Positions 1-36,492 of a stretch of DNA of 36,492 nucleotides are shown here, piece after piece (within the stretch, counting starts at the first letter, position 1; each line of letters begins with the position of its first letter). Below the pieces are notes generated by a model. The model was not told where the DNA came from. It searched no databases and was given only the letters and a program-made list of their open reading frames with translations. Origin of the DNA: a virus; the IMG/VR virus record IMGVR_UViG_3300047377_000027, positions 1 to 36,492 of that record. One strand, 5' to 3'. Position numbers and translations under genes: made by a program.

Positions 1-2
1 AG

Positions 3-2684
3 CTTCAGAAAGAAGATCCTGACTACCGCTTTGTTGCTGTACTAGGTGGCGCTGCTCTAGTAGGTGCAGTTCCAGGTATTGGAGATGTTGCTGCTAAAGG
101 TATACGTAACGCAGCAGATATGATAAAACGTATAGAGGTTGACCCTGATGCTTTAGGTTCACTAGGTGGTAATGTTAGGTTAAAGCCTAAAGAAGAAAGT
201 GTTTGGTCCTACCCAGAACAACTATATGACTCAGCAGATACATCTATAAATGTTAGTAAGAAACCTGCAGGATATAATGAATTAAAGAAACGTGGTGAAA
301 TAAAAGATGGTGATGTTATTGTTGACATTGGTGGTGGGCGCTTTGATAACTTAGTAGAAGATGCTGCTGAAGAAGGCGCAACTGTAAAAGTGTATGATCC
401 ATTTAATAGAACACCAGAACATAATACAGCAGTTGTTGACTCTGTAAAAGATGGACAGGCTGATATGGCTATGTCTCATAATGTATTAAATGTTATACAA
501 GAAGATAAAAACATTATTGACATTGCTGTGCAAGCAGAGAATGCAATAAAGCCAAACGGTAAAGCACACTTTTCTGTGTACGAAGGTACTGGTAAGGGTG
601 AAGGAAAAGTTACAACAAAAGGTTATCAAAGAAATGAAAAGACTCAGGCATATGTACCTTTAATAGAACAGGTATTTGGTGAGGGTAACGTTACCAGAAA
701 AGGTAAGATAATAACAGCTACTAAAAATGCACAAGGATTTAGTGAGGGCGGTATGGCTTTAGAAGAACAGATGAACATGAACTTTGGTGATGTACCTGAT
801 AATACAATAGGCATAGATCCTGTGTCAGGTAATGAGATACCGATGGGTTCTACAGCAGAGAATGTACGAGATGATATACCAGCTAACCTAAGTGAAGGTG
901 AGATAGTTGTAGCTGCTGACGTAGTAAACTTTCATGGTGTAAAACTATTTGAAGACCTACGTGCTGAAGCTAAGATGGGCTACCAAGAAATGGCACAAGA
1001 TGGACGTATGGGTGGTGAGCCTATGGATGATGACATGGGTATGGACATAGAACTTTCTGAGTTAGACTTAGAAGTAATGGATGATGAAGCACCTGTACAA
1101 ATGAACAGGGGTGGAAGATCTATGGCTGACTACAAAGATGTAGCAAAGAATAGAAATATAAAAGCTCCTAAACGTACTGCACCACGTAAGACACACGCAG
1201 AGATAATGGCTCAAGCTTTTGGTTCTAATACTGATTCACGTAAAGACAACTCTCCAGCAGCTATATCTGCTAGAGTTCAGGCTAGAAAAGATAAACCAAA
1301 GAATAGATTTGAAGCTATACGAAACAGACTAAGAGATGTATTTAAAGATGATGATGACAATCAATCTAGGTTTGACTTTGGATTTAGTGGTAACCCTATG
1401 GAACGTGCAGCACGTAAGTATGGGTCACCAGCATCAGCAACAAAGAATGAATCACTAAGAGCAGGTCAAGTAGCAGGTACATATACAGGAGGCCAAGAGC
1501 CTGTAAATAACTCAGTACGTTACTATGAACAACCATTCTACAAAAGACTTATGGAAGGTTTAGGCTTTGATGAAGGTGGGCTTGTACCAGACGAAGATAC
1601 AAACCTCATAGGTGGTGAAGCCCAGTTCAATCAACCGTTCTATGCCCCTGATCAAAAGGGTGGCTTTGACATGGAGAACGCCTATGTAGACTATGGTGAT
1701 AGTACAGGTGGTGGTCCTCTACTTGAGATGCGTGAGTACATGAACGATGAAGGTCACAGAATATTTATTACCTTTATAGATGGTGTAGCACAAATGGAAA
1801 TACCTGCTGGTTACTATCCAGTGGGTGAAGGTGTAGCTGTAGCTCCTACCCCTGCAATAGGCGGTAGCGGTGGTTCTGATTCTGGAGGAGGTATGGATAT
1901 GCCAACACCAGATCCTGTTAACTATAAAGAGCTAAGTCTTGAGGAATTAACTGACATGGTAAATAGTCAAGGTGATTTGAAAGGTGATGTAATAGCAACA
2001 GGTTTGGGATTACTAAATCCTTTAATGGGCGCAGCAGTTAAGTTTGCAATGTGGAATCAAACAAGACAAGTAAAGAGAGAGATAGAACGTAGATTAACAT
2101 CTAATGAAACTTCAAATGTAGATAAGATGCGCTATCAAAACTTACTTGAGATTGCAGAAAGAGAAACACCTACACTACTAGATAAGATACTAGGAAGAGA
2201 CTTTGAAAAAACTGTAGGTCAAATACCTAAACCAGTAACACCTGATACAGATTTTGCTGATCCTACTATGGCTGGTGGACAACCTTACACACCTGGAGCA
2301 GGAAGTGTTTACACACCAAATGATCAAACAGCAAGTCAAACTACAACTCCGGGAGTAGATGATGGGCTTAGTAATGAGCTTAAAACACAAATTGAACAAG
2401 CATCTGCAGACGCTGCAAGTGCAGCTTTTGGCTCCCCAAGTAAAACTGTTAAACCTGTAGGTAACGATGACTTCATTGAGGCTGTTAAACAAGACCCAGA
2501 CTCTTTCTTACCACCCACATCTGCAAATGACAATAATGATTCACCTATCTCCAGACCACCTACACCTGCAGCTAAACCCTCACCTATATATGATAATGTT
2601 GCAGCAGGTGATTATGATGATGACTCAACAGGTGTTTACAAAGGCGGCATGATGAGGAAGAAGAAGAAGAAAAAATCCAAATAA
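3..2684 (+). CDS. Large multidomain virion protein with methyltransferase-like domain (5' end outside window)
   Basis: The reading frame is open to the left edge, so the gene is partial: 39 residues precede the first ATG at 120, and this segment contains a glycine/alanine-rich hydrophobic stretch (AALVGAVPGIGDVAAKG) that looks membrane-active. From about nt 300 to 720 there is a Rossmann-like segment with a methyltransferase motif-I glycine loop (VIVDIGGGRFDN), an acidic motif-II-like strand end (VYDPFN) and a SHNVLNVI segment. Around nt 800-1010 follows the block DNTIGIDPVSGNEIPMGS...LSEGEIVVAADVVNFHG, which I recognise from structural proteins of marine podophages. The rest is low-complexity, Gly/Asp/Pro-rich, and ends in a lysine tail. 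The gene lies just upstream of scaffold and capsid, so a virion role is likely. Methyltransferase activity is an inference; substrate unknown. Confidence 0.7.
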   Translation, partial: LQKEDPDYRFVAVLGGAALVGAVPGIGDVAAKGIRNAADMIKRIEVDPDALGSLGGNVRLKPKEESVWSYPEQLYDSADTSINVSKKPAGYNELKKRGEIKDGDVIVDIGGGRFDNLVEDAAEEGATVKVYDPFNRTPEHNTAVVDSVKDGQADMAMSHNVLNVIQEDKNIIDIAVQAENAIKPNGKAHFSVYEGTGKGEGKVTTKGYQRNEKTQAYVPLIEQVFGEGNVTRKGKIITATKNAQGFSEGGMALEEQMNMNFGDVPDNTIGIDPVSGNEIPMGSTAENVRDDIPANLSEGEIVVAADVVNFHGVKLFEDLRAEAKMGYQEMAQDGRMGGEPMDDDMGMDIELSELDLEVMDDEAPVQMNRGGRSMADYKDVAKNRNIKAPKRTAPRKTHAEIMAQAFGSNTDSRKDNSPAAISARVQARKDKPKNRFEAIRNRLRDVFKDDDDNQSRFDFGFSGNPMERAARKYGSPASATKNESLRAGQVAGTYTGGQEPVNNSVRYYEQPFYKRLMEGLGFDEGGLVPDEDTNLIGGEAQFNQPFYAPDQKGGFDMENAYVDYGDSTGGGPLLEMREYMNDEGHRIFITFIDGVAQMEIPAGYYPVGEGVAVAPTPAIGGSGGSDSGGGMDMPTPDPVNYKELSLEELTDMVNSQGDLKGDVIATGLGLLNPLMGAAVKFAMWNQTRQVKREIERRLTSNETSNVDKMRYQNLLEIAERETPTLLDKILGRDFEKTVGQIPKPVTPDTDFADPTMAGGQPYTPGAGSVYTPNDQTASQTTTPGVDDGLSNELKTQIEQASADAASAAFGSPSKTVKPVGNDDFIEAVKQDPDSFLPPTSANDNNDSPISRPPTPAAKPSPIYDNVAAGDYDDDSTGVYKGGMMRKKKKKKSK

Positions 2685-2696
2685 CTATAAGGCTAC

Positions 2697-2710
2697 TCAG
2701 CTACGGCTGA
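2697..2710 (+). other. Small UACG-tetraloop hairpin before scaffold gene
   Basis: TCAGC-TACG-GCTGA forms a 5-bp stem closed by C-G on a UNCG-type tetraloop, a very stable RNA loop. It sits in the 48-base gap before the scaffold gene and is not followed by a T run, so it is more likely an RNA-stability or processing element than a terminator. It is short and could be chance. Confidence 0.3.
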
Positions 2711-2732
2711 CCCCAACATAAGGAAAAAACAA

Positions 2733-3701
2733 ATGGCAGAGATGCAACACGAAAAAGTAAACATAAAGAAAGTGCCGATGCAGTCAGCATCATATGCACG
2801 TAACGAAGATCGTATTAATAAAGATGAAGCTGAATTAGCAGAGCTAATAAAGCAAGCCAAAGAAGCTAAAGGTATAGTAGATGAGCCAGAAGAAGAAGCC
2901 TCTGAAGCTGAACCCAGTAGCGAAGAACCTCAAGCTGAACCAGTTCAGGCAGAGAGTGATACCAAACAAGAAGAGAAACCAGAAGCCAAAGCACAAGAAG
3001 ATGATGAGCTAAGTGCTGAAGAGAAGAACTTTAAGAAACGTTATGGTGATCTACGCAGACATCAGCAGGACAAAGAGAAAGAGTTTACTGCTAAGATAGA
3101 AGCATTAGAATCTCAACTTAGTAAAGCTGCTAAGAAACAGCTTGTACTCCCAAAGACTGATGAAGAGCTAGAGGCTTGGACTAAAGAATATCCTGATATA
3201 GCATCTATTATAGAAACTATAGCTGATAAGAAATCTAAAAGTGCAGCTAAAGATATAGAAGATCGTATGATTGAACTAGAAGAGATGCGACAAGATGCAC
3301 ATCGTGATAAAGCAGAAGCAGAACTTGTTAAGATACATCCTGACTTTATAGAGATACGTCAAGACGATACGTTTCATAATTGGGCAAAGGAACAACCTAA
3401 GTGGGTACAAGATGCTTTGTATGAAAACGTTGATGATGCAAAATCTGTAGCACGTGTAATAGACTTATACAAAATTGACAAAGGTATTACTAACAAGAAG
3501 AAAGCTAAACCTGATGAGAAAGCAGCAGCATCTTCTGTCAAGACAAAAAGTGCAGCAGCACCAGAACCAGATGAGTCAGCTAAGATGATTCGTGAGTCTG
3601 AGGTAGCTAACATGTCAATCAAAGAATATGAGAAGAGGGCAGATGAAATCATGGATGCCCAACGTAACGGAAACTTTATTTATGATATGTCAAGAAAGTA
3701 G
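2733..3701 (+). CDS. Capsid assembly scaffolding protein
   Basis: A 322-residue, highly charged, Glu/Lys/Ala-rich, mostly helical protein placed immediately before the major capsid gene, as scaffolds are in podophages. Residues 47-100 are a Glu/Pro-rich acidic segment, followed by predicted long helices and a coiled-coil-like middle (KEKEFTAKIEALESQLSKA). The C-terminal part contains a second hydrophilic linker (KKKAKPDEKAAASS) and a helical end, where scaffolds usually contact coat protein. An AAGGA ribosome-binding site lies about 9 bases before the ATG. No enzymatic motif is seen. The assignment rests on position and composition rather than on sequence identity to a named family. Confidence 0.8.
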   Translation: MAEMQHEKVNIKKVPMQSASYARNEDRINKDEAELAELIKQAKEAKGIVDEPEEEASEAEPSSEEPQAEPVQAESDTKQEEKPEAKAQEDDELSAEEKNFKKRYGDLRRHQQDKEKEFTAKIEALESQLSKAAKKQLVLPKTDEELEAWTKEYPDIASIIETIADKKSKSAAKDIEDRMIELEEMRQDAHRDKAEAELVKIHPDFIEIRQDDTFHNWAKEQPKWVQDALYENVDDAKSVARVIDLYKIDKGITNKKKAKPDEKAAASSVKTKSAAAPEPDESAKMIRESEVANMSIKEYEKRADEIMDAQRNGNFIYDMSRK

Positions 3702-3729
3702 TTGACATTCTAAGTATCATAGATAAAAC
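3702..3729 (+). promoter_or_regulatory. Possible sigma70-type promoter upstream of capsid gene
   Basis: A perfect -35 box TTGACA (3702-3707) begins directly after the scaffold stop codon and is followed, after 16 bases, by TAAAAC (3724-3729), a 4-of-6 match to the -10 box. It lies in the only sizeable intergenic gap, ahead of the capsid gene, where extra transcription would make sense. The weak -10 box keeps confidence low. Confidence 0.35.
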
Positions 3730-3733
3730 TATA

Positions 3734-3760
3734 GCATATACACAACATTAGTGTGTATGC
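3734..3760 (+). other. Ten-base-pair hairpin in scaffold-capsid gap
   Basis: GCATATACAC (3734-3743) pairs with GTGTGTATGC (3751-3760) over 10 bp with one G-U pair and a 7-base loop. No T run follows, so it is not a classical terminator. It could be an RNA processing or stability element at the 5' end of capsid mRNA. The remaining gap (3761-3923) shows no gene, only the capsid ribosome-binding site AAGGAG at 3910-3915. Confidence 0.45.
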
Positions 3761-3923
3761 TTAACTCAAGCACTAGCCACACAAAAGAACTACCTCTAAG
3801 TACAGGCCCAACGCAGACAGGCAGCGCAGCCTAGAAGCAAAGTTGACTACCCTATTACAAAGAGCCTCTTCATGGTGGATATGTAGCATTACTTCAACGC
3901 CATATCTATAAGGAGATTTAACT

Positions 3924-4997
3924 ATGGCTATAGCACTCGCCTCTGGCAAATCAGGATTTGACGGCAATTTCAGCCCGATTATCTATTCCAAACAAGCACA
4001 GATCGCTTTACGTAAAGCTTCTGTTGCAGCAGCAATTACCAACAGTAACTACTTTGGTGACATTGCAAATCAAGGGGATGTTGTACGCATTCAAAAAGAG
4101 CCTGACGTAACAGTTAACACTCTTGAGCGTAAAACAGCAATCTCTGTAGAAGACCTAGATGATTCTGAGTTCACACTCACCATTGATCAAGCTAACTACT
4201 TTGCTTTTAAAATGGATGACATTGAAGACCAGTTTGCAAATGTTGATTTCGTAAGCCTAGCTGCAGATAGAGCAGCATATAAAATGGCTGACGCAATGGA
4301 TGTAGACTTACTTCTTTACATGTCAGGTCACTTAGCAAACGGTGAGTACTCAACCGCCGCAGCAGGTACAGCACAGCACCCAACGGCTGGCGAAATAAAT
4401 GGTGAATTTTTAAAGGTTAACCAATTAGACGCTACTGACTTTGGTTCATTAGGTTCAGCAGACGCTGCATCTACAGCATATGCTACTAATGATTCTATTC
4501 CATTAGCAGTACGTTTACCTGGCGCTACAGCATTATCAACAGCTACTGTATCACCTTTGTCCGTTGTCGCACGTATGGCACGTCAAATGGATACAGCAAA
4601 TGTTGACTCACGTGGACGTTACATAGTTGTTGACTCTATCTTCATGGAAATGATGAAAGACGAAGACTCACGTCTCTTGAATGCTGACTTCGGTGGAGCA
4701 GGTCTACAGAACGGTCTAGTAATGAACAACTTACACGGCTTCAGAGTCCACGTATCTAACAACCTACCTTCAAAAGGTAACGGTGCAGGACACGCTGGCG
4801 CACTAGCTCAGAACGCACATTACGGTGTGATCTTAGCTGGACAAGAAGACGCAGTTGCTTCTGCAGAGCAGATCAACAAAGTTGAAAACTACAGAGATCC
4901 TGACTCATTTGCAGACATCGTACGTGGTATGCACCTATATGGACGTAAGATTCTACGCCCACAAGGACTTGTCACAGCACGTTACAACGTTGCATAA
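3924..4997 (+). CDS. Major capsid protein (HK97-fold podovirus coat)
   Basis: A 357-residue protein directly after the scaffold gene with an excellent ribosome-binding site (AAGGAG, 8 bases before ATG). The N-terminus (SPIIYSKQAQIALRKASV) and the region ITNSNYFGDIANQGDVVRI fit the N-arm and first strands of HK97-type coats; VSVED/TIDQANYFAFKMDDIEDQFAN matches the motif seen in podophage coat proteins, followed by the spine-helix region VSLAADRAAYKMADAMD. The C-terminal half has P-domain-like segments (RYIVVDSIFMEMMKDEDSRLL; NGLVMNNLHGFRVHVSNNLP) typical of this coat group. It forms the icosahedral shell. The leader gap with a promoter-like site and the hairpin just after the stop codon both suggest that it is expressed at a higher level than its neighbours. 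Confidence 0.9.
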   Translation: MAIALASGKSGFDGNFSPIIYSKQAQIALRKASVAAAITNSNYFGDIANQGDVVRIQKEPDVTVNTLERKTAISVEDLDDSEFTLTIDQANYFAFKMDDIEDQFANVDFVSLAADRAAYKMADAMDVDLLLYMSGHLANGEYSTAAAGTAQHPTAGEINGEFLKVNQLDATDFGSLGSADAASTAYATNDSIPLAVRLPGATALSTATVSPLSVVARMARQMDTANVDSRGRYIVVDSIFMEMMKDEDSRLLNADFGGAGLQNGLVMNNLHGFRVHVSNNLPSKGNGAGHAGALAQNAHYGVILAGQEDAVASAEQINKVENYRDPDSFADIVRGMHLYGRKILRPQGLVTARYNVA

Positions 4998-5010
4998 TCA
5001 AGATAAACTT

Positions 5011-5034
5011 AGAGGCTGGCTTTTGCTGGCCTCT
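5011..5034 (+). terminator. Strong hairpin after capsid gene (terminator or processing site)
   Basis: AGAGGCTGGC (5011-5020) pairs with GCTGGCCTCT (5025-5034): 10 bp with two G-U pairs and a TTTT loop. It begins 13 bases after the capsid stop codon. The downstream sequence TCGTGCATTT has only a poor T tract, so it may act as a leaky terminator or an mRNA 3'-end stabiliser. T7 has its main late terminator in the equivalent place, directly after its capsid gene 10. Confidence 0.6.
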
Positions 5035-5061
5035 TCGTGCATTTAACAAAAGGACATTCTC

Positions 5062-5502
5062 ATGGGTACTATTACTACAGCAATGTGCAACAGCTTCAAG
5101 CAAGAGCTACTTGGGGGTGTTCACGACTTAGACACACACACATTAAAGATAGCTTTAATTAAACCCTCTCCTACAAGTAGCTTCAGTAAAGCTACCACTA
5201 ACTATTCAGACCTTACAGCTAACTCAGATGAAGCTACAGGAACAAACTATAGTGCAGGAGGACAGGGATTGGATTCGCCTGTCATTTCATTATCAGGGGA
5301 TACGGCACTTGTAGACTTTGCAGATGAAGTATTCTCTAATTTAACAATTACTGCTGCTGGAGCTTTACTGTATAACAGTTCAGTCAGTAACAAAGCTATA
5401 GCTGTATTCTCGTTTGGCTCAAACGTAGCCTCAACAGCAGGTGACTTTACTGTTATCTTTCCTACAGCAGATGCATCCAATGCAGTCATACGTATAACGT
5501 AA
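5062..5502 (+). CDS. Small head/tail structural protein
   Basis: A 146-residue protein of beta-rich composition, starting MGTITTAMCNSFKQELLGGVHD. The segments TLKIALIKPSPTSSFSKATTNYSDL and IAVFSFGSNVASTAGDFTVIFP resemble a small structural protein often seen just after the capsid gene or near the tail genes of marine phages. It follows the capsid hairpin and has an AAAGGA ribosome-binding site. A decoration or tail-knob role is possible, but the sequence does not decide it. No catalytic motif. Confidence 0.6.
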   Translation: MGTITTAMCNSFKQELLGGVHDLDTHTLKIALIKPSPTSSFSKATTNYSDLTANSDEATGTNYSAGGQGLDSPVISLSGDTALVDFADEVFSNLTITAAGALLYNSSVSNKAIAVFSFGSNVASTAGDFTVIFPTADASNAVIRIT

Positions 5503-5512
5503 AGGTAATACA

Positions 5513-6016
5513 ATGGCATTAGTACTAAAAGACCGTGTACGTGAAACCACTACTACTACAGGAACATCAAACCTAACTCTTGGTGGTGCAAGTGCTACCT
5601 TCGATACATTCGCATCAGTCATGTCTACTAATGATACGACTTACTACGCCATTGTGCATACAGCTAATGGTACTGATGAGTGGGAAGTAGGACTAGGTAC
5701 ATACAGTGGCACTAACACACTAACACGAACTACAGTACTATCAAGTTCAAACAGTGGATCAGCAACAAACTTCTCAGCAGGAACTAAGTTTGTATTCATA
5801 ACTTTACCTGCTAGTGTTGCTGCTCACCTTGACCCTGCATCTAACGATCACGATTTAAACTCTATAATCTCTTTTGGTAATCACGACACAGATGATCTAT
5901 CAGAAGGGTCTACTAATTTATACTTCACAAACGCTAGAGCAGATGCACGTGTAGCGGCATCAACAGCTTTTGATGCAGCAGGTTCAGCCGTTGCACTAGC
6001 AATAGCTTTGGGATAG
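5513..6016 (+). CDS. Tail-fibre/structural protein
   Basis: A 167-residue Thr/Ser/Ala-rich protein. The N-terminal part (MALVLKDRVRETTTTTGTSN) is a recurrent start module of marine-phage virion proteins in which an ETTTTTGT segment precedes a beta domain. The C-terminal segment DDLSEGSTNLYFTNARADARV is the well-known shaft motif of phage fibres. It opens the fibre array and is probably a fibre base or connector. An AAAGG ribosome-binding site lies about 8 bases before the ATG. Confidence 0.6.
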   Translation: MALVLKDRVRETTTTTGTSNLTLGGASATFDTFASVMSTNDTTYYAIVHTANGTDEWEVGLGTYSGTNTLTRTTVLSSSNSGSATNFSAGTKFVFITLPASVAAHLDPASNDHDLNSIISFGNHDTDDLSEGSTNLYFTNARADARVAASTAFDAAGSAVALAIALG

Positions 6017-6020
6017 CAAT

Positions 6021-6353
6021 ATGGCAAATACATTTCTTAGAAAGACTTCACGTAGCATAGGCACATCAGCCACCATAGTGGGAAGCTACACAGTAGGGAG
6101 CAGCACAGCTACAACCGTTATCGGTTTGTCTTGTGCTAATAGAACTACTGCAGCTATAACAGTTGATGTAGCACACAATGACGGATCTAATGATACGTTC
6201 TTAGTTAAACAAGCTACAGTACCTAGCGGAGGCAGTCTTGTTGTCGTAGGAGGTGATCAAAAAGTCGTTCTACAAACAAACGATAAGATTAAAGTGACAT
6301 CAAGTGCTGCCTCCTCTTGTGATGTAATGATGAGTATATTGGAGATTACCTAA
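6021..6353 (+). CDS. Small beta-rich virion protein
   Basis: A 110-residue protein with regularly alternating hydrophobic and polar residues (TTVIGLSCANRTTAAITVDV; GGSLVVVGGDQKVVLQ) that suggests a small beta sandwich. Similar proteins occur among structural genes of marine phages. It begins 4 bases after the upstream stop codon, and its own stop overlaps the next start (TAATG), so it is translated with the fibre genes. Function unknown; a collar or fibre adaptor is possible. Confidence 0.5.
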   Translation: MANTFLRKTSRSIGTSATIVGSYTVGSSTATTVIGLSCANRTTAAITVDVAHNDGSNDTFLVKQATVPSGGSLVVVGGDQKVVLQTNDKIKVTSSAASSCDVMMSILEIT

Positions 6354-7096
6354 TGGGTAAGTCTAAAGATTTAGCTTCAGGCGCAGCATATCAGGATCAG
6401 ACTGAAAGTGATACACGATATGTAAATACCGCTGGCGATACGATGACAGGTGCGTTGACTGTTGATACTGCTACAAGTACAAACCTGACTGTAGATAGTG
6501 GTGTATATGGTGGAATACAGTTTAAAGTTGCTGGTACAGACACAGGCTACATTACTTCTTACACTAATGGGTCTGGTGCAGAGGCTATGTATATAGGTGG
6601 CGCAGATACAGTCAACTTACACACTGGCACAAATCATGCCTTAACAGGTGGTACTACTAGATTACAGATAGACAGTTCAGGCCGTGTGACAATGCCTAAT
6701 CAGCCTAGTTTTTCTGCATACAGAGATGCAGGGCATGTTACTGGAGGCAATGTTTATGTTTTTGATCACACTCATTATAATGTCGGAAACATGTATAACT
6801 CATCCAATGGTAGAGCAACAGTGCCAGTAGCAGGAAAGTACCTTCTAACTTTTTGGTTAATGACTAACAATGATGCTACATATGATAATAGGTATATTAG
6901 ACTTAGAATAAACAATGTAAGTCCAGCTTATAAAAATATATATAGTTCTAGTGGTGGTAGTGTTCATCATCAGTTTAGTTGGGCAGGTGTAATTAGCCTA
7001 AGTGCTAATGATTATGTTGACATATATGTTGATAACCTGAACATGTACGGTGTTAATGGTATATATAGCAACTTTAGCATGCAGTTACTAAGTTAG
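6353..7096 (+). CDS. Tail fibre with C1q-like C-terminal head
   Basis: A 247-residue protein. The N-terminus (MGKSKDLASGAAYQDQTES) and the repeated TGALTV/TNLTV segments are fibre shaft. At VTMPNQPSF (about residue 113) the shaft switches to a C1q/TNF-like jelly-roll head, with the conserved pattern GRATVPVAGKYLLTFW ... IRLRINN ... ISLSANDYVDIYV. Such heads trimerise and bind surface ligands. The DNA coding the VTMPNQP junction is identical to that in the fibre gene at 9857 (see repeat features). Its likely role is receptor recognition. Confidence 0.7.
   Translation: MGKSKDLASGAAYQDQTESDTRYVNTAGDTMTGALTVDTATSTNLTVDSGVYGGIQFKVAGTDTGYITSYTNGSGAEAMYIGGADTVNLHTGTNHALTGGTTRLQIDSSGRVTMPNQPSFSAYRDAGHVTGGNVYVFDHTHYNVGNMYNSSNGRATVPVAGKYLLTFWLMTNNDATYDNRYIRLRINNVSPAYKNIYSSSGGSVHHQFSWAGVISLSANDYVDIYVDNLNMYGVNGIYSNFSMQLLS
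6685..6705 (+). repeat. 21-nt direct repeat, copy 1 (fibre shaft/head junction)
   Basis: This 21-base stretch encoding the VTMPNQP junction is identical to 10525-10545 in another fibre gene, in the same reading frame and at the same architectural position. The flanking sequences differ. It could be a recombination joint for head swapping or a remnant of duplication. Confidence 0.75.
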
Positions 7097-7105
7097 GACA
7101 CAGAC

Positions 7106-7573
7106 ATGGCATACATAGGACAATCTCTAACCGAAGGTACAAGAAGGGCGCAAACATATACAGCTACTGCTGGACAAACCACATTTAATGCTGTATACTC
7201 TATTGGAAACCTAGACGTATATCAAAACGGAATACTATTACAACCTGCTGATTACACAGCTACCACAGGAACTACAGTTGTGTTAGGCGCTGCTGCTGCA
7301 CTAAACGATGAGATGACTATTGTATCTCACAACATATTCAGCGTAGCAGATGCACCCACACTATCAGGTGGTGGTACATTTGCAAGCAGCATTAGAGCTA
7401 CACTGTTTGATAGTGAACAACATAAGACTAAACTGGCATTGTTTCAGACTAATGATCAAACACTGTCAAATAACGTAACCATAGCAAGCACAGAGAATGC
7501 TAGTTGTAACGGACCTCTTGCGGTGACATCTGGTGTGACGCTTACAGTTAGTGGGAACTTGACAATCATATGA
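7106..7573 (+). CDS. Fibre adaptor protein (shared N-terminal module)
   Basis: A 155-residue protein. Residues 18-80 (TATAGQTTFNA ... GNLDVYQNGILLQPADYT ... NDEMTIVSHNIF) form a module that is also present at the N-termini of the proteins at 9857 and 10943, so it is probably a virion-attachment or beta-sandwich adaptor. The C-terminal half (SNNVTIASTENASCNGPLAV, GVTLTVSGNLTII) is a short beta-helix-like ending common in marine phage fibres. Its stop overlaps the next start (ATGA). Confidence 0.6.
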   Translation: MAYIGQSLTEGTRRAQTYTATAGQTTFNAVYSIGNLDVYQNGILLQPADYTATTGTTVVLGAAAALNDEMTIVSHNIFSVADAPTLSGGGTFASSIRATLFDSEQHKTKLALFQTNDQTLSNNVTIASTENASCNGPLAVTSGVTLTVSGNLTII

Positions 7574-8112
7574 GTACTTTACATGTAGAAAACTTAAAAG
7601 GTCTTAGCTCTGGCGGTAATGCCAATAAGATTATTGTACCGTCTGGTCAGACTATAGACGTTAGTGCAGGAACGTTAACGCCAGGTGTCGGACAAGTAGT
7701 ACAAGAAACTTTTACTAAAGGTAATAATAACGTTACTTCTTCTGGTAGTGCATGGGTTAACTCAGTAGTTGTAGGTTCAATAACACCAAAATTCTCTAAC
7801 AGCATAATTAGATTGTTTGCAACAGTAGCCGTTTGGCGTAGTAGTGGTGGAGCATACTTTGGGGTAAGAATTGTTTGTTCTGGTGGAAACACTAACACTG
7901 TTGCTACATGGGGTGACGGCTATTATACAGGCGGTGGAGGAATTACTTGGGACACACCTTATCAATGTGAGTTTGTAGGAGGTAGCACTAACGCTATAAC
8001 TTGTACTTTTCAGTTTAATCCCGCTGGTCACGGTATGTGGTTTCCTAACGATGGGTCTACCCACTCTCCTGATCATAGGTGGACAGTAAAACTGACGGAG
8101 ATCAAACAATGA
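7570..8112 (+). CDS. Tail fibre, STLHV/SILKV-type
   Basis: A 180-residue fibre. The N-terminus STLHVENLKGLSSG is a variant of the short anchor (S-I-L-K-V-D-T-I) also found in the next two genes. The C-terminal head begins at GQVVQETFTKG and contains VVVGSITPKFSNSIIRLFATV, which aligns by eye with GTVSITPTKTSSKIYVRIVL in the next protein. It is therefore a paralogue with a diverged head. It starts by ATGA overlap with the upstream gene and ends by ATGA overlap with the downstream one. Confidence 0.6.
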   Translation: MSTLHVENLKGLSSGGNANKIIVPSGQTIDVSAGTLTPGVGQVVQETFTKGNNNVTSSGSAWVNSVVVGSITPKFSNSIIRLFATVAVWRSSGGAYFGVRIVCSGGNTNTVATWGDGYYTGGGGITWDTPYQCEFVGGSTNAITCTFQFNPAGHGMWFPNDGSTHSPDHRWTVKLTEIKQ

Positions 8113-8621
8113 GCATCCTAAAGGTAGACACCATAAACGAAAAGACTAGTGGTAATGGTGTTCATATTCCTGGTCATGTTGTTCAGTTTGTATCTACAGA
8201 TAATCACACGAAACAAGTTATAACAACCAATCAATCATCTGGATTTACAGACATTAGTGGTACTGTATCTATTACTCCTACTAAAACATCTTCTAAAATA
8301 TATGTTAGAATAGTTTTACATGGCGGTAATATAACGTCTGGTTTAGGTATTGACTTTAGAATATTACGAGACAGTACAGTTTTAAAACATTTTAGCAATA
8401 TTGCTCATAGGGGTGGTTCAACCATATCAAATGGGAATGTACAGTCACACGTTATAGAGTATATTGATAGTCCATCATCAACATCAGCCCACACTTACAA
8501 ATGGCAAATTGCATTTAGGACTACAAACTCTGGTACGTTTACTATAAACGATGATTCTGGAGCAACGTCTGGTGCAAGTGTTGGGCAAACTATAATTACA
8601 GCTATGGAGATAGCCCAATGA
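8109..8621 (+). CDS. Tail fibre, SILKV-type paralogue
   Basis: A 170-residue fibre starting MSILKVDTINEKTSGNGV. I chose the ATG at 8109, which overlaps the upstream stop (ATGA), over the longer in-frame start at 8079 because the anchor motif begins here in all three paralogues. The head (GHVVQFVSTDNHTKQV ... ITPTKTSSKIYVRI ... TIITAMEIAQ) is the same general type as the head encoded at 7570. A receptor-binding or accessory fibre role is inferred. Confidence 0.6.
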   Translation: MSILKVDTINEKTSGNGVHIPGHVVQFVSTDNHTKQVITTNQSSGFTDISGTVSITPTKTSSKIYVRIVLHGGNITSGLGIDFRILRDSTVLKHFSNIAHRGGSTISNGNVQSHVIEYIDSPSSTSAHTYKWQIAFRTTNSGTFTINDDSGATSGASVGQTIITAMEIAQ

Positions 8622-9184
8622 GTTCTATCTTAAAAGTTGATACGATACAGAATACTGGCGGTACTACTGGGTTAACCATAGATAATGGTGGTCATGTAAA
8701 TTTACCAAGCAGCAATCATATTACTGGCTTTTATAATAATGCTACTTTTGCCGTCAGCACTGGTAGTTTTACTTATATGTCTAATTGGACAAAGATGAAC
8801 TCTACTTATTTTGGATTTCCAAACGTAGGTACTCAGTTTAGTCATAGTGGTGGTAATTTTACTACTACTAAACCTGGTGTCTACAAAGTAACTTTAGAGT
8901 TACATATGAACTCATCCAATAATGCAAGGTGGATAGATTTAAGATTATTATTTACTCCCAATGGCGGTTCGGCTGTTGGTGGTGACTTATATGATCATAT
9001 TGGAATTGTTTCTAATGATACAACCTACCATACGGCTCATAGAATTAGGTATTTTAATTTTACTCACGCTAACGATAAAGTTCAAGTAGGCACACAGTCT
9101 GTTGCAGGTTTGAACATAAGAGGTGCGTCTAACGAATACGACACAGTTATTTATTTTGAGTGGGTTGGACCACCAGTAACATAG
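8618..9184 (+). CDS. Tail fibre with SILKV anchor and C1q-like head
   Basis: A 188-residue protein. The anchor SSILKVDTIQNTGGTTGLTI matches the previous paralogue, but the head is of the C1q/TNF-like type (FTTTKPGVYKVTLELHM ... RWIDLRLLF ... NDKVQVGTQ ... DTVIYFEWVG). It therefore combines the anchor of one neighbour with the head class of the fibres at 6353 and 9857, evidence of module shuffling. ATGA overlap at the start. Confidence 0.6.
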   Translation: MSSILKVDTIQNTGGTTGLTIDNGGHVNLPSSNHITGFYNNATFAVSTGSFTYMSNWTKMNSTYFGFPNVGTQFSHSGGNFTTTKPGVYKVTLELHMNSSNNARWIDLRLLFTPNGGSAVGGDLYDHIGIVSNDTTYHTAHRIRYFNFTHANDKVQVGTQSVAGLNIRGASNEYDTVIYFEWVGPPVT

Positions 9185-9193
9185 GATAAACAA

Positions 9194-9577
9194 ATGACAG
9201 ATATAGCAACAGCATTAACAGAACTAGGCGTAACCGAATGGGTGTTACGTGGAGAGCCAACGACTCAGGTTGAGTTCGAGACTATGTTCCGCAAGGTTAT
9301 GGGCGCAGACAGCAACGGCTCTGCCATAGAAAGCTCAGACCCATCACATTTCGGTACAACGTGGGATGCAGTCAAAGCTAAGAAGGATGCCCTTGTAGCA
9401 GCAGAACCCATGAAGCTACTGCGTGAGGAACGTAACCGTAGAATAGCAGAGACAGACTGGTGGGCATCAAGTGACCTAACCATGACTGATGCACAGAAGA
9501 AATACAGAACTGACTTGCGTGACATAACTAAAAGCGCAACATCATTAGATGATGTAACTTGGCCCACAAAACCCTAG
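9194..9577 (+). CDS. Tail assembly chaperone (Phage_tail_APC-like)
   Basis: A 127-residue protein. The C-terminal half carries the family signature LREERNRRIAETDWWASSDL ... YRTDLRDITKSA ... VTWPTKP, typical of phage tail assembly chaperones that sit among fibre genes and help fold or attach fibres. The N-terminal part (ALTELGVTEWVLRGEPTTQV) is the usual degenerate lead-in. It interrupts the fibre array between the short and long fibre genes. Confidence 0.7.
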   Translation: MTDIATALTELGVTEWVLRGEPTTQVEFETMFRKVMGADSNGSAIESSDPSHFGTTWDAVKAKKDALVAAEPMKLLREERNRRIAETDWWASSDLTMTDAQKKYRTDLRDITKSATSLDDVTWPTKP

Positions 9578-9586
9578 GAGTATAAT

Positions 9587-9847
9587 ATGGCAGAGATTAA
9601 AGTAACACTAACCGACACAGAACTAAAGTGTCTAGAATATGCAGCAGCAGTTCCACAGGACTGGGCAGACAATGCTTTGACTAACAGAGCTAGAATAGCC
9701 AAGGATGAGATCATTGCTGCTCTTGTAACACACTGCAATGCTAACTCAGTAGCACTAGCTGTTGGTGAAGACGCACAGGTAACACAAGCGTTTGACTTAA
9801 AGGTTGTTAAGAAAGCATCTGAAGTTGAAGAGTCCAAACCAGAGTAA
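9587..9847 (+). CDS. Small conserved tail-region protein
   Basis: An 86-residue, mostly helical, acidic protein (MAEIKVTLTDTELKCLEYAA ... WADNALTNRARIAKDEIIAALV). Similar small proteins follow the tail assembly chaperone in many marine phages. A TAGGAG ribosome-binding site precedes it at 9575-9580, 6 bases before the ATG. A chaperone partner is plausible from position only; no domain is recognised. Confidence 0.5.
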   Translation: MAEIKVTLTDTELKCLEYAAAVPQDWADNALTNRARIAKDEIIAALVTHCNANSVALAVGEDAQVTQAFDLKVVKKASEVEESKPE

Positions 9848-9856
9848 GGAATATCA

Positions 9857-10933
9857 ATGTCATACATCGGCACTGAACCTAAAGACATAAGATCATTTGG
9901 CAGAACTAAGTTTGACTACACTGCTACGCAGGGTCAGACAGCGTTTACTGGTGCTGATGATGACGGTAAGGTATTAGCTTTTACTGTTGGACAGATAGAG
10001 GTATACGTCAACGGTATCCTCATGGATGACAGTGACTTCACCACAACTGGTACTGGTACAGTCACACTAGCATCTGCAGCTAACTTGAATGACGTTGTTA
10101 ATGTTGTATCCTTTGAGACTAACATACCTGACAGTAATTATGTACCTGCTTCAGGTGGTACGTTTACTGGTGCTGTAACGCATAGTGGTAACGTAACTCA
10201 CAGTGGTACAGTAACTAATAGCAGTACAACAACTATGACAGGTGATCTTACTGTTGATACTAACACGTTTCATGTTGATGTGGCAGACAATAGAGTAGGT
10301 GTAGGAACTACAACGCCTGTGCATGATCTACAAATTCACAAAGCAACAGCAAGCTCTCAAGCTCGTATTCAAATGACTACAAATGAAAGTGGAGCTACTA
10401 ACGGTGATGGTTATGCTGTAGCTATGGAGGCTGGCAACCGTGTCTATCACTGGCTGTATGAAAATGCGCCTATGCAGTTTGCAACAAACAATACCTTAAA
10501 CATGGTAATTAACGCAAATGGTTCTGTGACAATGCCTAATCAGCCAGCTTTTAATATTGTAGGCACTCAAAATGGGTATTCTGCTAGAATTACAGCAGGA
10601 GGAACAACTAACGCTATTCCTTTTAATCTTGCTAGAGGGCAGGGTACTTCTGGTTTTAATACAAGTAACGGTGTTTATACTGCACCTGTTACAGGCACAT
10701 ATCTTTTTACGTTACAAACTATAATAGCAACTGGCGCAAACCACGAAATCTATATGTATAAAAACGGAACTCTTTATGCAAGACATTATCCTGAAGGTGG
10801 TAGAGGAGCTAGTTTTTCAAGCATAGTACCAATGGCTGTAAATGATTATATTGTTTTTGGATGTGATTTCGATGTTTACCTGCAAAACACTACTTCTAAT
10901 TATTCATCAGCAAGTATTGCATTAATAGGTTAG
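9857..10933 (+). CDS. Long tail fibre: adaptor, shaft and C1q-like head
   Basis: A 358-residue fibre. Residues 1-95 carry the adaptor module (YTATQGQTAFTGADD ... QIEVYVNGILMDDSDF ... VVNVVSFE). The shaft has threonine-rich repeats (GAVTHSGNVTHSGTVTNSST) and the motif NRVGVGTTTPVHDLQIHK, widespread in phage fibres. The head after VTMPNQPAF is C1q/TNF-like (GVYTAPVTGTYLFTLQTI ... HEIYMYKNGTLY ... MAVNDYIVFGCD). It shares an exact 21-nt junction with the gene at 6353. Probable receptor-binding fibre. Confidence 0.7.
   Translation: MSYIGTEPKDIRSFGRTKFDYTATQGQTAFTGADDDGKVLAFTVGQIEVYVNGILMDDSDFTTTGTGTVTLASAANLNDVVNVVSFETNIPDSNYVPASGGTFTGAVTHSGNVTHSGTVTNSSTTTMTGDLTVDTNTFHVDVADNRVGVGTTTPVHDLQIHKATASSQARIQMTTNESGATNGDGYAVAMEAGNRVYHWLYENAPMQFATNNTLNMVINANGSVTMPNQPAFNIVGTQNGYSARITAGGTTNAIPFNLARGQGTSGFNTSNGVYTAPVTGTYLFTLQTIIATGANHEIYMYKNGTLYARHYPEGGRGASFSSIVPMAVNDYIVFGCDFDVYLQNTTSNYSSASIALIG
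10525..10545 (+). repeat. 21-nt direct repeat, copy 2 (fibre shaft/head junction)
   Basis: Identical to 6685-6705 and in the same frame (VTMPNQP). The sequences to either side are diverged. Conservation of every codon across two otherwise different fibres suggests recent exchange or selection for a recombination site. Confidence 0.75.
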
Positions 10934-10942
10934 GAGAAACAC

Positions 10943-11968
10943 ATGACAAGAGCAAGAGATGTAGCTAACCTCATAGGTTCTGGCAATTACAGCAGTACTA
11001 CGTTCACAGCTACTGCAGGACAGACAGCCTTTACTATATCCCACACACAGGGATTTGTACAAGTGTTTATGAATGGCTTGCTCTTGGATGAAACAGTAGA
11101 CTACACAAGCAACGGATCAGCAGTAACACTTACATCAGGTGCAGCAGCAGGTGATGAGATAGAAGTTGTTGCATACAATACGTTTAGCGTTGGTGATGCA
11201 CTCAACCAAGCAGCAGCCGATGCACGTTACGAACTAGATGGTGCTGAGAATAGGTTTTTAGGTGTTAATGGTACTACGGTAAACACAAGTGCCGATGAGT
11301 TTGCAAAAGTACAACAGGGTACTGTTTCTTCTGGTTATGCTGAAATGCATATAGGCAACGACATCAATCAAAGAATTATTTTAGGTTCTATAGGATCAAC
11401 ATATTCGGGTGGTGATTGGTCTGGTTCTAGGTATATATACACTAGTCATGGTGATCTTAAACTAAAAGCTGCTGCTGACTTAGAGATGTTTAGTGGTGGT
11501 AATACTATTGCTAACCACCTTACTCAAACAATGAACATCAGTGGTCACATTACAAATCATAGACAGCCTATCATATCTGGTACAATGGGTACGGCTATGA
11601 CGGCTCCAACTAGCGATACTTTATTAAGTTTCAATGATTTCTTTGTTAATAGAGGTATAACTTTTAACAGTACAACAAAAAGATTTACAGTTCCCACGGC
11701 TGGCGTTTACAGTATAATGCTGACACCTTTTGTATATGGTTCCCAAGGACCGCATAGAATTTTAATAGGGGTAAATACAGATACTCCACTTTATACAAAT
11801 CACAGAGGACACTTTTATACTAATCAAACCACATATGATAGTGGTGCTTTACATAGTGTAGTTGATCTTGCTGCAAACGATTATATAATTTTTCGTCTAA
11901 TTGCAGGTAAGTTATACAATCAGAGTAATGATAAATTTAACGAATTTAGTATATGTAAAATTGCATAG
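10943..11968 (+). CDS. Long tail fibre, third adaptor-module paralogue
   Basis: A 341-residue fibre. The adaptor module (TTFTATAGQTAFTISHTQG ... VQVFMNGLLLDETVDYT ... DEIEVVAYNTFSVGDAL) is closest to that of the protein at 7106. The stretch NQAAADARYELDGAENRFLG is a collar-like linker. The head after GHITNHRQPI is a divergent C1q-like jelly roll (RFTVPTAGVYSIMLTPFV ... DLAANDYIIFRLIAG). It begins after a TTAGGAG ribosome-binding site and is the second of three long fibre genes in a row. Confidence 0.65.
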   Translation: MTRARDVANLIGSGNYSSTTFTATAGQTAFTISHTQGFVQVFMNGLLLDETVDYTSNGSAVTLTSGAAAGDEIEVVAYNTFSVGDALNQAAADARYELDGAENRFLGVNGTTVNTSADEFAKVQQGTVSSGYAEMHIGNDINQRIILGSIGSTYSGGDWSGSRYIYTSHGDLKLKAAADLEMFSGGNTIANHLTQTMNISGHITNHRQPIISGTMGTAMTAPTSDTLLSFNDFFVNRGITFNSTTKRFTVPTAGVYSIMLTPFVYGSQGPHRILIGVNTDTPLYTNHRGHFYTNQTTYDSGALHSVVDLAANDYIIFRLIAGKLYNQSNDKFNEFSICKIA

Positions 11969-11986
11969 TTAAGTTAGGAGGAACAC

Positions 11987-13072
11987 ATGAGCAACGCAAG
12001 AAAACTAGCAGACAATCTTCCTACTGAGGGCAGTCTCTCTGGACGCAATGTTATTGTAAATGGTGGTATGACTGTAGCTCAACGTGGCTCCTCACAAACA
12101 GGCGTTGGCATTGATACTTTTACAAATGTTGATAGATTTAGACAATTTGCTTCTGTTGGTGGTATGGTAGGGCGTTCTACTTCAACACAAGAAACAATTA
12201 CTGACTTAAAGGGATTTACTAAAGCACTAAAATTACAAGTAACTACGGCAGACACAAGTGTTGGATCAACTGAGTCTTATGGATTAAATACTCGATTAGA
12301 AGCAGATAACATACTTAGGTTTGGTATTGGCACAGCAAACGCTCAAGCAATTACCCTTTCTTTTTATGCAAAAGCGCCAACAGGTGGTGGAGTATTTTGT
12401 GCAGGTATCGCAATGCCAGGTGGAGGTAATTACTTTGAAGAAGTAACCATAGGCACTTCATGGGCCAGACACGAAATTAAAATTCCTGCCACCACTACTA
12501 GTAGCCACGCTACTACAGCTACTGGTACAGCGGCTGGAATAGAAGTACAAATAACTTTAATGGCTGGAAGCTCTTATAACACTTTGACAAACAAAACTTG
12601 GTCTGTTAGTGGAGCAAAAAGAGCTACTAGCAATCAAACTAACTTTTACTCTTCAACATCAAATAATTTGTTTATCACTGGCGTTCAGCTAGAAGTTGGG
12701 CCGCAAAGTACACCGTTTGAGCATGAACCATATGATACCACCCTAGAAAAATGCCAACGCTATTATCAAATCTCTGGTACAGGCAGAACCTATGGAATAG
12801 TTTTTAATCAATTCACAGCCACTAACGCCTATGCAAATCAAAGATGGTGGAAACTTATGAGAACAGCTCCAACAATAACAATGAACTCTTTAAGCAATTA
12901 TAATATATATAATACTGGCGCTTCTAGAGGTAAATCAGCAGTTGGTATTGGTCAGCTTAGTGATAACAGTGGTGAGTTTTACATTACTACAGATTCTTTA
13001 ACTGCAGGAACAGCTACACACTTAAACACTAACGGAGATGCATTTTGTTGGAAAGCAGATGCGGAGTTATAA
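11987..13072 (+). CDS. Tail fibre with carbohydrate-binding-like jelly roll
   Basis: A 361-residue protein. It begins SNARKLADNLPTEGSLSGRN and then has the phage-fibre signature NVIVNGGMTVAQRGSS ... DTFTNVDRFRQFAS, followed by a CBM-like beta sandwich (ITLSFYAKAPTGGGVF ... WARHEIKIPATTTSS) and the closing motif ITGVQLEVGPQSTPFEHEPY ... EKCQRYYQI. This architecture is common in fibre tips that bind cell-surface sugars. A perfect AGGAGG ribosome-binding site precedes the ATG. No lyase active site is visible. Confidence 0.65.
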   Translation: MSNARKLADNLPTEGSLSGRNVIVNGGMTVAQRGSSQTGVGIDTFTNVDRFRQFASVGGMVGRSTSTQETITDLKGFTKALKLQVTTADTSVGSTESYGLNTRLEADNILRFGIGTANAQAITLSFYAKAPTGGGVFCAGIAMPGGGNYFEEVTIGTSWARHEIKIPATTTSSHATTATGTAAGIEVQITLMAGSSYNTLTNKTWSVSGAKRATSNQTNFYSSTSNNLFITGVQLEVGPQSTPFEHEPYDTTLEKCQRYYQISGTGRTYGIVFNQFTATNAYANQRWWKLMRTAPTITMNSLSNYNIYNTGASRGKSAVGIGQLSDNSGEFYITTDSLTAGTATHLNTNGDAFCWKADAEL

Positions 13073-13243
13073 ATGAATATTACAAGCGCACAATTTGTAA
13101 AAGACAGTCAAGGTAATACTTCTGTTGTTAAGGCTACAATAGATGGTGAAGACATTTATGTACCTCAAGATACAGGCAACCGACACTGGATAGCCCTACA
13201 AGCATGGGTGGCAGAGGGTAACACCATAGCAGAGGCCGACTAA
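13073..13243 (+). CDS. Small (56-aa) tail-region protein
   Basis: A short gene whose ATG follows the upstream stop without a gap and whose TAA overlaps the next ATG (TAATG). The product begins MNITSAQFVKDSQGNTSVVK and has ATIDGEDIYVPQD and NRHWIALQAWVAEGNTIAEAD; small proteins of this type, ending in an acidic IAEAD-like helix, sit beside fibre genes in many marine phages. It is probably a fibre-assembly or attachment factor, by position. Coupling on both sides supports it as a real gene. Confidence 0.65.
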   Translation: MNITSAQFVKDSQGNTSVVKATIDGEDIYVPQDTGNRHWIALQAWVAEGNTIAEAD

Positions 13244-14277
13244 TGTTTGGCTTCGCAGCAGTAGCAGAGACACCACTCTCAGCAGAACTTACTAAGTACA
13301 CCATAGGTGTTGTTCCTGCTTCTGTGTCTGCAGCTTCTGCGTTAAACGCTCCCCAGTTCTCTGGTGGTGTTAATCTCCCTGCTTTAACAGGGGTTTCTGC
13401 TACATTAGCTAACACTGTACTTGACATTAACGGTAAAGCAAATATAACTACTGCTAACGTAGCAAGCACTACAAGTATAGCAGCAATAACAACATCAGGC
13501 AAAGCAAACGTTGCACATCCTTCACTACTAGGAACGTTTACACCTAACACACCAAGCATAACAGGTGTAGCTAATACAAACCTACCATCACAAGGTGCAT
13601 TAGACAGTACTGTTGAAGGTGAAGTAGCTCAAGCTACAAACATTACTGTAACTGTAGCAAATAGTGGTTCTGGTAATAAGTTTTACTTTGATGGAGTAGA
13701 GGCTCCAACAATTACTCTTGTAAGAGGGCTAACATACACATTTGATCTTAGTCATTCTTCTTTATCTGGACACCCATTAGCATTTAAGAGTGGTAACAAT
13801 AGTTACACAACAGGTGTAACAAGCAATGGCAATCCCGGAACATCTGGTGCTAACGTAGTATTTGCTGTACCTTCTGATGCACCTGGAATAGGATTAAGAT
13901 ATTACTGTACTGTTCATGGTAATGGCATGGGCAACACAATTACAACAAGTGCGTTTGCAGTGTCGTTAGTAGCACAAGGTAAAGCTACACATACTTCTGC
14001 ATCTGTAGCTGCTGTGATAGACAAAGTAGTACCAAGCATAACAGGTTTAGCGTTCTTTACATTACCTGATGTAAATGCTAGTATAGCGCAGAACTTAGAT
14101 GACCCTACTGGTGTACTCTTTCCGTTTGATGACTTCGCAGAAAACTTTAGCAGAGGTAGAACGGTAACAATAATTGCACCTACTATAGGTAATAGAACTG
14201 TATACATTCCAGCAGAAAACAGAACAGTAACTATAAGTCCTGTAAGAACAGACAACGTAGTATACATACTAAACTAA
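13243..14277 (+). CDS. Virion protein with embedded cupredoxin-like domain
   Basis: A 344-residue structural protein. Residues 1-130 and 237-344 are built of loose alanine/threonine-rich repeats (ATLANTVLDINGKANITTAN; PSITGVA/PSITGLA), and the C-terminus ends in RTVYIPAENRTVTI, a motif of marine-phage structural proteins. Between them, residues about 133-236 form a cupredoxin-like beta sandwich (FYFDGVEAPTITLVRGLTYTFDLS ... GHPLAFKSG ... LRYYCTVHGNGMGN). The four residues that would be type-1 copper ligands are all present: His177, Cys222, His225 and Met229. Copper binding is inferred. The gene leads into the tail-tube genes. Confidence 0.65.
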   Translation: MFGFAAVAETPLSAELTKYTIGVVPASVSAASALNAPQFSGGVNLPALTGVSATLANTVLDINGKANITTANVASTTSIAAITTSGKANVAHPSLLGTFTPNTPSITGVANTNLPSQGALDSTVEGEVAQATNITVTVANSGSGNKFYFDGVEAPTITLVRGLTYTFDLSHSSLSGHPLAFKSGNNSYTTGVTSNGNPGTSGANVVFAVPSDAPGIGLRYYCTVHGNGMGNTITTSAFAVSLVAQGKATHTSASVAAVIDKVVPSITGLAFFTLPDVNASIAQNLDDPTGVLFPFDDFAENFSRGRTVTIIAPTIGNRTVYIPAENRTVTISPVRTDNVVYILN

Positions 14278-14286
14278 GGATAACAA

Positions 14287-14604
14287 ATGTCTTACAAATG
14301 GCCTGAAAAAGACCCAGATGAAACAGCAGACTTTAGTGTAGACTGGTCTAGGTTTCTAGGATCAGACACTATAGCGTCAGCAGTTTTCTTTGTAGATGCT
14401 GCAGATGGAACAAAGACTCAAGTATCAACTGCTCAAATAGTAAATAACTTACAGTTTATAGCAGGTACTGTTTCTGGAAACGTAGCTACTGCACGTTTTG
14501 GCTTAGGAACAAACAATGTACGGTATAATATTACTGTTCGTATAAACACTACTCAAGGACTTACATACGAGCGTTCTGTAATATTACCTATTAGGGAAAG
14601 ATAA
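14287..14604 (+). CDS. Small conserved structural protein before tail-tube genes
   Basis: A 105-residue beta-rich protein, MSYKWPEKDPDETADFSVDW ... DTIASAVFFVD ... RFGLGTNNVRYNITVRINT. I recognise the K-D-P-D-E ... DTIAS pattern from small structural proteins that precede head-tail connector genes in marine phages. The end (GLTYERSVILPIRER) is a typical Ig-like last strand. Its exact place in the particle is unknown. Confidence 0.6.
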   Translation: MSYKWPEKDPDETADFSVDWSRFLGSDTIASAVFFVDAADGTKTQVSTAQIVNNLQFIAGTVSGNVATARFGLGTNNVRYNITVRINTTQGLTYERSVILPIRER

Positions 14605-14606
14605 AC

Positions 14607-15296
14607 ATGGCTTATGATTTTGTTGGCTTAGTTAACGACATTAACCACAGACTAAATGAGGTAGCACTTACCTCTACAAACTTTGCAGCAGCTACTGGCT
14701 ACTACAGTATAGCTAAAGATGCAGTCAACTCTGCAGTCAGACATATCAATCAAGAAGAGTTTGAATGGCCTTGGAACCATGTACAGTCTGAGCTTATATT
14801 AGCTGCAGGTTCTATGAAGTATTATTATCCTACAGATGCTAAAACAATTAACATGAACTCGTTTCGTGTAAAGAGAGACAATAGTCTCAACACAGGAACA
14901 GTAAAACTAAAGTCACTAGTATATGAAGAATGGTTGGAGAAGTACGCTGATGATGAGTTTAATACAGATACAAGTATACGTGGTGTTCCTGAGTTTATTG
15001 TACGTACACCTAGTAGGGAGCTAATCTGTCACCCTGTACCTGACAAATCTTACACCATAGTTTATGAGTATTACTCAATGGGCTATGATTTAGAGAACCC
15101 TTTAGATGTACCGTCACTACCACAGCAGTATAGGTTTGCTATAATAGACGGTGCTATGTATTACGCATTCCAGTTTAGAGGTGATACCCAAGCTGCAAGT
15201 TTAGCTTTAGATAAGTTTGAGAAACAAATAAAAGATTTAAGAGCTATAAATATAAATAGAACACCATACCTAAGAGATAGAAGAGTTAGCTTCTAA
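14607..15296 (+). CDS. Tail tubular protein A-like head-tail adaptor
   Basis: A 229-residue, mostly helical protein (FVGLVNDINHRLNEVALTST; AKDAVNSAVRHINQEEFEWP) with the central beta segment FRVKRDNSL ... KLKSLVYEEWLEKY and the closing part PSLPQQYRFAIIDGAMYYAF. This matches the family of podovirus adaptors (T7 gp11 / P22 gp4-like) that bind the portal and join it to the nozzle. Its stop overlaps the next start by one base, the usual coupling with tail tubular protein B. Confidence 0.8.
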   Translation: MAYDFVGLVNDINHRLNEVALTSTNFAAATGYYSIAKDAVNSAVRHINQEEFEWPWNHVQSELILAAGSMKYYYPTDAKTINMNSFRVKRDNSLNTGTVKLKSLVYEEWLEKYADDEFNTDTSIRGVPEFIVRTPSRELICHPVPDKSYTIVYEYYSMGYDLENPLDVPSLPQQYRFAIIDGAMYYAFQFRGDTQAASLALDKFEKQIKDLRAININRTPYLRDRRVSF

Positions 15297-16891
15297 TGGC
15301 AGTACAATGGACTACATTCCCTATGGAGTTCAAGGGTGGGTTAATCTCCAACCTTACTCCACTACAACAGGGTACTAATGCTGTAGGCTCTGCTACTATA
15401 CTACAGAACTTTGAGTCTGATAGAGAGGGTGGTTACAGTAAGCTAAAAGGTTATAGCAAGTTTAGTACCACAGCAGTTCCGGGTACAGGTGAAGTCTTAG
15501 CTATGAAGGTTGTATCTTCAGGCAGAGTTGTTGTAGCTAGGAAAGTTAATGCTGCTGCAGTAGCAGCCTATGGTACACTAGCCTCTGGTGATCTAAACAA
15601 AACAGCATACTATCATGGCACAGGAACTTCTTGGGCGCATGTAGGTACAAGCTCTTCCACAAATACATTAAAAGCAAGATACGCATCCTTTAACTTTACT
15701 CAAGAAGATAAAACAATCTTTGTTGATAGTAAAAGTTATCCTATAATATTTAATGCTAGTGGTAGTAGTACTACACAATTATCTTCATCAAATAGCACAG
15801 ACGTACAGGGCGCAGAGAATGTTGTAGTATTCAAGAACCATGCTTTCTACTCTAAGGGTAGTAAGATATTCTTTACAGCACCTAACACAGTAGATGACTT
15901 TGCTACAGGTAATGGTGCTGGTACAATAAATGTAGGCTTTGATGTCACAGGTATGATAGGCTTTCGTGAACAGCTTATCATCTTTACTACAGACACAATC
16001 AAGAAGCTTGTAGGTAATACTTCATCTGACTTTAAGTTAGAGCCTATCACAGATAGAATAGGTTGTATCAACCCAGATAGCATACAGGAATTTGGTGGTG
16101 ACATAGCCTACCTATCCCCTGATGGAATACGTTTACTTAGTGCTACTGACCGTATTGGTGACTTAGCTCTTGACGTAGCCTCTGATAACATCTATAAAGA
16201 TGCTAATGAATTTATATCACAGACAGATGTGTTCTGTTCTGTATTAGTCAGAGGTAAATCTCAATATAGACTATTTGCATATATACCTTCTGTACAAGCA
16301 TCTAGTGCTTCAGGTTTAATAGCTACTAAATTTATTGCACAGGGTGGTAGTGGTATAGCTTGGTCAACAACAAAAGGACTAAAGGTAAACGTAGCAGATA
16401 GTACATACTCAGGCGCACAAGAAACTATTATGTTTGGCAATGATGATGGCTTCTGTTATAAGATGGACTCAGGTAATTCTTTTGATGGTGGTACAATAGA
16501 GTCAATATATGAATCACCTTTCATGCCAATTACAGATCCACAAGTACGTAAGACTATGTACAAGTTAACACTATATGCACAGCCAACAGGAACTATGGCA
16601 TTAAGCTTAAACTTTAAGATAGACTTTGACTCAAGTAATGATCCAAGTATTGTACAGCCTCCTACTATAACAGTATCTTCAGCAGCAGCAGGTGGCGGTG
16701 TATTCTTATTTGGTCAGTCTGGCGCTGTATACGGTGGTGCAAAGTTTGGTGGTGTACTAGATCAGATATATAAAGAAAACTTAGTAGGGTCATTCAAAAC
16801 AATTTCAATGCGTATTACAGATAACTCAACAAATCCAACCTTTACTCTTGACACGGCAATTCTTGAGTATAGACAAAATGATAGGCAGTAA
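15296..16891 (+). CDS. Tail tubular protein B-like nozzle protein
   Basis: A 531-residue beta-rich protein following the adaptor. The start WTTFPMEFKGGLISNLTPLQ and the region ATILQNFESDREGGYSKLKG are characteristic of podovirus nozzle proteins. The middle contains propeller-like blades (ENVVVFKNHAFYSKGSKIFF; FREQLIIFTTDTIKKLVG) and the motif IAYLSPDGIRLLSATDRIGD found in marine podophage nozzles. The C-terminal region (MYKLTLYAQPTGTMALSLNF) is a beta sandwich. It forms the tail nozzle through which DNA leaves. Confidence 0.8.
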   Translation: MAVQWTTFPMEFKGGLISNLTPLQQGTNAVGSATILQNFESDREGGYSKLKGYSKFSTTAVPGTGEVLAMKVVSSGRVVVARKVNAAAVAAYGTLASGDLNKTAYYHGTGTSWAHVGTSSSTNTLKARYASFNFTQEDKTIFVDSKSYPIIFNASGSSTTQLSSSNSTDVQGAENVVVFKNHAFYSKGSKIFFTAPNTVDDFATGNGAGTINVGFDVTGMIGFREQLIIFTTDTIKKLVGNTSSDFKLEPITDRIGCINPDSIQEFGGDIAYLSPDGIRLLSATDRIGDLALDVASDNIYKDANEFISQTDVFCSVLVRGKSQYRLFAYIPSVQASSASGLIATKFIAQGGSGIAWSTTKGLKVNVADSTYSGAQETIMFGNDDGFCYKMDSGNSFDGGTIESIYESPFMPITDPQVRKTMYKLTLYAQPTGTMALSLNFKIDFDSSNDPSIVQPPTITVSSAAAGGGVFLFGQSGAVYGGAKFGGVLDQIYKENLVGSFKTISMRITDNSTNPTFTLDTAILEYRQNDRQ

Positions 16892-16893
16892 TT

Positions 16894-17718
16894 ATGGCAG
16901 GTTATACAAGACAAGCAGCAGCTAACATAGCTACAGGAAGTGTTATTGACGCTGATGATTTTAATGATGAGTACAATCAGGTACAGTCAGCATTCAATGC
17001 TAGTACTGGTCACACCCACGATGGCACTGCAGCAGAAGGTGCAGCTATTGAAAAGATAGGACCATCACAAGACATAGTAGCTACAGCATCTGTACTTAGA
17101 CCTAAGACTACTAACGCTGTAGATTTAGGTACAACAGCACTACAATACAAAGATGCTTTCTTTGATGGCACAGTAAAAACAGACACACTTACTGTAGATG
17201 AGAATGCTGCAATAGCAGGTAACCTAAGTGTAGCTGGGAACCTAACAGGTAGTGGTGTTACTGCTGGTGCAAGAGCTTCTGTATCTGCAGGTACTGGTAT
17301 ATCTTACAACAGTGGTACTGGTGTTATTACTTGTACTGTTGATACTCCTGCAGAAGTAGGATTGTCTAACTTATCAAACAACGGTAATAACCTATCTGGT
17401 AGCTTTACTGCAACAGGTAACGTAACAGCTTTCTCAGATGAAAGACTAAAAGAAAACGTAGAAACTATTGAAGGTGCGCTAGATAAAGTGTCACAGATGC
17501 GTGGGGTAACCTACAACTATAAAAGTGAACTAAATGATGGTCAGCGTGGCACAGGTGTTATAGCTCAAGAGATGCAACAAGTTATGCCAGAGGTTGTAGA
17601 AGAGGGTGAGTACTTATCTGTAGCATATGGTAATATAGTAGGTGTGCTTATAGAAGCTGTAAAAGAATTAAAAGAAGAACTAAATAAGTGTAAGTGTAAA
17701 AAGTGTGAGTGTGAGTAA
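16894..17718 (+). CDS. Tail fibre with S74 self-cleaving chaperone domain
   Basis: A 274-residue fibre. Residues 1-175 are shaft (FNDEYNQVQSAFNASTGHTH, typical of fibre N-termini). The C-terminal 94 residues from Ser181 form a peptidase_S74/intramolecular chaperone domain: SDERLKENVETIEGALDKV ... GVTYNYKSE ... GVIAQEMQQVMPEVV ... VAYGNIVGVLIEAVKEL. Such domains trimerise the fibre and cut themselves off just before the Ser-Asp. The last 12 residues are unusual, with four cysteines (CKCKKCECE). It follows the nozzle gene directly. Confidence 0.8.
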   Translation: MAGYTRQAAANIATGSVIDADDFNDEYNQVQSAFNASTGHTHDGTAAEGAAIEKIGPSQDIVATASVLRPKTTNAVDLGTTALQYKDAFFDGTVKTDTLTVDENAAIAGNLSVAGNLTGSGVTAGARASVSAGTGISYNSGTGVITCTVDTPAEVGLSNLSNNGNNLSGSFTATGNVTAFSDERLKENVETIEGALDKVSQMRGVTYNYKSELNDGQRGTGVIAQEMQQVMPEVVEEGEYLSVAYGNIVGVLIEAVKELKEELNKCKCKKCECE

Positions 17719-18677
17719 TGGCTCTCCAAGCTAGTGGTGCTATAAGTTTAGATGACATGCATGTAGAAGTGGGTGGTACTAGTGGTACTACCTGTTCTTT
17801 AAATGATGCTGACATTCGTGCATTGATAAGTGTAGGGGATAGTGGACAGCAAAGTATACAACAGTATTATGGTGTGTCTTCTGAGACAAACTTACCTACT
17901 GGCGGTAGTCAGGTCAACGGACAAGTACAACTACAACAAATTACAGCGTCAAGCTATATATCATCAGGAGAGACTTTACGTGTACCTAGTAATATGTGGG
18001 TTTGGTCAGACAGTACATCAGTAGCAGCTTTAATAATAGATATACCATGTACTGTTATTAATGACGGTAAAATTATTGGTAAGGGTGGCAATGGTGGTTG
18101 GGGATTTTCAAACCCAGGAGCCACGGCTGGTGGTCCTGCAATTAGCGTAACTGCTTCAGGTGTAACTATCACAAATAGCTCTGGCGCTTACATTGCTGGA
18201 GGCGGTGGTGGCGGTGGTGCATACTCAGACTATAGTAACCCTAGTGATGCCCACGCAGGAGGTGGTGGTGGCGCTGGCGGTGGCGTTGGTGGTCGAGGAA
18301 GAATAAATTATGGATTTTGGCAACAAGGTCCAGGTGGTGCATTGAACGCAGAAGGTGGTGACGGTGGTAATGGTGGTAATGCAAATAACCCAGTAGATAA
18401 TGGTGGAGGCGCTGGCGGTGGCGGTGGAGGACATCAGTTTGGTGGTGGTGGCGGTGGACGAATTTTGCCAGGTGTAGGTGGTGGAAATGGTGGTTCAGCA
18501 GGAAATGCTGCGACTTCCCCTGGTAGTACCGTCTCTAGCCTTGCAGGAGGTGGAGGCGGCTGGGGTGCGGCTGGTGCGCTTGGTGGTGGTCGTTACGCTG
18601 GAGGCGCAGGAGGTGCAGCTATAACAGGAACATCAAGAACGCTTAATAATAGTGGCACAATATACGGATCAACATAA
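17718..18677 (+). CDS. Polyglycine-rich tail adhesin
   Basis: A 319-residue protein. The N-terminal region (SGAISLDDMHVEVGGTSGTT ... SLNDADIRALI ... QQSIQQYYG) is a known lead-in of phage tail adhesins. A beta segment follows (LRVPSNMWVWSDSTSVAALI; VINDGKIIGKGGNGG). From about residue 150 onwards there are many glycine tracts (GGGGGGGAY, GGGGGAGGG, GGGAGGGGGGHQF) separated by short variable loops, the layout of polyglycine-II adhesins such as those of T-even-like phages (gp38 of S16). Probably the tip that reads host surface features; loops are the likely specificity determinants. Start overlaps upstream stop by one base. Confidence 0.7.
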   Translation: MALQASGAISLDDMHVEVGGTSGTTCSLNDADIRALISVGDSGQQSIQQYYGVSSETNLPTGGSQVNGQVQLQQITASSYISSGETLRVPSNMWVWSDSTSVAALIIDIPCTVINDGKIIGKGGNGGWGFSNPGATAGGPAISVTASGVTITNSSGAYIAGGGGGGGAYSDYSNPSDAHAGGGGGAGGGVGGRGRINYGFWQQGPGGALNAEGGDGGNGGNANNPVDNGGGAGGGGGGHQFGGGGGGRILPGVGGGNGGSAGNAATSPGSTVSSLAGGGGGWGAAGALGGGRYAGGAGGAAITGTSRTLNNSGTIYGST

Positions 18678-18916
18678 TGACACCTGAAGAAATAGAAGCT
18701 ATGCTAGATCGTGCAGCAAAGCGTGGTGCTAAGATAGCACTGCGTGAAGTAGGACTACATGATGATGATGCTCGTAAAGACATAACAGAGATGCGTAACT
18801 TGCTAGAAGCATGGCGTGATACACGTAAAGGTGTGTGGTCAACTATGGTCAAGATGTCAACTGTAGCAGTAATAACATTCATTGCAGCATCATTGTGGAT
18901 GCAAATAGGGAAATAA
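18677..18916 (+). CDS. Small membrane protein, DUF6127-like, possible holin
   Basis: A 79-residue protein: helical N-terminus (MTPEEIEAMLDRAAKRGAKI ALREVG), a DITEMRNLLEAWR helix, and one hydrophobic segment near the C-terminus (MVKMSTVAVITFIAASLWM). The arrangement resembles the DUF6127 family found in phages and gene transfer agents of alphaproteobacteria. One membrane span makes it a candidate holin or anchor; the protein at 22680 is the other candidate. Start overlaps the upstream stop. Confidence 0.55.
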   Translation: MTPEEIEAMLDRAAKRGAKIALREVGLHDDDARKDITEMRNLLEAWRDTRKGVWSTMVKMSTVAVITFIAASLWMQIGK

Positions 18917-18920
18917 TAAT

Positions 18921-21053
18921 ATGGCTAAAAAGTTTATGGGTTTCAAGCCTGAGACAATGACAAACAAGATACTACCAGCGTTGGGCTACAATGGACCTAG
19001 TGATCAAAAGTCTATCAATGCTTTCCTAGCAGCTAGTCCTGCAGCAGCAGCCAAGATGGGTAAGTACACTATGGCAGCTAGACAGATGGTTGAGGGCAAG
19101 CGTATCAATGCGGCTAGAGGTATGAGTGTAGCAGATGCGGCAAAAGTTGTATCAAAAGAAATAAAAAAAGCTAATAATCCTTTTGCAGGTATGGATGCTC
19201 GTCAAATGGCTAGAGCTATAGGCACACAAGATAGTGGTGGTGGAGGATCACGACAGCAAGCCTCTCCTGTACAATACCAATCTACTAATCCTAGCGCACC
19301 TAATTATCTTACACCACGTCCAACGCCACCAGAATACCTACCAGGTGGTAGTAAATATATTGGACCAGCAGGTGGCCCTACTACAAATCCAGATGGTTCA
19401 GTTACACTAGGTGGTCAATATACAGGCCCGACTGGTACACAAATGCCAAGCGGTTCACTACTATCAAAACAGATAGGCACTGACCCAACTGCAAGTGTAA
19501 CCAAAGCAAACGTTGTAGCAGCAGATGGTGGACCAAACGCACTTATAGCAGGTGGTACAGGTCAAGCAGGTGCAGCAGCACAAGCAGGTGTAGCAACAGC
19601 AGCAGGGGCTGCAACAGCAGAAGAAATTGCTGCTATGTCACCAGCGCAGTATCAAGCTTATCAATCACAACAAGCATTACAGACAGCCTTACAGAATTAC
19701 TTAGCAGCACAAGGGCAGGTTGGTCCTGACTCTATTGTAGATCCTGCACAAATGGACCCTTTTACAGCAGCAGCACTACAGCTACAGGCTGCACAAATAG
19801 CAGAGCCACAAACAGTACAAGCTCCTAATCCTTTACAGGTATCACAGGATCAGCTAGTCTCTGGCTCTACTGTAGATCAGGCACAGGTAGATGCTACTAT
19901 AGCAAAGAACCAAGCTGCATCTGTAAAGACAGAGCTAGACACTTTGATGCAGGACTTTGCTGGTGGTAACACACCCTCATGGGCTGCAGGAGCTATGCGT
20001 AATGCATCAGCAGCAATGGCTGCACGTGGGTTGTCAGCTTCTAGTATGGCAGGTATGGCTATTGTACAGGCAGGTATGGAAGCAGCATTACCTATTGCAC
20101 AGATAGATGCATCCAACAAACAAGAAGTAGCTTTACTGAATGCTGAACAACGTGCCAGCTTCTTAGGCATGGAGTTTGACCAAGAGTTCCAAGCCAAGGT
20201 AAGGAATGCAGCACGTATATCAGAGATAGCTAACATAAACTTTACAGCAGAACAACAGATAGCATTAGAGAATGCTAGGATGGCACAGACTGTAGACTTA
20301 GCTAACCTAGATGCTAGGCAGGGTAAAGTTTTAGCTGATGCAGCTACACTGTCACAGATAGACTTATCTAACCTGAACAACAGGCAACAGGCTAACGTAC
20401 AGAATGCTAAGTCATTCCTACAAATGGACCTGACTAACCTAAGTAATGAGCAGCAGATGCAAGTTCTTAAAGCGCAGGAAACTGCTCAAGCTATACTAAG
20501 TGATGGTGCTGCAATAAATGCTTCAAGACAGTTTAATGCTTCATCCCAGAACCAGACAGATCAATTCTTTGCAGGACTAGGTTCACAGGTACAGAGGTTT
20601 AACGCAGAGCAGATCAACGCTATCAACCGTTTCAATGCAGGTGAGACTAATGCAGTATCACAGTTCAACACTGCACAAACTAATGCACGTGACCAGTTCA
20701 ATGCACAGAACCATCTTGTAGTTGCACAAGCTAACGCAGCATGGGCGCAAGCTATTACTACAGCAGCCAACGCAGCAGCTAACCAAGCTAACAGAGATGC
20801 AGCACTAGTAGCTAACAATCTTACATCCACAATGTATAATAATGCTATACAACGTGAGCGTGATCTGTTAGCATGGGCATGGCAGTCTGGCGAAAGCGAG
20901 AGAGACAGAATAACAAAAATACTAGAGGCAGAGATAGATGCAAATGGTGAATCACAATCACTGCTTGAGACTTCTGCTGGTAATTTTGTTGGTGAGCTTG
21001 TCACAGGTGCAGCCTCTTATATCATCGGTAAGTATCTACCATTCCCTAAGTAA
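18921..21053 (+). CDS. Repeat-rich coiled-coil virion protein (internal/ejection candidate)
   Basis: A 710-residue Ala/Gln/Asn-rich protein. The N-terminal part contains helices (KPETMTNKILPALGYNG; MAARQMVEGKRINAARGMSV), then a Pro/Gly-rich linker (about 95-190), then a long helical region. Residues 458-523 are three 22-residue repeats and 559-602 four 11-residue repeats, spacing expected of a right-handed hendecad coiled coil. The end (GNFVGELVTGAASYIIGKYL) is a glycine-zipper-like hydrophobic segment. It sits between the adhesin and the lysin with other internal-protein genes, so an internal or ejected virion role is likely. No enzymatic motif. Confidence 0.6.
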   Translation: MAKKFMGFKPETMTNKILPALGYNGPSDQKSINAFLAASPAAAAKMGKYTMAARQMVEGKRINAARGMSVADAAKVVSKEIKKANNPFAGMDARQMARAIGTQDSGGGGSRQQASPVQYQSTNPSAPNYLTPRPTPPEYLPGGSKYIGPAGGPTTNPDGSVTLGGQYTGPTGTQMPSGSLLSKQIGTDPTASVTKANVVAADGGPNALIAGGTGQAGAAAQAGVATAAGAATAEEIAAMSPAQYQAYQSQQALQTALQNYLAAQGQVGPDSIVDPAQMDPFTAAALQLQAAQIAEPQTVQAPNPLQVSQDQLVSGSTVDQAQVDATIAKNQAASVKTELDTLMQDFAGGNTPSWAAGAMRNASAAMAARGLSASSMAGMAIVQAGMEAALPIAQIDASNKQEVALLNAEQRASFLGMEFDQEFQAKVRNAARISEIANINFTAEQQIALENARMAQTVDLANLDARQGKVLADAATLSQIDLSNLNNRQQANVQNAKSFLQMDLTNLSNEQQMQVLKAQETAQAILSDGAAINASRQFNASSQNQTDQFFAGLGSQVQRFNAEQINAINRFNAGETNAVSQFNTAQTNARDQFNAQNHLVVAQANAAWAQAITTAANAAANQANRDAALVANNLTSTMYNNAIQRERDLLAWAWQSGESERDRITKILEAEIDANGESQSLLETSAGNFVGELVTGAASYIIGKYLPFPK
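20292..20489 (+). repeat. Three 22-residue protein repeats (coding)
   Basis: Residues 458-523 of the 710-aa protein are three in-phase 22-mers beginning VDLANLDARQ, IDLSNLNNRQ and MDLTNLSNEQ. The DNA has diverged while the protein pattern is kept. 22 = 2 x 11, a hendecad coiled-coil period. A weaker copy (ANINFTAEQQIALENAR) precedes them. Confidence 0.75.
20595..20726 (+). repeat. Four 11-residue protein repeats (coding)
   Basis: Residues 559-602 are four consecutive 11-mers: RFNAEQINAIN, RFNAGETNAVS, QFNTAQTNARD, QFNAQNHLVVA. The phase is kept exactly, with F at position 2 and N at position 3 in each unit. This is a perfect hendecad series and probably a rod or bundle. Confidence 0.8.
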
Positions 21054-21063
21054 AGGTATAACA

Positions 21064-22680
21064 ATGTACGATCCTAAGTTTACACAAAAACAAATGTATG
21101 ACCAGTATGGTAGCTCTCGTGAGACTACTAAGACTAAGCCTAATCCTGGAAAGCAATTTGCTGACAGTATGAAAGCTGGAGGTGGTGGTAGAAACACTAG
21201 TGGTATAGGTGCTAAACGTCCTGACTACTCTTCTAATACATTTGGTGGTGGACAGGACAACAATCCAAACAGGGATGAGTATGAAAACAAACCTACTGTA
21301 GCTAAAGTATATGAAAAGACTGTAGATCTATTCAAGTCCTTTGGAGCTAAAGAACCAGAAGCTTTGATAGTTGATGGCAAGAGAGTATATCAAGGGCCAC
21401 TGTTTAGTGGGTATGATCCTACTGTACGCATAGGACCGTTTGGTGGGGATGCTGGTAAGAAGCAGTATCGTTTAGGTATGCCTATACTTGGGGAAGTATC
21501 ACCAAGCTACCCATCTCCTACGTTACCGTCTGGTGATAACAACCCTGCTCTAAATATGTTTGGTGTAAGACGTGGCTTTACACGTGGAACAGATATGCCA
21601 GAGCTACCTACATCAACAGATGTGCCAGCCAACATGGACCCTAAAACTAGAGCATTATCTCAGGGAATATTACCTATACCTGATGAACCTACTGCTCCAT
21701 ATACAATAAGGTCTGGTGATACTTTATCTGATATAGCTAAGATGACAGGTACTACTGTTGAAGAACTAGCAGATATAAACAATATAGAAAAAGTAGATGA
21801 GATAGATGCAGGTGTAGTAATAGATATACCCATTAGAAGAAAACCTTCTGGGTTAGGTACTAATCCTACCAGTACAGAATTTATGGATGCAGCTACAAAA
21901 GAAATGCTTGAAGATATGACACCAGTCAAAGCTGGTTTTTGGGATTTTTTATTTGGAAAAAAAGAACCACAAAAGTTTGAAATAACAGTGGATGAAATAA
22001 AAGAGTATGCAAAAGAAAACTTTGATCCTGTACAAGCTGCTGCTTTTGTTGCTACCTTTGAAGCAGAGACAGGTAGTGGTAAAGATTTAGTTGAAAATGG
22101 TTATGGCAAGAAAGATGCTGTAAGAGTTTTTGTTGAAGCTAATAGAAGAAAAGACGGTACACTTTCTGCAGCAATGAAGGAAAGAAAAAAGAAAATAGAA
22201 AAAGCTAAAGACTCTGAAGAAATATTTAATATAGTTTATGGAAATCGCTTAGGAAATACTTCTTCTGGTGATGGTTTTACCTATCGAGGAAGAGGTCCAA
22301 TAATGTTAACAGGTAAAGAAAACTATAAAAAAGTAGGAGATGCCATTGGTGTAGATTTAGTAAAAAACCCAGACCTTTTAATAACAGATAAAAACGTAGC
22401 TCTCAAAGCAACAATGGCTTACCTACAACAGAAAAAATTTAATAGTGTATCAAGTGCAAGCGAACTTGCGGCTGTAGTAGGGCACTCAAATCCAAAAGGA
22501 AAAGAGGGTATCCGAAGGTGGAACAAAGCTAGCAAGATATATGAAGAAATGTATGGAACAATTATGCCTACTAAAAAACCGAAACAAAGACCTGAAGGTT
22601 TTAAAGGGATAGTAATAAATGAAGATACAAACCCATCTACCTCTCTTCGCCCTAAAGCTAGACCGTTAGGAAGACCTTAA
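21064..22680 (+). CDS. Endolysin with LysM and GH19-like domains
   Basis: A 538-residue protein. I start it at the ATG at 21064 (AAAGG about 8 bases upstream) rather than the in-frame ATG at 20938, which lies inside the upstream gene. Residues 1-205 are a Gly/Pro-rich region. A LysM peptidoglycan-binding domain follows at about 211-256 (YTIRSGDTLSDIAKMTG ... IDIPI). A glycoside hydrolase 19-like lysozyme/chitinase domain spans about 310-505: VATFEAETGSG with the likely catalytic Glu, YGNRLGNTSSGDGFTYRGRG, MLTGKENYKKVG, VKNPDLL. It would cut peptidoglycan glycan strands. Its length and N-terminal region suggest a virion-associated lysin rather than a free one, but either is possible. Confidence 0.8.
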   Translation: MYDPKFTQKQMYDQYGSSRETTKTKPNPGKQFADSMKAGGGGRNTSGIGAKRPDYSSNTFGGGQDNNPNRDEYENKPTVAKVYEKTVDLFKSFGAKEPEALIVDGKRVYQGPLFSGYDPTVRIGPFGGDAGKKQYRLGMPILGEVSPSYPSPTLPSGDNNPALNMFGVRRGFTRGTDMPELPTSTDVPANMDPKTRALSQGILPIPDEPTAPYTIRSGDTLSDIAKMTGTTVEELADINNIEKVDEIDAGVVIDIPIRRKPSGLGTNPTSTEFMDAATKEMLEDMTPVKAGFWDFLFGKKEPQKFEITVDEIKEYAKENFDPVQAAAFVATFEAETGSGKDLVENGYGKKDAVRVFVEANRRKDGTLSAAMKERKKKIEKAKDSEEIFNIVYGNRLGNTSSGDGFTYRGRGPIMLTGKENYKKVGDAIGVDLVKNPDLLITDKNVALKATMAYLQQKKFNSVSSASELAAVVGHSNPKGKEGIRRWNKASKIYEEMYGTIMPTKKPKQRPEGFKGIVINEDTNPSTSLRPKARPLGRP

Positions 22681-23102
22681 TGTTTGGACTACCACTAGAA
22701 CTTATAACAATGCTTTTCTCTACCGTACTAGGTGGAGTTATGTCTTTAATAGGACAGAATGCTAAGAATAAAGCTGAACAACAAAAGGCTTTAATAGGTG
22801 CAGTCAACGAAGCCAGAGAGCATGGCAGTAAAGACATACACTTTGCATGGACACGTAGGATCATAGCTTTATCTGCAGTCTTTGCTATTATTGTCTTGCC
22901 AAAGATGGTAGCTGTATGGTATCCTGACGTAAGCGTTATCGTAGGTTACACAGAAGTACATGGCGGTTTATTTAACTGGCTATTTGGTGGTGACGGTACA
23001 GTACAATGGCAAGCTGCACGAGGTTTCGTTATCACACCACTAGACACGCACATAGTATCTGCTATAGTAGGCTTATACTTTGGTGCAGGATTTACTAAAT
23101 AG
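22680..23102 (+). CDS. Membrane protein, holin candidate
   Basis: A 140-residue protein with hydrophobic segments at about 4-25 (LPLELITMLFSTVLGGVMSL), 60-80 (RIIALSAVFAIIVLPKMVAV) and 124-138 (IVSAIVGLYFGAGF). A charged stretch (NAKNKAEQQKALIGAVNEAR) lies between the first two. Its start overlaps the endolysin stop (TAATG), the classic holin-lysin pairing. Marine phages have similar proteins with the RGFVITPLDTHIVSAIVG ending. Holin function is inferred from neighbourhood and topology. Confidence 0.6.
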   Translation: MFGLPLELITMLFSTVLGGVMSLIGQNAKNKAEQQKALIGAVNEAREHGSKDIHFAWTRRIIALSAVFAIIVLPKMVAVWYPDVSVIVGYTEVHGGLFNWLFGGDGTVQWQAARGFVITPLDTHIVSAIVGLYFGAGFTK

Positions 23103-23111
23103 GAAAACAAA

Positions 23112-23642
23112 ATGAAGACATTAGCAATATTTGATCAACCAATTCCAGGCCAGTCTTTAACAGGTGAACCTAAGAATAACCCTTGGGAACAGCCAGCAGA
23201 GATGTCCAGTGTAGAAGATGTTACTATGTTTTATATAGAGAGCATGGCTAACCAAGAAGTAATAGATGATCTAGCTGCTGTATGTCAGGCAGGGTTATCT
23301 CTCAAGCCTATAGTAAATACTATTGTAGGTGCAGGTACTATGAATGGTATCCACTCAGTTGATGTAGCTATGTTAGTCAAGCCTATTATACATGAGTTCC
23401 TAAAGCAAGCTATCACAAGTGTAGGCGTTGAGGTTTCAGATGATGGTAAAGATTATCAGAAGGAAGCAGAAGATAGAGAGCTACAACGTTTCCAAGCTAT
23501 AGTAGGAGCATACCTAAAAGATAATCCTGATGATGGTTCAGATCCAGGAAAAAGAATGTTAAGTGATTTGGTTGAAGAAGAGCCAGAGGAAGAAGACACA
23601 CCAGAAGAGAAGCCAATGGGCTTGATGGCGAAAGGTTTATAA
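23112..23642 (+). CDS. Conserved virion-region protein, helical, acidic C-terminus
   Basis: A 176-residue protein beginning MKTLAIFDQPIPGQSLTGEP, then NNPWEQPAEMSSVEDVTMFY and a helical core (LSLKPIVNTIVGAGTMNG; HSVDVAMLVKPIIHEFLKQA). The PIPGQSLT ... PWE motif is familiar from proteins next to internal virion genes of marine phages. The C-terminus is strongly acidic (VEEEPEEEDTPEEKPMG). Function unknown; scaffolding of the internal core is one possibility. Confidence 0.55.
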   Translation: MKTLAIFDQPIPGQSLTGEPKNNPWEQPAEMSSVEDVTMFYIESMANQEVIDDLAAVCQAGLSLKPIVNTIVGAGTMNGIHSVDVAMLVKPIIHEFLKQAITSVGVEVSDDGKDYQKEAEDRELQRFQAIVGAYLKDNPDDGSDPGKRMLSDLVEEEPEEEDTPEEKPMGLMAKGL

Positions 23643-23643
23643 G

Positions 23644-25146
23644 ATGGGATTTGATTGGAAAGCTTTTGGAGCAGCCTTCTTAGACAAGCAGACAGAGAGT
23701 ATCAGAAAAAGAAGGACTGATGCTGAAGAGTATGAAGAGGAACAAGAAGATCTAGCTAAAGCAAATAGGAAAGCAATAGCTGAGAGAACTCTATTAGCAG
23801 ATAATGTTGGGTCTATGGCACAGAAAGCTATAAACCTAGGCGCTACTAAAGAACAAGTTGTAGCTGCTATGGGTTCTGGTGCGCTGGGTATAAAAACTTT
23901 TTATGAGAAACTACTAGCTGCTGCAAATCAAAAAGGCATGCAGACACTAGGCCCATCTGATGTAGAAGCTATTATAGATATGCCTGAAGTGTTTGAGATA
24001 AACCCTGAATATATAGACATGAATCTCAATCAACTTGCTAAGATACAATATGGTGCTAAGACAGACCCAACTCTTGCAACAGAACAATCAGATGTCCAAT
24101 CAAGTGACAGCCTACTTGCTTCCATGTTTGGTACAAACGCTATGAGCCAAGCAAAGCAAAGACTAGGAGACACAAATTATATAGGCAACATGTCTATAGC
24201 TGATGTGAATGAGCTTGCTGCACAAGCAGATTATGATTCTCTCTTTCCTAACTTGGGTGTTAACTTCTTTGACAAAGAGTTCTATGGACCACAGGCAGCT
24301 AGTGAGTTTCTAAAAACACTTACTGATATAGAGATGGATGCTGCTAGTGGAACGGCTGCTGAAGATTTTATTAAAGCTGCTCGTACTGCACACATGGAAA
24401 AGATGCGTGAAGGTAGTGAAACATATGATGAGGGATATGCTGCTAGAAACGAGGGCGTTACTCCTATGCAGAAAGAGCAAGACGCTAGAGAGTACTTGAT
24501 TCAAACTCAAGCTAGAAGTATTATACAAGGAACTATAGGAAATTTTGGTCAGACTGGACTGTTTGATCATCAACCATCTGTAGATCTAATTAGAAAGATT
24601 ATGGGTGACCAGTTTGTAGAAGATGAACTAGCATTGTTAAATAGTTTTAATCAACCAGAAGAAAACAATACACAGTTAAATGATAGAGAGGAAAACCTTG
24701 GTAGTTTCGAAGCAATCAAAACTGGAATGGAGGAAGCCGAAGCAAGAACACAAGCAGGAGTTATCGAACAAGAAGATACTCAAACGCCAACGCCCGATTC
24801 AGAAACTCAAGAAACAACGATACCTACAGAAGAAAGCACTGAAGAGTTTGTACCAAATCCTAGACCAGAAAGCAAAGGTACACTAAAAGATGCACTAGAT
24901 GCTGGTGGTGTTAACGCTTGGGATAAAGACTATGCAGGTAAACTAGATCCTATAACAGGCGAGAAGATTATGGTAGACCCAAGACCTGCTGAAGGTGGGC
25001 CTAAAGACAAAGAAGTAGAGTCGGTAAATAAATTTGGTATTAGGCAACCAGGAAAAACTAGGAAAGTGACAGCACAAGAAGAGTGGGATATACTCTACGG
25101 AGATACACACAACCCAGATGGATCACCTAACTTAAAGAAGAGATAA
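23644..25146 (+). CDS. Internal/ejection-type virion protein, 500 aa
   Basis: A 500-residue, mostly helical protein: MGFDWKAFGAAFLDKQTESI followed by a charged coiled coil (RRTDAEEYEEEQEDLAKANR), a helical middle up to about 350, then a Glu/Thr/Pro-rich linker (about 355-420), and a hydrophilic tail. The gene starts 1 base after the preceding stop and ends 1 base before the 1173-aa internal protein, the tight packing seen for internal core genes. No enzyme motif is recognisable. Assigned by position and helical composition. Confidence 0.55.
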   Translation: MGFDWKAFGAAFLDKQTESIRKRRTDAEEYEEEQEDLAKANRKAIAERTLLADNVGSMAQKAINLGATKEQVVAAMGSGALGIKTFYEKLLAAANQKGMQTLGPSDVEAIIDMPEVFEINPEYIDMNLNQLAKIQYGAKTDPTLATEQSDVQSSDSLLASMFGTNAMSQAKQRLGDTNYIGNMSIADVNELAAQADYDSLFPNLGVNFFDKEFYGPQAASEFLKTLTDIEMDAASGTAAEDFIKAARTAHMEKMREGSETYDEGYAARNEGVTPMQKEQDAREYLIQTQARSIIQGTIGNFGQTGLFDHQPSVDLIRKIMGDQFVEDELALLNSFNQPEENNTQLNDREENLGSFEAIKTGMEEAEARTQAGVIEQEDTQTPTPDSETQETTIPTEESTEEFVPNPRPESKGTLKDALDAGGVNAWDKDYAGKLDPITGEKIMVDPRPAEGGPKDKEVESVNKFGIRQPGKTRKVTAQEEWDILYGDTHNPDGSPNLKKR

Positions 25147-25147
25147 T

Positions 25148-28100
25148 ATGGCAAGCTACCAAGATAATAAGAGAAGTATGGATGAACTATTTAGTGGCAC
25201 TTCTAGTGCGCCTAGTAGGGAAGAAGACTTTTACATAGATAAGAATGTTACTCTAAAGAAGGATGATCTCAAGGTGGGTCAGAACCTAGCTAAGGTACGC
25301 AGGTACATGGCAGGACGTAAAGGTGTTGGCTATAAAAACAAAGATGTAGAAGAAACTGTAGATGACTTTGTACAACACATGCGGTACTTTAATTCCAACG
25401 CTGTTAGCACCACAGGTGAACTAAGGTTTATAAATAAAGCAGACGATAAGATGAAGAAAACTGCTAGGGATGCTTATCTGCTATATGAACAACTAGGTAA
25501 TGTGTTCCAGAATGATGGGGCTATGGGTGCTGTTGATGGTATAAAGGATTATATCTTTGCTGCAGCTAAAGACCCTACTAACTATGTAGGTCTTATCACT
25601 GGTGGTGTTGGTAGACTTCTTGCAGGTAGCTACACAGTAGCAGGTAAGAAGATTGTACTAGATGCAGTAAAGAGAGCAGGACTACAGGCTGCAAGAGATG
25701 GTGCTAATTCTACGCAGATTAGAAAAGCAGCAGAGAAAGCTGGGATGCAAGCAGCTAGAAGAGCAGCCAAAGCAGGACTATCTAAAGGTCAGTCTAAGAA
25801 AGCAGCAGAGAAAGTAACACAAGAGGTTACTAAAGAAGGACGCAGAAAAATAGCACTGGATGCCATGAAGGGCAAACAGGAAGCATTATTTGACAAGGCA
25901 AGAGGCACATCTTTAAAGGTAACCGTAGGAGCAGACGCAGGTTTTGCTATGCTACAGGATAGTCTAGCACAGAAGACATTGATGGAAGCTGGCGCTCAAG
26001 AACAGTACAGTAAAACACAAACAGCTTTCTCTTCTTTGTTGGGTGGTGTAGCAGGTGCAGCACAGTTAGGCTTCGGTAAGTTTCGTGGTTTGTCAGGACT
26101 TGAAGAACCTACAGATACACTAGGTGATATAGCTAAGACTGTTATAGAAAGTAACTCATCTATACTCTCCAGACAGGATAGTAAAAAAGTTACCAAACAA
26201 ATGCTAGAAGACATTGAGGCATGGAACTCAAAGGTAGACAGAGGTTTAAAACTAGAGGCTTCTGTTATGCCATCAGATTTGTTTTCTAATATAATGCTAG
26301 GTGCAGATGGTAAGGGTGGACTAGCAAAGCTGATGAATGATAGAGGCTTGAAGATACACTCTAATAAACTAACAGCGGATGTAGTAACTAATGTGGTTAG
26401 GTTCTTACCTGAAGAAGACTTGGTAAATATAAACAAGGCTATGGGTAAGTATACAGAACTAACACTAGGAGAGTTAGCTGACACTAAAGGTATTAACCTA
26501 AGAGACTTACTATCAAAAGATTCTAGTGAAGCAGGTAAGATCCTAAACGTTCTTTCTCAAACAAAGCGTATTGTTAACTCAGGTATTGTAGCTGCTGGTG
26601 ATAAGACTAAAAGAACTTTAGAGGATGATATAGCAGAGGCTACCCAAGAAGTAGACAAGATGAATAATTCACAGCCGTTAAAGTATGGACAGTCTGTGTG
26701 GAAACGTTTACTTGTTTCATCTCCTGCTACTACCATGATCAACGTGGCTGGCTTTGCTCAATACTATGTAGGTCAGAGTATGGCTGACTTGTTTAACTTT
26801 GGTATGCTAAGTATGAAAGCTCTTAGTCAATCTACATATGATACTACTGCTGCTAGAGAAACAATGCGACAAGCACGTGCGTATACACAGATACAATCAC
26901 AGAAGTTTAGAAACTTACTAGACCCATACACTACACACGATTCATACATGAGGTTCTTAAAAGAATCTAACAACGAAACAACACGTAAGAAGTTATTCGA
27001 AACTATGTCAGGTGGTGTAGAAGTTCAGGGTGAACGATTCGGCATGGACCCTAATAGCAAACTATTTAGAAACATAGAAGCTGGTTCTAATGCAGCAAGT
27101 AATATATCTGGTGTACGTATACAGGATAGCTTTACTAAGTCTCAGATGTTTATGACTGAGATGGATAAGTATATGCGTATAAATAAAGGTATAAGTTTTA
27201 GAGATGCTATGGTAAAGGGTGAAGAGCCTGACCTAGACGCTATCCAAGGTGCGCTAGATGCTACGCTCAAGTCTGTATTCTCTAAAGACTACACAACTAC
27301 AGAGCAGCCAGAGCTACTACGAACTGCTGCTAAGATGGCTGAAACTTTTTCTAACACTCCAGGTTTTGGTACACTCCTACCGTTTGGTAGGTTCTTCAAC
27401 AACGTCATAGCCACTTCATACCAGTGGTCACTGCTGGCTGCACCAGAACACTTCTATAAGTTCACTAGGAATGCTGTTAATGGTGTGAGAGGCAAAGGAC
27501 CAAAGAACCTTGACATAACAGAGAGAGAAGCCTTTGCGCGTTTCGTTGTGGGTAATACAGCGTTGGGTCTGTCTATGCAGTATGACAACGAAAGAAGAGA
27601 AAAGAATTTAGGTGTATATGAAGTAGATGTAGGTGGTGGTACTATTGTAGATGCCAAGAACACCTACCCATTCTCTCTATGGCTTGCAGCAGGTAGGGTA
27701 CTAAACACTATGAGAAATGGTGAGCAGGTATCAGCAGACTTACAAAGAGAGATAGGTACACAGTTAGCTGTTGGTCAGCTTGCACGTGACACACAGTTTG
27801 CTAACGACATAAACAATATGTTAGATGTGTTAACTAATGTAGACATAGACAAGAGAGCAGCAGCTATAGATGGTATGTATAAGGTTACTGGTAACTTTGT
27901 AGCAGGTTTTACTAGACCACTAGATGTACTAAACAAAGCTGTAGGTTTTGCTACAGGTACAGACACAGCTAAAGATGTACGTCAAGCTGAAGGTATCAAT
28001 ACATTCTCACAAACTTCTACTAAGTATATAGACAATATACTAGAGACATTCATTGATTCGGTAGACGCTATAACAAATGATACTTTTACAAAGATTGGAC

Positions 28101-28669
28101 TAGGTGGTGAGGATGCCATAACAGGTAAGGAGTTATCTGTAGCTACCAGATCAGGAGAGATATATGATGCTAATCCTTTTGCAAGACTGTTTGGATTAAC
28201 AGTAAAGCCTAGCAAGACAGCTACAGAAACGGTATACTCTATGGCTGACATGGCTTCTTGGAAAGCTAGTGAGAGGACAAACATACCTGCCTATGATAAA
28301 ATCTTCAATGGTATGTTAGCACCTATGCTTGAAGTTTACACTCAGGAGTTGCTAAACAATCCTAAGTTTCAAGACGCAAGCATAAAACAAAAGCGTGGTA
28401 TGCTCAAGAAAAGAATGTCTGATGTTAAAGCCAGAGTTCGTGAGAGCATGGATAGAGGCTACGCAGGATACGAAGGTAGTATTCTAAACAAAGCAGCCTC
28501 TCTAACTAGAAGCTATAGTAAAGAGACTAGAAGAGAAGCTATGCAAATGTTAAAGAAAGACTACGGTATAACTGGACAGCTAGAAGATCTTAGCTTCAGA
28601 GAGCTTGAGTTGTTTATGCGTTACGCACAGTTTATCAAAGATGCAGAGGACGAGGTAGGCAAGCTATGA
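25148..28669 (+). CDS. Large internal virion (DNA ejection) protein
   Basis: A 1173-residue protein, the largest in the window and the last on the plus strand, the place of the big internal core protein (T7 gp16-like) in podophages. Residues about 130-155 (IFAAAKDPTNYVGLITGGVG) are a motif seen in large internal proteins of marine phages. Residues 170-240 are an alanine/lysine-rich amphipathic stretch (AAEKAGMQAARRAAKAGLSK). Further regions are long helices (LLPFGRFFNNVIATSYQWSL around 743). No lytic transglycosylase motif is visible, unlike T7 gp16. It probably leaves the virion with DNA and helps cross the cell envelope. Its end overlaps the convergent minus-strand gene by 6 bases. Confidence 0.7.
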   Translation: MASYQDNKRSMDELFSGTSSAPSREEDFYIDKNVTLKKDDLKVGQNLAKVRRYMAGRKGVGYKNKDVEETVDDFVQHMRYFNSNAVSTTGELRFINKADDKMKKTARDAYLLYEQLGNVFQNDGAMGAVDGIKDYIFAAAKDPTNYVGLITGGVGRLLAGSYTVAGKKIVLDAVKRAGLQAARDGANSTQIRKAAEKAGMQAARRAAKAGLSKGQSKKAAEKVTQEVTKEGRRKIALDAMKGKQEALFDKARGTSLKVTVGADAGFAMLQDSLAQKTLMEAGAQEQYSKTQTAFSSLLGGVAGAAQLGFGKFRGLSGLEEPTDTLGDIAKTVIESNSSILSRQDSKKVTKQMLEDIEAWNSKVDRGLKLEASVMPSDLFSNIMLGADGKGGLAKLMNDRGLKIHSNKLTADVVTNVVRFLPEEDLVNINKAMGKYTELTLGELADTKGINLRDLLSKDSSEAGKILNVLSQTKRIVNSGIVAAGDKTKRTLEDDIAEATQEVDKMNNSQPLKYGQSVWKRLLVSSPATTMINVAGFAQYYVGQSMADLFNFGMLSMKALSQSTYDTTAARETMRQARAYTQIQSQKFRNLLDPYTTHDSYMRFLKESNNETTRKKLFETMSGGVEVQGERFGMDPNSKLFRNIEAGSNAASNISGVRIQDSFTKSQMFMTEMDKYMRINKGISFRDAMVKGEEPDLDAIQGALDATLKSVFSKDYTTTEQPELLRTAAKMAETFSNTPGFGTLLPFGRFFNNVIATSYQWSLLAAPEHFYKFTRNAVNGVRGKGPKNLDITEREAFARFVVGNTALGLSMQYDNERREKNLGVYEVDVGGGTIVDAKNTYPFSLWLAAGRVLNTMRNGEQVSADLQREIGTQLAVGQLARDTQFANDINNMLDVLTNVDIDKRAAAIDGMYKVTGNFVAGFTRPLDVLNKAVGFATGTDTAKDVRQAEGINTFSQTSTKYIDNILETFIDSVDAITNDTFTKIGLGGEDAITGKELSVATRSGEIYDANPFARLFGLTVKPSKTATETVYSMADMASWKASERTNIPAYDKIFNGMLAPMLEVYTQELLNNPKFQDASIKQKRGMLKKRMSDVKARVRESMDRGYAGYEGSILNKAASLTRSYSKETRREAMQMLKKDYGITGQLEDLSFRELELFMRYAQFIKDAEDEVGKL

Positions 28670-28678
28670 TCTATAGCT
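28662..28678. terminator. Palindrome at the convergent junction (weak bidirectional terminator candidate)
   Basis: AGCTAT (28662-28667) and ATAGCT (28673-28678) form a 6-bp inverted repeat with a 5-base loop, exactly where the two gene arms meet and their stop codons overlap. There is no T run on either side, so it would be a weak terminator. The placement is the main argument. Confidence 0.35.
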
Positions 28679-28855
28679 ATGCCCTGCCCACATCTTACAC
28701 TCAAGGAGTTTATCTCTAGCTTTCTTGCGCTGGTCATTGTCCTCAAGATTATCCAATAAAAACTTATCTACTACTCTTATAGCATCAGTCAAGTCTTTCT
28801 TGAACTGATTACGCTTGGCTTGCATGTAGTTTGTAGCTTCACGTTCCAGTTTCAT
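28664..28855 (-). CDS. Acb2/Tad1-like small protein (possible anti-CBASS/anti-Thoeris)
   Basis: A 63-residue helical protein. I start it at the ATG at 28855, which overlaps the upstream stop (TGATG), not at the TTG codon before it. The C-terminal helix QRKKARDKLLECKMWAGHS fits the pattern A-x2-KL-x-E-x2-MWA-x2-S/A that I remember from the Acb2/Tad1 hairpin domain; a preceding helix (DLTDAIRVVDKFLLDNLED) gives the expected helix-turn-helix. Members of that family bind cyclic nucleotide signals and so block CBASS or Thoeris. Only the resemblance is seen; function is inferred. It is the promoter-distal gene of the minus-strand arm, a usual place for accessory genes. Confidence 0.5.
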   Translation of the reverse strand: MKLEREATNYMQAKRNQFKKDLTDAIRVVDKFLLDNLEDNDQRKKARDKLLECKMWAGHSYRS

Positions 28856-29400
28856 CAAGCTGCCTTTTCTAAATTTACTGATAGTTTATTTAATACATCT
28901 TTAGCCTGTTCTATACTTATCTTAAACCATTCACCTCTTTGTTCTTCAGCTATCTTAGCTGCTGCTTTATGTGCTTGTGCTTCTGATACACGTCTATTGT
29001 TTGACACAACCACATGCTCTAGTGAGTAGTCTCTGAAGGGGCTGCTAGTCTGATAGCCATTACATCTATCATCAGCATCAACAGCCATGCCTATCTTGAC
29101 CCACTCAGGCCAAGCAGGATTAGTTATGGCATATACATATCCTTCTTTAATAGAGTCTAACTTATACGTACCATCAAAGGCTGCATCATTAAAAGTTTTG
29201 TAGCGTCCAGGTTTGTGTAAGGGATGTTTAGTTGATATAATTTTACCATTTACCCACATCCTATTTTTGTTTCTGTTTTGGTAGCCTTTATTACGTTTAG
29301 AATTACAAGGTGTGCAATAATAGTGTGCAATTCTTCTACCACTTTCTTTCCAATTAACTCCTACTTCTAGTTCTACTTCACAACCTATACAGCATTTCAT
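28855..29400 (-). CDS. GIY-YIG (T5orf172/MUG113-like) nuclease with N-terminal zinc-ribbon
   Basis: A 181-residue protein. Residues 1-45 have CCIGC ... YYCTPCNSKRNKGY, a two-pair cysteine cluster that probably binds zinc. Residues about 85-160 are a GIY-YIG-type core: GYVYAITNPAWPEWVKIGMA, an arginine (R in DDRCNGYQTSSPF), a glutamate-containing helix (RVSEAQAHKAAAKIAEEQ) and the family's GEWFKIS ending, as in T5orf172. It would cut DNA. It has a perfect AGGAGG ribosome-binding site (29407-29412) that lies in the end of the previous gene. It may be a free-standing homing nuclease, since such nucleases are often found beside reductase and polymerase genes. Confidence 0.65.
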   Translation of the reverse strand: MKCCIGCEVELEVGVNWKESGRRIAHYYCTPCNSKRNKGYQNRNKNRMWVNGKIISTKHPLHKPGRYKTFNDAAFDGTYKLDSIKEGYVYAITNPAWPEWVKIGMAVDADDRCNGYQTSSPFRDYSLEHVVVSNNRRVSEAQAHKAAAKIAEEQRGEWFKISIEQAKDVLNKLSVNLEKAA

Positions 29401-29401
29401 A

Positions 29402-29599
29402 TTATACCTCCTGTGGTATTTGGGTACACCATACCCAGTAGTCTGCTTCCCACATAGACTTAGGTCTAGTAGCCTCTAAGTATTTGGTACGTGCAGACAC
29501 AGCAGCATTACACTTTTCTCTGTTTTCATATAAGATGTTGTCGCTCATAATCAATGGCTCTCCATTAAATATAAAGAGCGCTACTAATACCCAAGCCAT
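29402..29599 (-). CDS. Small exported-looking protein of unknown function
   Basis: A 65-residue protein with a short hydrophobic N-terminus (MAWVLVALFIFNGEPLIMSD), two cysteines (Cys30, Cys58) and aromatic residues near the end (MWEADYWVWCTQIPQEV). Marine podophages have comparable tiny proteins that look secreted or anchored. It begins 3 bases after the stop of the 38-aa gene upstream, so the two are co-translated. No domain is recognised. Confidence 0.5.
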   Translation of the reverse strand: MAWVLVALFIFNGEPLIMSDNILYENREKCNAAVSARTKYLEATRPKSMWEADYWVWCTQIPQEV

Positions 29600-29602
29600 G
29601 TG

Positions 29603-29719
29603 CTATTCCTTTGCTTCGTAATACTGTTCTACTTTATCATTGACCCAAGGTTCAAGATACTTCTCTGCTATTGCGCCTACTGCAAAGTAAGCTATTACTG
29701 CTGATACTATTACTTCCAT
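29603..29719 (-). CDS. Tiny (38-aa) membrane protein
   Basis: An ATG at 29719 follows an AGGAG ribosome-binding site (spacing 5) that overlaps the reductase stop region; the gene ends with TAG at 29603. The product MEVIVSAVIAYFAVGAIAEK has one membrane span (residues 2-18), then a charged amphipathic tail (YLEPWVNDKVEQYYEAKE). The strong ribosome-binding site, an 8-base gap from nrdJ and a 3-base gap to the next gene argue for a real gene. Function unknown. Confidence 0.6.
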   Translation of the reverse strand: MEVIVSAVIAYFAVGAIAEKYLEPWVNDKVEQYYEAKE

Positions 29720-29727
29720 GATAACTC

Positions 29728-31626
29728 CTATGTTATATCTACTACTTCACACACGTCACCAGAGCAAGCAAATGTTTGACTGGACTTCGTGTTGTCTTCT
29801 TGTTCATACTCTGAAAGTTTATTCCAGTCAATCTTTTTCGGCATGGTCTTGAGTAATTCTTTATACTCTTCCTTGCTGCAATCTTGATATGGAGCTTGCT
29901 GATAGGTATGGTCTGAGTGTGGTAGAAAAGATACACCTGACATTTCGTCAAAGTGTTTATAGACAAAGGCTCCTACCTCAAGCCATTCATCATCACGTAC
30001 TGAAATTGTAACTGAGGGCTTATGCTCACACCAATGTCTTTGGTATGTAAGCCAAGTCTCTAGCTGTTCAATAGCAGTCATGTCGTTGCGTGTTATAGCA
30101 TTCTCTGGTGATCGTACAGGAAAGCTGAACACTGTTGTAGTGTCACCCTTGAATACACAAGGCTCATTAGGTACACCGTTGTCAATCATAAACTGTGTAA
30201 GTGGGTCTTTATTATCACCTCGTACAGTACGGATGTAATATGGAGAGTGACGAGCATGTATACCACTGGCACTGTCCACCAACTGCGAGACAGTACCCGA
30301 AGGTTTGACGCAGGTAATAGCAGCAGACTGAGGTATATCAAGCAAGTCAGCGTATTCATGATTAGTAGCCAGTGCGATATTCCGTAAGTCATCTAATAGC
30401 TTCTCCAAGTTAGAGTTAACAGCAGTCATCAATGGGTTGTCCATGATACCTGTCAGCGACACACCAAGCAATCTCTCTTCTTCAGTATTACGTTGCCACA
30501 CTTTACGCAGGTACGGAAACTTTGTGTACGAGCTTTGGATTGTGCCAAGTATTGTGGCGACTTTGACTTTACGCTCCAAGTCTTTAAGCGTATCAGTGGA
30601 ACGAACAACAACTTCCGTAAGATTACAAAACTGGTAGGGTCTAAGTATGATCTCACTGCATGGATTAGTTCCGAACTGCCAGTCAGGATCACGCCTACCA
30701 TACTTAGCAGCCTGTGCTTTAGATGCTTCACGATTAAATATTCCCCTCTCTCCTGACTTACTCTCTACTAATGCTGTCCACTCACGCATGAATGTTTCTA
30801 TGTCTGGCTTCTCTGTGTATGATACAGAGTTGTTAGCTAATGCTCTGTGTGGTGCTGTCTCCCACCACTGTCCTGACTTAGCGTGACGCATACGATCATC
30901 ACTTAGGTTAGACAAACTAATCATGGCTGACCTACGTACACCTCCTACTACAACTATCTGTCCAATGAAACACATCAAGTCGTGGCATTCCATAGAGGTA
31001 AGCTTACGTCCTTGTGCATTCTTAAACGTGTTGACTGAGAAGTTAAACAACTCGACAAGAGGTCCAGGACCACTGGCTCTACCACCAAACGTCTTGAGCC
31101 TAGCACCTGCAGGACGTACACGAGTGACATCCCACTTGGGTATCTCACCTGCCCATAGTAATGCTAGTAGCTGACGGAAAGACTTAGCCCAACCTTCCTT
31201 GCTATCCTTAACTACAATGGTAGTCTCGCTGTCAAACAACTCAGGTACTTCAGGTAGCTGCTGCACGAACTGACGCTCAACACTGAAGCCTACACCTGTA
31301 CCACACAACAGTATGAACATAGCCTCATCGAAAGACTTAGGGTCATCGACAGGTAGGTATGAGCAGTTGTACCCTGCTGTGTTATCTCTGTCCAACGCAG
31401 GACCACTAGTCATCATGGCCCTCATGCTTGGCATTACATCTAACCCTATGATAGCTTGCTCTATCTGGTTAACCCATGAGTCGTTGCCTAGCTTCGGACG
31501 TACCACGTTATCAACGTAGCGCCCTACTGTCTCAGCCCATGACTCACGGCCTTTGCCATCTACATACTTAGCGTAGCGTGACTGGTGTATAAAACTTTGA
31601 TAGTCTGTTGGTAGTAAGTTACTCAT
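29728..31626 (-). CDS. nrdJ: Adenosylcobalamin-dependent (class II) ribonucleotide reductase, monomeric
   Basis: A 632-residue enzyme of the monomeric class II type (RTPR-like, compare Lactobacillus leichmannii, 739 aa). It reduces ribonucleoside triphosphates to deoxy forms using B12, no oxygen needed. All catalytic positions are there: Cys88 (GYNCSYLP) and Cys334 (FCNLTEV) as the active-site pair, N-P-C-S-E with Asn321, radical Cys323 and Glu325, and the C-terminal reductant pair Cys621/Cys626 (CSGDVC). Spacing 323-334 and 621-626 equals that of the 408-419 and 731-736 pairs in the model enzyme. AFDEAMFILL-like CGTGVGFSVERQFV and CVKPSGTVSQLVDS motifs agree. Start overlaps the preceding stop (ATGA). 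Confidence 0.92.
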   Translation of the reverse strand: MSNLLPTDYQSFIHQSRYAKYVDGKGRESWAETVGRYVDNVVRPKLGNDSWVNQIEQAIIGLDVMPSMRAMMTSGPALDRDNTAGYNCSYLPVDDPKSFDEAMFILLCGTGVGFSVERQFVQQLPEVPELFDSETTIVVKDSKEGWAKSFRQLLALLWAGEIPKWDVTRVRPAGARLKTFGGRASGPGPLVELFNFSVNTFKNAQGRKLTSMECHDLMCFIGQIVVVGGVRRSAMISLSNLSDDRMRHAKSGQWWETAPHRALANNSVSYTEKPDIETFMREWTALVESKSGERGIFNREASKAQAAKYGRRDPDWQFGTNPCSEIILRPYQFCNLTEVVVRSTDTLKDLERKVKVATILGTIQSSYTKFPYLRKVWQRNTEEERLLGVSLTGIMDNPLMTAVNSNLEKLLDDLRNIALATNHEYADLLDIPQSAAITCVKPSGTVSQLVDSASGIHARHSPYYIRTVRGDNKDPLTQFMIDNGVPNEPCVFKGDTTTVFSFPVRSPENAITRNDMTAIEQLETWLTYQRHWCEHKPSVTISVRDDEWLEVGAFVYKHFDEMSGVSFLPHSDHTYQQAPYQDCSKEEYKELLKTMPKKIDWNKLSEYEQEDNTKSSQTFACSGDVCEVVDIT

Positions 31627-31832
31627 TTGTCTTCCCCTATATTTGTTGGTGCGTACACCTCTCCATTATATTTACTTCCTGTTGCACCTTTACCTGTCTC
31701 CACTCCGTTATTGCAGCCTACCACAACTACTAATAAAAAAGCTGTAAAAAAGTATAGTGTTCTCTTTGACCAAAGTATAAACAGTTCAAATGTTTTCTTT
31801 GCTTCTATCTCTGCTGATTCCCTTGGTGTCAC
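31623..31832 (-). CDS. Tiny (69-aa) membrane protein or lipoprotein, GTG start
   Basis: A 69-residue protein that starts with GTG overlapping the previous stop (GTGA) and ends overlapping the nrdJ ATG (ATGA). It has an N-terminal charged helix (RESAEIEAKKTFELF), one membrane span (about 24-39, LYFFTAFLLVVVVG) and then Cys40, in a lipobox-like V-V-G-C context. A soluble tail follows (NNGVETGKGATGSKYNGEVY). It could be a lipoprotein with a long n-region or an ordinary single-span protein. The conserved coupling with nrdJ suggests co-expression; role unknown. Confidence 0.6.
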   Translation of the reverse strand: MTPRESAEIEAKKTFELFILWSKRTLYFFTAFLLVVVVGCNNGVETGKGATGSKYNGEVYAPTNIGEDK

Positions 31833-31915
31833 TTGTAGTACCTATTCCATATGACCATCACAACTATCCAAAGAATTATGGTCATACCTAAATGTATCTG
31901 TGTCATGTCAGTCAT
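31829..31915 (-). CDS. Tiny (28-aa) membrane peptide
   Basis: MTDMTQIHLGMTIILWIVVM plus VIWNRYYK: 28 residues, nearly all of them one membrane span with a basic C-terminal end. The ATG overlaps the stop of the MazG-like gene (ATGA) and the TGA overlaps the GTG of the next gene (GTGA). Overlap on both sides makes this more than a chance ORF, although it is very short. Function unknown. Confidence 0.5.
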   Translation of the reverse strand: MTDMTQIHLGMTIILWIVVMVIWNRYYK

Positions 31916-32268
31916 CTGTTATCCCCACTTCCCTTTATAGTTCCTCGTTCTTTTCTACTCTTTAACTTAGCTAGGTTATTTAACGCTACCTCTGCCATGT
32001 CTATCTCTAAGTCACGACACAGTGCAGCAATGTACCATAGCACATCACCTATCTCTGCTGCTATGTCTTCTTTGTTAAACGTATCATCACGCAACATCTT
32101 CTTGATTTTACCTTGTACTTCACCTGCCTCATTACCCAAGCCCAACGCAGGGTAGATGATAGGGTCAGTATAGATAGCAGTCTTTACTGCTTCCTTTTGG
32201 TAGTACCCCATGTCCATAATGGGTGATTGCATGTCTGCGAAATGGTCTATGTCTTCCTGTGTTATCAT
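31912..32268 (-). CDS. MazG-like nucleotide pyrophosphohydrolase
   Basis: A 118-residue all-helical protein with the MazG/NTP-pyrophosphohydrolase metal-binding arrangement: LGLGNEAGEVQGKIKKML (E-x2-E) and DIAAEIGDVLWYIAALCRDL (E-x2-D). The family removes pyrophosphate from (d)NTPs or related nucleotides; in marine phages it is widely linked to nucleotide metabolism of the infected cell. It starts within the stop of the 56-aa gene (ATGA) and lies upstream of nrdJ, forming a nucleotide-supply cluster. Confidence 0.8.
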   Translation of the reverse strand: MITQEDIDHFADMQSPIMDMGYYQKEAVKTAIYTDPIIYPALGLGNEAGEVQGKIKKMLRDDTFNKEDIAAEIGDVLWYIAALCRDLEIDMAEVALNNLAKLKSRKERGTIKGSGDNR

Positions 32269-32435
32269 TGTCTCTCCTTCACTACTAGATTCTGTATCTT
32301 TATATCATCTACATCATGCATGACATTACTTACTAAATCATACACGTCTTCCTTATGACCTTCTTGGTGGGAGGATAAGAAGTTATTCTCTTCATCTACC
32401 TCCATCATATATGTAACACTAAACTTACGTTTCAT
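32265..32435 (-). CDS. Small (56-aa) protein of unknown function
   Basis: The ATG at 32435 overlaps the preceding stop (ATGA), so I reject the longer in-frame start at 32480, which would run inside the DUF3310 gene. The product begins MKRKFSVTYMMEVDEENNFL and has acidic stretches (EDVYDLVSNVMHDVDDIKI). It looks like a small alpha/beta protein. It resembles short proteins found in phage replication operons, but I cannot name a family. Confidence 0.55.
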   Translation of the reverse strand: MKRKFSVTYMMEVDEENNFLSSHQEGHKEDVYDLVSNVMHDVDDIKIQNLVVKERQ

Positions 32436-32722
32436 TTGTGCTTCTCTTTGTATACCTCTATGAGTTTGTTTAAATACCATTGTGCCTTTTGTAAATCTTC
32501 TAGGCCACCCTTGTAGTCATACCTCCATACGTACTTTAGTATGTTACCTTGTAGGTATCCTTCTTTGTTGTGGTTAGTTGCAGCAAGGATAGCATCAATA
32601 CATTCTATACCTGCTTGGTTATAGTGTGGTGGATGGTTTACCAAATCTTTTTCCATTTCATCAAAGTCCTTAAACATATCCTCTACATCAAAGTCTATTT
32701 CAAACTCTTCTTCTTTACTCAT
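32432..32722 (-). CDS. DUF3310 protein
   Basis: A 96-residue protein with an acidic N-terminus (EEEFEIDFDVEDMFKDFDEM) and the DUF3310 signature: VNHPPHYNQAGIECIDAI ... YLQGNILKYVWRYDYKGGLE ... AQWYLNKLIEVYKE. Members occur in very many phages close to replication and nucleotide genes; they are sometimes annotated as nucleotide kinase-like, but this is not established. ATGA overlap with the gene before, TGA overlap with the gene after. Confidence 0.8.
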   Translation of the reverse strand: MSKEEEFEIDFDVEDMFKDFDEMEKDLVNHPPHYNQAGIECIDAILAATNHNKEGYLQGNILKYVWRYDYKGGLEDLQKAQWYLNKLIEVYKEKHK

Positions 32723-33075
32723 GCTTCACCTAAAGTCTTTGTCCACTTGGTTAATTTAATTACGTTACCTTCTGTTTCATAATCCATTTCTTTAGAAAGT
32801 TCAACCTGTGTTTCAGCATATTGTTTAGGAAACATTTCCTTTAACAGTTCATGCCTTGCATCATCAAAGTATTCTATCAGATCAGGATACTCTTCCAGTA
32901 CCTCAGATGCTGCTGCCATAGTCAGTGCATAATCCATAGCTGCTCTCATAGCTATAGGGTGTTGCTCATCACCAAAGATTAAACCTGTCTTTAGTATACC
33001 TGTCCATGATCCATCTTCTTCTGTCTCAGGGCTGATGATTATAGCAACGTCACCATCCTTTAGTTCGTAACCCAT
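32719..33075 (-). CDS. Conserved phage protein of unknown function
   Basis: A 118-residue protein. The N-terminal strand-rich part (YELKDGDVAIIISPETEEDG, TGILKTGLIFGD) is followed by helices (AMRAAMDYALTMAAASEVLE; DDARHELLKEMF) and a polar tail. Similar proteins are found in replication regions of marine podophages. AAAAGGAG ribosome-binding site 8 bases before the ATG, which overlaps the endonuclease stop (TAATG). No function known to me. Confidence 0.6.
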   Translation of the reverse strand: MGYELKDGDVAIIISPETEEDGSWTGILKTGLIFGDEQHPIAMRAAMDYALTMAAASEVLEEYPDLIEYFDDARHELLKEMFPKQYAETQVELSKEMDYETEGNVIKLTKWTKTLGEA

Positions 33076-33509
33076 TAGGTTCTCCTTTTAACTATGACAC
33101 GCTGCACTTTCATGCGGTTGCCTTTTTCTAGTAGCCACCCTTCAGGTATAACACGATGTGCCCACTTGAAGTTCTTCTGTTCACACCAGTCACAGTACCT
33201 AGACTTAGCTCCTTTATATAATCTTTGTTTAGCGTTGCTGAATACAAACCTGATGTCTAACTTAGGATGCTGTCTCTGTATCTCTATATGTTTTCGTCTA
33301 TCTGCTGCACTAAATATTCCTTTGGTTTCTATTATGATACCGTTGTCTAACTCAAAGTCAGGTGTGTATGTTCTATAGCGTAAGTCTTCCCACTCTATCT
33401 TTATCTTCTCATACTCTACTGTCTTCTGTCTAGTCTTTAGAAACGTAGCAGCCTCTTGTTCAAGACCGCTACGGTATAACATTTTGTTATGTCTACGTGG
33501 CAAGGCCAT
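33075..33509 (-). CDS. T7-like endonuclease I (Holliday junction resolvase)
   Basis: A 144-residue nuclease of the T7 gp3 family (149 aa). I start at the ATG at 33509; a GTG lies directly before it. Catalytic residues match: Glu17 (RSGLEQE; T7 Glu20), Asp51 (YTPDFEL; Asp55), Glu61 and Lys63 (IIIETKG; Glu65/Lys67). The region DRRKHIEIQRQHPKLDIRFV ... RLYKGAKSRYCDWCE ... VIPEGWL also follows T7. It cuts branched DNA and clears junctions before packaging. It overlaps the end of the Cas4-like gene by 17 bases. Confidence 0.9.
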   Translation of the reverse strand: MALPRRHNKMLYRSGLEQEAATFLKTRQKTVEYEKIKIEWEDLRYRTYTPDFELDNGIIIETKGIFSAADRRKHIEIQRQHPKLDIRFVFSNAKQRLYKGAKSRYCDWCEQKNFKWAHRVIPEGWLLEKGNRMKVQRVIVKRRT

Positions 33510-34356
33510 CACCTATTAAAACGTAGTCAATCTGCGGTGGGTTCTTAGCCTTAGATACTCTTGATGGTATTGTTTTTAAAGTATCCCAACACTTATGTTT
33601 GAAGCTACAAAATCTACAGGAACTATTGAGTACCATGTTACCTGTTTGCTTCTTGTAGAATGTCTCAGGCACAGGCTTGAAGCATCTTTCAAACGGTTCA
33701 TCTTTCTCTATATAATTTACCGTTTCCTGAATATCTTCTATGACCTTATCAGAGTCAACCTCCGAAGCACTGACATACTTAAACTCACCGTTGCCTTTGT
33801 TGACCACCCACCAACCGCCTACTTCCTTTCCTGCAGCCTTAGAGTAACCTACTAATTGTGGTATGTATCCGAAGCCATCACCCTTTTGTAATGCTTCGAA
33901 TGAGTCAAACTTATTTGTGTATGACCAAGGTGATGCAGACTTAACATCATCTATCTTGCCATCCATTTCCATGTCGTACTCACCCTTGATCTCCTGTCCA
34001 TCAGGTAGCTTGAGTGTGACAGTATCATTGTCTTTGAACTCAGTACCTGCTGCACGTAGTAACCCTTTGAACACAGCTTCAACTAGATCACCTAGTATCA
34101 TGTTCATCAGGAAGTGTGGAGGCAAAGGTAACTTATCTTCAGGGTCATTCTTTTCAAACCACAACTGGCACTTAGGTCTGCCTATGTTAGACATACGTAG
34201 TCTGAACGCATCACGTGGTGGTGAGTTAAACTGCTTGTTCATAGCAGCCTTAACATCGGAGGCAACCAAGTCGGTCACCTCCTCTGTCATTGTAGCTTCA
34301 CCCTTCATAGCCTTTTGCAAGTAGCTAAAGACTTGTAGTTCAGCAGGGTGATTCAT
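33493..34356 (-). CDS. Cas4/RecB-like PD-(D/E)XK nuclease with Fe-S cluster
   Basis: A 287-residue protein. The catalytic core has GEYD (Gly125-Asp128), DVK (Asp137-Lys139) and QLVGY (Q-x3-Y RecB motif). Cysteines are arranged as in Cas4-type exonucleases: Cys63 (GRPKCQLWF) before the core and CRFCSFKHKCW (C-x2-C-x5-C) near the C-terminus, together four ligands for a 4Fe-4S cluster. Such nucleases digest or trim DNA ends and serve recombination. The gene takes the place that a T7-like gp6 exonuclease would have, between the binding protein and endonuclease I. There is no CRISPR array here. Confidence 0.8.
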   Translation of the reverse strand: MNHPAELQVFSYLQKAMKGEATMTEEVTDLVASDVKAAMNKQFNSPPRDAFRLRMSNIGRPKCQLWFEKNDPEDKLPLPPHFLMNMILGDLVEAVFKGLLRAAGTEFKDNDTVTLKLPDGQEIKGEYDMEMDGKIDDVKSASPWSYTNKFDSFEALQKGDGFGYIPQLVGYSKAAGKEVGGWWVVNKGNGEFKYVSASEVDSDKVIEDIQETVNYIEKDEPFERCFKPVPETFYKKQTGNMVLNSSCRFCSFKHKCWDTLKTIPSRVSKAKNPPQIDYVLIGDGLAT

Positions 34357-35231
34357 TACTCAGCCACCTCTACGAAGTCATTGTTGAGGATCTCACCGAC
34401 AAGTTCTGCATCATTATCTGTACCCATCTTGGCACGTTCATGGTGTAGATCTAGTATCTTACCGTTGCTAAACTCAATAAGTTCTAAGAAGTCTTTGAGT
34501 GTGTCGTTGTCTTCCTTGGCAAGTTCTACACTATCACCTGTGCTTGCTTGTATCTTACCAAACTTAGCACCAGTAGGTATGCTATCTTCGATACCTTCTA
34601 GCTTGATGGTAGACATGATAGGTAACATGTTCTTCTTCTTGAAGTTACTCATCACACCATTGATACTCTTCAGGCTGTCACGGTTCTTTACATCCATGAC
34701 AAACGGTATAGTTGCTGCAGCATCTACTGGCTCACCCTTCTCATTCATAGGGCTGTCCAATGAAACTGTACCGTAGTACACCATGACACGCTTGACTGAG
34801 CGCATCAGTTGCTTGGTTGCATCAGGTAGTGAGTTGAAGTCTTCGATGTAACCTGATGGTCTACCTAAGTTGAAGCCACCAATGCTATCCTTCAAGTCAC
34901 CGTTGAGAGAGTTAGACATCACAGACTTCTCCATCTCTTCTGTCTCACTGTTCCATCTCTGCCATTGATTGCGTTGGGCAAAGACACGAACTGTAGCACC
35001 ATTACTGTAGACTATATCATCACCTGTCTTGAGGGTGAATGCACCTACTGGTACTACCTCTGTCTTTATCATCTTACCATTGAGATCTACCTCACCCATG
35101 ATAGGTTGATGTAACATTCCTAAACGTGATATGGATGGCAGGAAGTCTGCGTTACTTGTCTTGACAGACACTCCCATTAGTTCAGCCATTGATTGACCAC
35201 GTTCATTTGCTACTGCTAGTTCATTACTCAT
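34356..35231 (-). CDS. Probable ssDNA-binding protein
   Basis: A 291-residue protein with a beta-rich central part (VVPVGAFTLKTGDDIVYSNG ATVRVFAQ; RVMVYYGTVSLDSPMN; IPFVMDVKNRDSLKS) and an acidic end (LNNDFVEVAE). The gene lies between DNA polymerase and the Fe-S nuclease, where replication ssDNA-binding proteins lie in marine podophages, and the acidic tail fits. Similarity to a characterised binding protein is not obvious, so this is positional. RBS AAAAGGA upstream; its stop overlaps the next start. Confidence 0.5.
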   Translation of the reverse strand: MSNELAVANERGQSMAELMGVSVKTSNADFLPSISRLGMLHQPIMGEVDLNGKMIKTEVVPVGAFTLKTGDDIVYSNGATVRVFAQRNQWQRWNSETEEMEKSVMSNSLNGDLKDSIGGFNLGRPSGYIEDFNSLPDATKQLMRSVKRVMVYYGTVSLDSPMNEKGEPVDAAATIPFVMDVKNRDSLKSINGVMSNFKKKNMLPIMSTIKLEGIEDSIPTGAKFGKIQASTGDSVELAKEDNDTLKDFLELIEFSNGKILDLHHERAKMGTDNDAELVGEILNNDFVEVAE

Positions 35232-35274
35232 TCTATATCCTTTTTTATAGAGTCAAAGAGATCTTAGTTATACA

Positions 35275-36492
35275 CTAAACATCCACTGTGTCAAGCCAAT
35301 TCTCTCCTATCTTTGCTTCTAAAAGCATTGGTACATTCATCTTTATTCCATATGTCTCCTCTATTATTTTGTTTAAATCCTGGTTCATAGTCCACACCAT
35401 TGACAATACTAAGTCTTTCTCGTCAGGGTGTACGTCAACCACCATAGAATCGTGTACAGTATTGACTAAACACGACTTCATATGTCGCAAACGTTCATGC
35501 ATCTCATTCAACACCACTGGTACTACGTCACCTGTAGCAAAGCCTTGCACTGGGTAGTTCTTTATCATAGTGAAGTGAGTTGGTATACCACTGTGACGTC
35601 TTGTCACATCAGGGAAAGCGTATTGTCTACCTGATATGTTTGTTATCTTGAGGAAGCGTAGTGCCTCATCAGCTAGGTTACTGTGCCAGTTGGCTATCCC
35701 TTTGTACTTATCATTGAAGTGCTTGTAGTACGTAGCCTCTGCTTTTGTACGTCCGTAACCGCTTGCTCCAAAGAGTGGTGCGAACGTGTGTTCTTTAGCT
35801 GCTTGACGTGTTGTTGGTTGCCCTGCATCAGTAATAACTTTTGCTGTGTAAGCATGTACATCGAAGCCAGTTGAAATTTCTTGCATCGCTGTTTCATCCT
35901 GTGCCAAGAACGCTGCTGTCCTAAATTCGAGTTGTGCAAAGTCTGCCTCCATAATTAATCCGTTGTCAAATCTTGATACAAATACTTTCTTTACTGGGAA
36001 TGTACCTCCTCTTGGCATGTTCTGCATGTTGGGATTTCTTCCACTGAAACGGCCTGTGGCTGTAATGTGTTGGGTAAGTCCAACGTGCAGGAATCCATTG
36101 TCCTTGGTGTATGTACGTATTCCGTTGACAAAAGCAGATAGATAAGAAGAGATAGCATTGTGACGTTTAAGATCAGAAAGGAAACTGATAGCTTCGTCCA
36201 TTTTATTCTGTTTAGCAGTTGAAGATAGTACATCTAGTTCATCCTTCCCTGTGTTAAATCCATTGGCACTGACCCACTTCTTGCTTGGTGCAGTGAAGCG
36301 TAGTCCTGCTATCTGTTCTGTGTTCTTTAGTTTATACCCTTGTGCATCACAATCCTTGCATCTAGTAGCTCTTGCAAACTTTGTTCCATCTTTCTTAGTT
36401 CTGAATACCTTACCCTGCCCTTCGCAACTTGTGCAGGTGTAAGCCGTTGTCCTGTAGATCGGTGAGGAGTTGGCTGCAACGGCATCCTTAAA
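35275..36492 (-). CDS. Family A DNA polymerase with DnaJ-type zinc insertion (5' part outside window)
   Basis: The frame is open to the right edge; 405 C-terminal residues are present. Polymerase motifs: A (EADFAQLEFR), B/O-helix (RQAAKEHTFAPLFGASGYG), C (NTVHDSMVVDV), and GRFSGRNPNMQNMPRG before A. In E. coli numbering position 762 is Phe and 766 is Phe instead of Tyr. Upstream of the thumb (TAPSKKWVSANGFNTG) a four-cysteine insertion occurs: CTSCEGQGK ... RCKDCDAQGYK, like one DnaJ central repeat pair. I remember a partial DnaJ central domain in the polymerase of phage HMO-2011. The exonuclease domain is presumably off the edge. Confidence 0.92.
   Translation of the reverse strand, partial: FKDAVAANSSPIYRTTAYTCTSCEGQGKVFRTKKDGTKFARATRCKDCDAQGYKLKNTEQIAGLRFTAPSKKWVSANGFNTGKDELDVLSSTAKQNKMDEAISFLSDLKRHNAISSYLSAFVNGIRTYTKDNGFLHVGLTQHITATGRFSGRNPNMQNMPRGGTFPVKKVFVSRFDNGLIMEADFAQLEFRTAAFLAQDETAMQEISTGFDVHAYTAKVITDAGQPTTRQAAKEHTFAPLFGASGYGRTKAEATYYKHFNDKYKGIANWHSNLADEALRFLKITNISGRQYAFPDVTRRHSGIPTHFTMIKNYPVQGFATGDVVPVVLNEMHERLRHMKSCLVNTVHDSMVVDVHPDEKDLVLSMVWTMNQDLNKIIEETYGIKMNVPMLLEAKIGENWLDTVDV

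Follow-up and report, generated by a model that had tools for sequence, protein, structure and literature searches.

The DNA stretch analysed here, called the window, is a viral sequence of 36,492 nucleotides (IMG/VR record IMGVR_UViG_3300047377_000027). Its minus strand encodes, from 28855 to 28664, a 63-aa protein (translation MKLEREATNYMQAKRNQFKKDLTDAIRVVDKFLLDNLEDNDQRKKARDKLLECKMWAGHSYRS) that raises two questions: whether it belongs with the phage proteins Acb2 and Tad1, and whether it captures nucleotide signals of the host as they do. The Acb2/Tad1 hairpin superfamily is mostly uncharacterised, and messenger binding has been shown for few members. The 63-aa protein is a test case of whether this widespread hairpin fold is still a sponge after loss of the known pocket residues.

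The window protein very probably belongs to the superfamily by homology. The preferred reading of its role, given a probability of slightly over 0.4, is that of a minimal, diverged, oligomeric hairpin that is made early and would sequester a messenger of nucleotide type at a site that has diverged. Such a protein would be built from one antiparallel pair of helices and would have neither the N-terminal segment known from Acb2 nor Tad1's beta-domain. The conserved face of helix B (A46, L50, E52, M55, W56, A57, S60) would build a trimer of hairpins or a hexamer, as in Acb2 and Tad1, and early synthesis would let the protein sequester a host nucleotide-type messenger or metabolite. The binding site would have diverged, an Acb2 dinucleotide pocket being unlikely. 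We infer oligomerisation, ligand binding and an anti-defence role for the 63-aa protein; since the known signal-binding residues are missing, it may bind another signal than those of Acb2 and Tad1, or act otherwise.

The window phage groups with HMO-2011-type phages. Its relatives CRP-2, CRP-207 and CRP-603 are roseobacter phages of this type, which is among the dominant marine phage groups (PMC9038755). Counter-defence in HMO-2011-type phages seems hardly studied; a literature search joining Acb2, marine and phage, with most subscription papers outside its reach, found no paper. A conserved, unannotated superfamily protein in their early arm is a specific and testable counter-defence candidate. 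The original prediction saw in it an extension of Acb2/Tad1-like proteins into marine phages, which is not new as such, because numerous Vibrio phages of seawater and oyster origin already carry Acb2 proper, but the HMO-2011-type clade is new.

Gene order, neighbours and selection

Orthologues detected by tblastn include CRP-207 gp38, CRP-603 gp43 and CRP-2 gp43 (E=3e-7 to 1e-5), and related loci in IMG/VR number about 40. The family forms two clades. Identity is 78-100% in the window clade, while CRP-clade proteins have 27-37% identity to the window protein; median dN/dS is 0.07 in the former clade and 0.15 in the latter. Such low values show that the ORF encodes a genuine protein under purifying selection. 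Bacterial genomes of GTDB scanned with the hairpin family contained no relative, and hence gave no hint of a prophage or host.

Table 1. Location of the hairpin gene, its neighbours and its parts in the window (aa, amino acids).
Feature	Positions	Strand	Evidence
63-aa gene, minimal Acb2/Tad1-hairpin-like protein	28664..28855	-	translation; ~40 related loci; median dN/dS 0.07 (window clade)
Upstream early gene, T5orf172/GIY-YIG-type domain; variable neighbour	28855..29400	-	Pfam T5orf172, E=2e-12
Convergent 1173-aa late gene, 3' end overlapping the hairpin gene by 6 nt	25148..28669	+	ORF list; arrangement repeated in relatives
Motif ARDKLLECKMWA (residues 46-57), matching AKTKLKEASMWA of T4 Vs.4/Acb2	28685..28720	-	pattern search, alignment
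Helix A of predicted hairpin (residues 2-36); conserved E6, A7, F18, and D35-N36-L37 at its end	28748..28852	-	AlphaFold2, alignments
Helix B of predicted hairpin (residues 41-62)	28670..28735	-	AlphaFold2 model

The gene had been placed at the promoter-distal end of the early arm, and in all loci readable downstream it is indeed the last gene of that arm, convergent with a gene of ~1100-1200 aa; early-arm status is read here from gene order and orientation. Its start codon overlaps the upstream gene's stop codon by one base. In relatives this GIY-YIG/T5orf172 neighbour gives way to PhoH, endonuclease VII or 65-aa ORFs, and the slot at 28855-29400, with its counterpart in loci L002-L049, is a variable cassette next to a conserved terminal gene. 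The PhoH protein of CRP-603 (annotated as 187 aa; L003:3294-4004) has an apparently truncated start: the open frame spans ~237 aa and holds the PhoH domain almost in full.

Phages HMO-2011, CRP-1 and CRP-345 are without the hairpin family and hold mazG in the terminal early slot. The mazG gene of the window lies at 31912-32268 (MazG E=2.4e-9), upstream of ribonucleotide reductase. CRP-207 resembles the window, with mazG upstream of ribonucleotide reductase and the hairpin gene in the terminal slot. Small ORFs beside mazG in HMO-2011, CRP-1 and CRP-345 were considered as hairpins and rejected, as they have no PF24729 match and these three genomes give no match to the family profile.

Strong purifying selection and an unchanging position suggest a core function rather than an inhibitor in rapid evolution, though both are still compatible with an inhibitor. 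An alternative held to be about as likely as the sponge reading keeps the protein in the same superfamily as an oligomeric hairpin with another early task than that of a sponge, e.g., modulating an enzyme of the host or the phage, or serving as an adaptor. Loss of the pocket residues favours such a role, as do the dN/dS of ~0.07, the position that stays fixed while neighbours swap, and the surroundings of the actinophage and Paenibacillus phage relatives, which adjoin terminase, capsid, SSB, ClpP-like protease and tRNA genes and not obvious defence islands. To our knowledge, the experimentally characterised members of the superfamily (Acb2, Tad1) are all sponges, which speaks against it, and so does Acb2 homolog 43, apparently of the nearest branch, whose structure with six chains was deposited under that name. 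A sponge-type function of the 63-aa protein is accepted here tentatively, as a possibility somewhat short of an even chance.

Homology to the hairpin superfamily

The pattern A-x2-KL-x-E-x2-MWA, from which the original prediction started, is present in the 63-aa protein. From composition it is expected 7e-6 times over the six frames of the window. In ~1.05 million six-frame residues (window and collected loci) its sole occurrences are in the 63-aa gene, in close orthologues of it and in T4 Vs.4/Acb2, a tally that is no independent count because the scanned loci were mostly picked for carrying the gene. When the T4 helix was compared with 33,058 15-mers from the six frames of the window, the segment in this gene came far ahead (score 35; runner-up 25). 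The pattern had also been taken as a hallmark of the Acb2/Tad1 domain, which does not hold: among the reference proteins aligned (14 Acb2 and 14 actinophage), T4 Vs.4 alone has it exactly. Common to the window family and to both reference sets are the helix-B positions A(-9), L(-5), M(0), W(+1) and A/S(+5).

The second helix expected before the motif helix is found in the AlphaFold2 model of the window protein, a bare two-helix hairpin as monomer (helices 2-36 and 41-62, pLDDT 86). A CRP-type relative gives the same picture (helices 3-36 and 41-63, pLDDT 88), and both models have the two long antiparallel helices of the superfamily. Foldseek, proposed as a check, gave a divided result. In BFVD, the relative's model retrieves its own orthologue first and then mostly named Acb2/Tad1 hairpin proteins, with probabilities of 0.95-1.00 and E of 0.1-0.6. 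In the PDB, neither Acb2 nor Tad1 is among the matches listed (in one search the best 50 of 106), which are unspecific two-helix proteins; this search is uninformative, as a two-helix query would lead one to expect.

The window protein has no match in Pfam, because it is too diverged, and its sequence retrieves nothing relevant from the PDB; a PDB profile search with the relatives' alignment gives no matches. A hit of phrog_8017 on the window protein (E=0.1) was taken as chance. For PF24729 (Acb2_Tad1_hairpin), whose curated Pfam cut-off is 27 bits, no family member reaches the cut-off, the best orthologue scoring 17.2 bits (range ~13-17). Among 24,736 models, PF24729 is the best or sole Pfam family for several orthologues (CRP-207, E=0.0058; CRP-603, 0.024; L018, 0.079), and its matches in orthologue records fall at the hairpin gene and nowhere else in the matching records. 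The family phrog_1454 matches CRP-type orthologues with E=6e-7 to 2e-3; it finds the hairpin gene in 13/13 CRP-type records searched and nothing in the window record. It also matches T4 Vs.4 (1e-3) and phiCB2047-B (3e-8), and its actinophage proteins score 53-57 bits against PF24729, above the cut-off.

Profile comparison by hhalign of the window family with the actinophage and phiCB2047-B hairpins gives Prob 94 and E=1.5e-7 over 42 columns, and none of 100 column shuffles reaches the real score (39.5; best shuffle 18.3). On whole phage genomes, the window-family profile matches the hairpin gene alone in phiCB2047-B (8e-8), Paenibacillus phage Tripp (4e-4) and Streptomyces phage SscP1EGY (1e-3); 11 other phage genomes, including T4 and PaP2, give no match. 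In the reverse direction, tblastn from phiCB2047-B reaches CRP-603 (8e-3). The actinophage profile retrieves Acb2 homolog 43 (5.5e-4) and Vs.4 at the head of its PDB matches, with Tad1 also among them, and thus ties the short-hairpin branch to sponges of solved structure. Remote homology to accepted PF24729 members is statistically supported by phrog_1454, hhalign and the reciprocal matches, and the chain from the window through the CRP clade and phrog_1454 to Acb2/Tad1, supported at every link, argues for homology at superfamily level. Directly compared, the profiles of the window family and Acb2 proper align over 19 columns (Prob 16), and the direct link is weak. The proposed Acb2/Tad1 membership is thus upheld for the superfamily by PF24729, phrog_1454, reciprocal and profile-profile comparison and BFVD, but not more narrowly, the Acb2 pocket residues and the Tad1 beta-domain being absent.

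Convergence on a two-helix hairpin unrelated to Acb2/Tad1, in which the MWA motif would be a coincidence of amphipathic helices, is improbable. It could draw on the orthologue scores under the PF24729 cut-off, the unspecific PDB matches listed by Foldseek and the spurious similarity that short helical proteins yield. It would leave in need of explanation the agreement of Pfam, PHROGs and BFVD as independent libraries, the reciprocal profile searches that point to the same genes, the profile-profile score above every shuffle, and the gap-free alignment with the short-hairpin branch, which starts where helix A ends and covers helix B.

Residues of the binding site

Six residues, G10, Y11, N23, K26, R85 and P90, show no variation among the 14 Acb2 proteins aligned. 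In T4 Acb2, dinucleotide binding depends on the tyrosine Y8, and F82 contacts the ligand by stacking (PMC12657218). The alignment of the window family is without G10, Y11, N23, K26 and P90; Arg85 is retained in the CRP clade, and the window clade has His (or Gln) in its place. The helix-B Thr at -7 from Met, found in 9/14 Acb2 and 12/14 actinophage proteins, occurs in 0/23 of the window family, and so does the loop Arg at -14 from the same Met (0/23). The absence of these residues indicates that the 63-aa protein is not an Acb2 with the canonical dinucleotide pocket. An N-terminal extension carrying the missing GY was considered and rejected, as the in-frame upstream codons vary with the upstream gene and in L030-L032 a stop codon immediately precedes the ATG. 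The protein is not a Tad1 either, since in its 63 residues and all-helical model the N-terminal beta-sheet domain is absent.

Sequestering of cyclic nucleotides against CBASS or Thoeris, as originally predicted, is left unsupported by the loss of the Acb2-invariant residues, among them the dinucleotide-binding Tyr; a hairpin without pocket residues had been named in advance as evidence against this function, and as regards the Acb2-type pocket such a hairpin was found. A strict functional Acb2 holding cyclic dinucleotides in the canonical pocket has the helix-B pattern shared with T4 Vs.4 in its favour and is highly improbable, as the N-terminal GY segment, N23, K26 and P90 are missing, the upstream in-frame extension is not conserved and some orthologues have a stop right before the ATG.

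The preferred reading of a sequestering hairpin may be taken further, to a clade of minimal sponges that consist of the hairpin only, are fixed in part of the marine phages of HMO-2011 type and have a pocket re-made for a messenger that Acb2 does not bind. This extension is unlikely; if true, it would point to a nucleotide-signalling defence in marine alphaproteobacterial hosts.

Comparison with short hairpins, Acb2 and Tad1

Closest to the window family is the short-hairpin group (actinophages, phiCB2047-B and, apparently, Acb2 homolog 43, PDB 9ptq), not Acb2 proper. This branch (PHROG 1454) comprises actinophage proteins of 65-80 aa and the C-terminal domain of SUFG_00048 from Sulfitobacter phage phiCB2047-B. 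The window family has the same hairpin length, aligns without gaps over helix B and the stretch before it, starting at the end of helix A, and shares the A, L, M, W and A/S positions. In contrast to the branch, it is without the N-terminal motif RFGFHKATIEG, Thr(-7) and Arg(-14) are replaced, and helix B is rewritten (DKLLECKMWAGHSY; in the CRP clade KNLIEVQMWAERS). In the actinophage-type PF24729 proteins (L066, L067, L072-L113) the RFGFHKATIEG motif is nearly invariant, whereas Acb2 has a GYR motif instead. With a GYRDL-bearing query, the alignment to Acb2 homolog 43 stopped short of the GYRDL segment, and the first residues of the chain were not readable. SUFG_00048 (L051:2075-2641), a hypothetical protein of 188 aa, combines an RyR domain (PF02026, E=3.3e-10) with the C-terminal hairpin (PF24729, E=5.4e-8, over the cut-off); from its domains, it is possibly a two-domain nucleotide-binding counter-defence protein.

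Acb2 (phage T4 Vs.4; Pseudomonas phage PaP2 p26 / PaMx33) is, like the window protein, a small phage protein with a two-helix hairpin, and T4 Vs.4 shares with it the A-x2-KL-x-E-x2-MWA of helix B. Acb2 is a homohexameric CBASS inhibitor with cyclic di- or trinucleotides as ligands. Unlike Acb2, the window protein has no N-terminal GY segment, N23, K26 or C-terminal P90. Pseudomonas phage homologues of Acb2 (L055, L059) carry the annotation 'NAD/FAD-utilizing enzyme apparently involved in cell division', which seems to be an error passed on between records. Tad1, found via the actinophage profile, has a C-terminal helix with LTHVEEALMWMNRR that resembles helix B of the window protein. Its chains are longer, with 123-138 aa and an N-terminal beta-sheet (PMC12043709), whereas the window protein consists of the hairpin only.
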